A stretch of DNA of 64,000 nt from Rhodoblastus sphagnicola. GTDB lineage: Bacteria; Pseudomonadota; Alphaproteobacteria; Rhizobiales; Beijerinckiaceae. A program made the translations under genes and the position numbers. Below the pieces are notes generated by a model. That model made no database searches. It was not told the origin of the DNA and saw only the letters and a program-made list of their open reading frames with translations. Each line of letters opens with the position of its first letter. Within the stretch, counting starts at the first letter, position 1. Location: assembly GCF_002937075.1 (NCBI RefSeq), contig NZ_NHSJ01000041.1, forward strand, positions 1-64,000. The letters run 5' to 3'. Positions 1 to 64,000 of the stretch are shown here, piece after piece.

Positions 1-1083
1 GGTACGGCCGCGCGCGTCGGTCCACAGGCCGCCCATGTGGTAATGCTCCGCCGGCGCCACCGGGATCGGCTGTGTCGCAGGGTCGATGCCGGCCTCAAGG
101 CAGGCGCTCGCGACATTGGGGAATTTTTCGCAAAAAGCCGCGCCGACCGCCTTGGTGGCGTCGAGAAAGGCGCCGCGTCCGCCCGCGACCTCGGCGAAAA
201 CCCCGCGCGCGACAATGTCGCGCGGGGCCAGTTCGGCATCCTTGTGCAGCGCCGGCATGAACCTTTTGCCGGCGCGGTTGACCAGAATGGCGCCCTCGCC
301 GCGCAGGGCTTCGGTGGCGAGCGGCGCGGGATCGCGGCCGATGTCGATGGCGGTGGGGTGGAATTGCACGAATTCGGCGTCCGCGATCCGCGCGCCGGCG
401 CGGGCGCCCATGGCCAGGGCCGCGCCAGTCGCCTGCGGCGGATTGGTGGTCAGCGCATAGAGCGCGCCAATGCCGCCGGTCGCCAGAATGGTGGCGCGCG
501 CGGTGAAAGCGTGGAAGCGGTTTTCCGCGTCGCGCGCGAACACGCCGGCGACGCGGCCGTTCTGCACGATCAGATCTTCGGCGACATGGCCTTCGATCAC
601 CTTGATCGACGGCGTGGCGCGGACGCGCGCGATCAAAGCGGCCATGATCGCCGCGCCGGCGCCGTCGCCCTTGACGCGGACGATGCGCCGGGCCGAATGC
701 GCCGCCTCGCGCGAGGGAACGAGCGCGCCCGCCGCGTCGCGGTCGAACGGCGCGCCAAAGCTCAGGAGATCGTCGATGCGGGCGCGGGCCTCGCGGGCGA
801 CCGACAGCGCCACCTCCATGTCCACGATGCCGGCGCCGGCGACGGCCGTGTCCCGGGCGTGCAGTTCCGGGCTGTCGCCGGGCAGGACGGCGGCGGCGAC
901 CCCGCCCTGCGCCCAGGCGGAAGAAGCCCCCTCCCCCAGCGGCGCAGCGACGAGCAGCGTCACCTTCTCAGGCGCAAGTTTGAGCGCGCAGAACAGGCCG
1001 GCGAGGCCGCCGCCCACGATGAGAATGTCGCACAAGTCCCCTGCCCCGGCTTCGGGGAGAGGATGATCAGGGGATGAACGCAT
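1..1083 (-). CDS. nadB: L-aspartate oxidase (partial, C-terminus outside window)
   Basis: Flavoprotein that oxidises L-aspartate to iminoaspartate, the first step of de novo NAD synthesis; its product is passed to quinolinate synthase, encoded just upstream. The frame opens with ATG at 1083 and shows an N-terminal FAD-binding motif ([15 protein letters not shown], about residues 20-34). Near the window edge it has the family signature HYHMGG, which lies in the substrate-binding part of L-aspartate oxidases. About 361 residues are visible of a family length near 510-540, and the rest runs off the left edge. It lies 71 bp downstream of nadA on the same strand, so the two are probably cotranscribed. 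Confidence 0.93.
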
Positions 1084-1109
1084 TGCGGAAAGTCCAGTTT
1101 GACCGTTGC

Positions 1110-1138
1110 AAAAACCCTGTCCCGCGTGGGGACAGGGG
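1110..1138 (-). terminator. Stem-loop with T-run between nadA and nadB
   Basis: On the minus strand a 9-bp GC-rich stem (CCTGTCCCC with its complement, stem 1115-1137, 4-base loop) is followed directly by TTTTTG. It sits between the nadA stop and the nadB start, so it could terminate or attenuate read-through into nadB. No experimental support is available. Confidence 0.5.
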
Positions 1139-1154
1139 CAGGTCCGTCAGGCGG

Positions 1155-2258
1155 CTATTTCACCGCGATCATGCGTTCCACCGAGCGGCGGGCGCGGGCG
1201 GCGAGCGCCGGATCGATGACGACTTCATCACGCATGTAGACGAGGCTGTCGAGAATCTTGGGAAGCGTGATGCGCTTCATATGCGGGCAGAGATTGCAGG
1301 GGCGGATGAATTCCACGCCCGGCGTCTCCGCCGCGACATTGTCGGCCATCGAGCATTCGGTGACCAGCAGGACGCGCTTGGGCCGGCGCGTCTTGACATA
1401 ATCGATCATCGCCGCCGTCGAGCCGGAGAAGTCGCAGACATCGACCACTTCCGGCGGGCATTCGGGATGAGCAATCAGTTCGATCGAGGGATCGTTGGCG
1501 CGATAGGCCAGCAGCTCCTCGGCCGTGAAGCGCTCATGCACCTCGCAGGCGCCATGCCAGGCGATGATCTTCACCTTGGTCTGGCGCGCGATATTGGCGG
1601 CGAGGAAACGGTCGGGCACCATGATGACGGTGTCAACGCCGAGGCTCTCCACGATCTTCACCGCATTGGACGAGGTGCAGCAAATGTCCACCTCCGCCTT
1701 CACGTCGGCCGAGGTGTTGACATAGGCGACCACCGGCACGCCCGGATATTTGCGCCGGAGCGCGCGAACATCCTCGCCGGTGATCGAGGCGGCGAGCGAG
1801 CAGCCGGCCTTGGAATCCGGGATCAAGACGGTCTTGTCCGGGCTGAGAATCTTGGACGTCTCGGCCATGAAATGCACGCCGCCCTGCACGATGACATCGG
1901 CCTCGGACTGTTCGGCGACGCGGGCGAGCTGCAAGGAATCCCCGACCACGTCGGCGACACAATTGTAGATTTCCGGCGTCTGGTAGTTGTGCGCCAGAAT
2001 GACGGCGTTGCGCTGCTTTTTCAGCTCGTTGATCGCCTTCACATAGGGCGCGTGAAACGGCCATTCGATCGGCGGAATGATCGCCTTGACCTTTTCGTAG
2101 AGATGCGCGGTCTCGCGGGCGACTTCCGGCGTCCAGGCCAGATTGGGCATGGCGACAGGCGCGAAACGCGGCTCATGAAGCGCATGTTGGCGCTCCTGCG
2201 CGTCGCGGGTGAATACGGGCGAACCCGAGGCGGCGGCTTTGGCGGAAGTTGCCGGCAT
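1155..2258 (-). CDS. nadA: Quinolinate synthase A
   Basis: Iron-sulfur enzyme that condenses iminoaspartate with dihydroxyacetone phosphate to quinolinate in NAD biosynthesis. The 367-residue product contains the family sequence [16 protein letters not shown], the motif [15 protein letters not shown], and cysteines expected to hold the 4Fe-4S cluster (including ECPPEV and CNLCPHMK). The open frame continues upstream to 2543, but the ATG at 2258 has a purine-rich ribosome site (AAGGGGGT) and gives a normal length, so I place the start there. Two inverted repeats at 2272-2292 and 2339-2359 lie directly upstream and are likely operators. Confidence 0.95.
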
Positions 2259-2271
2259 GACGCTTACCCCC

Positions 2272-2292
2272 TTATGCTCATCGTGAGCATAA
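2272..2292. promoter_or_regulatory. Perfect inverted repeat upstream of nadA (candidate NAD-repressor operator)
   Basis: A perfect 21-bp palindrome: 9-base arms TTATGCTCA and TGAGCATAA around the spacer TCG. It ends 13 bp before the nadA start codon, so a bound protein would block transcription or translation initiation. The arrangement fits a NadQ-type repressor of NAD synthesis in alphaproteobacteria; the protein assignment is inference. Confidence 0.6.
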
Positions 2293-2338
2293 CACGAACC
2301 CAAAAAAGCGCCGTCGCAGCGGCGGTCATGGAACTTAC

Positions 2339-2359
2339 ATATACTCAGTCTGAGCATAA
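2339..2359. promoter_or_regulatory. Second, imperfect copy of the nadA operator
   Basis: The right arm TGAGCATAA is identical to that at 2272-2292, while the left arm ATATACTCA differs at two positions. The centre is 67 bp from the first copy. Two related palindromes in front of one gene suggest cooperative binding. Confidence 0.5.
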
Positions 2360-2440
2360 TGCAAGCCCATGACTTTTTGATCCTCGCGCCGAGCCGCCGG
2401 GCGAAACGCCGCCATCGCCGAGCGGTCGCCGGAGAGATAT

Positions 2441-2752
2441 TTAGTTCTTGATTTGGGTGAAGGTGTAGCTGCCGGGGAGCGCCTTCGCCAGCGCGCCGCT
2501 CATGGTGGATGGGAAGCAGGCCAGGGTGTAGCTGTTCGCACATCGCCCGCGCCCGGTAGGAACGTAGCTCGCCACTTTGGCGCTGTAGGCGGCGCCGCTG
2601 TCGGACGTGGAGTTCAATTGCGTGATGCTGGCGCGGCCGGCGGACGTCTTGCGCGGATTCCGACAGCTTTTGCCGGGTGAGGACGGCGCGGCCAAGGTCG
2701 AGCGGGCGCCGCCGCCACGGACGAAAAGCCCGAGGCGGCGAACGCGGATCAT
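2441..2752 (-). CDS. Hypothetical protein, 103 residues, coupled to the upstream hydrolase
   Basis: I do not recognise this protein. Its ATG overlaps the stop codon of the hydrolase at 2749-3672 (ATGA), which suggests translational coupling. The N-terminal half is arginine-rich and of poor coding quality. The C-terminal half, with two cysteines and the ending [11 protein letters not shown], looks more protein-like. It could be a real small downstream gene or a decayed one. This stretch (2360-2748) otherwise holds only the nadA promoter region. Confidence 0.35.
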
Positions 2753-3672
2753 GCGGAGACTGTATCTGCGACGGTTTCTTTGGCTTTTGCGGGCGCGGCG
2801 GAGGCGCTCAAAACCTTCTTGAGCACGTCGGGATGCCGCAGCACGCTGTAATGGCCGTAAAGCGGCGCGCAGGTTTCTCCGGCGCCCGGCAGGCGGGCGG
2901 ATTCGGGCGGCGAGACGAATTCGTCGCGGCCCGACCAGAAGGCGTGGACGGGAACCGGCGGCTCCTGCGCGTTGAGCGCCGCCAGCCATGCCGACTTCGC
3001 CTCCATCTGGCGACCGCAGGGGCCGGGCGCGAATTTGGCGAGGCGCGCGCCATGATGCGGCGTGGCCAGCGTGATCAGGCCGGCGACGCCGGCGCCGCCA
3101 TGGCGGGCGAGGTAAGCGCGCGCCACCAGGCCGCCCAGGCTGTGCCCGACCAACAGGACTTGCGTCGCCCCGGTCTGTTCGCGCACAAGGGCGATGCGCT
3201 GCTCCAACTGCCGCGCGAGCAGGTCAATGTCGGCGAAGGGCCATGCGAAGGTCACGGCCGCGACCTGGCGGCCGGCCTCTTCAAGATCGCGCTTCAGATC
3301 GAACCACAGCGCGCGATTGCAGGCATAGCCGGGAATCAGCACGACCGGAATGTCGTCCGGCGCATGGGCCAGCGGCTTTTCCTCGCTCATCCAGAAGTTT
3401 TCGAACGGCATCAGCAATACGAAGGCGCGCCAGAATTCAAGAACTTCCCTGGCGCTCGCCAGCCATCGGCGCTGGGGCGGCGCAATCCGCAGGAAGCCGG
3501 GCGCGCTCAGGGCGAGGGCGCCGAGCGGAATCGCCGTCTGCAGCCCGAAGAAACAGACAAGAAGGACGACCAGTCCGGCCTCGAAGCCGAACAGCATTTT
3601 CGTGAGATGGCCGAGACTCGCGGCGACAACTAGGATCAGAACAAGAACAATCCGCAATATTATGGTCAGCAT
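2749..3672 (-). CDS. Membrane-anchored alpha/beta hydrolase, lipase-like
   Basis: The 307-residue product begins with hydrophobic stretches (about residues 3-20 and 28-50), so it is probably anchored in the inner membrane. The following hydrolase domain has an oxyanion-hole type motif ([14 protein letters not shown]), the nucleophile elbow GHSLGG and the sequence TLATPHHG typical of triacylglycerol-lipase-like and PGAP1-like proteins. The substrate cannot be named. The open frame extends upstream to 3762, but the ATG at 3672 follows a GGAGAG ribosome site and avoids overlap with the divergent acyl-CoA synthetase, so I chose it. Confidence 0.8.
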
Positions 3673-3791
3673 CAGAGCTCTCCACGCCGCGCGCTTTTGA
3701 TCGGCGTCATTGTTTTTCCCTGCGGCGACCGAATTATGAACGCGCGGGTTGCGCAATGACAAAGATCAACAATAAACCGGGAGGGCGCAAC

Positions 3792-5480
3792 GTGGAACGC
3801 ATTTGGCTGGAGCGATACCCCGCCGGAGTCGACGCGGACATCGACGTCCAAGCCTTTCCCTCGCTGCGGCATATGTTCGAGGACTGCGTCGCGCGCTTTC
3901 CCGACAACACCGCCTTCATCAGCATGGGCGCGCGTCTGTCCTACCGGCGCTTGCGCGAACTGAGCTGGAATTTCGGCTCCTATTTGCAGAATGTCGTGAA
4001 ACTGCCGCGCGGCGCGCGGGTGGCGCTGATGGCGCCAAATCTGCTGAGCTATCCCGTCGCGCTGTTCGGGGCGCTGTCGGCTGGTTATGTCGTCGTCAAC
4101 TGCAATCCGCTCTACACCGCTTACGAGCTTGAGCGGCAGTTGAAGGATTCCGGCGCCGAGGCGCTGGTGGTGATCGAGAATTTCGCTGTTACGGCGGCGG
4201 CGGCGGCGCAACGCACTTCGGTGCGTTGCGTGGTGGTCGCGACCATGGGCGACCTGCTCGGATTCGCCAAGGGCGCGCTGACCAATTTTGTCGTCAGGCA
4301 TGTCAAGCGGCTGGTTCCGGCCTTTGACATTCCCGGCGCGGTTTCCTTCGCGGAGGCGTTGCGCCTTGGCGCGCGCGCGCCGCTGGTTTTGCCGGAGCTT
4401 GGTCCCGACGATCTCGCCTTTCTGCAATATACCGGCGGCACCACCGGGGCGCCCATCGGCGCCGAGCTGACGCATGGCGGCGTGATCGCCAATGTGCAGC
4501 AGGGCTTCGCCTGGTGCCGGCCCTTTGTCGAGGACGCCTGCGAAACCGTCGTCACTCCCCTGCCGCTTTACCATATCTTCGCCCTGACCGTGAGTTGCCT
4601 GCTGTTCATGAGGTTCGGCGCCGCCAACCTGCTGATCGTCAACCCGCGCGACATCAAGGGCATGGTGCGCGAACTGGCCCGCACCCGGTTCACGGCCATC
4701 AGCGGGGTCAACACCCTGTTCAACGCCCTGCTCGCCAAAGAAGCCTTCTGCCGGCTCGATTTCAGCGCGATGAAGATCTCGGTGTCCGGCGGCATGTCGC
4801 TGCACAAGGCGGTCGCGGAAAAATGGAAGGCCGTCACCGGCCGCACGCTGATCGAAGGCTACGGCCTGACCGAATGTTCGCCCGCCGCCATGATCAATCC
4901 GCTCGATCTCGAAGGTTTCAGCGGCGCCGCCGGCCTGCCCATGCCGCGGACCGAAATCTCCATCCGCGACGAAGCCGGCGTCGAGGTTCCGCTCGGCCAA
5001 CAGGGCGAACTCTGCATCAAGGGGCCGCAGCTCATGCGCGGCTATTGGAAGCGCCCGGAGGAAACGGCGGCGGCTTTCACCCCCGATGGCTTCTTGCGGA
5101 CGGGCGACATTGTGACCTCGGACGCGCAGGGTTTCGTGCGCGTCGTCGATCGCAAGAAGGACATGATCCTGGTCTCCGGCTTCAACGTCTACCCCTGCGA
5201 GGTCGAGGACATTGTCGCGCTGCACCAGGGCGTGAAGGAAGTCGGCGCCGTCGGCGTGTTCGATGCGCGCACGGGCGAGGCGGTCAAGATCGTCGTGGTC
5301 AAGCGCGATGAGGGGCTGGTCGCGGAGGATCTGGTCGCCCATTGCCGCAAATATCTCGTCGGCTATAAAATTCCGCGTCACATCGAGTTTCGTTGCGACC
5401 TGCCCAAGACCAGCGTCGGCAAGATCCTGCGGCGCGCGCTGCGCGAAGAGCACCCGCCAGCGCCCCAGCAGGCGCATTGA
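3792..5480 (+). CDS. Long-chain acyl-CoA synthetase (FadD-like) with altered P-loop lysine
   Basis: ANL-superfamily enzyme expected to activate fatty acids to acyl-AMP and then acyl-CoA. I chose the GTG at 3792: it follows a GGAGGG ribosome site and gives ERIWLERYPAGV, matching the usual FadD N-terminus; an in-frame ATG at 3756 has no good site. Visible motifs are the P-loop YTGGTTGAPIGAEL, GYGLTECSPA, the GDIVTSDAQGFVRVVDRKKD hinge region, and the catalytic C-terminal lysine in PKTSVGKILRR. The P-loop normally ends with lysine-glycine, and here the lysine is isoleucine, which may lower or change activity. Length (562) is normal. It diverges from the lipase-like gene, perhaps forming a lipid-use pair. 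Confidence 0.85.
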   Translation: MERIWLERYPAGVDADIDVQAFPSLRHMFEDCVARFPDNTAFISMGARLSYRRLRELSWNFGSYLQNVVKLPRGARVALMAPNLLSYPVALFGALSAGYVVVNCNPLYTAYELERQLKDSGAEALVVIENFAVTAAAAAQRTSVRCVVVATMGDLLGFAKGALTNFVVRHVKRLVPAFDIPGAVSFAEALRLGARAPLVLPELGPDDLAFLQYTGGTTGAPIGAELTHGGVIANVQQGFAWCRPFVEDACETVVTPLPLYHIFALTVSCLLFMRFGAANLLIVNPRDIKGMVRELARTRFTAISGVNTLFNALLAKEAFCRLDFSAMKISVSGGMSLHKAVAEKWKAVTGRTLIEGYGLTECSPAAMINPLDLEGFSGAAGLPMPRTEISIRDEAGVEVPLGQQGELCIKGPQLMRGYWKRPEETAAAFTPDGFLRTGDIVTSDAQGFVRVVDRKKDMILVSGFNVYPCEVEDIVALHQGVKEVGAVGVFDARTGEAVKIVVVKRDEGLVAEDLVAHCRKYLVGYKIPRHIEFRCDLPKTSVGKILRRALREEHPPAPQQAH

Positions 5481-5614
5481 TCGCCGCCGTATGATTTGCG
5501 CAACGCCGGGGTTTCACGCTTGATGTCGCGCGGGCGCAAGAGCATCATTTGGTCTGGCGGCCCGCCGACAACAACAACAAGAGCGGGCGCGCCGGTCCAG
5601 AACGGGAGGTCGCC

Positions 5615-5827
5615 ATGATACGCCCAATCGTGAAACTCGCATGCGCCGCGCTGTTGGGTTCCTCCGTCTTGTTAGCGCCGGGCCCTGAATCCGCGCAGGC
5701 CGCGCCCATCTCCGCGTCGATCCTCGCCATGCAGGCCGGGTCGTCGCCCCTGATCGAAAAGACTTATTATTATCGCCGTCATTACCGGCGTCATTACGGG
5801 CATCACCGCCACTGGCGCCGTTGGTGA
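5615..5827 (+). CDS. Small secreted Tyr/Arg/His-rich peptide
   Basis: A 70-residue protein with a clear signal peptide (MIRPIVKLACAALLGSSVLL, then AQAAP as a likely cleavage site). The short mature tail ends in a run rich in Tyr, Arg and His (YYYRRHYRRHYGHHRHWRR). The start has a GGGAGG ribosome site. Peptides of this composition are common in Rhizobiales and have no assigned role. The histidine-rich tail could bind metal or anionic surfaces, which is speculation. Confidence 0.65.
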   Translation: MIRPIVKLACAALLGSSVLLAPGPESAQAAPISASILAMQAGSSPLIEKTYYYRRHYRRHYGHHRHWRRW

Positions 5828-5952
5828 GGATGCGCTCGGCTGACTGAAACCTCGCAAGCACGCCGCCGGACCCGATTCGGCGGCGTTTGCGTGTCTCCGG
5901 CCCGAAAGGACAGGCGCAGCGAATGAGACGATTGCATCGGAGCGCCCTCGCG

Positions 5953-6054
5953 CTAGAGCAAGTTTGGTGAACCCCGTTCACCAAACTTGCTCTAGCTCTT
6001 TGGTTTTTCGCATATTCTTTTCCGAAAACCGCGCACACTTTTCGGGAATATGCG
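5953..6054. repeat. Two-module palindromic intergenic repeat, copy 1
   Basis: Module one is a perfect inverted repeat (19-base arms beginning CTAGAGCAAG, 5953-5971 and 5977-5995, 5-base loop). Module two follows after CTCTTTG and has outer arms GCATATTC / GAATATGC and inner arms CCGAAAA / TTTTCGG. The same two-part layout, with compensating base changes, recurs at 28690-28792. It ends right at the start of a 5'-truncated reading frame. Confidence 0.75.
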
Positions 6055-6058
6055 CTAA

Positions 6059-6301
6059 CAAATTCCGCGCCGGCGCGAATTTTGGCTCCGTGCGGAAAAA
6101 AAACTGCGGGAATCGCCGGATTACGCCAGCGGCCGGGGCGCCAATGTGTTTTTCCCGGACGAGCGCCTTTATCCTCAGGCGCGGCCGCTGGCAAAAGTTC
6201 GGCGCGACCTGCTCGCGCGCGAGGTTGGCGAGACCGACCTTCTGGAGGCGCTGGCGAAACTGGCGCGGCGATTCATTCCGCCAGTTTTACGGCCTGCGTG
6301 A
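6059..6301 (+). pseudogene. 5'-truncated small gene, DUF2934-like
   Basis: An open frame of 80 codons without a start codon, bounded on the left by an in-frame TAA at the edge of the repeat 5953-6054. It encodes REFWLRAEKKLRESPDY and ends ARRFIPPVLRPA. The EFWLRAE segment resembles the C-terminal part of short DUF2934 proteins. I infer that the original N-terminus was lost when the repeat or a deletion arrived. The last 29 bases overlap the end of the convergent glycosylase gene. Identification rests on one short motif. The rest of the gap 5828-6272 holds only the repeat. Confidence 0.4.
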
Positions 6302-7670
6302 GATCGTCGAGAAAGGCGCGCCATGCCAAGCGTTTTTCCTGCTCGTCTTCGAGCCGCAGCAGATAGGCGGGATGGGTGGTGGCGAGCAGGCGGCGGTTTT
6401 CCGCAAGCTCAATGAGCCCGCCCCGGCTTTCGCGCACGGAGAGAGTTTGGCCGGTCAGCCCGCGCAGCGCGGAGGCGCCCATGGCGACGATGATTTTTGG
6501 CCGCATCAGTTCAATTTCGCGATGCAGCCACCATGAACAGGCGTCGATTTCGCCGACGCTCGGCTTGGCGTGGATGCGGCGCTTGCCCTTCAACGTGAAC
6601 TTGAAATGTTTGACGGCGTTGGTGACGTAAATTTCGGCGCGGACGCAGCCGACGCGGCGCAGGGCCTCATCAAACACTTTTCCCGCCGGGCCGACCAGCG
6701 GCGCGCCGCAAATGTCTTCCTGATCGCCCGGTTGCTCCGCGACGATCATCAACTGCGCACGCGCCGGGCCGGCGCCGCAAACGGTTTGGGTGGCGTCGCG
6801 GTGGAGCGGGCATTTTTCGCAACAGGCGAGTTGCGCGCGGAGGTCGGCGAGATCGCTTGCATCGGCGGGCGCTTCCGACTGCGGCGCGGGCGGGCGCGAA
6901 AGAGAAAAACGCGGTGGCGTTGGCGGCGTCGCGATCATGGCCTCGGCGCGGTTTTGCGCGGCGCGGGCGAGCGCGGGAATCGCTTGCGCCTCCGGCAGGT
7001 TGCGCCAGAATTTTTTCGGCAATTGCGATTGCATGGCGGCAAGATTGAGGCGCGCCGGGTTGAAGATCGAGGCGTAATAGGTGCGCCAGTCTTCGTCGCG
7101 GGCGTCGTCAGCCGGGACATCGCCGCGCGCGCCGCCGGGCGCGAAACGCACTTCGCCTTCGTCATAATGGGCTGACAATTCCGGCGTGACGATCGACCAG
7201 CGCATGTTGGCGAAGCGGCGGGCGAAAAAATCGGCGTTGGCGCGCAGGGTGTAATGGCTCGGCTCGTACCAGGCGAGGAAGCGCGCTTGCGCGCCATCGC
7301 CCAGTTCGCGGAAGCGCACGAAGGCGCGCATCTTGTGGATGTCGCGCCGCGCCTCGCCCTCCAGCTTTTTTAAGGCGCGGACGTCGGAATCGGCGGGGTT
7401 TTGCAGGAAACGCGGGTCGCGCGCCGCGCGCCACAGCGCGCGATAGACCATGGCGAAGCGGCTTTCCGCGCGATGCAGCAGCGCGGCGGTAAAATGCTTT
7501 TCGCCGCGCCAGGGAGCGCGCGGCGCCGGGGCGGCGCTGGCGAACAGATCACCCGCCGCGCCGACGCTCCAGCCGACGCGTTCCGGGGTCTCGCCCTCGG
7601 CGATCAGGGCGGCGGCGTGTTGGTAAAAACGTTCCGGATCATCTGGCCGGTCCAGCGCAATCATGCGCAT
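6273..7670 (-). CDS. udgX: UdgX-family uracil-DNA glycosylase fused to a TIGR03915/DUF4130-type domain
   Basis: Two-part protein of 465 residues. The N-terminal half (about 1-235) matches the 'probable DNA metabolism protein' family that pairs with a radical SAM partner. The C-terminal half (about 260-465) is a family-4-like uracil-DNA glycosylase with clustered cysteines (CCEKCPLH), motif AEQPGDQED, and the insertion KRRIH that marks UdgX. In mycobacterial UdgX the histidine of this loop forms a covalent bond with the abasic DNA, and that histidine is present here. The gene overlaps the radical SAM gene: the second ATG at 7664 forms ATGA with its stop, and the ATG at 7670 is 6 bases earlier. 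Tight coupling suggests a joint DNA repair role. Confidence 0.88.
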   Translation of the reverse strand: MRMIALDRPDDPERFYQHAAALIAEGETPERVGWSVGAAGDLFASAAPAPRAPWRGEKHFTAALLHRAESRFAMVYRALWRAARDPRFLQNPADSDVRALKKLEGEARRDIHKMRAFVRFRELGDGAQARFLAWYEPSHYTLRANADFFARRFANMRWSIVTPELSAHYDEGEVRFAPGGARGDVPADDARDEDWRTYYASIFNPARLNLAAMQSQLPKKFWRNLPEAQAIPALARAAQNRAEAMIATPPTPPRFSLSRPPAPQSEAPADASDLADLRAQLACCEKCPLHRDATQTVCGAGPARAQLMIVAEQPGDQEDICGAPLVGPAGKVFDEALRRVGCVRAEIYVTNAVKHFKFTLKGKRRIHAKPSVGEIDACSWWLHREIELMRPKIIVAMGASALRGLTGQTLSVRESRGGLIELAENRRLLATTHPAYLLRLEDEQEKRLAWRAFLDDLTQAVKLAE

Positions 7671-8893
7671 GCGAACAGGTCCAACTGGCGCGGCTCCGGC
7701 CGTAGTTTTTGCATCAGGCGCTCGGAGTCGAGCGTGGCGCCGGGGGTCCAGTCGAGCGCGGTGATGAAGGGCAGGAGTTTCTTGACGCTGCTTGCGAGGC
7801 GGGAGATGTCGTCGAGCCGCAGCGCGGCGTGGCGCCTTGCGGCGATCATCCGATCCGCCGCGCGCACCCCAAGACCGGGCACGCGCAACAGCATTTCGCG
7901 CGGCGCGCGGTTGACGTCCACCGGAAACAGCGCCCGGTTTTTCAGCGCCCAGCTTGTTTTCGGATCGAGGTCGAGGTCGAGCATGCCGCCGTCCGTCGCC
8001 TGCGTCAGCTCATCGATGCTGAAACCGTAGTTCCGCAGCAGCCAGTCCGCCTGATAGAGCCGATGTTCGCGTCGCAGCGGCGGCGCGCGCGGGGGCAGCG
8101 CGGCGGAGGCGTCGGGGATCGGCGAAAAGGCCGAGTAATAGACCCGGCGCAGGCGGTAGCCGCCATAGAGCATGGCGCTGGTCCGCAGGATCGTGGAATC
8201 GTCGGTGGAATCGGCGCCGACGATCATTTGCGTGGATTGCCCCGTGGCGAAGCGGCGTTTGCGCGCGGATTTTTCCGCCGCGTGGTTGTCGATCTGGCCG
8301 CGAATCGACGCCATGCTCTTGCGAATGGTCGAAAACTGTTTTTCCGGCGCCAGCGTTTTGAAACTCGCCTCTTGCGGCAGTTCGATATTGACCGACAGGC
8401 GGTCGGCCAGTTCGCCGGCGCGGGCGATCAGCGCCGGGTCGGCGTCGGCTATGGCTTTCAGATGGATATAGCCGCGAAACTGGTGGGTTTCGCGCAGCAG
8501 GCGCGCGGTTTCGATCAAGTGCTCCATCGTATAGTCGGGCGAGCGGATGATGCCCGACGACAAAAACAGGCCCTCGATGAAGTTGCGGCGGTAAAAATCG
8601 ATGGTGAGTTGCGCCGCCTCTTCCGCCGTGAACCGCGCCCGCCGCACATTGGACGACACCCGGTTCACGCAGAAGGCGCAATCGTACATGCAGTAGTTGG
8701 TCAGAAGGATCTTCAGCAGCGAAACGCAGCGGCCATCCGGCGTGTAGGAATGACAGATGCCGGAGCCGTTGACAGAACCCACGCCCTTCGCGCCGCGCGA
8801 ATCGCGCTTGGCGCCGCCGCTGGACGCGCAGGAGGCGTCATATTTGGCGGCGTCGGCGAGTATGGCGAGCTTTTGCCGGATGTTCGAACCCAT
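7661..8893 (-). CDS. Putative DNA modification/repair radical SAM protein (TIGR03916 type)
   Basis: A 410-residue radical SAM protein with the cluster motif CMYDCAFC (C-x3-C-x2-C, about residues 68-75). Its sequence follows the family that always accompanies the TIGR03915/UdgX type gene, including the N-terminal DAAKYDASCASSGG and the C-terminal helix-hairpin-helix-like segment around LRVPGLGVRAADRMIAARR, which suggests DNA binding. The reaction is unknown. It is the first gene of a two-gene overlapping operon with udgX. Start is the ATG at 8893. Confidence 0.88.
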   Translation of the reverse strand: MGSNIRQKLAILADAAKYDASCASSGGAKRDSRGAKGVGSVNGSGICHSYTPDGRCVSLLKILLTNYCMYDCAFCVNRVSSNVRRARFTAEEAAQLTIDFYRRNFIEGLFLSSGIIRSPDYTMEHLIETARLLRETHQFRGYIHLKAIADADPALIARAGELADRLSVNIELPQEASFKTLAPEKQFSTIRKSMASIRGQIDNHAAEKSARKRRFATGQSTQMIVGADSTDDSTILRTSAMLYGGYRLRRVYYSAFSPIPDASAALPPRAPPLRREHRLYQADWLLRNYGFSIDELTQATDGGMLDLDLDPKTSWALKNRALFPVDVNRAPREMLLRVPGLGVRAADRMIAARRHAALRLDDISRLASSVKKLLPFITALDWTPGATLDSERLMQKLRPEPRQLDLFACA

Positions 8894-8944
8894 GCGCCGA
8901 TGTTCGCCAAACGTTCACGCTCTGTCAAGCGGCGCTGCGCGTTT

Positions 8945-9568
8945 TCAGTTCGATGCCGCGACGGTTTCCAGTTCCGGATTGATGTAGCGCCGGTTGAGGT
9001 GGAACAAAGTCGCGACCGCGTTGGAGAACCGGATGAAGGCGCGCCCGACCGGCGTGATGATAAAACCCTCGCCGCTGGGCGCGATATTGCCGCTGCGCAA
9101 CTGTTCCTTGATGCGACGGTCCATCGCGCCATATTTGCGCACGTAGACGTCGTCGAACACCGTTTCCAGGCGATCCGCCGTAAACGTCTCGGTCGGGCGC
9201 TCGTTCATGACGCCCAGCAGGAACACGCTCACCGAACGGTCGAGCGTCACCGGCACCACGATGAGAAAGGTCATGTTCAAGCCGATGGCGAGGCTGACCG
9301 TGGCGATCTGGTGATGAATTGAAATCTGCCCGCCGCACCGACGGTTCAGCAGATGGCGCAAGGGGAAGGTGAACAGGAATTGAAGCATCGCGGCGAGGGC
9401 GATCAGTTTCAACCCGCGAAAGAACAGCACTTCGTCCGCCGAGAACAAATCGGCCGCGAAGGCGCCGACGAAAAGGGCGAGCCCGATCGACGCCGCCAGC
9501 ACGTAAAAGGCGAGTGAGGGCAGGACGGTCGCTTTCGGCGCGCTGTAGGGCTCAATGGCGATCGTCAT
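8945..9568 (-). CDS. Conserved-looking inner-membrane protein, unknown function
   Basis: I do not recognise a named family. The 207-residue product has about four hydrophobic segments (roughly 17-40, 47-68, 85-110 and a weaker one at 110-125). A soluble C-terminal half follows with DDVYVRKYGAMDRRIKEQ and SGEGFIITPVGRAFIRF, a pattern resembling a small winged-helix-like or regulatory tail. It sits between the UdgX/radical SAM pair and a sugar-lipid type operon, separated from both (51 and 80 bp). The AAGGTCGAG ribosome site supports the ATG at 9568. Membership in the upstream operon (9649-12912) is likely but unproven. Confidence 0.7.
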   Translation of the reverse strand: MTIAIEPYSAPKATVLPSLAFYVLAASIGLALFVGAFAADLFSADEVLFFRGLKLIALAAMLQFLFTFPLRHLLNRRCGGQISIHHQIATVSLAIGLNMTFLIVVPVTLDRSVSVFLLGVMNERPTETFTADRLETVFDDVYVRKYGAMDRRIKEQLRSGNIAPSGEGFIITPVGRAFIRFSNAVATLFHLNRRYINPELETVAASN

Positions 9569-9648
9569 GAGGCTCGACCTTTCATGTGAGCCTCGTTGAT
9601 AGAGGGAAACCGTTGAGGATTGTTTACGTGCGTCCGCTCAATGCCGGC

Positions 9649-10968
9649 TCAATCGCTTGAGACAAGCCGCCGGCCAATCGCGCGTCCCTCGCGGATGGCG
9701 TAATTGGTGCCGCGATCCTCGGGGTAAATTTGCGCCATCGAACACAGGTGCAGACCGGGGCGCGGGCCGTCCTGCGGGGGAATCAACCGGCTGTAATGTT
9801 TGCCGACCACTGGCTGCGACCAGCGCGCCCGCCAGACGTGATGCGCCAGACTCCATGACCTGTCCAGTTTGGGGAACATGGCCTGAAGATAGGGCAGCGC
9901 ATAGGCGAAGAAGGCGTCGTCGCTCATCGTGTAGAGCGGGTCGGTGTGCGGCACGTATTTCGAAAGATAGACGATGTGGCGGCCGGCGTAATTTTCCGGT
10001 CCTTCGAAATTGGTATGTTCGATCACGCCGACAAAGGGAAAAGAGGCGTCGTTGACGTTCAGCCAATAGGTCGAGGACAGCGAGCGGTCGAGTTCGAGCA
10101 CCAGGCAGACATTGCCGATATAGTCGATGGCGTTGAGGCGGGCGAGATGATCAGGTTCGGCCCAGTCGGCGATGAGATCGGCGACGATGGGCAGCGCCGT
10201 GGTGGCGACGACGCGCGCGGCCGTGAACACGCCCTTGGCGGTGACCACTTCCCAGCCGCCGTTCTCACGCGGCCGCACCGCGCTGACGCCGGCGCCCAGC
10301 TCGATTTCCGCGCCAAAACTCTTGATTTTCGCCGCCAGCGCGTCGGCCAGCGCGACGAAGCCGCCCTTATAATAGGCGAGGCGCTCCTCGCCGGCTTTGC
10401 CCCGGCTGCCGCCGCGCAACTTGATCTTGTTCCAGAACCAGACGGCGGACACGTCTTCAGCATAGGGGCCGAACTTGCCCTTCAGCAGCGGCTCCCACAC
10501 CACCTGGAACACACGCTCGCCGCCGAGTTCGCGCAGCCAGTCGGCGGCGGTCCGACCCTCCAGCGCCATCCAGTCCGTGACCCGGCGCGCCCGCAGCGCG
10601 AGCAGTCCGAGTTTGATGCGGTCGAACAGGTTTAACGGCGAAAATTTCAAGAGATCGAGCGGCGTCGAAAGCTTGAAGACTGTATTGGCGTAATAGACCC
10701 CGGTATTGGTCGGGTTGATGCGGACCTGATCAGACAGGCCGAGTTCGTCGATCAGCCCCATCACCTCGCGATCGTTGGTGAACCAATGATGGTAGAACCG
10801 GTCGAGACGGCTTCCGCCGACGTTGAACGCGGCGGCGAGGCCGCCGATTTCTTCGGCCTGCTCCAGAATCGCGACCTTCTGGCCGGCGCGGGCGAGTTCA
10901 TAGGCCGCGCTGAGGCCGGTAAAACCAGCGCCAATGATCACCACATCGAAGTTGCGCGCTTCGCTCAT
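9649..10968 (-). CDS. NAD(P)/FAD-dependent oxidoreductase, flavin amine oxidase superfamily
   Basis: A 439-residue flavoprotein with the dinucleotide motif VVIIGAGFTGLSAAYELARAG (about residues 8-28) and a second conserved segment near the C-terminus (DRGTNYAIREGRAIGRRL). The fold group includes protoporphyrinogen oxidase, carotenoid desaturases and amine oxidases; the sequence (RLDRFYHHWFTND) does not match CrtI, CrtD or HemY closely enough to name a substrate. The start overlaps the stop of the preceding membrane protein (ATGA at 10965-10968), so it is translated with a glycosyltransferase and a flippase-like protein. That context suggests oxidation of a membrane lipid or polyprenyl-linked sugar. 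Confidence 0.75.
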   Translation of the reverse strand: MSEARNFDVVIIGAGFTGLSAAYELARAGQKVAILEQAEEIGGLAAAFNVGGSRLDRFYHHWFTNDREVMGLIDELGLSDQVRINPTNTGVYYANTVFKLSTPLDLLKFSPLNLFDRIKLGLLALRARRVTDWMALEGRTAADWLRELGGERVFQVVWEPLLKGKFGPYAEDVSAVWFWNKIKLRGGSRGKAGEERLAYYKGGFVALADALAAKIKSFGAEIELGAGVSAVRPRENGGWEVVTAKGVFTAARVVATTALPIVADLIADWAEPDHLARLNAIDYIGNVCLVLELDRSLSSTYWLNVNDASFPFVGVIEHTNFEGPENYAGRHIVYLSKYVPHTDPLYTMSDDAFFAYALPYLQAMFPKLDRSWSLAHHVWRARWSQPVVGKHYSRLIPPQDGPRPGLHLCSMAQIYPEDRGTNYAIREGRAIGRRLVSSD

Positions 10969-11993
10969 GCTTTTTCCGTTTTCAACAGGCCCTTGACCGG
11001 ATGCGACAGCAGATGGAGTCCCCCCAACAGGGTTGGCGGCAGCCACAGGAGAAGATGGACCAGCACGGCGAAGGCAGCGCCCGTGGCGAAACTGTCGCCG
11101 GAGCGCATCAGCGCCTGCGCGGTGAAATAGTCGAACGTGCCGACGAAGCCGGGCGAACTCGGGATCACCGTCGCCAGCGTGCCGACGGGAAGCGCCAGCC
11201 ACGCGCCGGCGGGGTTTTGCACCGTCGGCAGCGCGAGAGCGCAGAACCAGAACACCAAGCCTTCGCAGAGCCATGCCAGGGCGGACCAGCCCAGCAACCG
11301 GAACATGGTGGCGGGGATGCTGACATGGCCAATGGTTTCGGCGCCGCGATGGATTTCGCGGCTGAGGCCTTCGCTCAAGCCGGGGAGAAACCGCCGCAGC
11401 GCCGCCGTCAGATGCAGCGCAATTCGTTCGAACACGGCGGGAAACAACAGCAGGCCCGCCAGACCGGCGATGGTGACGACCGGGATCAGGCTGCTCAGCC
11501 GGATCAGCCCGCCGCCGCCGAACACCGCCAACGCGGCGGCGAGAAACAGCAGGACCATCAGAAGATCGAGCAGGCGCTCGACGAACAGGGTGGTGACCGC
11601 CACGCCCTGGGAGACGCCGAGTTGCTTGCAGAAGCCGAAGGAGCGCACGAGATCGCCCATGCGGAAAGGCAGCAGATTGTTGGCGGCGACGCTGGCGAAC
11701 AACGGGCCGGCGCAATCGCGCCATGTGAGCTTGGGATTATGCGCGCAGAGCATGACCCGCCAGCGCGCCACCCGGCAGGAATAGCCCAGCAGAAAGGCGA
11801 CCAAGGCGCCGATCACCCAGGAGGCGCGCGCCTGAGAGATCGCAGCGGAGACCTGTTCGACCTGGATCTGGCGAAAGCCGAGCCAGAGAAACAGGCACGT
11901 CAGCGCGAGGCCGATCGCCGCCTGCGCCACTCTCCTGCGGCCGCGACCCCGGGCCGGTCGCGCGTCAGGGTGGGGGGAAGCCGTGATATTCAT
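10965..11993 (-). CDS. Lysylphosphatidylglycerol-synthase-like (UPF0104) polytopic membrane protein
   Basis: Integral membrane protein of about 342 residues with seven or eight hydrophobic segments. It has the family sequences LFASVAANNLLPFRMGDLVR and FVERLLDLLMVL, typical of the UPF0104/LPG-synthetase transmembrane region without the aminoacyl transferase domain. Such proteins often sit beside GT2 glycosyltransferases and are thought to move or handle lipid-linked intermediates. It overlaps the glycosyltransferase end and the oxidoreductase start. The ATG at 11993 is my choice; an ATG at 12002 and a longer frame to 12044 are possible. Confidence 0.8.
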   Translation of the reverse strand: MNITASPHPDARPARGRGRRRVAQAAIGLALTCLFLWLGFRQIQVEQVSAAISQARASWVIGALVAFLLGYSCRVARWRVMLCAHNPKLTWRDCAGPLFASVAANNLLPFRMGDLVRSFGFCKQLGVSQGVAVTTLFVERLLDLLMVLLFLAAALAVFGGGGLIRLSSLIPVVTIAGLAGLLLFPAVFERIALHLTAALRRFLPGLSEGLSREIHRGAETIGHVSIPATMFRLLGWSALAWLCEGLVFWFCALALPTVQNPAGAWLALPVGTLATVIPSSPGFVGTFDYFTAQALMRSGDSFATGAAFAVLVHLLLWLPPTLLGGLHLLSHPVKGLLKTEKA

Positions 11994-12912
11994 CGACGAC
12001 ATAGAGCGGACGGCCTTTCGACTCGCTGTAGATGCGGCCGACATATTCCCCGAGAATTCCTACCGAAATGAGTTGCACGCCGCCGAGAAACAGCACGGCG
12101 ATCATGAGCGCCGTCCAGCCCTCGACCCATATGTCCGTGAAAATGCGCAGATACAGGGCATAGACGATGCCGATCACCGCCATCACCGCGCAGGTCATGC
12201 CGAGCGACACCGACAATTGCAGCGGCTTGATCGAAAACGAAAGAATGCCGTCCACCGCGAAGCGAATCATTTTCGCCAGCGGATATTTCGTGGCTCCGGC
12301 GAAACGCGGCGCGCGCTTGTAGGGCAGCGGCGTCTGCTTGAAGCCGACCCAACTGACCATTCCCCGCAAAAAGCGATCGCGCTCCGGCATGGACCGCAGC
12401 ACATCCGCAACGGTCTTGCTCATCAGGCGAAAGTCGCCGGTGTCAAAGGGAATGGGGACGTCCGAGAATTCGTTGAGCAGCCGATAAAATCCGCGCGCTG
12501 TGGCGACTTTGAACAGGGATTCTCCGGGACGCTCGGTGCGCACGCCGTAGACGACCTCATAACCTTCGCGCCATTTCCGGATCATTTCCGGAATGATTTC
12601 GGGCGGGTCTTGCAGGTCGGCGTCGATCAGCACGATGGCGTCGCCCTTGGCCGCGTCGATGCCGGCGGAAACCGCGATCTGGTGTCCGAAGTTGCGGGAG
12701 AAACCAATGAGGCGAATGGGCACGCCCTGGGAGTCGAAGGATTTGACGATTTCGCGCGTCTGGTCGGCGCTGCCGTCATCAACAAAGATAAGTTCCAGAT
12801 CATCCTCGACCCTGTTCGCCAGGGCGCAAAGGCGTTTCAAGGTCTCGGCAATGACTTTCTCTTCATTGTAACAGGGGACGACTATTGAAATCGTCGCTTT
12901 TCCAACGGGCAT
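11965..12912 (-). CDS. Family 2 glycosyltransferase (polyprenyl-phosphate sugar transferase type)
   Basis: A 315-residue protein with an N-terminal GT-A domain (ISIVVPCYNEEKVI, then VDDGSADQT and DADLQDPPE with the metal-binding DxD-type acidic residues). Two C-terminal transmembrane segments follow (about 228-252 and 262-285), the layout of DPM1/ArnC/GtrB-type enzymes that load a sugar onto polyprenyl phosphate. It is the first gene of an overlapping three-gene set. The frame runs upstream to 13107, but homology begins at the ATG at 12912; 12924 is an alternative. The sugar is unknown. It could serve lipopolysaccharide, hopanoid or carotenoid decoration. Confidence 0.85.
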   Translation of the reverse strand: MPVGKATISIVVPCYNEEKVIAETLKRLCALANRVEDDLELIFVDDGSADQTREIVKSFDSQGVPIRLIGFSRNFGHQIAVSAGIDAAKGDAIVLIDADLQDPPEIIPEMIRKWREGYEVVYGVRTERPGESLFKVATARGFYRLLNEFSDVPIPFDTGDFRLMSKTVADVLRSMPERDRFLRGMVSWVGFKQTPLPYKRAPRFAGATKYPLAKMIRFAVDGILSFSIKPLQLSVSLGMTCAVMAVIGIVYALYLRIFTDIWVEGWTALMIAVLFLGGVQLISVGILGEYVGRIYSESKGRPLYVVDEYHGFPPP

Positions 12913-13121
12913 ACGGTGTTCCATCTGCGCGGAGACGATAAACGCCCGCTTCCCAACCGCCTGAACAGACTTGTCCCAGCGCATGTCTGCCTTTAGGAGA
13001 CGCAAGGTAACAGAAGCCGCCGACATTTCAAATCGCGCCCCGACGCCAAAACAACCAATCGCGCGGAACTCCGCCCGCGCGTTTTGGTCGAAACTTCGGT
13101 CGATCACGACTTCCGTTACGC

Positions 13122-14066
13122 CTATTCAGTCCGTTCGAAGCTGACCAGTTGGTACAAGCCGCCGAAGAACCGCTGAATTTCAAAACCGCCTATCTTAGCA
13201 TCCGCGGGCAGGAAGTCCCTGATGTCGTGTCGCCACAGGTCGAGTGCGAACGGTTCCAACCTGGCGAGGATCGGCGCGAACAGATAGCGCATGGGATTCC
13301 AGCGCGCCGGTTGCGCATATTCCATGATGACGACGCGACCGCCCGGCCGCACCACCCTTAACGCCTCCGCCAGCGTGCGACGACGCCAATCCTCTGGCAT
13401 TTCGTGCAGCAGAAAAAACAGCACCACGCGATCGAAGCTTGCGGACTCGAACGTCAACGCCGCCGAGTCCATCGTCGCCAAGCGCACGGGCGCGTTCGCG
13501 CGGAGTTTGCGTTTGAGATTCTCGAGCTGGATCGGCAGCACATCGATCACATCGACTTCGCCTTGTCCGGCGACGGCGCGATCCAGCAGCGAAGGCGTGA
13601 AATCGCCATAAGCACTGGCGACCTGGAGTGTGCGGCCCGGCAAAGTAGGTCCGAGCGCGTCCAGCGCGGCATCGCGCAGGCGGTGATAATTACCCCAGAG
13701 AATAGCGTCGATCAGCCATTGCCGCTCGAACACCCAAACAGCGTTGGGGTGAACATAAGCCCACCAATAGTTATCCGTCAGATAGCTTGGGATTGCCTGG
13801 GCGCCATTGATCCCGGCCTCGGCCTCCGCGATCGGAGGCTCCCCTGATGCGGGAGACATGACGGAATTGGCGCGATCGGCCTGAAGATCGACCACTCGAT
13901 CGACCTCTGTTGAACTATTTCCATTTAAGAGCACTTGGACATCCCCGGCGCGCGTGCGGTCAAGATAAGACAACCTAACCTGAAACGCCGGCGACCTCCT
14001 AGCGCCATCTGGCGTGTCGGCTTCATCGTTATTGGACGCGGCGGCCTTTTCGGACCGCCGCGCCAT
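13122..14066 (-). CDS. rquA: Rhodoquinone biosynthesis protein RquA
   Basis: Methyltransferase-fold protein matching RquA, which converts ubiquinone to rhodoquinone, the low-potential quinone used in fumarate-linked anaerobic metabolism. Diagnostic stretches are YWWAYVHPNAVWVFERQW, ILWGNYHRLRDAALD, the unusual motif I TLQVASAYGDFTP (not the GxGxG of normal SAM methyltransferases), DVLPIQLENLKRKL, and FALDLWRHDIRDFL. The homologous core starts near residue 85. The first 70-85 residues are extra compared with the usual length near 230-250, so the internal ATG at 13859 is a possible true start. The 14066 ATG lies 9 bp after pufC, placing the gene as last member of the puf operon. Confidence 0.88.
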   Translation of the reverse strand: MARRSEKAAASNNDEADTPDGARRSPAFQVRLSYLDRTRAGDVQVLLNGNSSTEVDRVVDLQADRANSVMSPASGEPPIAEAEAGINGAQAIPSYLTDNYWWAYVHPNAVWVFERQWLIDAILWGNYHRLRDAALDALGPTLPGRTLQVASAYGDFTPSLLDRAVAGQGEVDVIDVLPIQLENLKRKLRANAPVRLATMDSAALTFESASFDRVVLFFLLHEMPEDWRRRTLAEALRVVRPGGRVVIMEYAQPARWNPMRYLFAPILARLEPFALDLWRHDIRDFLPADAKIGGFEIQRFFGGLYQLVSFERTE

Positions 14067-14075
14067 TTTTGTCTC

Positions 14076-15101
14076 TTACTTCGTCGCGGCTACGCCGCCA
14101 AGTTCCGACCAGTCCTTCGCCAACTGCGCGCCGAGGAGCGGCTTAGGCGCACCCTGGTGACAGGTTGCGCAGTAAAGCTTCGGACCGTCGCCCGTCGGAC
14201 CCAACCGATTGGCGGGCCATTCAGCCTGGAGCGGCTTCAGGAAGTTAGCATTCAGATCGCGCACCAAGTTGATGCCCTGCCACGCATTGACGCGCAACGG
14301 GGAACTCTCCGGCCAACTGAAGAAGTCGCGGGAGTTGTGGCAATAGGTGCAATTGACGCCAAGCCCCCCCGAAATCGCCATCATCAGCGAGTAGGTTTTC
14401 TCCGTCGCGAACATAGTCGGACCGAAACTCGTCGGCAGCGCCTGGGTGGATTGGATGCGAATCGCATCCTTGCCATCGAGAATGCCGCTGAACGGATCCG
14501 TGTTCATAGCGGTGAAGCCATTGACGCGGTTCGGGTGACCAAGGTCGTGACTGGTGGCGGCGGCTCCGCCAGCCTTTGGCGGCGCATCCTTGTACCAGAC
14601 GCCCTTGGGCACAGGCTGCCCACGGTGACAGGTATAGCAGGTCACGCCGGTGGTGAGGACGTGAGCTTGCCAATCCTTGTTAATGTGCCGCGTCATCTGC
14701 AGCATCGTCCGGGACACCCTCTTGGTGTAAAGACTGTCGTCCGCCAGGTTCTCCGGGTTATGACAGTAGTTGCACCCCTGCTCGCCGCCGACCCAGGCGC
14801 CGAGACCGAGCATCACACGGTTGAACTGCCCTTCCGTGAGGTCTGTCAGAACTTTGACGTTCTTATAGACATCAGTGGCCCTCTTGCCGCCGGCCTCCGC
14901 CGGATCAATCGCATCCGGCAAGGCGTTGGCTGCTTTCAGGAGGCGCACGGACTCCGCAGTAGACAACTCACCGGTCGACGTGCCGCGATAGCCCGTCTGC
15001 GTGGTATGGACTTTCGAAAAATTCCATCCCGGGGTGAGTATGAGCGCCGTGGCGAGCAGCGCGGCGGCGGTTCCGCCTAACAGTAGACCGACGGTTTTCA
15101 T
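14076..15101 (-). CDS. pufC: Photosynthetic reaction centre tetrahaem cytochrome c subunit
   Basis: Periplasmic electron donor that re-reduces the photo-oxidised special pair. The 341-residue product has one N-terminal hydrophobic segment (about residues 5-24) without a lipobox cysteine, so it is probably held by an uncleaved anchor. It has four haem attachment motifs: CNYCH, CYTCH, CTYCH and CATCH. Its ATG overlaps the pufM stop by four bases. It is followed by rquA 9 bp further on. Confidence 0.97.
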
Positions 15102-16078
15102 TGCGGAGCTCCCGACGCTGCCGGATCAAGGATCGCGGGGAAAACATGGGGATAGGAAGGCGCGATGTTGTGCTGGACCGCCCAGAGATACCAGTTGTCC
15201 ACCACCGTGCCGGAGAGCAGGATGCCAATGCCGCCTGTCAACGGACACAGAACCGCACACCACCAACCCCAACGATGGATCGATTCCATCGTAGCGTTGT
15301 AGCCCATGGTCCAACGCCAGAACAAAGCCGCGCGCTCCGCCGCCGTACCGCGGTAAAGCATCTGCTCGACTTCGCGCTCCCCACCGTAACGCCCAACCGA
15401 CAGGATCGTCGCTCCGTGCATGGCGAACAGCAGAGCTGCGCCGTACAGGAATGCAATCGAGAGCATGTGGAACGGGTCGTAGTACAAGTTGCCGTAACGC
15501 AGCGAGAATGCCGCGGTCCAGTCAAGGTGCGGGAAAATGCCGAACGGCGGCGCTTCGCTGAAATGACCCATCAGCAGCGGCTGGATGAATCCGAGAACCA
15601 GATACAACCAGATCGCGGAAGCAAAAGCCCAAGCCATGTGCGTGCTAAGACCCAGAGCGACCGCGCGGCGATAGACGCGCGCCCACCAGAGGAGCATGGA
15701 CATGGTCAGGAAGAAGCCGGCCATCAACCACCAGCCGCCTTCGGCCAACGGCGGGAAGGCCCTGATGCCATATTCCGGCTTCGGCGGTTCCAGAGCCAGC
15801 CACGGGAACTGCCGCAGGAACTGGATCACATCCCAGTGCACCGACGCGAGCATATTAAACCCGATGATCAGCAGTGCGACCGTTCCGGAGATCAACGACG
15901 CGACCCCGAGGGTGCCGAGATAGAGCGGCCCGATCTGTGCGTTGCCGATGAAGCCGAGCCAGTAGGAAAGTATCGGCTTTCCTACGCGCTCGCGATCAAC
16001 GATCTCCCCGCCCAAACCCTTCTCGGGAGTGGTTGGGTGGACCTGGAGTTGAGTGAAGACATTCTCATAAATGGACAC
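15098..16078 (-). CDS. pufM: Photosynthetic reaction centre M subunit
   Basis: Core membrane subunit of the type II reaction centre; with PufL it binds bacteriochlorophylls, bacteriopheophytins, quinones and the non-haem iron. The 326 residues carry the usual N-terminus ([10 protein letters not shown]), five transmembrane helices, and conserved ligands such as [22 protein letters not shown] (special-pair and iron histidines). The C-terminal tail is extended as in species that own a tetrahaem cytochrome. It lies 16 bp after pufL and overlaps pufC. Confidence 0.98.
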
Positions 16079-16094
16079 GCTCGCCTCCTAGACG

Positions 16095-16919
16095 TTAGCG
16101 CCAGATCGGCAGGTTGAGCCACCAATTCCACCATTCGGGCCAGCCGCGCGTCCAAAACGGACCACTCAGCAGGATGCATATCGCGCTCCAGAAGGAGGCG
16201 GAAACAGCCAGGAAGAGGCCGAGCCGATGGATACCGAGCGTGCCGATGGAATAGCCGACCACATCACGGAAGAACCAGTCTTCGTACTCGGTCGGACGGA
16301 CAGTTTCCCCGCGCCTTGGATTGGCGGCCGACACGATCACGGCGCCATGCATACCCAGCGCAAGGCAATTCGTGAAGAAGAAGGTGATCGCCAGCATGTG
16401 CGCCGGGTTATAGTGGAAGTGAAGATACTGATAGCCCGTGTTGGACACCCAATCGAGGTGACTGAGGATTCCATAGGGAAATCCGTAACCCCACGCGCCC
16501 ATAAGAAGCGGCCGGAACACGACCAGGACCGTATAGGCGAAGATCGCGAAGCCGAAGGCGATCGGGACGTGATAGCCAATGCCGAGTTTGCGGCAGATTT
16601 CCACCTCACGCAAAGCCCAAGAGCCGAAAGCGCCGAGCGCGCAGACGGTCACGATCTGCCAGATTCCACCCTCTTTCAAGGGGGCCAAGCCGAGCCCATA
16701 TTTGAGGTCCGGAGGCGCGATATTGATCTGCCAGAGGTTCCAGGTGGGGCCGAGCGCCGCCCCGTAAACGATCATCAACGTACCAACAAGGGCGAAGATG
16801 ACCGTGGTGACACCGAAGAATCCGACGTAGAACGGTCCGACCCAGAAGTCGAGCAGGTCTCCGCCTAGGAGCGTGCCGCCCCGCACGCGGTATTTTTTTT
16901 CAAAGTTGAGCATCGCCAT
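16095..16919 (-). CDS. pufL: Photosynthetic reaction centre L subunit
   Basis: Core reaction centre subunit, 274 residues from the ATG at 16919 ([19 protein letters not shown], the usual PufL N-terminus), with a GGGGAG ribosome site. An ATG two codons later and an upstream extension to 16979 are unlikely. The sequence [21 protein letters not shown] holds the conserved histidine ligands. It follows pufBA after a strong intercistronic hairpin, as in other purple bacteria. Confidence 0.98.
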
Positions 16920-16956
16920 GGCCGGCGCTCCCCAAACGACGTTAAGTTTCAGGGTA

Positions 16957-16982
16957 CGGGCGGGCGCTGAAGCGTCCACCCG
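16957..16982 (-). promoter_or_regulatory. Intercistronic hairpin between pufA and pufL
   Basis: The minus strand can fold CGGGTGGACGCT against AGCGCCCGCCCG with a 2-base loop and a few mismatches. Hairpins at this position in Rhodobacter protect the upstream pufBA message from 3'-5' decay, giving more LH1 than reaction centre. The role here is inferred from position and stability. Confidence 0.6.
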
Positions 16983-17013
16983 TGACGCGGGCGATTCCCG
17001 CTGGTCGGAAGTG

Positions 17014-17193
17014 TCAGGCGACCGTTGTCGTGAGCTCGATCTGCGCGGCCCTCAGGGCCGGCTTGCCTTCCAGCCAGTTGAACCGATCGGTGCTGAGGCA
17101 GATGAAGTGAATAATCAGCCCCAGAACGAACAGGAAAGCCGACAGAGCAACGAGGACCCGACGCGGATCGAAGAGCAGCCAAAGTTTGTACAT
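17014..17193 (-). CDS. pufA: Light-harvesting 1 alpha polypeptide
   Basis: A 59-residue single-helix antenna protein that binds bacteriochlorophyll and carotenoid around the reaction centre. The start [14 protein letters not shown] is the classic LH1 alpha N-terminus. The helix contains the bacteriochlorophyll ligand histidine in LIIHFI, and a tryptophan follows in [16 protein letters not shown] ribosome site precedes the ATG. It is translated 15 bp after pufB. Confidence 0.97.
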
Positions 17194-17208
17194 GAGCCTC
17201 TTCTCCTC

Positions 17209-17415
17209 TTAGCTGATCATCGAGATAGCGCTGGTGACGCTGTCGAGCAGAGCCCAGCCCTTCGGGCCCGGGATCCACGGACGCCACGCCCACGAGAGGA
17301 CGTGCGCGAGAACGGCAACAACATGAAAGCCCAAGAAGCTTGCCACGAACACGGAGTGAAATTCTTTCGCCTCCGCATCCGACAGTCCGGACAGGGATGA
17401 TCTGTCTTCGGCCAT
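17209..17415 (-). CDS. pufB: Light-harvesting 1 beta polypeptide
   Basis: A 68-residue antenna protein with the soluble head MAEDRSSLSGLSDAEAKEF, one transmembrane helix with two conserved histidines (GFHVVAVLAHVLSW), and the terminal aromatic motif WRPWIPGPKGW. A perfect TAAGGAGG ribosome site lies before the ATG. It stands between pufQ and pufA. It has about 15 residues after the WRPW region, a little more than many homologues. Confidence 0.97.
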   Translation of the reverse strand: MAEDRSSLSGLSDAEAKEFHSVFVASFLGFHVVAVLAHVLSWAWRPWIPGPKGWALLDSVTSAISMIS

Positions 17416-17477
17416 TTTTTGACCTCCTTACAGGTTACCGCGTACGCCGTTACGCGGCCCAAATTCGTCTCGATCCC

Positions 17478-17759
17478 TTAGGATCTCGACTGGCGTTCCT
17501 GACGGTTGTCCCGTCTGGATGACTGCAACATCGTCTTCGCCATGAGCGCGTAAGATGTCGCTATAGACGCTTGCGAGCGCGCCTCGGCGAGCCAAGACCG
17601 GCCCTGGTCCGGGGCGTGCTGCGAATCAATGAAAACCTTGGAGAAGAGAGCCTTCAGCCCGCCGGCGACCACCAGCAACACCAAGAGAAATCCGCCAAAC
17701 ACCCGCCAAGCCAGATCTTGCTCGCTTCTCGCCGTGACAGTGTGGACAGCCGATTTCAT
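17478..17759 (-). CDS. pufQ: PufQ-like small membrane protein
   Basis: A 93-residue protein between bchZ and pufB, exactly where pufQ lies in the bchCXYZ-puf superoperon. One transmembrane segment is clear (FGGFLLVLLVVAGGLKALF), followed by a polar tail. PufQ is needed for normal bacteriochlorophyll formation in Rhodobacter. Sequence identity to known PufQ is not obvious to me, so the name rests mainly on position, size and topology. The ATG at 17759 has a GGAGAGG ribosome site and is preferred over upstream ATG/TTG codons. Confidence 0.6.
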   Translation of the reverse strand: MKSAVHTVTARSEQDLAWRVFGGFLLVLLVVAGGLKALFSKVFIDSQHAPDQGRSWLAEARSQASIATSYALMAKTMLQSSRRDNRQERQSRS

Positions 17760-17797
17760 GATCCTCTCCATGCTATGCAAGCAAACGCGTAACCGCG

Positions 17798-19240
17798 TCA
17801 GCCAGCAAACTCCCTCGCGCGTTCAAGACGCGAGAGATCAACTTGCGCTTCGCCCGCTCGGCGGGCGTCCCGTTCGGCCGCGTCGCGGAGACGCTTCGCG
17901 GCGGAAATCCGCGCCACCAGGGGCGCCGCTTCAACGAGCTCGTCGAGCCGGGCTTTTGCTTCCGCACTCCATTCGAGTTCGCGATACAATCTCGCCGGCG
18001 TCGCATCGACGCGATCAATTTCGCTGGCGAGCGGCAGGATGTGAAACAAAGCGTCAAACAACGCATTGCATACTTCCTGAACGAGATAGGTCGCACCGGC
18101 ATACCCCATGAAGGGCGTGCCCGTATGCCGCCGGATCACGGTGCCGGGGAACGACGCGGGAATGTAGGTAGCTTTGGAGCCGGCCTCCGTCAGGTACAGG
18201 CGCTCATTGTAGCTGCCGAACACGACCAGTGGCGGCTTGGACCGCAGCGTCTCACGCAGCGCTGCATTATCGGTCTTTTCGCCGGGCTTGCGAGCAACAG
18301 CAAACGCGCAGGGCATCCCTAGTTCGTCGGCGAGAAAATGCCTGATGCCGCGGGCATAGGTTTCCGACGCGGCGATTCCGAAGGAAGCTGTGGCGAAGAA
18401 ATCCTGTGTGACGGAACGCCAGAGATCCCAGATCGGTTTGATCGTCGTGTGGCGTTCGCGTTCTATGAACGGTTCGGGATCGAGTCCAGACAGTTCACCC
18501 AACGCGCGCAAAAACTTGGTCGTCGCGTGCATGCCGATCGGGGCCTGCAGATACGGTTTTCCCAAGGCCTCGCACAGCGCACGTCCGAATTCCCGGTAGA
18601 GGCAGATGTTGACGTCGGCGTCGGCGAGGCGCGGAATCTCGGTCAGATGCGCCCCGAGTGGGAACACCAGATTGATTTCAGCGCCGACGCCTTCGCAGAG
18701 GCGCACGATCTCTGCGAGATCGGACGGCATGTTGAACACGCCGTAACTCGGGCCGATGATGTTGACCCTTGGCTTCGCCCCGGGTTCGCGCATATCCGCC
18801 TTGCGCGCCTTGGACTTCTTGACGCCATATTCGTTCCACAGCCACAACAGGGCGCGATTGGCGCACTGCCACTGGTCCTCATCAATCGTGCGCGGCAGGA
18901 ACCGCTGCAAGCCCGAGCCTTCGGGCGTCACGCCGCCGCCGATCATTTCTGCGATCGATCCCGTGACCACCACGCTCGGAAGTTTAGGATCGAGAGTTTT
19001 GTGCGCGCGCGTCATCGCCGCTTCGGTGCCATGGCGACCGAGTTCGGCTTCGGAAAGGCCAGTGACGACGATCGGAAGTTCCTCTGGCGGCAGCGCGTCG
19101 GTATAATGAAGCACCGAGGTGACCGGCAAGTTCTGACAGCCCACCGGGCCATCAATGACAACCTGCAAGCCTTTCAGGGCCGTGAAGACGTAGACGGCGC
19201 CCCAGTATCCGCCAGCGCGGTCGTGGTCGAGAACTAGCAT
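17798..19240 (-). CDS. bchZ: Chlorophyllide a reductase subunit Z
   Basis: Nitrogenase-like catalytic subunit that with BchY and BchX reduces ring B of chlorophyllide a to the bacteriochlorin. The 480-residue protein opens [39 protein letters not shown], with the conserved cysteine of the cluster region within this stretch. It overlaps the end of bchY by 7 bases and precedes pufQ. Confidence 0.97.
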
Positions 19241-20766
19241 GCGCCGTCCTCCCTGTTGGCTTTTGGCTTGCTGGCTTTGCCATGTGTTTCAGGCAGGTTT
19301 TTCGGCGCCTCGGGCCAGACGCCCGCAGCGGCGCCCTCGCCCACCCCAGAGAAGAACTCACGCATTTCCGTGAACCGCGCCCGGTTTCCGATCGCCATGT
19401 TGAGGGTGGCCGCCACCGAGCCAGCCCCGGCTGCGCCCATCAGGGGACGCGCGGAGATCAGGTTGGTGAAATAGAGTCCCGGGATCGAGCGACTCTTGGC
19501 GGCCTGGACGACGGGCGTGGTGCCAATAGCCAGATCCGGTTCATATTCGTCAATCGCCGCGAGATCGTCTTCCAGGGTGGCGCGATAGCGCACCTGTACG
19601 CCCTTCGCCTCCAACCATTCACGGTCGCGCTCCGACCATGGCGTGCGCGGACAGGCCGTGCCGACATAGCGCAGATCGGCGCCACTTTCGATCAGAAGGC
19701 GCGCGGCGATCAGTTCCGAGCCTTCATAGCCCGAGAGCGTGATGCGTCCACGGATCGGCGCGCCAGCCAAGGCCTCACGGATGGCGGGGAGCAGGCTCGC
19801 CTTCGCGGCGTCCAGCTTTTCCGTCGCAATGTTGCAGACCTTGGCGACGTCATCGAGCCAAGCGGCGGTCCCATCGACGCCGACCGGGGCGGAGCCGATC
19901 ACCGGACGCCCGGCGGCCTGGAACTCCCGGATGGAGGCGGTGTAGAACGGGTGGACCGCTGCGACGGCGCAGCAATCGAGCGCGCCATAAAGCTCGCGCC
20001 ATTCGCGCGTCGGAACGACCGGACCCACCGCCAATCCGAGAGGCTTGAGCATGCCGCCGATCTGAATCGGATCGAGCGGAAACATTTCGCCGAGCAGCGT
20101 GATCGTAGGCTCCTGCGCGCGCGGCGCGCGCGGCGCCTGAACCGGCCCCTGCTCTGCTTCGCGCCGGGCGTAGGACAGCATGGCGGCGGCGAGCACGTCC
20201 TTGGCTTCCGCATGCGTTGGCACGCCAAAGCCGGGAACGTCGATGCCAATCACGCGCACACCGTTGATTTCTTTCGGCAGCAACCGAAGCGGCACGCCGG
20301 AGGCGGTGGGAACACAGAGATTGATGACCACGACCACGTCGAATTTGCCGGGGTCGGCGAGTTGGAACACGGCTTCGCGGATATCCTCGAACAGCTTGCC
20401 CGTGACCAGCGTTTCCGAACTGAAGGGGACGTAGCCCACGGAACGGCGCGCGCCGTAGAAATGCGAAATGAAGGTCAGGCCATAGACACAGCACGCGGAG
20501 CCCGAAAGTATGGTGGCGGTGCGGCGCATGCGCAGACCGACCCGCAACGACCCGAACGCCGGACACATGCTCTGCGGTTGGTCGTGCGGACCAGCCGGGT
20601 AATCCTTGGCGTAGCGCGCCAGCGTTTCGCCGGCGCCGGCCTCGCGGGCGGCGGCGAGCATGGTTTCGCGTCCAGCGTGGCAGCCAATGCCGTCCACACC
20701 AACCGCGCCCTCAGGCGCCCGTGGCGTTTCGTTCAATGCTGGAGTGTGGGGAGCGTCGAGCGTCAT
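19234..20766 (-). CDS. bchY: Chlorophyllide a reductase subunit Y
   Basis: Second nitrogenase-like subunit of chlorophyllide a oxidoreductase. The 510-residue product has family sequences such as [39 protein letters not shown] and [16 protein letters not shown], with the cysteines that hold the bridging iron-sulfur cluster. I placed the start at the ATG at 20766, 7 bp after bchX; the longer frame to 20859 only overlaps bchX. It overlaps bchZ. Confidence 0.97.
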
Positions 20767-20773
20767 GACCAAC

Positions 20774-21775
20774 TCACAACATGTCGTCGTAGACGACTTC
20801 GAGCGAGGGCTTCTCGACGATCGAAGTCCCGAACAGATCTTCCTTCGTCGCGGGCTCAAGCACGTAGTTCCGACCGACGGCGTCGCTCGAAAACAGAGAA
20901 AGCAATCCGTCCTGGCTCAAGGGAGTCGGGCGATTCGGTATCGCGTCCGCCACGGCGGCGGCGAGCGTTTCGAACAGCGGCGCCCAGCGCTCCCCGGGCC
21001 TGCCGACGATCTGGTAGGCCGCGCTCTTGCGGCGAATGTCCTCGTCAGCGGGAATTTCCGCCAGGATGGGAATGCCCGCAGCCTTCGCGAAGGCCTGCGC
21101 TTCGCCGGTTCCATCGTCCTTGTTGATGACGAGACCGCCGACGCCGACATTGCCGCCGAGCCTGCGGAAATATTCCACCGCGGAACAGACGTTGTTGGCG
21201 ACATAGAGCGATTGCAGGTCGTTCGAGCCGACGATGATGACCTTCTGGCACATGTCGCGCGCGATCGGCAGGCCAAAGCCGCCACAGACCACATCTCCCA
21301 GGAAGTCGAGCAGCACGTAATCGAATCCCCACTCATGGAACCCGAGCTTTTCCAGCGTCTCGAAACCGTGAATGATGCCGCGCCCACCGCAGCCGCGCCC
21401 GACTTCGGGGCCACCCAACTCCATCGCATAGACGCCGTCGCGCTTGAAGCAGACGTCGCCGATTTCGACGTTTTCGCCGGCAGCCTTCTTGCGGGAGGAG
21501 GTTTCGATAATCGTCGGGCAGGCCTTGCCGCCAAACAGCAGCGAGGTGGTGTCGCTCTTCGGGTCGCAGCCGATCAGAAGAACCTTCTTGCCCTGCTGCG
21601 CCATCATGTAAGATAGATTGGCGAGCGTAAAGCTCTTGCCGATGCCGCCCTTGCCGTAGATCGCAATGATCTGCGTAGCCTTCTTCGCTGGCGTGGACGT
21701 CTCAGTCTCGGCCGAGGGCTGTTGCGCCCCGGCTCCGCCGCCAGCGATTTCCGCTTCCGACAGAAAACTGATCAT
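20774..21775 (-). CDS. bchX: Chlorophyllide a reductase iron protein X
   Basis: ATP-dependent electron donor (NifH-like) for BchYZ. The 333-residue product has the P-loop [15 protein letters not shown] near residue 39 and the two 4Fe-4S cysteine regions GRGCGGRGI and [11 protein letters not shown]. An extra N-terminal stretch of about 33 residues precedes the core, as is normal for BchX. It overlaps bchC by four bases. Confidence 0.97.
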   Translation of the reverse strand: MISFLSEAEIAGGGAGAQQPSAETETSTPAKKATQIIAIYGKGGIGKSFTLANLSYMMAQQGKKVLLIGCDPKSDTTSLLFGGKACPTIIETSSRKKAAGENVEIGDVCFKRDGVYAMELGGPEVGRGCGGRGIIHGFETLEKLGFHEWGFDYVLLDFLGDVVCGGFGLPIARDMCQKVIIVGSNDLQSLYVANNVCSAVEYFRRLGGNVGVGGLVINKDDGTGEAQAFAKAAGIPILAEIPADEDIRRKSAAYQIVGRPGERWAPLFETLAAAVADAIPNRPTPLSQDGLLSLFSSDAVGRNYVLEPATKEDLFGTSIVEKPSLEVVYDDML

Positions 21776-22704
21776 AACGCACTCCAGTCGAGGACCATTT
21801 TTACACAGGTCGGATCTTCAAAGGCGACGGAATAGGCCTCGGCGGCCTCGCGCGCGTCGCGGCGGTGGGTGATGAGACCGTCCAGCGAAAGCTCGCCAGC
21901 CTCGACAAGACGAACGGTCTCGCCGAGATCGCCAGGCGCCCATTGCGCAGAGATACGGAACTCAACCTCACGCATGAAGGCGGGCGCGAAAGCAAAGCCG
22001 ACCGCTTCGTAGAAGCCAGCCAAGGTTATCCGACCGCGCGGGGCGAGCCGCTGGATGAGCGAATCCAACGCCTTGGCGTCGCCGCTGACATCGATAATGT
22101 GACGGTAGTCGCGGCGAGCATCGGCTCCAGGCGCCAGCACCCGGTAGCCTTCGGCGCCGGTCGCACGCAGCGGATTGGTTTCCCAAACCGTCGCGGCGAC
22201 ACCACGCCCGACCAGCAGACGAGCGATCAACCGACCGAGCGCGCCATGACCGACCACCAGAGCCTCCCCGGAGGCGTCGGCTGTATTGACGGCGTGAAGC
22301 GCAGTCGCGGCCAAAGCAAGAAGTACGCCACGATCGCCTAGCGCTACGTCGACACAGGCGGCGCGGGCGCCGGGAACCACGAGGTGAGAGGCCGAACCGC
22401 CATGCACAACACTGACCGAACCGAAGCAATGCGCGCCAGGAACGAAAACATTGGCGCCGACAGCCAAACCGGAGTCGGGGCCAGCGTCTATGACGCGACC
22501 GACAGTCTCGTAGCCCGGCACAAGCGGGTAGCCCATGCCAGGAAACAACGGCATACGCCCCGTGTACAGCAGCTTTTCTGTACCAGCGCTGACACCCGAC
22601 CAAAGGGTCTCGACGACAATATCCGCGGGGCCAGGCTCGTCAAGGACGAGCGACGCCAGCTTCAGGCGTCTTGGCTCTTCCATGACAACGGCTACGGACT
22701 GCAT
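21772..22704 (-). CDS. bchC: 3-hydroxyethyl bacteriochlorophyllide a dehydrogenase
   Basis: Zinc-type medium-chain dehydrogenase homologue that oxidises the 3-hydroxyethyl group to acetyl, the last ring change of bacteriochlorophyllide a. The 310-residue product has the conserved LVPGYETVGRV and a nucleotide-binding segment ALVVGHGALGRLIARLLVGRG. It is the first gene of the bchCXYZ-puf superoperon. Its start lies 37 bp downstream of two TGT-N12-ACG boxes, so PpsR control is likely. Confidence 0.95.
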   Translation of the reverse strand: MQSVAVVMEEPRRLKLASLVLDEPGPADIVVETLWSGVSAGTEKLLYTGRMPLFPGMGYPLVPGYETVGRVIDAGPDSGLAVGANVFVPGAHCFGSVSVVHGGSASHLVVPGARAACVDVALGDRGVLLALAATALHAVNTADASGEALVVGHGALGRLIARLLVGRGVAATVWETNPLRATGAEGYRVLAPGADARRDYRHIIDVSGDAKALDSLIQRLAPRGRITLAGFYEAVGFAFAPAFMREVEFRISAQWAPGDLGETVRLVEAGELSLDGLITHRRDAREAAEAYSVAFEDPTCVKMVLDWSAL

Positions 22705-22741
22705 ACGCGGAGGCCTTTATTTTGTCTCTGGTTCTTGGAAG

Positions 22742-22759
22742 CGTCAGATTAACTCGACA
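22742..22759. promoter_or_regulatory. PpsR/CrtJ-type box, proximal to bchC
   Basis: TGTCGAGTTAATCTGACG on the minus strand: one base short of the TGT-N12-ACA consensus. It lies 37 bp upstream of the bchC start and 8 bp from the next box, the tandem spacing described for bchC in Rhodobacter. Confidence 0.6.
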
Positions 22760-22767
22760 GTGCCTTC

Positions 22768-22785
22768 CGTCAAGTAATATTTACA
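22768..22785. promoter_or_regulatory. PpsR/CrtJ-type box, distal to bchC
   Basis: TGTAAATATTACTTGACG on the minus strand, again TGT-N12-ACG. It overlaps the last bases of crtF by five. Together with 22742-22759 it forms a tandem pair. Confidence 0.6.
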
Positions 22786-23941
22786 CCCGCTGCGCGACCA
22801 GAATGTTGGCCAGCATCGGGCGACGCGAAGCCACCGCGCGCACGTCCGAGAATCCGCTCGCTTCGAGCAGGCAGGTGATTTCCGCGACCGAGCGGGTGCG
22901 ACCGCGCCCCATGGCGAGGAGATAGAAGTTGAAATAAGCGTCGCTGACGCGGTCGGAACCGCGCCCGCCGCCCATAGGCTCCGCGATCAGCAACGTGCCG
23001 CCCGGCTCCAGCGCGTCATGGGCGCGGGCGATGATGGCGCGCGCGGCCTCGTCGTCGTGGTCGTGCAGGACACGGATCAGCGACAGCACATCCGCGCCCT
23101 TGGGCAGAGAATCCGAGAAAAAATCGCCTTCATGGACAGTGACCCGCGACAACATGCCGCGCGTTTGGAGGGCGGCGCGCGCCCGGGCTGCGACCTGCGG
23201 GAGATCGAGCATCTGCGCCTCGACTTCGGGCGCAGTGATGGCGAGGACAGAGACGAACACGCCCTCGCCGCCGCCGACATCGAGCCAGCGGCGATGGCCG
23301 GTCGGCGGGAAAGCGTCCAGAATGTCCTCGGCTATGTCCAGCTGGGACTGCGCCATCAACTCGCTGTAGGCCGCATAGGCCTCGTCGACGTCAGCGCCAG
23401 CAGGCGCGGGATCGCCGGGCTTGCGGTTGGCGTAGGGCCAATAGCCCGACAACTCGGTCTTGACGTCGCCGCGCAGCAGGGCGACAGGATCGGTGAGATC
23501 AGCGTAGAGCAGCGCGTGGTGCTCGACGACAGCGCCGATAGAGGGATTGGCGAGCAAGGCGGCGCCGAGCTCGCCAAGGCCGTAGCGCTCGCCTTCAAGA
23601 TGATCGACCAGCTTCAGGGCTGTCGCGGCGCGAAGAAGGCGCTGCGTGGCGTCGAATGACAGGTCGAGATCCTCGGCGACGGAAACGATGGGGCGCGGGC
23701 CGCCGGCGAGTTTGGTGAACAAGTCGAGGCGCACGCAGGCGAGGAGGATCTGAGAATAGACAAAGCCCGAACATATGTCGAACAAGGCGTTCGATTGCCG
23801 CTCCGCGACCAGACGCGTCAGCGGGAACGAGGCCGCCCACTTCTGGAACGAGGGGTTGGCGAGCAAAAGATTGCGCCCGTGACGCAACATTTCGGACACG
23901 GACGCGGGGCCGATGGTGGCGGGGAGATTGGTTCCGGTCAT
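22781..23941 (-). CDS. crtF: Hydroxyneurosporene-type carotenoid O-methyltransferase
   Basis: SAM-dependent enzyme that methylates the 1-hydroxyl group of acyclic carotenoids. The 386-residue product has an N-terminal dimerisation region, the SAM motif RRWLDVGGGEGVF (about residues 215-227), and the family segments LSLIRVLHDHDD and LLIAEPMGGGRGSDRV. The ATG at 23941 follows the crtE stop directly (TGACATG); an ATG at 23953 is also possible. The gene appears intact although crtD, whose product normally acts in the same branch, is broken nearby, so its present substrate is uncertain. Confidence 0.92.
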   Translation of the reverse strand: MTGTNLPATIGPASVSEMLRHGRNLLLANPSFQKWAASFPLTRLVAERQSNALFDICSGFVYSQILLACVRLDLFTKLAGGPRPIVSVAEDLDLSFDATQRLLRAATALKLVDHLEGERYGLGELGAALLANPSIGAVVEHHALLYADLTDPVALLRGDVKTELSGYWPYANRKPGDPAPAGADVDEAYAAYSELMAQSQLDIAEDILDAFPPTGHRRWLDVGGGEGVFVSVLAITAPEVEAQMLDLPQVAARARAALQTRGMLSRVTVHEGDFFSDSLPKGADVLSLIRVLHDHDDEAARAIIARAHDALEPGGTLLIAEPMGGGRGSDRVSDAYFNFYLLAMGRGRTRSVAEITCLLEASGFSDVRAVASRRPMLANILVAQRV

Positions 23942-23942
23942 G

Positions 23943-24809
23943 TCAAGCCGCATACTGTTCGAGTTGCGAGGGGAACAATTGCCGAGTTTGCGCGCGGATC
24001 ACGACACGCAATTGCTCGGCGCCGGGACATTCGGGAATCGAGGCGGCGGCCGCATCGGCGAGTTCCGTGAGGCGCGCCTTGGCGCCGCCGATGCCCAACT
24101 GGGCGGCGGCGTTCGGCCGCGCGCGCCGTTCGTCCTGGTGGGCGGGCTTGCCGAGTTCTTCCGCGTCGCACAGCAGGTCGCGGAGATCGTCGGCGACCTG
24201 ATAGGCCTCGCCGATATAGTCGCCCAGAGCGCGCCAGGGCTCAGGATCGCGGCCGGCGGCGGCGGCGCCTGCGAGGGTCGCGCCGGCGAACAGGGCGCCG
24301 GTCTTGGCGCGCTGGTAATCGACCAGAGAGATCGTGGATTCGGATTCCCAAGCCTGACCGGCGATGATGCCCCCCGGCGCACCGACCGCGCGCGAAACGA
24401 TGGAAATCATGGCGGCCAGTTGACGCGGATCGGACGCGAAGGCTTTCGCGATCGTCTCGTAGGCGAGCACGATCAGCGCATCGCCTGTCAGCACGGCGAG
24501 AGGCTCGCCATATTCGACATGGATGGTCGGCTTGCCCCTGCGAATGGGCGCGTCGTCAAAGGCCGGCAGGTCGTCATGGACGAGCGAGGCGCAATGCATG
24601 AATTCGATTGCGGAGGCGGCGGCGTCGGTGTGATGTGGATTTGGATCGCCGCAGGCCATGGCGACCGCGAGAACGATTTGCGGCCTGATTCTATGACCGC
24701 CGGGGAAGACGGCATAGCGCAAGGCGGAGGCGAGCAACGGCGGGCAATTGGCTCCGCCGGCCTCCATCAGGGCCGCTTCAAGAGCCTTTTCGACGCGCTC
24801 CATGTGCAT
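23943..24809 (-). CDS. crtE: Geranylgeranyl diphosphate synthase
   Basis: Trans-prenyltransferase making the C20 precursor for carotenoids and the bacteriochlorophyll tail. The 288 residues contain the first aspartate-rich motif DDLPAFDD and the second DDLRD, plus the family segment GQAWESESTISLVDYQRAKTGAL in between. The ATG at 24809 has a GGAGG site 7 bases before it and matches homologue N-termini; a GTG at 24839 in the same frame is less likely. A perfect PpsR box lies 37-54 bp upstream. Confidence 0.95.
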   Translation of the reverse strand: MHMERVEKALEAALMEAGGANCPPLLASALRYAVFPGGHRIRPQIVLAVAMACGDPNPHHTDAAASAIEFMHCASLVHDDLPAFDDAPIRRGKPTIHVEYGEPLAVLTGDALIVLAYETIAKAFASDPRQLAAMISIVSRAVGAPGGIIAGQAWESESTISLVDYQRAKTGALFAGATLAGAAAAGRDPEPWRALGDYIGEAYQVADDLRDLLCDAEELGKPAHQDERRARPNAAAQLGIGGAKARLTELADAAAASIPECPGAEQLRVVIRAQTRQLFPSQLEQYAA

Positions 24810-24845
24810 CACCGCCTCCGTGACCTTTTCAATAGACACTCAAAG

Positions 24846-24863
24846 TGTAAGATAATATTGACA
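24846..24863. promoter_or_regulatory. PpsR/CrtJ box between crtE and the crtD remnant
   Basis: TGTAAGATAATATTGACA, a full match to TGT-N12-ACA on the plus strand. It lies in the divergent promoter region of crtE (minus) and the decayed crtD (plus). Confidence 0.7.
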
Positions 24864-24907
24864 GCTTTTGCCGGCGCGTCAATCCTTTTCCCTCTGGCTC
24901 GGGGGCG

Positions 24908-25346
24908 ATGACGGCGGCGAGGCCCGAAGTCGTCGCGATCGGCTCGGGCGGCGGCGGACTTGTTCCGGCGCGGCTGTCGTCCGCGCGGAGCTGGACATGG
25001 GGTGTGCTCGATACCGGCAATACGCCAGGCGACAAACTCCGCGCCATCGAGATCGCGGGCCGGAGCATCGGCGTCGGCCCCTCAGTCTTTACCTTCCGAG
25101 ACGTGTTCGAGGCCCTGTTTGCCGGATGTGGCGGGGAATTGGGCGATCATCTCACGCTGAATCGCGCCGAGCGGTTCGCCTGGCGCTTGTGGAGCGGTGG
25201 CGCGCGGCCCAACTTCTTTTCCCGATATCGAGGCCAAGGTCGAGGCAATCCTGGACTTCGTCGGGGTGATCGAGGCGGAGGGACATCGCGCCTTGACGGC
25301 CTGCGCAACGCGCAGTCATGCGACACTTAACCGCGCCTTCATGCGC
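24908..25346 (+). pseudogene. crtD: Remnant of carotenoid 3,4-desaturase (frameshifted and truncated)
   Basis: The frame starting at 24908 resembles the CrtD N-terminus: PEVVAIGSGGGGLVPARL in place of the FAD motif, then TPGDKLR, IGVGPSVFTFRDVFEALF and LGDHLTLNRAERFAWRLW. Near 25200-25215 homology moves to another frame (FPDIEAKVEAILDFVGVIEA, EGHRALTACATRSHATLNRA), showing a frameshift. Homology stops at about 25346, so only 140-145 of roughly 500 codons remain. The FAD motif and the following strand are also eroded. The gene sits divergently from crtE, the usual crtD neighbourhood. I judge it non-functional. Confidence 0.8.
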
Positions 25347-25732
25347 GACCGATGCGGTTTCCGCGAGACTGTTTCGCGATCCGCGAAAGCAAATCGCACG
25401 AACGTCCTTGAAGCCAAGGCGTAAGGCCGCGCGAAAGGAATACGAAATCAAAAAATGGATCATTCGGACTTCGTATGACCTCGATCACAGTCGCCGGCGG
25501 CGTCTTTTCGCCCGTTGACGCGAAGAGCGCATTCCGCCCACCCCAACCAATATCGCGCGATCACGCACGCCCTCGATGCTGCGCCCTCGCGCTTTTCACG
25601 GGGGGGGGGCGAAAATTTTCTGGTCGCGCCCAGTTCCTCTCCCGCGAGGCGGCGTCACTATGTCGCGGCCTGCGCATCCCCAAGCCATGCCTTATCGACA
25701 GCCGCTCAGCCTGGCTGGCCTCGCACGGGAAC
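25347..25732. other. Degenerate stretch after the crtD remnant
   Basis: No intact gene. It contains a run of ten G (25600-25609) and short open frames without clear homology. One plus-strand frame from 25475 encodes TSITVAGGVFSPVDAKSA followed by ALALFTGGGRKF. This weakly recalls the VFSP and NVALYG regions of CrtC (carotenoid 1,2-hydratase), which often follows crtD. It may be a decayed crtC, but the similarity is too short to call. Confidence 0.4.
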
Positions 25733-26062
25733 TCAGGCGCGCGGCGCCAACCGCGCCTCCAATGCCTCCAACTCGGCGAGACGGGCGCGTCCGGCTTCGA
25801 TTTCAGCGCGAATAGCGGCGGCGCGGGTGATGTCGTCCTCCTCGGGAGAGACAGCCTCGATGCGTTCTTCGATGAGGAGCGCGGCCTCGGTGACGATCGC
25901 GGTCTCTCGAACAGGCGCGACCTGCTCGCGCGGCTCTCGCGCGGCCCGCTCCTGATCTTCGCGGAGGCTGCGCTTCGTCACCACCAATTGCCAGGTCAGA
26001 AAGGCCAGCACGAGCGCGAAGGGAATCAGCATTTCGATAAAGGCGATCGTATTTCCCGACAT
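25733..26062 (-). CDS. Small single-span membrane protein coupled to crtB
   Basis: A 109-residue protein with one N-terminal transmembrane helix (about residues 8-27, FIEMLIPFALVLAFLTWQL) and a charged, probably helical tail rich in Glu, Arg and Ala. Its ATG overlaps the crtB stop (TGATG), so it is made together with phytoene synthase. No function is known to me. A membrane anchor or partner for CrtB/CrtI is a reasonable guess from coupling alone. Confidence 0.65.
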   Translation of the reverse strand: MSGNTIAFIEMLIPFALVLAFLTWQLVVTKRSLREDQERAAREPREQVAPVRETAIVTEAALLIEERIEAVSPEEDDITRAAAIRAEIEAGRARLAELEALEARLAPRA

Positions 26063-27108
26063 CAGCGCACCATCTGTTGAGCACGGTCTCGTCGCTCCAG
26101 CCGCTCGTACATTTCGAGCACCGTCAGCGCGCGCGACTTAAAAGTCGCGGGAGCGAATGTCGGCGCGGGTTCGCGCCCGACCGCTTCGACCAGGAAAGCG
26201 GTTTCGGGCAAGGCGGGCGCCGGCGCGTGGGTCCGCGGCGCAATCGCGCGCAGGCTGGCCTCGGCCAGCAGCGCCAGCTTGCGCCTGTTGCCGATATAGG
26301 CGCGCGACGTCACGGAATCATGCCCGCGTCGTTCGACCTCGCGCCCGATCTCGCAATAGATCAGGGCGGCGGCGAGAATGGCGGGCCGGCAGCCGGCGGG
26401 AAGCCGCGCCACGCCGTCGCGCGCGCGCTCGTAAAGGCGATCGGCTTCAGCGAGGAGGCGCGCGACCACGCTTGCCAGCGCCTCGGACGGGGCCGGGGCG
26501 GCGAGGAAAACCTCGGGGTCGACGCCCGCCTCCACCAGCCAGTCGAGCGGCAGGTAGAGCCGGCCGGCGCGCGCGTCCTCGCCGACGTCGCGGGCGATAT
26601 TGGTGAGTTGCATGGCGACGCCGAGGTCGCAGGCCCGCGCCAGCGCGATCGGGTCGCGCACACCCATCAACAGGGTCATCATCACGCCGACTGTCGAGGC
26701 CACGCGCGCGGAATAGGCGCGCAACTCCGACAGATTGGCGGGCATGCGGCCCTCGCTGTCCCAGGCGAAGCCGTCGATCAGCGCGAAGGGAATTTCGCGG
26801 GGGATGTAAAAGGACCGCACGATGTCGGAAAACGCCCGATCGGCGGGATGGTCCACCGGCGCGCCCTCATAGACCCGGGTGAGCCGTTCGCGCAGCCGCT
26901 CCACCGCCGCCGCCTTGGCTTCATGCTCGTCGACCGCGTCGTCGGCGAGCCGGCAGAAGGCGTAAAGCCCGAAGGACGGGCGCCGCACAGCTTCGGGCAG
27001 CAGCCACGAAGCGGTGAAGAAGCTTTTAGAGCCGCCGCGAATGGATTCGCGGCAAGCGGCGTGATCAGCCTCGGTGGCCAGCCGCGCCTCAGGCGAAAGT
27101 GCAAGCAT
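26062..27108 (-). CDS. crtB: Phytoene synthase
   Basis: Joins two geranylgeranyl diphosphates to 15-cis-phytoene. The 348-residue product shows both metal-binding aspartate regions, DDAVDE (about 56-61) and NIARDVGEDARAGRLYLP, and the family start GGSKSFFTASWLLP. The ATG at 27108 overlaps the crtI end by 20 bases; an upstream extension to 27150 is not needed. Upstream gene crtI and downstream small membrane protein form one operon with it. Confidence 0.96.
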   Translation of the reverse strand: MLALSPEARLATEADHAACRESIRGGSKSFFTASWLLPEAVRRPSFGLYAFCRLADDAVDEHEAKAAAVERLRERLTRVYEGAPVDHPADRAFSDIVRSFYIPREIPFALIDGFAWDSEGRMPANLSELRAYSARVASTVGVMMTLLMGVRDPIALARACDLGVAMQLTNIARDVGEDARAGRLYLPLDWLVEAGVDPEVFLAAPAPSEALASVVARLLAEADRLYERARDGVARLPAGCRPAILAAALIYCEIGREVERRGHDSVTSRAYIGNRRKLALLAEASLRAIAPRTHAPAPALPETAFLVEAVGREPAPTFAPATFKSRALTVLEMYERLERRDRAQQMVR

Positions 27109-28618
27109 CGGGCGCAACCTTGTCGAGAATCCGGGCAGAGGACAGCACACCGGGAAGACCCGCGCCGGGATGCACGCCCGCGCCGACGAGGAACAAATTC
27201 TCGATGTCCTCGCTGCGATTGTGAGGACGGAAATATGCGCTCTGCGTCAGAAGGGGTTCGAGTCCGAAGCCTTCGCCATGGATGGCGTTGAGCCGGTCGC
27301 GAAAATCGAGCGGCGTCGTCACCCGGGACACGACGATGTGCTTGCTCAGATCGGGCAGGATGTTCGCCTCCAGCCAGCTCTCGATGCGCTTGCGATAGCC
27401 TTCGGCTTCGAGGCGCCATTCCTGGCCGCCCTGAAGATTGGGAACCGGCGACAGCGCATAGAACGTGTCGCAGCCGCGCGGCGCGACCGACGGATCAGTC
27501 GCGGTCGGCCGATGCAGGTAAAGGCTGAAATCCTCGGCCAGAACCTTGCGCTGGAAGATATCCTTCAGGAGACCCTCATAACGCGGACCCATCAGAATGC
27601 TGTGATGGCCGATGTCGTCGTAACGGCGATTGACGCCGAAATACCAGACGAACAGGCCCATGGAATATTTGGCGCGCTGTAGCCTGGAATCCGTCCAGCG
27701 CTTGCGCGTATCCGGGGGCAGCAGGCTGCGATAGGTATAAGCGGAATCGGCGTTGGAGACGACGATGTCGGCGCGCAGCCTTTCGCCGCCGGACAGTTCC
27801 ACGCCGACGGCCCGGCCGCTTTCGACCAGAATCTGGCGGATGTCGGCGCGATAGCGTATCTCGCCGCCCTGCGATTCGATCAGCTTGACCAGCCCGCGCA
27901 CCAGCGCGCCCGTGCCGCCGATCGCCGAATGCACGCCGTAATTCTTTTCCAGGAAGGCGACCAGGCAATAGATCGAGGACACGCGGAAGGGGTCGCCGCC
28001 GATCAGCAGCGGATGGTAGCTGAAGATCGTCCGCAGACGCTCGCTCTTGAAGAATTTGGACACCAGGCCGCGCACGCTGCGGTAGCCTTGCAGGCGCACC
28101 AGATCCGGCGCGATGCGGGCCATGTCCGCCAGCGAATCGAAGGGAACGTCGCCGAGCTTCTCGAAGCCGATGCGATAGATGGATTCGCTCATCGCCATGA
28201 AGGCGTCGAAATTCGGACCTTCGCCGGGCGCGATGCGCTCGACCTCCGCCCTCATCGCCTCGCGGTCGCCGCGATAGGTGAAGGTTTCGCCGTCGCTGAA
28301 GCGGATCTTGTAAAAGGGGTCCATCTCGCGCAGTTCGACGTCATCGGACATCTTGCGACCGCACAGGCCCCAGAGCTCCTCGAACAGGAAGGGCGCGGTG
28401 ACGATGGTGGGGCCGGCGTCGAAGGTGAAGCCGTCGATGTGATGCTGGTAGGCGCGCCCGCCGGGCGCGTCGAGGCGCTCCAGCACCTTGACGGCATAGC
28501 CGCGCGCGCCAAGCCTGACCGCGGCGGCGAGTCCGCCAAAGCCGGAGCCGATGACGAGCGCGACGGGTTTGCGTTGGCCCGTGGCGCCGCCGGTGTGTTC
28601 TTCCTGGACCGTCAACAT
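27089..28618 (-). CDS. crtI: Phytoene desaturase
   Basis: FAD-dependent desaturase turning phytoene into neurosporene or lycopene. The 509 residues include ALVIGSGFGGLAAAVRLGARG, the CrtI signature DAPGGRAYQHHIDGFTFDAGP, and the C-terminal FLVGAGVHPGAGLPGVLSSA. It is intact, in contrast to the related crtD. The start is the ATG at 28618; a weak PpsR-like box (CGTCAACATGAGATGACA, 28610-28627) overlaps it. Confidence 0.97.
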   Translation of the reverse strand: MLTVQEEHTGGATGQRKPVALVIGSGFGGLAAAVRLGARGYAVKVLERLDAPGGRAYQHHIDGFTFDAGPTIVTAPFLFEELWGLCGRKMSDDVELREMDPFYKIRFSDGETFTYRGDREAMRAEVERIAPGEGPNFDAFMAMSESIYRIGFEKLGDVPFDSLADMARIAPDLVRLQGYRSVRGLVSKFFKSERLRTIFSYHPLLIGGDPFRVSSIYCLVAFLEKNYGVHSAIGGTGALVRGLVKLIESQGGEIRYRADIRQILVESGRAVGVELSGGERLRADIVVSNADSAYTYRSLLPPDTRKRWTDSRLQRAKYSMGLFVWYFGVNRRYDDIGHHSILMGPRYEGLLKDIFQRKVLAEDFSLYLHRPTATDPSVAPRGCDTFYALSPVPNLQGGQEWRLEAEGYRKRIESWLEANILPDLSKHIVVSRVTTPLDFRDRLNAIHGEGFGLEPLLTQSAYFRPHNRSEDIENLFLVGAGVHPGAGLPGVLSSARILDKVAPDACTFA

Positions 28619-28689
28619 GAGATGACACTATATCCGTCAGTTACATTTGAACAAGCCAAATCTTGGCCGTGTCCGGCGAGGCGCGAGAC

Positions 28690-28792
28690 CTAGAGCACGA
28701 TGCGTTTCCACGGAACGCATCGTGCTCTAGACTCTTTGTTTTCGCATGATCTTTTCCAAAAATCGGTGTCCACTTTTTGGGATCATGCTCTC
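28690..28792. repeat. Two-module palindromic intergenic repeat, copy 2
   Basis: Same family as 5953-6054. Module one: perfect 17-base arms starting CTAGAGCACGATG (28690-28706 and 28714-28730, loop TCCACGG). Module two: outer arms GCATGATC / GATCATGC and inner arms CCAAAAA / TTTTTGG. It lies in the 324-bp gap between crtI and bchO (28619-28942), where I see no gene. Confidence 0.75.
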
Positions 28793-28942
28793 GGAGAGGG
28801 CGCCGGTGATGACGACCCGCCTTGGCTGTTTCAAGCGGTTTCCGAACGGATCATTGGGAAACCGATTACCCATTTCCTTGTCGAAACCAGTTCACAACAT
28901 CATGACGCTCCGACGCAAGTAAATCCGCCATCGCAAACCCGC

Positions 28943-29845
28943 TCACGCCAACGATTCGCCGTCATGGTCCGACCGGCCCGCGTTCACGGCGGACCAGGCG
29001 GTGAAAATCGCCTCGGCGACGCCGTGCGGGTCTTCCTCATGGACGATATGACCGCCTGGAAAACGCACGATTTTGGCGTGGCGCAGCAGCTTGGCGACCC
29101 GATCCGCCATATGCGGGCGGATCGCCTTGTCGTTCTCGCCGACGATCAGCAGCGTCGGCGTCTCCACGCGGCGAAGATCGTCGGGGATGCGGGTCAGATC
29201 CCAGTTCGCCACCATGTCGAGCGCGCCGGAACAATGCGACGGCGTGGTCATCAGCCTGGTGTAGAGATCGAGCCCGAAATCGTCGATGTTCGAGCCCATG
29301 CCCTTGATGAGCAAGCCGACCTGCCGACGGTCAGCGGTCCAGGCGAACAGGCGCCCGGCGAGCGGGTTAAGGTGCATGAGACGGGCCATGACCGGGAGGA
29401 TATGGCCGGCGGCGCCCTCGAACGGAAAAAAGGCGCCGTTGATGCAGACGAACAGGTCCGGCTTCAAGCGCCCTTCGGCGATCAGGCGGGCGAGGATCAC
29501 CGCGCCGGCCGAATGGCCGATCGCGAGTTTCGGCGCGTAATCGAGCGCGCCGAGCAGCGCGTCGAGCGCCTCGGCGTTCCCCTTGAGCGAGGCGTCCAGC
29601 CTTCCCTCGGCTTTGGTGAAGGCGTGGCCCGGCAGGTCCGGCGCGACCACGCGGAAATGCTCGGCGATCAGGGGCGCGAGGCTGCGCCAGGAATGCGTGG
29701 CCCCGGCGGCGCCGTGGAGGAGCAGCGCCTGCGGGCCAGCGCCGAGGTCCTGCACATGCCAGCGATAGCCGCCGGCGCTGACGAAGCGACTCGACTCGCG
29801 CAGCGGCCAGTCCGCTCCGTCGATGTCGAAGTCGAGGCCGCTCAT
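28943..29845 (-). CDS. bchO: Magnesium chelatase-associated alpha/beta hydrolase BchO
   Basis: Accessory protein of bacteriochlorophyll synthesis found beside bchID; its exact reaction is unknown. The 300 residues show an alpha/beta hydrolase fold: LLLHGAAGATHSW, the nucleophile elbow GHSAGA, and a late histidine in FPGGHIVHEEDP. The start at 29845 overlaps the bchD stop (ATGA), in the order bchI-bchD-bchO. Confidence 0.93.
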   Translation of the reverse strand: MSGLDFDIDGADWPLRESSRFVSAGGYRWHVQDLGAGPQALLLHGAAGATHSWRSLAPLIAEHFRVVAPDLPGHAFTKAEGRLDASLKGNAEALDALLGALDYAPKLAIGHSAGAVILARLIAEGRLKPDLFVCINGAFFPFEGAAGHILPVMARLMHLNPLAGRLFAWTADRRQVGLLIKGMGSNIDDFGLDLYTRLMTTPSHCSGALDMVANWDLTRIPDDLRRVETPTLLIVGENDKAIRPHMADRVAKLLRHAKIVRFPGGHIVHEEDPHGVAEAIFTAWSAVNAGRSDHDGESLA

Positions 29846-31614
29846 TGTGGCAACGCGCCGCGCACGACGGCGTTGATGACGGCGGCGTCCGCGCGCGGCA
29901 GTTTGACATAGCGGCCCAGCATCGCCGCCGCCAGCGCGCGCACCGGCGTGTCCGGGCCGGAGCCGCCGCCCTGGGTGGTGTCGATGGCGAGCGCGGCGAC
30001 CTGCGCCGCGGCGATCCGCTTGGCGGCGTCGAGCGCGTCCTCCATCGCGCGCGGGCGCCCTGCCCCGCCGTCGCGGCAAATGTTGGCGCGGCCGTCGGTC
30101 ATCAGCACGATCAGCGGGGTCTGGCCTTTGCGCCGGCTCTGGTCGGCGACGTCCAGCGCGACGTCGAGACCGGCCGCGATGGGGGTGCCGCCGCCGCCGG
30201 GCAGGCCGCTCAGCGCGCGTTTGGCCCGCGCCGTGGAGCGCGTCGGCGGCAGCACGACTTCGCCGACGCGACCGCGAAAGGCCACCAGCGCGATGGTGTC
30301 GCGGCGCGCATAGCAATCGGCCAACAGCATTTCAATGGCGCCCTTGACCTCGGCGAGGCGGGCCATCGCCAGCGAACCCGACGCGTCCACCACGAAAATC
30401 GTGGTCGCGCCCTTTTTCTGGCGGTGGCGCCGGATACGAAAATCCTCGGGCTTGACGATGACCCGGCGCGATTCCTTTTCGTCCGGCTTCAGGCGCAGCT
30501 TGCGCCAGGGCGCGGCGGCGCGCAGGGTCGCGACCAAAGCGAGGCGTCCCTTGGACAGCGAACCCGGCCGCGCGTCGAGCGGGCGTCCGCGCTGCATCGA
30601 ATAGGTTTCCTCGCCGGACTTGCCGTCGCGCGCGCTGCTGCGCCGGTTGCGCGGCAAGCCCGCCGCCAGCGCGGCCAGCAGGCCCGGCGGCAGCGCGGCG
30701 CGCACGGCTTCCAGAATCTGTTCTTCCAGCTCGCGCGGGGTGTCGTCCTCGCCCTTCTGCTCCTGGTCCTCGGGCGGGGTCTCCTCCTCCGGCGGGGGAG
30801 GCGGCGGCTCCTCCGACTCCTCCTCCTCGGGGGGAGCGGGCAACCGAGTGGCGCGCGGGCCGAGCGCCAGCGCGGCGGCGAGCTCGATGTCCTCGTGCTC
30901 GACATTGGTCTCGCCGCGCAGGGCCGCCAGCGCGCGCGCGGCGCGCAGCGCGAACAGGACGGCGCGGGGGGAATCGACGCCGAATTGCGCGGCGATCGCG
31001 ACCATCGTCTCGATCACCTTGTCGTCGGTCTTTACGCTCGGCAGGATTTTCCGCGCGGCCGCGAAATCCTCGGGCGTCAGCGCGGGCGGCTCAACGTCGC
31101 GCCAACCGACCTGTTCGAGATTGACCCAGAACCCCAGCCGCTCCGACAGCGCCGGAGGGGGCGCCTCGTCTTCCTGGCCTTCGTCCAGCGCGATCACGCC
31201 GACATGGGCCGGCAGGATCGCCGACAGGCCGTCGCGTTGCAGCGCGACCTCGCCCATGTCGAGCGCGGCCGACAGCCGCGCCGCGACGCCGGTCGAAATA
31301 CGCTCGGCCATGGCGATGGCGAGAACGCCGCCATGGGACGCGGCGAGGACGCCAGTTTCGGCGATGGGTCTTCCAGCTTGCAGCGTGGCCGCGACGTCGA
31401 GGCCGCCGATCAAGCGGTCGTCGGCGATATCGGCGGGCGCGCGCGACAAGCGCATCGGCGCGATATCCTCGGCGATCCGGGCCATCAGCGCGTCGCGCGC
31501 GGGGCCGGCGCCCGAGCGCACGAGCAGGCCGGAGCCGAGCGGGTCGAGCGCGAACACGGCGGCCGCGAGGCTCGCGCGCCGCCAGGGCGTCGAGACCGCG
31601 TCCGAAACGCTCAT
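29842..31614 (-). CDS. bchD: Magnesium chelatase subunit D
   Basis: Platform subunit that with BchI (ATPase) and BchH inserts Mg into protoporphyrin IX. The 590 residues comprise a degenerate AAA-type N-terminal part, an acidic and proline-rich linker (about 262-300) and a C-terminal von Willebrand A domain with a MIDAS motif (FVVDASGSLAMAR). It overlaps bchI and bchO by four bases each. Confidence 0.96.
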   Translation of the reverse strand: MSVSDAVSTPWRRASLAAAVFALDPLGSGLLVRSGAGPARDALMARIAEDIAPMRLSRAPADIADDRLIGGLDVAATLQAGRPIAETGVLAASHGGVLAIAMAERISTGVAARLSAALDMGEVALQRDGLSAILPAHVGVIALDEGQEDEAPPPALSERLGFWVNLEQVGWRDVEPPALTPEDFAAARKILPSVKTDDKVIETMVAIAAQFGVDSPRAVLFALRAARALAALRGETNVEHEDIELAAALALGPRATRLPAPPEEEESEEPPPPPPEEETPPEDQEQKGEDDTPRELEEQILEAVRAALPPGLLAALAAGLPRNRRSSARDGKSGEETYSMQRGRPLDARPGSLSKGRLALVATLRAAAPWRKLRLKPDEKESRRVIVKPEDFRIRRHRQKKGATTIFVVDASGSLAMARLAEVKGAIEMLLADCYARRDTIALVAFRGRVGEVVLPPTRSTARAKRALSGLPGGGGTPIAAGLDVALDVADQSRRKGQTPLIVLMTDGRANICRDGGAGRPRAMEDALDAAKRIAAAQVAALAIDTTQGGGSGPDTPVRALAAAMLGRYVKLPRADAAVINAVVRGALPQ

Positions 31615-32627
31615 TTCGCGAAGACCTCCTGGAGCGCGCGCTCGACGCGCGTCGCCGACCCGGAATCGTCGAGCGGATTGCGGCGCAGGCGATGGCTGAG
31701 CACCATGGGCGCCACGCGCTTCAGCTCAGCATCGCCGACCGTTGCGACATCCTCCAGCGCGGCATAGGCGCGCGCGGCGCGGATCAGCGTGAGTTCGCCG
31801 CGCAGTCCGTCGGAGCCGAGCGCGACGCAGAGCCGCGTGGCGCGTTCGAGCGCCGCCTCGGGAACCTCGACATTGGCGACGCGCTCGCGCGCGTGGGTGA
31901 TCTTGGTCCGCAGCTTCTTTTCCGCTGCGGCCCAATGCTTGTGGAAGGCGTCGGGATCGCGGTCGTAGGCGTCGCGGCGGCGGATGACCTCCATGCGGGT
32001 CGGAATTTCCTGCGGCGTCCTGACCTCGATGGCGAGACCGAAGCGGTCGAGCATTTGCGGACGCAACTCGCCTTCTTCCGGGTTGCCGGAGCCGATCAGC
32101 ACGAAGCGCGCGGGATGGCTCAGACTCAAACCTTCACGCTCAACGAGGTTGAGGCCGGAGGCGGCGACGTCGAGCAGGAGATCGACGAGATGATCTTCGA
32201 GCAGGTTGACTTCATCGATGTAGAGGAAGCCGCGGTTGGCGCGCGCCAAGAGTCCAGGCTCGAAGTGCTTTTCGCCGGCGGCGAGCGCGCGTTCGAGGTT
32301 CAGCGCGCCGACGACGCGATCCTCGGTGGCGCCGAGCGGCAGATCGACCACGGGAGCGCTGCGCAGTTCCGACTTGCCCTTGGCGTCGTTCGTGCAGGCG
32401 CCGCACAGCCCCGCGCGCTTTTCAGGCGCGCAATTGTAGGGGCAGCCGGCGACCACGCGGATTTTTGGCAGCAGCGCCGCCAGCGCGCGCACGGCGGTGG
32501 ACTTGCCGGTGCCGCGATCGCCGAAGGCAAGCACGCCGCCAACCGAAGGATCTGTGGCCGCGATCATGAAAGCGAGACGCATATCGTCCTGACCGACGAT
32601 AGCGGAGAAAGGAAACGGATTTGCCAT
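31611..32627 (-). CDS. bchI: Magnesium chelatase ATPase subunit I
   Basis: AAA+ ATPase of Mg-chelatase, 338 residues. It contains the start MANPFPFSAIVGQDDMRLAF, the Walker A motif FGDRGTGKSTAVR, Walker B YIDEVNLLEDHLVD and a cysteine-rich insert (CPYNCAPEKRAGLCGAC) typical of proteobacterial BchI. The frame continues upstream, but homology and position of the PpsR boxes place the start at 32627. First gene of the bchI-D-O operon. Confidence 0.97.
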   Translation of the reverse strand: MANPFPFSAIVGQDDMRLAFMIAATDPSVGGVLAFGDRGTGKSTAVRALAALLPKIRVVAGCPYNCAPEKRAGLCGACTNDAKGKSELRSAPVVDLPLGATEDRVVGALNLERALAAGEKHFEPGLLARANRGFLYIDEVNLLEDHLVDLLLDVAASGLNLVEREGLSLSHPARFVLIGSGNPEEGELRPQMLDRFGLAIEVRTPQEIPTRMEVIRRRDAYDRDPDAFHKHWAAAEKKLRTKITHARERVANVEVPEAALERATRLCVALGSDGLRGELTLIRAARAYAALEDVATVGDAELKRVAPMVLSHRLRRNPLDDSGSATRVERALQEVFAK

Positions 32628-32656
32628 ATGCTGTAGTGCCCTGTTCGGGGTCTTTA

Positions 32657-32674
32657 TGTCATTCCAGGGTGACA
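32657..32674. promoter_or_regulatory. PpsR/CrtJ box upstream of bchI
   Basis: TGTCACCCTGGAATGACA on the minus strand, a full TGT-N12-ACA match with TGTC/GACA symmetry. It lies 29 bp before the bchI start codon. Confidence 0.7.
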
Positions 32675-32690
32675 TCTGGCAATTGATTTC

Positions 32691-32708
32691 CATCAAGACA
32701 AGTTGACA
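32691..32708. promoter_or_regulatory. Second, weaker PpsR-like box upstream of bchI
   Basis: TGTCAACTTGTCTTGATG on the minus strand: a good left half and a two-of-three right half (ATG for ACA). It is 16 bp from the stronger box at 32657-32674, so a tetramer could bridge both. Confidence 0.45.
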
Positions 32709-32778
32709 CACCCCCTTTGGAGGACGTTGCGCGTCCTTTCGCGACAGTAGGGAGTCTCGGCGGGAATTTTCGGCGCTT

Positions 32779-33867
32779 TCAGGCCGCGCAATTCTCGATC
32801 GCGGCCAGGAGGCGGTCGCGATCCAGATGGCGGCCGATAGCGACAATGCGCGGCTCTTGCGGGCGGCGCGGCGTGAACGGCGTCATGCGCGCGCGGCTGC
32901 CGTTGATCTCGAACGCGATCCAGTGCGCGCGTGTGCGCATCGCGCCCTTGACCTCATCGACTTCGCCGAACGCGCCGGCGGCGACGAGCTCCAGCAACTG
33001 CGCGAGATGGCGCGCCTCACAGATTTGAGGCAGTGGCGCGATCCAGCTCTCGTCGCGCTCGGCGAAATTTTCCAGCGCGATCATTTCGCCCTCGATCAGG
33101 CCGGAGAAATCATCCTGGCGGCGCCCCATCTGGCCCCACAACGCGTTGGCGTTGAGCGGCGCGACCAGGAACCAGTGTTCGGCGACGGCGAGCGCCATCA
33201 GCGTGCCCAGCATGGTGTAGCCGGTCGCCTCGAACGCGGTGGTGGCCGCCGTGGCGGCCCAGGCCAGCCAAACGGTGATGACGGTCGAAATCGTCACCGA
33301 GATCGGGAAGAACATGTTCATCGGCCGTCGCGTCATATAGGTGGCGAGATAGCGCAGATGCTCGGGAATCATCTCCTCGCCGAGATTGGGCACGCCGAAG
33401 AACACGTTGAGCTTGGCGCTCTCGTGCATCCACCAAAGCGTGGCATAGGTCCAGAAGCCCAACTGGTTGGGCTGGTTGTGGGTCAGGGCGAGCAGGACGA
33501 CGGCGCCGATCAGCGCGAAAAGCTCATGATAGAGGCTGGTGCGAACGCCCTCGATGAACCGGCCGAGGCCGCGAAGTTCCGGTGGGCAGGGCTGGCGCTG
33601 GGGACCGGTGATGTAGCCCATGTAGAAGCTGAGGATTTGCCAGCCCCAGCAGATAAGCCCGTAGGAGAAGGCGCCATAGGCGGAACTCGCCGTCAGGTGG
33701 TCCGAGGTGGCCACAAGGCCCCAAAGGGCGAGGCCGACGAGCGCCGTGGCCGCGATCATGGTGTAGCGGAACGTGTTCCGCGGCAGACTGTCGACATAGA
33801 AGATGATGCCGGTGGAACCCCACCACAGCGCCAGGGTCGCGAGGATCGGCAGGCCGAAGTCGTGCAC
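32779..33867 (-). CDS. puhE: Photosynthetic complex assembly protein PuhE with C-terminal CobW-C-like domain
   Basis: Residues 1-275 form the polytopic PuhE family (DUF3623), with several transmembrane helices and signatures ESAKLNVFFGVPNLGEEM and YMTRRPMNMFFPISVT; PuhE affects reaction centre and LH1 assembly. Residues about 278-362 are additional. They read like a CobW C-terminal domain: AFGEVDEVKGAMRTRAHW, then EPRIVAIGRHLDRDRLLAAI. CobW-C domains normally follow a GTPase metallochaperone domain, which is absent here, so this is either a domain fusion or a read-through joining of a decayed cobW. It lies 13 bp after acsF at the end of the long bchF-puh operon. Confidence 0.88.
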   Translation of the reverse strand: MHDFGLPILATLALWWGSTGIIFYVDSLPRNTFRYTMIAATALVGLALWGLVATSDHLTASSAYGAFSYGLICWGWQILSFYMGYITGPQRQPCPPELRGLGRFIEGVRTSLYHELFALIGAVVLLALTHNQPNQLGFWTYATLWWMHESAKLNVFFGVPNLGEEMIPEHLRYLATYMTRRPMNMFFPISVTISTVITVWLAWAATAATTAFEATGYTMLGTLMALAVAEHWFLVAPLNANALWGQMGRRQDDFSGLIEGEMIALENFAERDESWIAPLPQICEARHLAQLLELVAAGAFGEVDEVKGAMRTRAHWIAFEINGSRARMTPFTPRRPQEPRIVAIGRHLDRDRLLAAIENCAA

Positions 33868-33880
33868 GGTTACGGCTCCC

Positions 33881-34942
33881 TTACCAAACCGGCGCGAGCC
33901 GGATGGTGTCCGGCAAGGGGTTGCTCTTGACCGGAATCAGATAGAGGCGCGCGAAGGTCAGCGCGGCCCCCACCACGAGCAGGCCTTTCTTGACCTTGCC
34001 GATGACGCCGCCTTCGGCCTCCGCGCGCTCGATGGCCTGCGAGATCCGGACCATCCGGTCGAAGCCCGGCTTGAACGCCGGATGATCGATGTCGAGCGTG
34101 AGCGGAAACGCCTGCTTGGAAATCTCAGAACAGAGGCGGAAGACTTCGAAACTATAGTCCTCTGGCGCGACTCCGACCGCCTTGTGGAACGCGGGCCGGC
34201 AATGGTCGCGCACATACATTGTGGCGTAAACCGACAGCACGAAGAACTTGATCCACCAGACGTTGAGGCCCTGCGTCAGTTTCGGATCCGCGCGCAGGAT
34301 GAGCGCGAAGGCTTCGCCGTGCCGGAATTCGTCGTTGCACCATTCCTGGAACTTTTTGAAGAGCGGATGGAAACGACGCTCGGGATGGCGCTCGAACAGG
34401 CGAAAGATGGTAATGTAACGGGAATAGCCGATCTTCTCGGAGAGGTAGGTCGCGTAGAAGATGAATTTTGGCCGGAAGTAGGTGTATTTTTTCGCGCGGG
34501 TGAGGAAGCCGAGATCAACGCCGATGCCGAAATCCTTCAACGTGTCGTTGATGAAGGCGGCGTGGCGCGCCTCGTCGCGGCTCATGAAGGTGAAGAGATC
34601 CCTCATGTCCTGGTTCGTGGTGCGCTTCTTCATCTCGGCATAGAGCACGCAACCGGAAAACTCGGCCGTGCAGGAGGAGATCAGGAAGTCCCGGAATTCC
34701 GCGTCAAGTTCCGGGTTCAGCTTGAATTCCTGGTCGAACTCCTCGTCGCGCTGGAAATGCCGCTTATTGGGGTCAGCGCGCATCTCGGCGATCAACGCAT
34801 CCCATTCCGCGCGCACCGAACTGACGTCGATACGGTCGATGGCTCCAAAATCCGTGGTGTAGAAGCGCGGAGTCAGAACAGAGTCCTGCTGCGCGATGCG
34901 GGTGGCCTCGGCGGTTTCGATAGTCCGGACTGGTGCGTTCAC
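33881..34942 (-). CDS. acsF: Mg-protoporphyrin IX monomethyl ester cyclase, oxygen-dependent
   Basis: Di-iron oxidase that forms ring E of protochlorophyllide using oxygen. The 353 residues contain the iron ligands in [14 protein letters not shown] and [12 protein letters not shown], and the family segments [11 protein letters not shown] and [12 protein letters not shown]. The window also encodes the anaerobic cyclase BchE, so ring E can be closed with or without oxygen. The start overlaps the stop of the preceding small gene (ATGA). Confidence 0.97.
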
Positions 34943-35244
34943 AGAGACCTCTTTTCTGAAAAGCTCACGTCGTAGAGTTCAGTCAATTCAAGGTTGCCAG
35001 CCAGCCGGGTCCACAATTGTCCCAGCGCGCTGGCGCGCGTGACAATAGCGCGGCGGCGCGCGACGATCCTCTCGCCATAGGGCGGGCGTTCCGGTGGGTT
35101 GATCACACGTACTTCGTCGCCGGGCGCGAGGATGAAATCGCCATCGAGTTCGACATGGGCGTGAAGCGAGTCCGCCGTGTTCTCGATTTCCACCGTACAG
35201 GGAACCTCGAACCGCCGCCGGACAAACACAGACGGCACGCTCAA
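34939..35244 (-). CDS. Conserved puh-operon small protein, unknown function
   Basis: A 101-residue soluble protein between puhC and acsF, overlapping both by four bases. It looks like a small beta-rich domain ([38 protein letters not shown]). A similar small orf is found at this place in other purple bacterial puh operons. No catalytic motif is visible. Tight coupling implies a role in pigment-protein assembly or in the cyclase step. Confidence 0.75.
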
Positions 35245-35717
35245 TGCGTGGGCGCCTTGGCCGCCGGGAACAACTTCGCGAAGGTCTCGGACTGATTTGA
35301 TCCGAAGGCGTCGAGATCGACGCGCCGGCCGGTCTTTTCGTCAAGCAGCGACAGCGTGCCGTCGCTCCAGCGCGTGAGGGCGAACGGCGTCTCCGGGCCG
35401 ATGCCGCCGAGCATGCGCGCGCGCGCGAAGCCGCGCATCGTGCTGCGCAGGAAACCGTTCGTGCCCGGCGCGACCTTCGACAGAATCACGCCATTCGACG
35501 CATCGACAATGGCGATGCCGCCGTCGTCCTGATCGTTGAAGCGAAGGAGCAGTGTTTGGTACGCTTGGGCGGCCGGCATGTGGACGGCCCCGACATCCGA
35601 GGAGCGCCCGAAAAAAACCGCGAAAAAAGCGAAGGCGAGGAGCGCCCCCGCTCCAAAGAGCACGCCACGCGGAAAGGTCTCCGCATGATGGCCGCTCTTA
35701 TGGACGGTCTCACTCAT
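35241..35717 (-). CDS. puhC: Photosynthetic complex assembly protein PuhC
   Basis: A 158-residue protein with one N-terminal transmembrane helix (VLFGAGALLAFAFFAVFFG) and a periplasmic domain, matching PuhC, needed for normal LH1-reaction centre levels. The frame reaches 35870, but the ATG at 35717 follows an AGGAG site and starts where homology begins. It comes 20 bp after puhB and overlaps the next small gene. Confidence 0.9.
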   Translation of the reverse strand: MSETVHKSGHHAETFPRGVLFGAGALLAFAFFAVFFGRSSDVGAVHMPAAQAYQTLLLRFNDQDDGGIAIVDASNGVILSKVAPGTNGFLRSTMRGFARARMLGGIGPETPFALTRWSDGTLSLLDEKTGRRVDLDAFGSNQSETFAKLFPAAKAPTH

Positions 35718-35737
35718 CCCTTCGCTCCTCTCAAGCC

Positions 35738-36376
35738 TCAAGTGGACGCCGGAAGCTCCATCTTGCTGGCCTCGACGCTGTCCGCATGGGTCTGCTCTGG
35801 CGTTCGTCCCGCCGCCGCGCCAAGCGCGCGGCCCAGGGTTTCTGCCACCGCCCGAGCCTGCGGCACACACCGCAAGGTCGGTTCAGTATCGACGAACCGG
35901 AACGGACGCGCGCTCGGCCAGAGAGCAATATAAGAGGCGTGTTGACCTTCGGCAAGTACCACCGAGACATCACCCGTTTTATCGCCGAAAACGCGAACGT
36001 CGGCCGAAACGATGCGTGCGAACGGCAGGTTGACGAAGATCGGAAGAGCGACGCCACTTTTGATGACGAGGCGGCGCTCCGTAATGACGTAAAGACTGGC
36101 GCGCGCGCTCAGCCAAGCGAGCAGGCCGAAGATCGCCAGACCCGCCGCGCCGAGGGCGAGCGTCACCCCCGCCGCAAGTAGGGCCTTTTGGGCCCCCTCG
36201 TCGGCGAAGGTCGAGAAGAAGCTCCAGGCGGTCGCGACGGCGATCCAGATGATGACCCAATCCGCGCGATAGGCCCTGCGCCAAAGGCTCTTGGGATCAG
36301 GACGACCGCACCAGAGTATGTGCTCCCCGGGCGGAATGTCCGAGGGCAGTAGCTTTTCCAGGTTTACAACCTTCAC
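35738..36376 (-). CDS. puhB: Photosynthetic complex assembly protein PuhB
   Basis: A 212-residue membrane protein with a PH-like domain that promotes reaction centre assembly. Family segments are PPGEHILWCGRPDPKSLWRRAY, two central hydrophobic helices, and SLYVITERRLVIKSG. It overlaps puhA by four bases. Confidence 0.94.
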   Translation of the reverse strand: MKVVNLEKLLPSDIPPGEHILWCGRPDPKSLWRRAYRADWVIIWIAVATAWSFFSTFADEGAQKALLAAGVTLALGAAGLAIFGLLAWLSARASLYVITERRLVIKSGVALPIFVNLPFARIVSADVRVFGDKTGDVSVVLAEGQHASYIALWPSARPFRFVDTEPTLRCVPQARAVAETLGRALGAAAGRTPEQTHADSVEASKMELPAST

Positions 36377-37137
36377 AGGAAGGGCTCCGCCCGCTCCGAA
36401 GTAGCATACAGGGTGCCGGCGCCGTAATAGGCCGAGACCTTGTCTTCTTCCTGCATCGTGATCGCGTTCGGCGACTTCAGCTTAGGAACGCGCTGGAGTT
36501 GCTCGGAGGTGACCGCGTTGATCTTGATAGCTTTCACGCCGTTCTTGACATCGACGAAACAGACGGGCGCGAGCACGGAGCCGCCCGACGCGAGCGCGAT
36601 TTCATAATAGCGCACGCAGGATTCGCCGCGGTCGATCCAGAGATCCTTGACCGTTCCGCCGGACTTGCCGTCGGCGCAGATCACGGAATATCCGATCGGG
36701 CTTTTCCCTTCAGCCGGCACCGCGAAATGGGTGGCGACGCGAAGCGGCGAGACCAGATCCAGGCCGTCGACAGTCTTGTAGGTGAAGTCCGGACGGACGT
36801 TGTAGGAGCCGGGGCCAACGCCGGCCGACAGCGGATCGCCGTTCGGCTCGATCGGGGCGCCCGGCCAAAGCTCGACCTTGGTGCCGTTGACCGGACGGGT
36901 GTCGCCCTGGAAGGTCGGCGCCTTGACAGCGGTGCCGTCCGCAAGGCGGAAGGTCTTCGCATCGGGAATGTAGAGAAAGCCGCGCGGGTTCAATTTACCA
37001 TCCGCCTCGGACTCGAGCGGATAACCCTCGCGCCGGTCTTCCTGACGCAGGTACCAGCACAGGCCTGCGAAAAAGAACCAAAACGCCCATATTGTGAGCT
37101 GGGCCACATCGAGATGGCCGACTGCGCCGTGAACCAT
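36373..37137 (-). CDS. puhA: Photosynthetic reaction centre H subunit
   Basis: H subunit that caps the cytoplasmic face of the reaction centre and shapes the proton path to QB. The 254 residues include one N-terminal transmembrane helix (LTIWAFWFFFAGLCWYLRQEDRREGYPL) and a cytoplasmic beta-domain with the conserved NGDPLSAGVGPGSY. A GGAGG ribosome site precedes the ATG at 37137. It lies 15 bp after lhaA. Confidence 0.97.
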   Translation of the reverse strand: MVHGAVGHLDVAQLTIWAFWFFFAGLCWYLRQEDRREGYPLESEADGKLNPRGFLYIPDAKTFRLADGTAVKAPTFQGDTRPVNGTKVELWPGAPIEPNGDPLSAGVGPGSYNVRPDFTYKTVDGLDLVSPLRVATHFAVPAEGKSPIGYSVICADGKSGGTVKDLWIDRGESCVRYYEIALASGGSVLAPVCFVDVKNGVKAIKINAVTSEQLQRVPKLKSPNAITMQEEDKVSAYYGAGTLYATSERAEPFL

Positions 37138-37152
37138 GGCATGCCTCCGGGG

Positions 37153-38565
37153 TTAAAAACCAAGTGAAGGGGAGCCGCGCAGGCAATTGTCCTGCGTGGC
37201 CTTGACGTTTCTGCGAGACAGCGGCCCGATCGAGATGATCGAGGCGAGCAGCAGAAGGATTTCGATCGCGTAAACCGCGCAATAGCCGGCAACGGGATCG
37301 GCGAGGGCCTCACCGAGAGCGCCGCTCACGGCGAGCGCGCCCACTGTGTCATTGATCAAACCGCTAAGCGCGATCGCGAGACCCGCAGCGGTCGCTTGCG
37401 CGGCGCCCCAGGCGCCGAGCGCGAGCCCGCGCGCCTCGGGACGCGCGAAGGCCATGCTCGCCGTCAGGCCGCCATGTGCGAACAGCCCGCCGCCGAAGCC
37501 GATGAGTCCGACGCCGATGCCGAAGGCCAAGCCCGACTCCACCGGGGCGGCGAACATGACGAAGGCGAAGGCGATCACGCCGACGAGCGCGCCCATGCCC
37601 GCGACCCTATGCGGGTCGGCGCCGTGGTTAAGACGCCGCGCCGCGAGAACAAGACCAAGTCCGCCGCCGACCGCCAGCATGGCGGTCAGCAAGGTCGTCG
37701 CCCCGACCGGCAGATGCAAAATCTTGCCGCCATAGGGTTCCAGCAGAATGTCCTGCATGGAGAAGCCGGCCGTGCCCAGCGCGATGGCGACGAGACGGCG
37801 ACGAGACCGCGCCTCATTAGCGAAAAGGCTCCAGGCTTCCAGAAATCCGGCGCGGCGCGGCGCTGAATCGACAATGCTGTTGCGGGGTTCCTGCTTCCAC
37901 AGCGCGATGGTGTTGAGCGCCAGCGTCACGAGCGCGGCGCCCTGGACGACCTGGATCAGCCTGACCTCGCTGAATGCGCGCAGGGCTAAGCCGAAGACGA
38001 AGGCGCTCAAGGCCATGCCCAAAAGCATGGCTGCGCATAGAAGCGCGACCACCTTGGGCCGCGCCCGCTCCGGCGCGAGATCGGTCGCAAGCGCGAGGCC
38101 AACGGTTTGAACGGTGTGCAGACCGCCGCCGACGAGAAGAAAGGCGAGCGCGGCGGCCGCCTGGCCGAACCACATCGGCGCCGTTGTGTCGCCGGACAGC
38201 AGCACCAGCGCGAAGGGCATGATGGCGAAGCCGCCAAACTGCGCCATTGTGCCAAACCAGATGAATGGCGCGCGCCGCCAGCCCAACACCGAGCGGTAGC
38301 GATCCGAGCGGAAGCCGATCACCGTGCGCAGCGGCGCGGAGAGCAGAGGCAGCGCCAGCATCAGCGCGACGATTGACGAGGGCACCGCGAGTTCGACGAT
38401 CATCACGCGGTTGAGCGTGCCGATCATCAGCACCGCCGCCATGCCGACTGTGACCTGGAACAGCGACAGGCGCAGCAAACGTCCCATCGGCAACTCCGCC
38501 GTCCCCGCGTCCGCGAACGGCAGGCGGCTGAGGCTTCCAACGATAGTGGCGCTGAGGCTGTTCAT
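37153..38565 (-). CDS. lhaA: LH1 assembly factor LhaA (PucC family)
   Basis: Polytopic major-facilitator-type protein of 470 residues, needed for LH1 assembly and thought to deliver pigment. About twelve transmembrane segments are visible, with family motifs LNRVMIVELAVPSSIVALML, RSDRYRSVLGWRRAPFIW and ATDLAPERARPKVVALL. Position between bchM and puhA is the standard one. The start overlaps the bchM stop (ATGA). Confidence 0.95.
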   Translation of the reverse strand: MNSLSATIVGSLSRLPFADAGTAELPMGRLLRLSLFQVTVGMAAVLMIGTLNRVMIVELAVPSSIVALMLALPLLSAPLRTVIGFRSDRYRSVLGWRRAPFIWFGTMAQFGGFAIMPFALVLLSGDTTAPMWFGQAAAALAFLLVGGGLHTVQTVGLALATDLAPERARPKVVALLCAAMLLGMALSAFVFGLALRAFSEVRLIQVVQGAALVTLALNTIALWKQEPRNSIVDSAPRRAGFLEAWSLFANEARSRRRLVAIALGTAGFSMQDILLEPYGGKILHLPVGATTLLTAMLAVGGGLGLVLAARRLNHGADPHRVAGMGALVGVIAFAFVMFAAPVESGLAFGIGVGLIGFGGGLFAHGGLTASMAFARPEARGLALGAWGAAQATAAGLAIALSGLINDTVGALAVSGALGEALADPVAGYCAVYAIEILLLLASIISIGPLSRRNVKATQDNCLRGSPSLGF

Positions 38566-39262
38566 GCGGGCCGCGCCTCCAGGGCTTCGGAGATGTAGAA
38601 GCCGCGCGCGACGCGATGCGAGCGGGTCAGACGCCAGTTGGCTAGGCCGGCCTGACGCTGCATGTCGCGCGCGAGCGCGGCCTGAGAGATCGGCGCGATC
38701 GCCGGGGACCGGTCGCCGCGCGGAAAAAACTTGCCGACCGCGTGCATCAGCGTCAGCAGCGTGGTGCGCGGCGCGATCGTGAACACGATGGCCTGCGAGG
38801 TGCGGGCGGCGAGCGTTTCGAGCGCCTTGGCGATGTCGGCGCCGTCATAGTGGATCAGGCTGTCCATCGCTACGACATAGTCGAAGGCGCCAAGGTCCGG
38901 GCTGAGGAAGTCGCCCACGCGCCAGTCGATTTGATCAGCGAAGGGTTCGGCTGCCGAGCGCTCCTTGGCCAGATCGACCAGGGTCGGCGAGATGTCGGTG
39001 GCGACCACATCGGCGCCGCGCCGCGCGAGCTCCACCGCGAGGGCGCCGGAGCCGCAGCCGGCGTCAAGAATGCGCGCGCCCTTAGGGTCAGCTGGTAGCC
39101 AGGACAACAGGTTCGCGCGCATTTCGTCGCGACCGGCGCGCACGGTGGCGCGAACCGAGCCGACCGGTTCGTCAGAGGTCAAGCGACGCCATGCCTCGAC
39201 CGCGGTGCGGTCGAAATAGTGGCGCAGTTCTTCGCGCTTGTTATGGTAAGTCAGGTCGGCCA

Positions 39263-39263
<1 letters not shown>
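38562..39263 (-). CDS. bchM: Mg-protoporphyrin IX methyltransferase
   Basis: SAM-dependent enzyme that methylates the ring-C propionate of Mg-protoporphyrin IX, preparing the substrate for the AcsF and BchE cyclases. The 233 residues start ADLTYHNKREELRHYFDRTA and contain the SAM motif ILDAGCGSGALAVELA. Its ATG overlaps the bchL stop (TGATG). Confidence 0.96.
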
Positions 39264-43843
<4,580 letters not shown>

Positions 43844-43869
<26 letters not shown>

Positions 43870-45400
43870 CGTACAAAGTTCCCACACTAATGGTCGTCAG
43901 ACCACGCTCACGCGCGTACTTTTCGGTATTGCCACGGGCCTTGCCGCGAACGAAAAACGGGATCTTCTTCAGTTCCCGCGCCGCCTCGTCGCTCCATTGC
44001 GGATCGAGAGGCGTGGCCGCCGCAGCCGGGGCGGCGGAGACCGCCGCGGCCGGGACAGCCCGTTGCGGCGTGGCTGGCGCCGGCGCGCTGGAGGCGCCCA
44101 GATGGGAGGCCCCCTCGTGAAACTCGGAGTCCTCGCGGAACATGCCGAGCAGATGCTCTTCGAGGCCCATCATCAACGGATGAACCCAGGAGTCGAAAAT
44201 GACATTCGCGCCTTCGAACCCCATTTGCGGCGCATAGCGCGCCGGGAAGTCCTGGACGTGCGCCGGCGAGGAGATCACCGTGCAAGGCAGGCGCAGGCGC
44301 TTGGCGATATGGCGCTCCATCTGCGTGCCGAGCACGAGGTCGGGATGCGCCGCCGAGATCGCAGCCTCGACATCGAGGTAATCGTCGGTGATCAGCGCCT
44401 CGATATTGTGACGCTTGGCGCATTCGCGAACATCGCGCGCGAATTCCCGCGAGTAGGTGCCGAGGCCGACGACATCGAAACCCATTTCCTCGCGCGCGAT
44501 CCGCTCGGCGGCGAGCACATGAGTGCCGTCGCCGAAGATGAAGACGCGCTTGCCCGTCAGATAGGTCGAGTCGACCGAGCGCGACCACCACGGCAGCTTT
44601 GACTCCGGCAGGACAGCGCCCTCCGGCAGATTGGCGAGCGCGCGCACCTCGGCGATGAAGTCGCGGGTGGCGCCGACGCCGATCGGCACGGTCTTGGTAT
44701 AGGGCTGACCATGCGCCTTTTCGAGATATTGCGCCGCCGGCAGCGCAATCTCTGGATAGAGCACGACGTTGAAATCGGCCTCGCCCAGCAGCGTCAGTTC
44801 ATCGGGCGTGGCGCCCATCGGCGCGGTCACGTTGACGTCGACGCCGAGCGTGTTGAGCAGTTTGGTGATTTCCAGCACGTCGTCGCGGTGGCGGAAGCCG
44901 AGCGCCGTCGGGCCGAGCAGGTTCGCCAGCGGACGCTCGCGCTGCGGGCGTTCCCGCCGCACGCCGGAGAGCGTGCGCGTGAGACGATAAAACGTCTCCG
45001 CCGCGCCCCAGTTTTCCTTCTTGGAGTAGGCGGACAGTTCAACGGGGATGACCGGGACCGGAAGGGCGAGCGCGCGGGCGAGGCCGCCGGGATCGTCCTG
45101 AAGCAGTTCGGCCGTGCAGGACGAACCGACGATCATCGCGCGCGGCTGGAAACGCTCGAAGGCGTCGCGCGCGGCGGTCTTGAAGATTTCGGCGGTGTCC
45201 GTGCCGAGATCGCGGGCCTGGAAGGTCGTATAGGTGACCGGCGGCCGCTCCTGGCGGCGCTCGATCATCGTGAACAGCAGATCCGCATAGGTATCGCCCT
45301 GCGGAGCGTGCAGGACAAAATGCAGACCCTTCATGCCCGTAGCCACGCGCATGGCGCCGATGTGCGACGGGCCTTCATAGGTCCAGAGCGTCAGTTGCAT
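43844..45400 (-). CDS. bchB: Light-independent protochlorophyllide reductase subunit B
   Basis: Nitrogenase-like catalytic subunit, 518 residues, that binds protochlorophyllide with BchN. The start [20 protein letters not shown] and the segment [21 protein letters not shown] (cluster cysteine) are diagnostic. Between about 425 and 470 lies an Ala/Pro-rich linker, and a C-terminal small domain follows ([20 protein letters not shown]). It starts 2 bp after bchN. Confidence 0.97.
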
Positions 45401-45402
45401 GG

Positions 45403-47186
<1,784 letters not shown>

Positions 47187-47272
47187 ACTGTTTTCCCTGG
47201 GAAGGCACGCGTTTATTCGAGCAGCGTCAAGGTCATCGCTGGGCAATTATCCTAGGGCGGCGGTGCAAAAAA

Positions 47273-47290
47273 TGTCAAGATAAATTGACG
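47273..47290. promoter_or_regulatory. PpsR/CrtJ-type box in the bchF-aerR divergent promoter
   Basis: TGTCAAGATAAATTGACG, one base from the TGT-N12-ACA consensus with TGTC/GAC symmetry. It lies 87 bp from the bchF start. Confidence 0.6.
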
Positions 47291-47301
47291 TAAAGCAAAA
47301 A

Positions 47302-47319
47302 ATACATTTAAGTGTGACA
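47302..47319. promoter_or_regulatory. Weaker second PpsR-like box, bchF-aerR
   Basis: Minus strand TGTCACACTTAAATGTAT: strong left half, poor right half, 11 bp from the box at 47273-47290. Plausible only as a cooperative partner site. Confidence 0.35.
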
Positions 47320-47407
47320 CGGCGCGCGGACGTCGCGTGCTGGGCCGGCGACCTGTGTCGGTCACCTCTGGACTACGCTTGACGCGTTCTCGGGAATTGG
47401 GGGCGGC

Positions 47408-48226
47408 ATGTACCTGTCGGGCGCGTTCCCACGGCGTTTCGCGAGAGACGGCTCCATCGCCGAAAAGACGGCGACGCGACGCGCCGATCGGGCCAAGGCG
47501 GAGCTTGACGCCCTTCGCATCGATCGGCGGCTGCTCCGGCCCGAGAAAGACGGCGGGCTTTCCGCTGCGGAAGTGGCTCGCCTCGCCCGCCTGCTCGTCG
47601 TGGGCGGCAGCGACGTCTTTCGCGACGAAGTCGAGACGCGGCTCGCGGCAGGAGCCGCGCCGCTCTCCGTGATGAACGAGATCCTCGCGCCGATCGCGCG
47701 TGAACTCGGGCGGCTGTGGGATCGGGACGACTGCGACCTGATCGACGTACAGCGCGCATGCGGCGCGCTGCAACGCCTGATGAGCCGGATCAAGCCGCAA
47801 GCCGCCGCGCGGGGCCCTTTGAAACCGCCCTCCATCCTCATGCGGGTCGCTCCCGGAGAGCGGCACACGCTCGGGGCCGAGGTGGCCGAAGCCGCCTTTC
47901 GCGACCTCGGTTGGCGGGTAAGCAGGGGCGAGGCGCGCGGAATTGGCGCCCAACTCGCGCGGGAGTGGCATGATTTTGTTGGCTTTTCGTTAGGCTGCGA
48001 TCGTCATGTCGAGTCCCTGTCGCACGCGATCGCCGAGGCGCGCGCCGCCTCGCGCAATCCGAGGCTGCTGGTTGTCGTCGGGGGCGCAATCTTCGCCGAA
48101 CATCCTGATATCGCTAGAAACATCGAGGCGGATTTCTGTGTGTGCGCCGCCACAATCCCTGTTAAACGCCCAAATGCTTTGGTAACCGGGTCCGCCATGT
48201 CACACGCTTTTCACACGCGCGGCTGA
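47408..48226 (+). CDS. aerR: AerR/PpaA-type B12-binding antirepressor
   Basis: Cobalamin-binding photosynthesis regulator located directly upstream of ppsR, as in Rhodobacter. The 272 residues contain the B12-binding helical part with LGRLWDRDDCDLIDVQRACG (Trp104, Cys109) and the ligand region VAPGERHTLGAEVAEAAF with His153, matching the axial histidine of AerR. A Rossmann-type domain follows. In Rhodobacter the B12-bound form binds the PpsR/CrtJ repressor and relieves or redirects it. A GGGGG site precedes the ATG. The last codons contain a PpsR box for the next gene. Confidence 0.88.
   Translation: MYLSGAFPRRFARDGSIAEKTATRRADRAKAELDALRIDRRLLRPEKDGGLSAAEVARLARLLVVGGSDVFRDEVETRLAAGAAPLSVMNEILAPIARELGRLWDRDDCDLIDVQRACGALQRLMSRIKPQAAARGPLKPPSILMRVAPGERHTLGAEVAEAAFRDLGWRVSRGEARGIGAQLAREWHDFVGFSLGCDRHVESLSHAIAEARAASRNPRLLVVVGGAIFAEHPDIARNIEADFCVCAATIPVKRPNALVTGSAMSHAFHTRG
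48198..48215. promoter_or_regulatory. PpsR/CrtJ box inside the end of aerR, upstream of ppsR
   Basis: TGTCACACGCTTTTCACA, a full TGT-N12-ACA match on the plus strand. It lies within the last ten codons of aerR, 45 bp before the ppsR start, so PpsR may limit its own expression. Confidence 0.5.
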
Positions 48227-48260
48227 GCTCGCGTTCGTCAGACGGAACAGGAATACATCC

Positions 48261-49724
48261 GTGAGCGATGGCTCGTCGGCTTCCCCAGCAAAGGGGCGAT
48301 TCTCCGACGCCAAGGAGCATCTTGGCGTCATGGACGCCGTGACGACCGGGGCGCTCGTGGCCGTCGCGGCGGACGTGTCGCTTGTCGTCGACAAGGAGGG
48401 CGCAATCATTGATGTCGCCTTCTCGAACGCAGACCTCGCCAAGGAGCTGGGCGGCAAGTGGCTTGGACGGCGCTGGGCCGACCTCGTCACCAGCGAGACG
48501 CGGCCCAAGATCGACGACCTGCTGCACGAGGCCAATCCCCGCGAGCCCACGCGGTGGCGCCAGGTCAACCACCCCTCGGCCTCGGGCGGCGCCGACGTTC
48601 CCGTGCGCTATTGCGCGGTGCGCATCGAGACCGAATCCCGCGTCGTGGCGGTGGGGCGCGACCTGCGCGCGCTGGCCGCGCTACAGCGGCGGCTCGCGGA
48701 CGCCCAACAGGACATGGAGCGCGAATACGCGCGAATACGCGACGCGGAAAAGCGCTACCGCCTGCTGTTCCAACTCTCGAACGAGCCGGTCGCCATCGTC
48801 GACGCCAATTCGCAGCGCATCGTCGAGCTCAATCCGGCGGCGGCCACGCTGTTTGGCGTCGATCCCCGGCGCATTTCCGGCACGTCCTTCAATGAACTGT
48901 TCGAAACGCGCAGCCGGCAGGCGATCCAGTCCTTCATCGCCGCCGCCCGACTCGCGCCCCGGGTCGACAATGTCATGGTCGAAATCGCGGCCAAAGGCGT
49001 GCGCGTCCTGATCTCCGGCTCGCTGTTCCGGCAGGACAGCGCCGCGCATCTCTTGGTGCTGTTCTCGCGGGTCGAGGCCGGCGCCGGCCCACGCAGCGAG
49101 CAGGACGCCAACCTCCTCCAGATGGTCGTCGCCATGCCGGAGGCCTTCGTCGTCATCAGCTCCGATCTGCGCGTGGTCAGCGCCAACGCCGCATTCCTCG
49201 ATCTGGCCCAGGTCGGCGTCGAGGCGCAGACCAGGGGCGAGAAGATCGAGCGCTGGCTGGGCCGCCCCTCGATCGATGTCGGCATTCTCTTCGCCAATCT
49301 GCGCGCCCATGGCGCCGTGCGGCACTTTTCCACCATCGTGCGCGGGGAACTCGGCTCCAACGAGGATGTCGAGGTCGCCGGCGTGCTTCTGCCCGGCGCG
49401 GGCGACCCGTTCTATGGGCTGACCATCCGCGCGGTGGGCTGGCGTCCCGGCAGCGAGCGGCTCGGCGGGCGCGAACTGCCGCGCACGGTCGAGCATTTCA
49501 TCGACCTGGTCGGCCGGGTTCCGCTGAAAAGCCTCGTGCGCGAGACCACCGACCTGATCGAGAGGCTTTGCATCGAGGCGGCGCTGGAGCTCACCCACGA
49601 CAATCGCGCGGCGGCGGCGGAAATGCTCGGCCTCAGCCGGCAAGGCTTTTATGCGAAACTGCGTCGCTATGGCCTCGGCGATCTCGGCGAGGACGACTCC
49701 GCCCTCGACGATGACGGCGTCTGA
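48261..49724 (+). CDS. ppsR: Photosynthesis repressor PpsR/CrtJ
   Basis: Transcription repressor of bch, crt and puc genes under aerobic conditions. The 487 residues have an N-terminal domain, PAS domains (about 165-275 and 283-400), and a C-terminal Fis-type helix-turn-helix (AAAAEMLGLSRQGFYAKLRRYG, about 450-471). Only two cysteines exist, Cys118 and Cys437; Cys437 in ERLCIEAALELT corresponds to the redox cysteine near the HTH. The partner cysteine (Cys251 in R. sphaeroides) appears absent, so disulfide switching in that form seems impossible. Start is GTG with an AGGAA site. Confidence 0.93.
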   Translation: MSDGSSASPAKGRFSDAKEHLGVMDAVTTGALVAVAADVSLVVDKEGAIIDVAFSNADLAKELGGKWLGRRWADLVTSETRPKIDDLLHEANPREPTRWRQVNHPSASGGADVPVRYCAVRIETESRVVAVGRDLRALAALQRRLADAQQDMEREYARIRDAEKRYRLLFQLSNEPVAIVDANSQRIVELNPAAATLFGVDPRRISGTSFNELFETRSRQAIQSFIAAARLAPRVDNVMVEIAAKGVRVLISGSLFRQDSAAHLLVLFSRVEAGAGPRSEQDANLLQMVVAMPEAFVVISSDLRVVSANAAFLDLAQVGVEAQTRGEKIERWLGRPSIDVGILFANLRAHGAVRHFSTIVRGELGSNEDVEVAGVLLPGAGDPFYGLTIRAVGWRPGSERLGGRELPRTVEHFIDLVGRVPLKSLVRETTDLIERLCIEAALELTHDNRAAAAEMLGLSRQGFYAKLRRYGLGDLGEDDSALDDDGV

Positions 49725-49730
49725 TCCAAC

Positions 49731-49748
49731 CGTAAATGCGGCTTGACA
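49731..49748. promoter_or_regulatory. PpsR/CrtJ-type box upstream of bchG
   Basis: CGTAAATGCGGCTTGACA (minus strand TGT-N12-ACG). Exactly 8 bp further lies a second half-matching 18-mer beginning TGTCAAGTC (49757-49774), repeating the tandem spacing seen at bchC. It lies 31 bp before the bchG start. Confidence 0.5.
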
Positions 49749-49778
49749 CTTTTGACTGTCAAGTCTAGCGTTTTTGAT

Positions 49779-50642
49779 ATGCAGAAGCCTCAATTATCAG
49801 CCGTCCTCGAACTGCTTAAGCCCATCACGTGGTTCGCGCCGATGTGGGCGTATATGTGTGGCGTAGTGTCGAGCGGCGTCTCCATTCGCTGGGGGGCCGC
49901 GGTCGTCGGCGCCTGCCTCGCCGGACCCCTCGTCTGCGCCACCAGCCAGGCCGTCAACGATTGGTATGATCGCGAGGTCGACGCCATCAACGAGCCGCGC
50001 CGGCCTATTCCGTCCGGCCGCATTCCCGGGAACTGGGGTTTCTACATCGGCTGCATCTGGTCGGTGCTGTCGCTCATCGTCGCCGCCACGCTCGGCGCCT
50101 CGGTGCTGGCGGCCGCGATCTTGGGGCTGGCGCTGGCCTGGGCCTATAGCGCGCCGCCCTACCGACTGAAGCTGAACGGCTGGTATGGCAATTCGGCGGT
50201 CGCGCTGTGCTATGAGGGACTGCCTTGGTTCACGGGCGCGGCGGCGATGACCGGAGCCTTCCCGAGCGGCGCTGTCGTTCTGTTCGCTCTTCTTTACAGC
50301 TTCGGCGCGCATGGCATCATGACCCTGAACGACTTCAAGGCCATCGAGGGCGACAAGGTGATGGGCGTGCGGTCCCTGCCCGTCCAGCTTGGCGTCGTCA
50401 AGGCGGTGCAATTGGCCTGCGTGGTGATGGCGGCGCCGCAGGTGCTGGTGATCGGCCTGCTCATAAATTGGGGGCATCCTTTCTACGCCGTGCTCGTCGC
50501 GGGCCTGCTGATCGGTCAGTTCGTTCTGATGGTCCGGCTGCTGAAGGATCCGCGCGGACAGGCGGCCTATTATAACGCCACCGGCACGACGCTTTATGTG
50601 CTGGGCATGCTTGTCAGCGCTTTCGCGCTGCGCGCGGGGTGA
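49779..50642 (+). CDS. bchG: Bacteriochlorophyll synthase
   Basis: UbiA-type prenyltransferase that attaches the C20 tail to bacteriochlorophyllide a. The 287 residues begin QKPQLSAVLELLKPITWFAP and contain the aspartate motif NDWYDREVDAINEPRRPIP and the second motif NDFKAIEGDKVMGVRSLP. About eight transmembrane helices are visible. The ATG at 49779 matches homologues. It is followed 7 bp later by the transporter gene and then bchP. Confidence 0.96.
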   Translation: MQKPQLSAVLELLKPITWFAPMWAYMCGVVSSGVSIRWGAAVVGACLAGPLVCATSQAVNDWYDREVDAINEPRRPIPSGRIPGNWGFYIGCIWSVLSLIVAATLGASVLAAAILGLALAWAYSAPPYRLKLNGWYGNSAVALCYEGLPWFTGAAAMTGAFPSGAVVLFALLYSFGAHGIMTLNDFKAIEGDKVMGVRSLPVQLGVVKAVQLACVVMAAPQVLVIGLLINWGHPFYAVLVAGLLIGQFVLMVRLLKDPRGQAAYYNATGTTLYVLGMLVSAFALRAG

Positions 50643-50649
50643 GGTTGGC

Positions 50650-52041
50650 ATGAGCGCCGCGTCCGAGCCCTCGTCGGTCCCTGGAATGCGCGACGCTTTG
50701 TCGCCGTTCACCTCTTATCCTTTGCTGACCTGGGCCGGCATCGCGCGTCTGGGTCTGGTGCAGACCTCGCTCGGCGCGATCGTTGTGTTGATGACGGCGA
50801 CGATCAACCGGGTGATGGTGGTCGAACTCGCCCTGCCCGCCGTGATCCCCGGACTGTTGGTCGCCCTGTTCCACGGCGTCCAGATCATGCGGCCCGCGTG
50901 GGGCCATAAATCCGATGTCGGCGGACGCCGCGCGCCCTGGATCGTCGGCGGCATGGCGGCGTTGGCGCTGGGCGGCGTACTCGCCGCCGCCGGCGCGGCC
51001 CTCGCGGGAACCTCGATGTTTGAAGGCCTCGCCGTCGCCGCGCTCGGCTTCCTGTTGGTCGGCTGCGGCGCCGGCGCGGCGGGCACCAATGTGCTGGCGA
51101 CCCTCGCGGCGCGTGTGGCTCCGAAACGCCGCGCCGCCGCGGCGACATTGGTGTGGGTGATGATGATCGTCGGCTTCGCGGTGACCGCGCCGCTCGCCGG
51201 GCATTTTCTCGACCCCTATTCCGGTTCGCGGCTGATCGCGGTGACGAGCGTGGTGTGCGTGAGCGCTTTCGCCTTGGCTTGCCTCGCCGTCGCCGGCGTG
51301 GAGACCCGCTCCGCCGCGCGGGCTGGAGATGGACGCCGGCCGTCCTCGTTCCGCGCGGCCTTTGGCGAGGTTTGGGCCGAGCCCGCCGCGCGCCGCTTCA
51401 CCATCTTCATCTTCGTCTCTATGCTCGCCTACAGCGCCCAGGAATTGCTGGTCGAGCCGTTCGCCGGCCTCGCCTTCGGCCTGACGCCGGGCGTTACAAC
51501 CAAACTCGCCGGCCTTCAGCATGGCGGCACGCTGCTCGGCATGATCGTGGTTGCGATCGGCGCGTCGGCCATCGGAGGGCCGCGCCTTGGCAATCTTAAG
51601 TTCTGGATCGTCGGGGGCTGTCTCGCCGCCTCGACCGCGCTGGTTCTGGTGGCCGCCGCTGGCTTGGTCCCCTCCGACGCCGGCCCGTTGCGCGCGGCCG
51701 TATTCGTGCTAGGCGTCAGCAACGGGGTCTACGCCGCCTCGGCGATCGGGGCCATGATGGGCCTTGCGGGCCGCGGCGCTGAGGGGCGCGAGGGCGTGCG
51801 CATGGGACTCTGGGGCGCGGCGCAGGCTTTGGCGCTCGGCGCCGGCGGGCTGATCGGAGCCGCTTTGGTGGACATCGCCCGTTGGGCGCTCGGCTCGCCA
51901 CTCGCCGCCTATGGCGTGGTGTTCGTGATTGAGGCGATCGCCTTCGTGGCGGCGGCGCTGCTCGCGCTCCGGATCGAGCGCCAGGCGCCTCGGTCTCCCG
52001 GCGAGGTCGTGGAATTCGAGAGCGCGCCGACAGGCGCGTAA
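50650..52041 (+). CDS. PucC-family transporter (BCD family MFS)
   Basis: A 463-residue twelve-helix membrane protein related to LhaA and PucC, placed between bchG and bchP as in other purple bacteria (often called orf428 or bch2). Family motifs are TINRVMVVELALPAVIPGLLV and RPAWGHKSDVGGRRAPWIVG. A role in moving or handling bacteriochlorophyll during complex assembly is inferred. I placed the start at the ATG at 50650. Confidence 0.92.
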   Translation: MSAASEPSSVPGMRDALSPFTSYPLLTWAGIARLGLVQTSLGAIVVLMTATINRVMVVELALPAVIPGLLVALFHGVQIMRPAWGHKSDVGGRRAPWIVGGMAALALGGVLAAAGAALAGTSMFEGLAVAALGFLLVGCGAGAAGTNVLATLAARVAPKRRAAAATLVWVMMIVGFAVTAPLAGHFLDPYSGSRLIAVTSVVCVSAFALACLAVAGVETRSAARAGDGRRPSSFRAAFGEVWAEPAARRFTIFIFVSMLAYSAQELLVEPFAGLAFGLTPGVTTKLAGLQHGGTLLGMIVVAIGASAIGGPRLGNLKFWIVGGCLAASTALVLVAAAGLVPSDAGPLRAAVFVLGVSNGVYAASAIGAMMGLAGRGAEGREGVRMGLWGAAQALALGAGGLIGAALVDIARWALGSPLAAYGVVFVIEAIAFVAAALLALRIERQAPRSPGEVVEFESAPTGA

Positions 52042-52080
52042 ATGGTCAGATTGATGATTCAGCTTCAAAAGGAGAACTCC

Positions 52081-53247
52081 ATGCCAGCTCAGGATCGCTT
52101 CGACGCGGTTGTGGTCGGTGGCGGACCGGCTGGCGCGACCGCCGCGCAGGATCTGGCTCGCGCCGGGCGGCGGGTCGCGCTGCTCGACAAGGCCGGTCGC
52201 ATCAAGCCTTGTGGCGGCGCCATTCCGCCGCGCGCCATTCGCGACTTCGACATTCCCCAGCATTTGCTGAAATGCCGCGTCAGCATGGCCACCATGATTT
52301 CGCCCAGCGACGTCCGCGTGGACATGCCGATCGAGGGCGGCTATGTCGGCATGGTCGACCGCCTCGAGTTCGACGAATTTTTACGCGTTCGCGCGGCAGA
52401 TTCGGGCGCGACGCGCCTGACCGGGACCTATCTGCGACTGACGCGCGAAGACGGCGACGTTCTCGTCCACTATCGTCCCCAAGGCGCCGTGACCGAGGAA
52501 ATTCTTCGCGCCAAATATGTGATCGGCGCGGATGGCGCCTTGAGCCAGGTGGGGCGGCAGGAAATTCCTGGCGCCGAGCGCATTCCGATGGTGTTCGCCT
52601 ATCACGAGATCGTCGAGACGCCGGCTGATCGGCCCGACCGCTGCGAAATCTACTATCGCGGCGACCTGTCGCCGGATTTTTACGCCTGGGTGTTCCCGCA
52701 TGGCCCGACCATGAGCGTCGGCGTCGGCTCGGCGCACAAGGGGTTTTCCCTGCGTGGCGCGGTGGCGGCGCTGCGGGGCGAGACCGACCTGGGACCGCTC
52801 AAGACCATTCGCGGCGAGGGCGCGCCCATCCCGCTGAAACCGCTCAAGCGCTGGGACAACGGACGCGACGTCGTCCTGGCGGGCGACGCCGCCGGAACGG
52901 TGGCGCCGGCTTCGGGCGAAGGTATTTATTACGCCCTGCTCGGCGGTCGGCTCGCCGCTGACGCCGTCAACGAATGTCTGAACACCGGCGACGCGCGCGC
53001 GCTGGCGACCGCGCGCAAGCGCTTCATGAAGGACCATGGGCGCGTGTTCTGGGTGCTCGGCTTGTTGCAGCGTTTTTTCTATTCAACCGACCGCGGTCGC
53101 GAAAGCTTCGTCAAAATCTGCCGCGATCCCGACGTGCAGCGGCTGACTTGGGAATCCTACATGAACAAGGAATATCCCAAGCGGAACTTTTGGGCGCAGG
53201 CGCGCATCTTCTTCAAAGACGTCGCCCACCTGTTGAGACTGGCATAG
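52081..53247 (+). CDS. bchP: Geranylgeranyl reductase
   Basis: Flavoprotein that reduces the geranylgeranyl tail to phytyl. The 388 residues have the FAD motif DAVVVGGGPAGATAAQDLARA, the conserved KPCGGAIPPRAI, and VLAGDAAGTVAPASGEGIYYAL. A perfect AAGGAG site precedes the ATG at 52081. It is followed after 2 bp by tspO. Confidence 0.96.
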   Translation: MPAQDRFDAVVVGGGPAGATAAQDLARAGRRVALLDKAGRIKPCGGAIPPRAIRDFDIPQHLLKCRVSMATMISPSDVRVDMPIEGGYVGMVDRLEFDEFLRVRAADSGATRLTGTYLRLTREDGDVLVHYRPQGAVTEEILRAKYVIGADGALSQVGRQEIPGAERIPMVFAYHEIVETPADRPDRCEIYYRGDLSPDFYAWVFPHGPTMSVGVGSAHKGFSLRGAVAALRGETDLGPLKTIRGEGAPIPLKPLKRWDNGRDVVLAGDAAGTVAPASGEGIYYALLGGRLAADAVNECLNTGDARALATARKRFMKDHGRVFWVLGLLQRFFYSTDRGRESFVKICRDPDVQRLTWESYMNKEYPKRNFWAQARIFFKDVAHLLRLA

Positions 53248-53249
53248 CC

Positions 53250-53756
53250 ATGATGCAAACTTTTTGGGCTCATGTTGTGGAAATCGCCGTCGCGGCCGGC
53301 GCGGTGGTTTTTGTCGCCGTCATTGGCGGGGCGACGACGGACACCGGGCCCTGGTATCAAAGACTGCGCTTTCCCGCGCTGAAACCGCCGGATTGGGCGT
53401 TCGGTCCCGGTTGGTCGTTGATCTTCGCCCTGATCGCGACAGCGGGGGTGATCGCCTGGAACGACGCGCCGGATGCGGCGACCCGCGCCGGCTTGATCGA
53501 AATCCTCGCTGTCAACGCCTTGCTCAATCTCGCCTGGAGTCCGCTCTATTTCAAGTTGAGGCGGCCCGACTGGGCGCTCATCGAACTCGTGCCGTTCTGG
53601 GCGTCCATCCTGGCGCTGATCTTCTATTGCGGCGGTTTCTCGCCAAGGGCCGCCTGGCTGCTCTGCCCCTATCTGGCGTGGGTCAGCTTCGCCGGATGGC
53701 TGAACTGGCAGGTTGTTCGGCTCAACGCGCCGTTCGCGGGCAAAGCGGCCGGGTGA
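53250..53756 (+). CDS. tspO: Tryptophan-rich sensory protein TspO
   Basis: Outer-membrane five-helix protein of the TspO/MBR family, implicated in tetrapyrrole handling and oxygen-dependent control of photosynthesis genes in Rhodobacter. The 168 residues contain the family segments WYQRLRFPALKPPDWAFGPGW, NALLNLAWSPLYFKLRRPDWAL and the many tryptophans. It starts 2 bp after bchP (or at the second ATG, 53253). Confidence 0.93.
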   Translation: MMQTFWAHVVEIAVAAGAVVFVAVIGGATTDTGPWYQRLRFPALKPPDWAFGPGWSLIFALIATAGVIAWNDAPDAATRAGLIEILAVNALLNLAWSPLYFKLRRPDWALIELVPFWASILALIFYCGGFSPRAAWLLCPYLAWVSFAGWLNWQVVRLNAPFAGKAAG

Positions 53757-54170
53757 CCCCCGTGTCCGTTCATCCCCGCGCTTTCGTCGTCGAGCCCTTC
53801 GCGCCGCTGGCGCGGGAGGGGGGCGTTCAGCTCTGGCGCTGATCGCCTATACATTTGATCTTGCTGTACGTTGCGAGAGGTCAACCCGCGGGGATGAAGA
53901 TGAGTCAATCTTGGGCTTGAGGCGTAATGTCGCAGCGTCATGGCCCCCGTCACGTCAAATTGATAGAAACGCCGCGAAATAAAATGATTTAGGTCAAGGA
54001 TTTATCAGGCGGCGCCCCCTAGGTTTCCGCGCGGTGATCCGTCGTACCGGGGCCGGAGCGCGTCATTTGGGCTTTACTCGCGTGAGGTTTTTGGCTCTTA
54101 TACGCGCGCTGGCCCTCAACGACTGGCTCGACGGAATTTCCCAACGGTGTTTTTTGACCGGGAGGGGTTG
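53757..54170. other. Intergenic region with a possible FNR-type site
   Basis: No gene is evident. At 53984-53997 the sequence ATGATTTAGGTCAA resembles the FNR/FnrL consensus TTGAT-N4-ATCAA, with one mismatch in the core of the right half. It could give oxygen control to the AerR-like gene at 54171, but a single match of this quality is weak evidence. Confidence 0.35.
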
Positions 54171-55028
54171 ATGGGTTTTGTTGGCTTTGCCTTTGACGCT
54201 CGTGACCACCACGCGGGCATTGTTCAGCTTCAGGATGCAAGCGAATTAACCGCGAGGCGGGCGCTCCTCAGCGCCGAGAACGAGCGTCTGGAACGGGTTG
54301 TGAAGGAACATCTCGGACCTAAGCTCGCCAGCCTTCACCGCAAACTGCGGGTTCCGGCGTTCCCTTTCGAAGCGGACGCTGACGTAGTGGCAGAATTTGC
54401 GCGCTTGGTGATCCAGCCCGACGGAGCGGATGCGGAGAGCTTCTTCTTCCGCAAACGCGACGAGGGCATGGGAATGGCCGCGCTGCTGGAAACTTTGCTC
54501 GCGCCTACGGCGCGCCAACTGGGTGAATCGTGGTTCCAGGACGAATGCGATTTCGTCGATGTGACCCTTGGAGTCACCCGCCTTCGCGCAATGCTGGAAA
54601 CCTGTGTTCGGGTTTCCGGCGGTCCGGGCGCGCCCGGTCGCAACGCTTTGCTGATTTCGGCGCCGAAGGAACGGCATTTCTTTGGCGTGGAGATTGTTTC
54701 GGCTTTCCTCGTTTCGTCGGGATGGGACACGACCCTCTCGCTCGGACGCTCAGCGGCCGACAGCGCCCGCATCGCAGAAACCCAGTGGTTCTCCGTGCTG
54801 GGCGTGACCGTCAGCGAGGAATCGGATCTCGATGGCGCCGCGCGCGTGATCGAGGCCATTCGTCGGCGCTCCGCCAATCGGTCGATCGCTGTCATGGTCG
54901 GCGGCTCCGCCTTGCGCGGCCGGCCCGAACTGGTCGCGCGGATCGGCGCCGACGCCATGGCGGAGGACGGGCCGGGCGCACTGCTGCTCGCAAATCGCTT
55001 CTATTTCGGTCAGGCGGTCGCCGCCTGA
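54171..55028 (+). CDS. Second AerR/PpaA-like B12-binding regulator
   Basis: A 285-residue paralogue of AerR. The B12-binding helical segment LGESWFQDECDFVDVTLGVT (Trp121, Cys126) and the ligand region SAPKERHFFGVEIVSAFLVS with His169 correspond position by position to those of the gene at 47408. The N-terminus is different and carries a helical, possibly coiled-coil stretch (about 25-60). The ATG at 54171 follows GGAGGGG; an in-frame GTG at 54147 is less likely. A terminator follows. It probably works on PpsR or on another partner with light- or B12-dependent binding. Confidence 0.82.
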   Translation: MGFVGFAFDARDHHAGIVQLQDASELTARRALLSAENERLERVVKEHLGPKLASLHRKLRVPAFPFEADADVVAEFARLVIQPDGADAESFFFRKRDEGMGMAALLETLLAPTARQLGESWFQDECDFVDVTLGVTRLRAMLETCVRVSGGPGAPGRNALLISAPKERHFFGVEIVSAFLVSSGWDTTLSLGRSAADSARIAETQWFSVLGVTVSEESDLDGAARVIEAIRRRSANRSIAVMVGGSALRGRPELVARIGADAMAEDGPGALLLANRFYFGQAVAA

Positions 55029-55047
55029 TTGGGTCTTAGAGAATGAG

Positions 55048-55091
55048 AGCGCTCGGGGTCCTCAGGGTCGTCCGGGCGCTTTTTTATTTTG
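55048..55091 (+). terminator. Rho-independent terminator after the AerR-like gene
   Basis: A 9-bp stem (AGCGCTCGG with CCGGGCGCT, one G-T pair) followed by TTTTTTATTTT, 20 bp after the stop codon. This ends the plus-strand block. Confidence 0.8.
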
Positions 55092-55292
55092 GCGCTCGCG
55101 CGTCGGATGAGAGCGCAAGACTGAGGCGTTGCAAGCGCGGCGGGTTGGAAGGTGCGGCAAAGTTGGCGCAGGTCAAGCGTGGCGCCACGCGACCGACCGA
55201 GTCCCTCCGGAGCGCCCGACATGAGATGATCAGTGTCGCCAGCTTCGCGTCGGCAGTATCGGCCTTACCGTGAACCAGTCGCGCGCGAATGC

Positions 55293-55832
55293 TCAGGAAC
55301 AGGCCACGCCCTGGAAAATCTCGTCCGGATGGTGTTCCAAATAATGACGAAACCAATAGGTGTAGGCTTCGGGACGTTTCGCGACGTCCGCGACGAGACG
55401 GCTGCGCGATAGCCATGCGTAATCCATGACTTCCTCTGGGTCGGGGCGCACTTCGCCGTCAAACCTGCCATGGTACATGTGAACGATTTCGTCCTCGACG
55501 AGGTCCGAACCGACGTCCGCGCGGTAATGCGTCACGCGCAGGAAGTGGAGACCGCAGTCCACGCCGAGTTCTTCCTTGAGGCGGCGGGCGGCCGCCTCCC
55601 CTACTTCTTCCCCGATACGGGGATGCGTGCAGCACGTGTTGGTCCACAGGCCGCCGGAATGGTATTTGCCCAGCGCGCGACGTTGCAGCAGCATCTCGCC
55701 GCACCCGTTCGTGACGCAGACCGAGATGGCGCGATGCCGCAATCCCAGGCGATGGGCTTCAATCTTCCCCAGCGCCCCGATCTGTCGGTCCTCGTCGTCG
55801 ACGAGGATGACTGTCTCTCGGTCGTCGTTCAT
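55293..55832 (-). CDS. idi: Isopentenyl-diphosphate delta-isomerase, type I
   Basis: Nudix-fold enzyme converting isopentenyl to dimethylallyl diphosphate, feeding carotenoid and phytyl tail synthesis. The 179 residues include HRAISVCVTNGCGEMLLQRR, the active-site cysteine in NTCCTHPR and the acidic residues in EDEIVHMY. Last gene of the bchE-bchJ-idi set, 19 bp after bchJ. The 200 bases between it and the terminator hold nothing I recognise. Confidence 0.95.
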   Translation of the reverse strand: MNDDRETVILVDDEDRQIGALGKIEAHRLGLRHRAISVCVTNGCGEMLLQRRALGKYHSGGLWTNTCCTHPRIGEEVGEAAARRLKEELGVDCGLHFLRVTHYRADVGSDLVEDEIVHMYHGRFDGEVRPDPEEVMDYAWLSRSRLVADVAKRPEAYTYWFRHYLEHHPDEIFQGVACS

Positions 55833-55851
55833 CTTTCATCCCAGGTTGCCT

Positions 55852-56478
55852 TTACCGGCTAAACGATTTTTCGTTCCAATGCAATTGAAAGCGGCAGCAA
55901 TCGTCGCCTTGGGCGCAACAGCTGATTTCGCGCGCGCGGGTCGCCGGCGACACCAGCGCGCGAAAAAGGCCTTCAAAGACAGCAGCATGCCACACGCAAG
56001 ACGGACTGTCGGATTTCAGACCCTCACAGAGGGGATTGTCGCGGATGCGGGCTTCGACGCCGGAATTCAAATCATAGCTGAAGCCGGCCGATCCCGCGAA
56101 GGTCCAGGCGTTGGCCGAAATCGCGCGCATCAGGATACGGGCGGCGAGTGGCGCCGGCAACAGTTTCAGGATGAATTGCGCGGGACGGGGGATGCGATTG
56201 GCCAGCAGATAGTCGGCCGTCAGGCTCCCCGCCTTCGCCAGCACCACTTCCGCGCGCGCCTTGGGCAGAACGTCGCGCAGCCCGATATGCAGGCGGGCGG
56301 CCTCGCTGGCCGGAATCATCGCGCTCGGAGGGGAGTCAAGCCAAGCAAGGCGATCCGCGTCCGTGAACAAGCGAACCATCGCCTCGGTTTCGCCGAGCGC
56401 CTTTAGGGCTTCAATCAACTGAATAACCGCGTTCGGGCCGATATGGCCCGAACGCTCAATTTCGGTCGGGTGAGGCAT
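55852..56478 (-). CDS. bchJ: BchJ, V4R-domain bacteriochlorophyll synthesis protein
   Basis: A 208-residue protein with a V4R (4-vinyl reductase) domain in its C-terminal half and a cysteine-rich end (CCAQGDDCC). It was first named a divinyl reductase; later work on this family points to a helper or carrier role for BchE-stage intermediates instead. Its ATG overlaps the bchE stop (TGATG), consistent with joint function. Confidence 0.92.
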   Translation of the reverse strand: MPHPTEIERSGHIGPNAVIQLIEALKALGETEAMVRLFTDADRLAWLDSPPSAMIPASEAARLHIGLRDVLPKARAEVVLAKAGSLTADYLLANRIPRPAQFILKLLPAPLAARILMRAISANAWTFAGSAGFSYDLNSGVEARIRDNPLCEGLKSDSPSCVWHAAVFEGLFRALVSPATRAREISCCAQGDDCCRFQLHWNEKSFSR

Positions 56479-58181
56479 CAGACGCGCATGTGAGCGCGCG
56501 CGTCGCTGCCAGCCTTGGCTGCTTCCTCGGCCCGCCTCGCCAGCGTGGCCTCGTCAATGCCCTCGGCGTCCTCATCGCTCAACTGTTCGTCGCCGCCGCC
56601 GCAGGCCTTGATCTCGACCGGATCGATGTGCGCCTGCGCCTTGCGCGAGTTCTCGGCCAGCGCCTTCCAGTCGCCGGTCGTGGCCTCGTCCATCTTGCGC
56701 GACTCGTCGAAGTGGAAATCGACGGTCTTGCGCGACTGCGGACCCCAATAGCCGACTTTGCCGAGGTCGTAGAACTTGCGCTGGAAGCCAGCCTTCAGGA
56801 AGGCCTTGAGGCAGCCGAGCAGATAGCGCCGGCGCATGCCCGAGCCCGCCCAGGGGTAGGAGAACAGCGCCTTCTTGAAGTAGAAGCGGCGATAGTTGTT
56901 CATCACGCGGTCGAGCAATTCGCCGCGGTCCATGGCCGTGGGCTTCATGATCGGCGTGACGAAATTATACTTCTCGAAGTCGAACACCTCGACCTTGTCC
57001 TGCAATTCCGCGAACAGCGGGGTGAAGGGCCAGGGCGTGTACATCGACCAGTTCGCGAGATCGGGCTTCCAATCCTGCGTCATCTTGTAGGTTTCTTCCA
57101 GCGTCTCCGCCGTCTCGTTCTCGAGACCGACGATGAACTGGGCTTCCACCACAATACCGTTCTTGCGCAGCAATTCGATGGCGCGCTTGTTGTCGGCGAC
57201 CTTGGTCTCCTTGTTGAAGAGATCAAGCTTCAGCTGCGCGGCGGCTTCGGTGCCGAGCGAGACATGCAGCAAGCCGGCCTTGCGATAGAGCGGCAGCAAT
57301 TCCTCGTCGCGGAGAATGTCGGTCACGCGGGTGTTGATGCCCCACTGGACCTTGTCCGGCAGGCCGCGCGCGATCAGTTCCTCGCAGAACTGGACGAATT
57401 TCTTGCGGTTGATCGTCGGTTCCTCATCGGCGAGGATGAAGAAGCCCACTTTGTTCTTCTCGACGAGACGCTGAATCTCGTCCACGACCTTCTTGGGATC
57501 GCGCACGCGGTAATCGCGCCAGAACTTCCACTGCGAGCAGAACGAGCAGGTGAAGGGACACCCGCGCGCCATATTGGGAACGGCGACTCGGCAGTTCAGA
57601 GGAATGTACTGATATTTGTCCCACTCGAGGATGTCCCAGTCGGGATCGATTCCGTCGAGGTCCTTGACCGTGGGGGCGGCTTCCGTGGCGACGATCTGAG
57701 TGGCGCCATCGACCGTGTCGATATAGGCGATGCCCTTGACCGCCTTGCGGCGCTCTTTCCATTCGCCGGATTCGAAGGCGCGGATCACCTCGACGAGGAT
57801 TTCCTCGCCTTCGCCGCGCACGATCGCGTCAACCCACGGCGCTTCGGAAAGCACCTGCTTGAACATGAAAGTGGCGTGGACGCCGCCGAGCAGGGTGAGC
57901 GCCTCGGGGCACTGTTCCTTGGCGATCTGCAACGTGCGCTCGGCCTTGTAGATCGAAGGCGTGATCGAGGTCGTGCCGACGATGTCCGGCTTCAGCTCGC
58001 GGATGCGGCGCGCGAGTTCGTCATCGTCAACGTGATCGGTCATCGCGTCGATGAAGATGACGTCCTCATAACCGGCCTTGCGGATGGCGCCGGCGAGATA
58101 CGCAGCCCAGGCTGGCGGCCAGTTGCCTGCGATTTCGGCGCCGCCTGAGTGGTAATTGGGGTGAATCAGCAGGAGGCGCAT
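56478..58181 (-). CDS. bchE: Anaerobic Mg-protoporphyrin IX monomethyl ester cyclase
   Basis: Cobalamin-dependent radical SAM enzyme that forms ring E without oxygen. The 567 residues have an N-terminal B12-binding domain ([20 protein letters not shown]) and the radical SAM motif CPFTCSFC. The C-terminal tail is charged. The ATG at 58181 is the usual start; one four codons earlier (58193) is possible. Two full PpsR boxes lie directly upstream. Confidence 0.97.
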
Positions 58182-58200
58182 AGGACACCCCATCTTCTTT

Positions 58201-58218
58201 TGTAAGGGATTGTTGACA
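58201..58218. promoter_or_regulatory. PpsR/CrtJ box 1 upstream of bchE
   Basis: TGTAAGGGATTGTTGACA on the plus strand, a full TGT-N12-ACA match, 19 bp before the bchE start. Confidence 0.7.
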
Positions 58219-58225
58219 CGCGGAT

Positions 58226-58243
58226 TGTAAAGCCCAATTTACA
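58226..58243. promoter_or_regulatory. PpsR/CrtJ box 2 upstream of bchE
   Basis: TGTAAAGCCCAATTTACA, a full match with TGTAAA/TTTACA symmetry, 7 bp from box 1. The pair is the strongest candidate PpsR target in the window. Confidence 0.75.
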
Positions 58244-58426
58244 TTTGTCAATCGATCCGTGGTGTTTTCCGATGTCTCGACGGCAAAGTCGTCAATTCGG
58301 CGGCGCGCGCCGGTGGGACAGGCGCGCAAACCCGGATCGGCTTGAACAAGCTGCATGACGTTACAGGCGGCAGGCATACTCCAGCCGACGCGCGCCGCCA
58401 AGCGTCAAGGAGTCGCGGCTTTGGAT

Positions 58427-61363
58427 TCAGGCGCGGGCGCGAGTTCGCGGAGGCGGCGGCCGGCGCTCGTCCTCGCCGAGCGGGCCGAGGTTCATGAGCG
58501 CTTCGGCCGGCTGCGGGCGGCCGAGCAGGTAGCCCTGGACCAGATCGACGCCGACCTCGCGCAGCAGCGCCAGTTGCTCCGGCGTTTCCACGCCTTCGGC
58601 GACCGTGCGCATGCCCAGCGAATGGGCGAGTTCGACCACCGCCCGAACCACGGCGCGGTCCTTGCCGTTGTCGGGCATGCCCGAGACAAAGCGCTGATCG
58701 ATCTTGAGTTCGGCCGCCGGGAGGTCGCGCACATAGGCGAGCGAGGCGAAGCCGATGCCGAAATCGTCGATGGCGATCGACACGCCGGCCGCGCTCAAAC
58801 GCCTCAGCGTCGCCAGCGACAGCTCCGGGGCTTCCATGGCCTGCGTTTCCGTGATTTCCAGACTGAGCCTGGCCGGCTCGACGCCGATTTCGACCAGATC
58901 CGCCAGCACCTCGTCGGCGAAGCCCTCCGCGACGAGTTGCCGCACCGAGACATTGACCGCCATCGACAGGCGCCGGTCGCGCGCGCCGCGCAGATGCCGC
59001 ATCGCCTGCCGGAAGATCGAGCGCCCGAGCGCCCCGATCAGGCCGGCCGTTTCGGCGCGCTCGATGAATTGCGCCGGCGGGATCAGGACGCCGTCGGGCC
59101 GCCGCCAGCGCGCCAGCGCTTCGTAGCCGTGAAGGACGGGCTCGCCCTCCCGCGAAATGTCCCAGACCGGCTGGTAGACCGGCGTGATTTCGCCCGCCTC
59201 GATGGCGTGGCGCAATTCCTCCGCCTCGAGGCGATGAGGGGTGACCGAGGTCTTGGCCGCGCCGTCATAGCGCGCCACCTGATCGCGCCCGGAGCGCTTG
59301 GCGTGATACATGGCCGTGTCCGATTGCCGCAGCGCCTCGCTCGGGGACATGCCCGCCGGGATGTTGGCGATGCCGATGCTCGCGGTCACCAGAACGCGCA
59401 AATCCCCCGGCAGGAAGGGGGTTCTGAAGGCTTCGAGCACGCGCTGCGCGATGGCGCTGGCGTCGTGCGGGCCGGCGCTTGAGATCACCGCGACGAATTC
59501 GTCGCCGCCGATCCGCGCCACGAAATCCTGTGGCCGCAACAGAACCGAGATGCGCCGCGCCACCTGCTTCAGCAATTCGTCGCCGATGTCGTGGCCGTGC
59601 GTGTCGTTGACGGCCTTGAAGCCGTCGAGGTCGATGAACAGCATGCTGACAGCGTTTTGCCGGACCTTGAGATCCGATCCGCCGAGATCGAGGGCGACGT
59701 TCAGTCTGTCGAGCAGATAGATGCGGTTGGGCAGGCCCGTCAGCGGGTCGTGCAGGGCGAGCCGGGCGAGGCGGTTCTGCGCCCGGTGCATCAGCACCTC
59801 CGGCATGGCCTGGGCGAGTTCGGTCGCGATCGCGACCTCCTCCGGGCGCCAGGGCAGGCTGCGGCCCCGGACCTGTTCCAGCCATTCGGCGAAGGACGCG
59901 CGCGGCTGCAACGGTTCGAGCGCCTGATCCTTGGGCAGGTCCGCGCGACCGGCCCAGCGCACGGTTTGCGCGCGCTCGCCGCGAAACCAGATGACGAAAT
60001 TGCGCCCGTGGCCGGGCAGCGGCAGATACATCACGCCGGCGGCCGTTTGCGGCCATGGATCGGGCGCGATGGGCAGGCCGGCCGTTCCCGCCAGATGGTC
60101 GGAGAACCAGAGATTTGGCCCGGCGCCGGCGCGCTCGGCGAGCGTGGGAAGCAGAGCGTCCAGGACGTCGGCGGGCGGAGTTTCTCCGGCGCTGAAGCGC
60201 TCGCCCTCGATCTCCAGCGCCACGCCATCGGCGGCGACCATGGCGAGCAGGGCGTCCCGCGCGCTCTCCGCGCCGCGCGCGCTATTTTCGGCGGAAGCCA
60301 TGGCGGTGACGACCTGCGCGGAAATGCGGCTGAGGCGCTGCACGCGGCCATGGACGCCCGCCAGTTCTGCCGCCCGCAGCCGCACGGCCAGTTGCTGGCC
60401 GAGCGCCTCATAAGCGAGGCGTCGCAGATGGCCGACGCGCCGGGGCTGGTCATGATGGCAGGCGATCATGCCCCAGAGCTGGTTGTCGATCACCAGCGAA
60501 ATCGTCAACGTCGCTTTCACGCCCATGTTTTGCAGATATTTCAGATGATAGGGCGAGACGCCGCGCAGCACCGCCATGCTCAGGTCGATCTGGTCGGCGC
60601 CCCCGGTCTCCGGGACCGCCAGCAAGGGAACCGCCGTGTAATCGACGTCGGGGATGACGCGAATCCAGTTGCGCAGGTAAAGCGCCCGGGCCTGGCGCGG
60701 AATGTCGGAGGCGGGAAAGTGCAAGCCCAGGAACGGCTCGGCGTCCTCGACGCGCGCCTCGGCGACGATGCAGCCATGGGCGTCGGCGTCGAAGCGGTAG
60801 ATCATGACGCGGTCGAAGCCGCTGAGGCGGCGAATTTCCCGGACGGCGACCTCGCACAGGCCCTCGACGCTGTCGGCGGCGTAGAGCGCCTTGGTGGTGG
60901 CGTATTGGTTCAGCAGGAATTCGGAATCGGCGCCGGCGCCGCTCGAGTCCTCGAATTCGAGAATATGATGGGGGCCGCGACAGTGCGAGATCACGTCATA
61001 TTCATTGGCGCCGGCCGGCCCGGCCGGCAGGGGAACGCGTTCGGGCAGGACCGCATAGGGCGTGATCGAATCGTCGAAGTTTTGGATGGTTTCGACGACG
61101 CGCGCCTCGAACACCTCGTCGAGCCGCGCGCCGAGCATGGCCGGTCCCCAATGCGGCTGTTGCACCATGTTGGCGCTCGCCGCCGCTATGCGCAGGGTGG
61201 CGGAGTCCACGGCGAGCAGCAGCCCGTGCGGCTGGATGGCGCCCGACAGGTGGATCGGTTCGCGGTCGCAGGCGGTCAGACCGCCAAAGTCGGCCATATC
61301 GGCCAAGTCGGCCAGTCCCTCGGCGGACAGTTCCGCATGGCGGGGGAGAGACTGTGTCACCAT
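58427..61363 (-). CDS. Bacteriophytochrome with GGDEF and EAL output domains
   Basis: Red/far-red light sensor linked to cyclic-di-GMP turnover, 978 residues. Order: PAS with the biliverdin-binding Cys32 (LTACDREPIHLSGAIQPHG), GAF with PASDIPRQARALY and the CHHDQPR histidines, PHY with the tongue motif PRASF, then GGDEF (intact GGDEF in RIGGDEFVAVIS) and EAL (intact EAL in [14 protein letters not shown]). It resembles BphG-type proteins of Rhodobacter. Since both output motifs are intact, net synthesis or breakdown cannot be predicted. The neighbouring heme oxygenase gene supplies its chromophore. Confidence 0.95.
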   Translation of the reverse strand: MVTQSLPRHAELSAEGLADLADMADFGGLTACDREPIHLSGAIQPHGLLLAVDSATLRIAAASANMVQQPHWGPAMLGARLDEVFEARVVETIQNFDDSITPYAVLPERVPLPAGPAGANEYDVISHCRGPHHILEFEDSSGAGADSEFLLNQYATTKALYAADSVEGLCEVAVREIRRLSGFDRVMIYRFDADAHGCIVAEARVEDAEPFLGLHFPASDIPRQARALYLRNWIRVIPDVDYTAVPLLAVPETGGADQIDLSMAVLRGVSPYHLKYLQNMGVKATLTISLVIDNQLWGMIACHHDQPRRVGHLRRLAYEALGQQLAVRLRAAELAGVHGRVQRLSRISAQVVTAMASAENSARGAESARDALLAMVAADGVALEIEGERFSAGETPPADVLDALLPTLAERAGAGPNLWFSDHLAGTAGLPIAPDPWPQTAAGVMYLPLPGHGRNFVIWFRGERAQTVRWAGRADLPKDQALEPLQPRASFAEWLEQVRGRSLPWRPEEVAIATELAQAMPEVLMHRAQNRLARLALHDPLTGLPNRIYLLDRLNVALDLGGSDLKVRQNAVSMLFIDLDGFKAVNDTHGHDIGDELLKQVARRISVLLRPQDFVARIGGDEFVAVISSAGPHDASAIAQRVLEAFRTPFLPGDLRVLVTASIGIANIPAGMSPSEALRQSDTAMYHAKRSGRDQVARYDGAAKTSVTPHRLEAEELRHAIEAGEITPVYQPVWDISREGEPVLHGYEALARWRRPDGVLIPPAQFIERAETAGLIGALGRSIFRQAMRHLRGARDRRLSMAVNVSVRQLVAEGFADEVLADLVEIGVEPARLSLEITETQAMEAPELSLATLRRLSAAGVSIAIDDFGIGFASLAYVRDLPAAELKIDQRFVSGMPDNGKDRAVVRAVVELAHSLGMRTVAEGVETPEQLALLREVGVDLVQGYLLGRPQPAEALMNLGPLGEDERRPPPPRTRARA

Positions 61364-61835
61364 GGCTTGCGTCCTTCATCAACATCGGCGCGAAACCAAG
61401 CGACGCCCCTGGGCCGCGCCGCCCGCCTTGGGACGGTCGAGATCGGCGCGCGATTGAACCGCGCTCACGCCAGGACACACGTCTGCTTGCTCCGCTCATG
61501 TTCTTGTGTCGCGGGAGGGGCCGAATAGGGTGAAGACCGCCCGGCCGATGCACAAAAATCTGCATTCTTAACTGATTGACACATGAGTATTAATGCCGTC
61601 TCTCACTTGAGACGGTCTTATACATGACGCTCGGTAATGCAAGAGGCCTGGATACATAGTCTTTATTGGAAGAAATTTAGAAAAAATGAGATATTGAACA
61701 GGTCCGTCGAGAGGCGCGGACGCGCGCATTCGACCAATTGCCAACAGGCGGTGTTGCGGCGGGCGCAATTCTCAATGATTGATTGTTAATTTTATGCCAG
61801 GGAATGCGGGCGTCATTTTCAGATTGGAAGCAAGC
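61364..61835. other. Divergent promoter region of phytochrome and heme oxygenase genes
   Basis: No gene is evident in these 472 bases. The right half is unusually AT-rich for this window. An inverted repeat CCGTCTC / GAGACGG lies at 61596-61615 with a 6-base loop, a possible operator. Confidence 0.45.
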
Positions 61836-62465
61836 ATGAACATGCGGCCGACCTCACAAACGCCGGGCGTCGGGCGTCTCGAAGGACGGGTCCGGTTGCG
61901 CGAAGCCACGCGGGCGGATCACGAACGCCTGCACCGGCAACCCGCCTTCGCCGCCCTGGCCGGCGGAACCCTCGACCTGCCGGCCTATCGCGCCCTGCTG
62001 GCGCGGCTTTACGGTTTTCACGCGCCGCTCGAAGCCTGTGTCGCCGCGAGCGCGTGGGCGGACCGGGCGGGATTGGAGGCTGTGCTGGCGCCGCGTGCGA
62101 AATTGCTGCGCGAAGATCTCAGCGCTCTCGGCGCCGACGACGACGCCCTGACGGGTTTGCCGATGGCTTGCCCATCCATTTTCCCGGATTTTTCCAATTA
62201 TGGGCGCCTTGTCGGCAGTCTCTATGTTCGGGCGGGCTCGACGCTCGGCGGGCGCCTGTTGGCCAAGGCGCTCGACCCGCTGCTCGGCGAAGGCGGGGAA
62301 ACCGGCCGGAGCTTTCTTTCGGGCCGCGGCGGCGCCGATGCGCAATGGCGGCAGTGCTGCGCCGCCATCGAGCAGGCGATGGCCGACGGTCTTTGGGACG
62401 CCATGCTGGAGGGCGCCACCGACACATTCGCGGCCCTGGAGGACTGGATGAACGGCGGCGCCTGA
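61836..62465 (+). CDS. bphO: Heme oxygenase (biliverdin-producing, phytochrome partner)
   Basis: Opens haem to biliverdin, the chromophore of bacteriophytochromes. The 209 residues match bacterial heme oxygenases: LREATRADHERLHRQPAF with the proximal histidine near residue 29, and YVRAGSTLGGRLLAKALD. The ATG at 61836 follows GGAAG. It is divergent from the phytochrome gene, a common pairing, and ends 3 bp from the convergent thiO. Confidence 0.88.
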   Translation: MNMRPTSQTPGVGRLEGRVRLREATRADHERLHRQPAFAALAGGTLDLPAYRALLARLYGFHAPLEACVAASAWADRAGLEAVLAPRAKLLREDLSALGADDDALTGLPMACPSIFPDFSNYGRLVGSLYVRAGSTLGGRLLAKALDPLLGEGGETGRSFLSGRGGADAQWRQCCAAIEQAMADGLWDAMLEGATDTFAALEDWMNGGA

Positions 62466-62468
62466 GTT

Positions 62469-63488
62469 TTACAACGCCCCGGCCAGTTCGATCCGCGAGG
62501 TCGCCGCGCGCATGAGGTCGCGCGCCAAGGCGCCGCCGAACACGAAATCCGCCGTCTGGCGCGCCAGCGAGGGCGCGAGCAGGAAGCCGTGGCGGAACAG
62601 GCCGTTGATGAAGATGGTGCGGCCCTCGACGATGATGCGCGGCAGGTTGTCGTGGAAGGCCGGCCGCAGGTCCGCGCCCATCTCGGCGATTTCCGCCTCG
62701 GCCAGCGCGGGGTGGATGGCGTGGGCGGCGTTGACCAGATCCACGATCGAACGGGCCGTGACCCTGGCCCGCTCCTCGTTCTCGATCTGGGTCGCGCCGA
62801 TCATGAAGCGCTGATCCTCGCGCGGCACCACATAGACGGGATGGCGCGGGTGCAGCAGGCGGATCGGGCGCGACAGGCTGATGTCCTGCGTGCTCAGCAC
62901 CATCATCTCGCCCTTGACGCCGCGCAGGCCCTTCAGCTTGTCGCGGGCGGAATAGCCCCGGCAATCCACGGTCCAGTCGGCCTCGCCGTCGGCGTCGTTG
63001 GCGTCGAGGCCGAAGCGGAAGCGGGCGTTGGACATGGCGGCCAGCCGCCGCGTCACGGCTTCCAGCGCGACGCGCGGGTCGAGATGGGCCTCTTTGGGGA
63101 AGAACAAGGCGCGGGAAAAGCGGCCGGCGAGGTCGGGTTCGAGTTCGGCGAGGCGATTGCCGCCGATCTCCTCGAATTGCTCGGTGCGGCGCGCAAACAG
63201 GCGAAGCTCGACCTGGTCGCGCGGCGTCGCCACCACCAGGCTGCCGCGCGTCTCCGCCACCGGGACCGTTTGCGTCCAGTAGACCAGCGCCTCCATGCCC
63301 AGGCGCGCGACCAGAGGCTCGGCCGAATCGAGTTCGCACCAGGGCGCGACCATGCCGCCGGCGTACCAGGAGCAGCCGCGTCCCGGCCCCTCCTCGCGTT
63401 CGACGATCTCGACCTCCGCGCCGCGCCGCGCGAATTCATAGGCCGCCGTCAAACCCGCGACGCCCGCTCCGATAACCCTAATGCGCAT
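62469..63488 (-). CDS. thiO: Glycine oxidase ThiO, thiamine synthesis
   Basis: FAD-dependent enzyme that oxidises glycine to dehydroglycine for the thiazole part of thiamine. The 339 residues show MRIRVIGAGVAGLTAAYEFA, the early GCSWYAGGMVAPWCE segment and the late GHxH-free active region IFINGLFRHGFLLAPSLA, usual for ThiO. A GGAGG site precedes the ATG at 63488. A TPP riboswitch lies upstream. Normally thiO is followed by thiS and thiG; here it stops convergently at bphO and stands alone. Confidence 0.88.
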   Translation of the reverse strand: MRIRVIGAGVAGLTAAYEFARRGAEVEIVEREEGPGRGCSWYAGGMVAPWCELDSAEPLVARLGMEALVYWTQTVPVAETRGSLVVATPRDQVELRLFARRTEQFEEIGGNRLAELEPDLAGRFSRALFFPKEAHLDPRVALEAVTRRLAAMSNARFRFGLDANDADGEADWTVDCRGYSARDKLKGLRGVKGEMMVLSTQDISLSRPIRLLHPRHPVYVVPREDQRFMIGATQIENEERARVTARSIVDLVNAAHAIHPALAEAEIAEMGADLRPAFHDNLPRIIVEGRTIFINGLFRHGFLLAPSLARQTADFVFGGALARDLMRAATSRIELAGAL

Positions 63489-63570
63489 CCCGCGCCTCCT
63501 CGACGTTTCCGGGCACGGGGACGTCGGGATTTCGCGCGCGCGAAAAACAAAGAGGATTCGCAGCGAACGC

Positions 63571-63685
63571 CATCCCTCCGCCGGCATGACCCGGATCAGG
63601 TGTTGGGGATCGCCGCGCCGCGCGAAAGCTTTCCGCGCCAGCGGCCTCTCAGCTTCTTGCCGAAGCTCTCCCAGGCGGGGGCGAT
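63571..63685 (-). ncRNA. TPP riboswitch (THI element)
   Basis: On the minus strand the conserved aptamer elements appear in order: GCTGAGAGG, then after a variable stem ACCTGATCCGGGTCATGCC, then GGCGGAGGGA. These are the hallmark thiamine pyrophosphate-binding sequences. It lies about 80 bp upstream of thiO and should repress it when thiamine pyrophosphate is abundant. The 5' boundary is approximate. Confidence 0.92.
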
Positions 63686-63753
63686 GGTTCCGCCGCGCGC
63701 GCCGCGCCGTCAAGCGCGCAGTTCTCTTGAGAGCGCGGCTAATTGTCGCGGAT

Positions 63754-64000
63754 TCAGCCGCAGGGCGCGTCCTTGCGGCAGGTCGCGCAATAGGGCGACT
63801 CGATCACGGGGATGCGGGCGCCGCCCGACGGGCTTTGCCGCGCCTTCGCGCAGGACGGATCGTCGTGGAAGCGGCAGATCTTCCCGCGCCCGAGGGTTTT
63901 GGCGCGGTAGAGGGCGATGTCGGCGAAGCAGACGATCTTTTCGATGTGATCCTGCGCCGTGGGAAAGATGGTCGCCGCGCCGATGGCCGCGACCACGGGG
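63754..64000 (-). CDS. GGDEF-domain protein (C-terminal fragment, continues outside window)
   Basis: The visible 81 residues read as the end of a diguanylate cyclase domain (AAIGAATIFPTAQDHIEK, then FADIALYRAKTLGRGKICRF), followed by a cysteine-containing tail (YCATCRKDAPCG). The catalytic GGDEF site lies beyond the right edge. It is a second potential c-di-GMP enzyme near the phytochrome. Confidence 0.8.
   Translation of the reverse strand, partial: PVVAAIGAATIFPTAQDHIEKIVCFADIALYRAKTLGRGKICRFHDDPSCAKARQSPSGGARIPVIESPYCATCRKDAPCG

Follow-up and report, generated by a model that had tools for sequence, protein, structure and literature searches.

A frameshifted and truncated crtD remnant next to a 123-bp repeat in the photosynthesis gene cluster of Rhodoblastus sphagnicola

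The 64,000-nucleotide stretch of DNA analyzed here (the window) carries, where its relatives have crtD (the gene for 1-hydroxycarotenoid 3,4-desaturase), what is almost certainly a frameshifted, truncated pseudogene of that gene. The account that we regard as highly probable when taken as a whole joins this pseudogene to an element-associated deletion across crtD and crtC and to an altered set of pigments. The event is a fairly ordinary case of gene decay, of a known kind. An earlier reading made from the letters of the window (the sequence-only reading) had already described the remnant; beyond it lie the repeat at the junction, a probable crtC remnant, a distant crtC, and the uniqueness of this state among the 16 phototrophic genomes examined.

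The genome (G000) is a draft assembly of 5,086,506 bases in 141 contigs and is 99.26% complete. Judged from its genes, the host is a phototrophic purple bacterium of the genus Rhodoblastus, close to R. acidophilus: its CrtF shares 85% identity with the protein of Rhodoblastus acidophilus DSM 137, and the other 22 loci in the scan stand at 42-53%. We compared it with 59 relatives (60 genomes in all), including a genus set of 11 (G000-G010). PufLM was found in 16 of the 60 genomes and CrtD above its curated cut-off in 15, and the two lists differ solely at G000. Within the genus, five of the 11 members have PufLM and six lack it, a patchy distribution of phototrophy. A literature search, outside which most subscription papers lay, returned no report of Crt loss in Rhodoblastus and no pigment description of R. 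sphagnicola.

Structure and decay of the crtD remnant

The remnant occupies 24908-25347 and homology to crtD stops at 25347, so that the first ~144 of ~500 codons are left, carrying a single +1 frameshift (Table 1); about 145 codons with the C-terminal two thirds missing is what the sequence-only reading had described. That reading proposed aligning both frames to CrtD, and both indeed match the CrtD equivalog profile, NCBIfam NF045637, as partial homologues well under its curated cut-off of 580 bits: the ORF at 24908-25330 covers profile positions 1-93 of 485 (E 3.4e-19, 68.7 bits), and the ORF that starts at 25197 covers positions 97-149 (E 0.013). The remnant is also collinear with R. acidophilus, and its identification as a frameshifted, truncated crtD is thereby borne out. 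The DNA alignment of 24801-25347 to R. acidophilus DSM 137 (L061) has 549 columns and 73% identity (E 3e-89), and it takes in the highly conserved crtE-crtD spacer. Instead of a full-length CrtD in a single frame, the locus thus holds ~144 codons with one frameshift and then a repeat element, and it does so at the orthologous position, with crtE on one side and the small ORF, crtB and crtI on the other, an arrangement shared with R. acidophilus and the relatives G001 and G005.

Table 1. Features of the window from crtF to crtI, with positions in the window
Feature	Position	Strand	Remarks
crtF	22781..23953	-	intact, constrained
crtE	23943..24839	-	intact, divergent from crtD
TGT-N12-ACA site	24846..24863	.	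divergent crtE/crtD spacer; in 5/5 aligned Rhodoblastus sequences; presumably PpsR/CrtJ-type
crtD remnant part A	24908..25212	+	101 codons, one frame; core FAD glycines kept; in-frame ATG one codon upstream of start used in relatives
+1 frameshift interval	25208..25222	+	five-genome alignment
crtD remnant part B	25218..25347	+	43 codons, shifted frame
MITE-like dispersed repeat, 123 bp	25353..25475	+	flanks CGA (25350-25352) and TGA (25476-25478)
Probable crtC remnant 1	25476..25593	+	relatives' segment encodes TIIAFVGSVFSPYY onward
Possible crtC remnant 2	25617..25670	+	FWRPIAPLARVSVTMSQP in G001; collinear with remnant 1
Small ORF	25733..26062	-	partly conserved, between crtB and remnants
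crtB	26062..27150	-	intact
crtI of photosynthesis cluster	27089..28618	-	intact, 89% identical to R. acidophilus

An alignment of five Rhodoblastus genomes places the lone indel of the remnant, a +1 within the CTTCTTTTCCC stretch, at about 25208-25222, in keeping with the frame change that had been located near 25200-25215; the indel sits in a T/C-rich run. A BLASTN picture with several small gaps was superseded by this alignment with one indel. The FAD motif had been called eroded, which is only partly so: as read from the alignment, the GxGxxG core survives, as GSGGGG here against GAGVGG in R. acidophilus, and GGKLR has become GDKLR and one conserved E is now D.

Lineage-specific amino-acid changes were counted wherever a pair of outgroup genomes had the same residue. 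Over 125 sites of the crtD remnant there are 32 changes unique to G000 and 7 unique to R. acidophilus (23 and 7 over 92 sites and 9 and 0 over 33 sites when the remnant is split), against 65 and 64 over 1759 sites of five intact neighbors, which indicates that selection on the crtD remnant was relaxed (Fisher p 0.0004, remnant against the five genes). Gene by gene, the counts for G000 and R. acidophilus are 7 and 7 of 289 sites in crtE, 14 and 17 of 341 in crtB, 23 and 15 of 483 in crtI, and 8 and 9 of 284 in bchC; crtF, described earlier as intact, is indeed intact and is not relaxed, with 13 and 16 of 362. The excess dN on the G000 branch was 0.108 (5-95% 0.051-0.166) and 0.135 (0.084-0.196) with the two outgroups, and it fell to zero or below in 0 of 500 bootstraps with each. 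The remnant has therefore not been under purifying selection equal to that on its neighbors, as both the 32 changes against 7 and 500 of 500 bootstraps show. The fraction of the branch passed without selection comes to 0.45 (0.25-0.68) and 0.48 (0.30-0.71) with the two outgroups, a rough estimate that uses a synonymous rate borrowed from the five intact genes, the rate from crtD itself being unusable (0.347 with one outgroup and 0.053 with the other for the same branch).

These counts bear on two other ways of reading the locus. The first is that the truncation is an artefact of assembly or sequencing and that a full-length crtD exists. The assembly is indeed a draft of many contigs, and the +1, in its T/C-rich run, could by itself be a base error, an explanation that fits neither the truncation nor the excess of replacements. 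The remnant, the repeat, the probable crtC remnant and the conserved flanks are consecutive in one contig, and the excess of replacements is found on the G000 branch only, so that we consider an artefact hardly credible. The second is that the ORF, which is open for 140 amino acids from its ATG and stands behind a conserved spacer, encodes a shortened protein that has been kept for another role and is driven by the divergent crtE promoter. We find this very improbable, as the last ~39 residues of the 140 lie outside the CrtD frame and the G000 branch shows much less constraint here than it does in the neighboring genes, a result with which a late, new constraint would be compatible.

A breakpoint repeat followed by a probable crtC remnant

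Five bases past the end of CrtD homology begins a dispersed repeat. A search of G000 with 25340-25760 gave at least 39 other matches (E up to 1), and 33 of those listed fall in the first ~147 bases of the query. After nine of 29 rows, degenerate or partial, had been removed, twenty aligned copies defined an element roughly 121-123 bp long whose ends are imperfect inverted repeats; the consensus ends read TACGGTTTCCG ... CGGATTTCGTA and are alike at 8 of 11 positions as inverted repeats. Leaving the window copy aside, 14 of 19 copies lie between identical 3-bp TNA flanks. The copy in the window stands 13.9% from the consensus, among the four most diverged copies, a distance slightly inflated because this copy was excluded from the consensus. 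With as many as 3 mismatches allowed, a 25-base pattern taken from the end occurs at 27 sites in G000, including the window's, and the reversed pattern at none. At E <= 0.001 the repeat has matches in five of the 11 genomes of the genus: 30 in G000, at least 41 in G001, and 1 or 2 in each of three others.

The repeat is thus short with many dispersed copies, and the family has terminal inverted repeats and a target-site duplication, as expected of a MITE; the window copy itself is flanked by CGA and TGA. Its 3-bp TNA duplication is shared with the IS1031 subgroup of IS5 elements, as PMC12016507 describes them, from which the repeat differs in length (123 against 857 bp) and in its ends (TACGG... 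against GAACC...). A comparison of 24800-26100 with Rfam gave no family at E up to 1, and our literature search returned no paper on Rhodoblastus MITEs and none on the 123-bp repeat.

On the far side of the repeat, in the place where crtC comes after crtD in G001, G005 and G009, we found similarity to crtC. The crtC of G005 is 92% identical to that of G001, and the cluster CrtC of G001 and of G009 score about 300 bits on NF045922, against a curated cut-off of 400. From a shared TGACC, remnant 1 aligns with crtC over 118 columns at 63% (G001), 65% (G005) and 61% (G009), scoring 40.5, 49.7 and 34.3 bits, where the best of 20 single-base shuffles per comparison reached 29.7 in each case. Remnant 2 scores 32.8 bits with G001, above the shuffles, and 26.6 with G005 and 23.5 with G009, not above them. 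At the protein level the profile match ranks first of 1664 window fragments but is not significant (sequence E 2.2), and tblastn gives E 0.022 with G009 and 2.2 with G001 and G005, whose best hits in the window fall elsewhere. What the segment 25476-25670 offers is therefore above-chance similarity at the DNA level, in the expected place and order, for remnant 1 with three relatives. A second crtC-like fragment, containing stops, lies near the intact crtC of G009 (G009:C44:1653-1859).

The crtD of R. acidophilus DSM 137 has the same place and orientation and is collinear over the remnant; unlike the gene here it is full-length, that genome has no match to the repeat at E <= 0.001, and at that place there is no crtC-like signal above shuffles. 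A search with 25481-25760 found no alignment that outscored the shuffles in R. acidophilus or on the other G009 contig.

The two breakpoints are 1133 (G001), 1127 (G005) and 1130 (G009) bp apart in the relatives, and at the repeat ~1.13 kb is probably missing, made up of the 3' two thirds of crtD together with the 5' part of crtC. The ancestral order would have been that of G001 and G005, with crtE divergent from crtD-crtC and then the small ORF, crtB and crtI, and we think it likely that a crtD-crtC deletion associated with the element took place. The simplest mechanism would be a deletion tied to the element, such as recombination between a copy in crtD and another in crtC; the CGA and TGA flanks of the window copy also fit a lone insertion with later mutation. 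What was left over would then have decayed through the frameshift, the excess of replacements and a further gap in crtC.

Carotenoid genes elsewhere in the genome

The sequence-only reading had asked for a search of the rest of the genome for another crtD, and in the draft assembly there is no full-length CrtD and no match above 580 bits, a result with which a crtD lying outside the assembled contigs would still be compatible. The best matches to NF045637 are three full-length genes at 221-227 bits, all CrtI-type. In a tree of 44 rows, which leaves out the CrtD of G009, 8 CrtD rows split from 36 CrtI rows at 100/100. Both extra CrtI-family copies of G000, on contigs C10 and C73, fall on the CrtI side; the window crtI and its R. 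acidophilus counterpart form a pair (97/64), the C73 copy pairs with the R. acidophilus C52 copy (98/100), and the place of the C10 copy within the CrtI side is not fixed. The translation of the C73 gene (L030 9743-11212) is ~93% identical to that of the contig C52 gene, and among the ORFs listed around it no further carotenoid gene was recognized by eye.

The distant crtC is grouped on C10 (L029 2690-8247) with a crtI paralogue, two further genes and a short-chain dehydrogenase. The two further genes we take to encode an NAD(P)-binding protein and a DUF2269-like protein. In R. acidophilus (L150) the same two neighbors, crtC and then a short-chain dehydrogenase are grouped likewise, minus the crtI, a relative of which did not turn up in the 16 kb surrounding the corresponding crtC. 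The C10 crtC is 52% identical to the cluster crtC of G001, the R. acidophilus crtC on C29 is 50% identical to it, and the C10 CrtC scores 277 bits on NF045922 (curated cut-off 400). This diverged gene probably keeps up the hydration of lycopene, and the C10 cluster is a candidate site for genes of late steps in the carotenoid pathway, those leading to rhodopinal among them.

The function of CrtD might instead have been taken over by an extra CrtI, either the copy on C10, which ends about 1.9 kb ahead of crtC and has no counterpart in the R. acidophilus stretch, where crtD is kept, or the copy on C73; crtD would then be dispensable and the pigments unchanged, as the lack of relaxation in crtF would allow. 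We hold this to be unlikely. Both copies group with CrtI rather than CrtD and reach 221 and 228 bits on NF045637 against a cut-off of 580, the counterpart of the C73 copy coexists with an intact crtD in R. acidophilus, and the retention of crtF can be explained otherwise, by 1-HO-lycopene as a substrate (PMC10604819). A related idea, to which we give similarly little credence, is that the crtC and short-chain dehydrogenase cluster, also present in R. acidophilus, together with the nearby crtI replaced the crtD-crtC module and so permitted the loss of crtD. If true, the C10 CrtI-type enzyme would work at the 1-hydroxy end, either desaturating it or carrying out an oxidation of the rhodopinal type, for which a review calls the genes unknown (PMC10604819).

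A further gene on C87 (L093 9651-10721) was considered as crtC because of a match to PF07143 ("CrtC") and rejected. Its protein has two lipocalin domains and matches no NCBIfam model at E 0.01, NF045922 included, whereas the cluster CrtC of the relatives matches NF045922 and not PF07143; the Pfam name is a naming trap.

Expected pigments and the role of crtF

With the deletion of crtD as the preferred account, the loss of CrtD leads us to expect pigments with shorter conjugation than those of the relatives. From published enzyme data, the pathway without CrtD would stop at lycopene and rhodopin, to which CrtF would add methoxy groups. On balance we expect methoxylated lycopenes beside lycopene and rhodopin, and not neurosporene. 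The sequence-only reading had offered pigments of the rhodopin or neurosporene type; rhodopin is expected, and neurosporene-type pigments are unlikely because the CrtI here shares 89% identity with the R. acidophilus protein, a four-step enzyme according to PMC4331045. The same source states that the desaturase of Rps. acidophila gives lycopene and that the organism makes rhodopin and its glucoside.

The closest experimental likeness is an Rba. sphaeroides strain with crtD(Ga) and a four-step CrtI, in which CrtD is lost and CrtC and CrtF are kept. Its pigments, according to PMC4331045, are 34% lycopene, 26% rhodopin, 18% dimethoxy-lycopene, 11% methoxy-lycopene and 7% methoxy-hydroxy-lycopene. 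There the pigments were seen, whereas here they are predicted from genes alone; and crtD(Ga) is a stop-codon mutation, in contrast to natural truncation and decay. Counting against our account, the same source reports that a full crtD deletion in Rba. sphaeroides gave no stable phenotype.

The role of crtF had been left open by the sequence-only reading, and a candidate can now be named: a review lists 1-HO-lycopene among the substrates of CrtF (PMC10604819), with which the continued constraint on crtF fits, and methoxy-lycopenes are present in the crtD mutant. In work on Rps. palustris the opposite is assumed, namely that CrtF depends on CrtD and cannot act normally where crtD is hardly expressed (PMC10702980). 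crtF need not be idle without crtD, and the loss of crtD may remove a branch that is minor in the genus, in which case CrtF would have substrates left.

The locus is a natural counterpart of laboratory crtD mutants in which the breakpoint is preserved and for which a pigment set is predicted. It suggests, too, that a photosynthesis cluster can lose its crtD-crtC pair and the genome still keep PufLM, crtF and a distant crtC.
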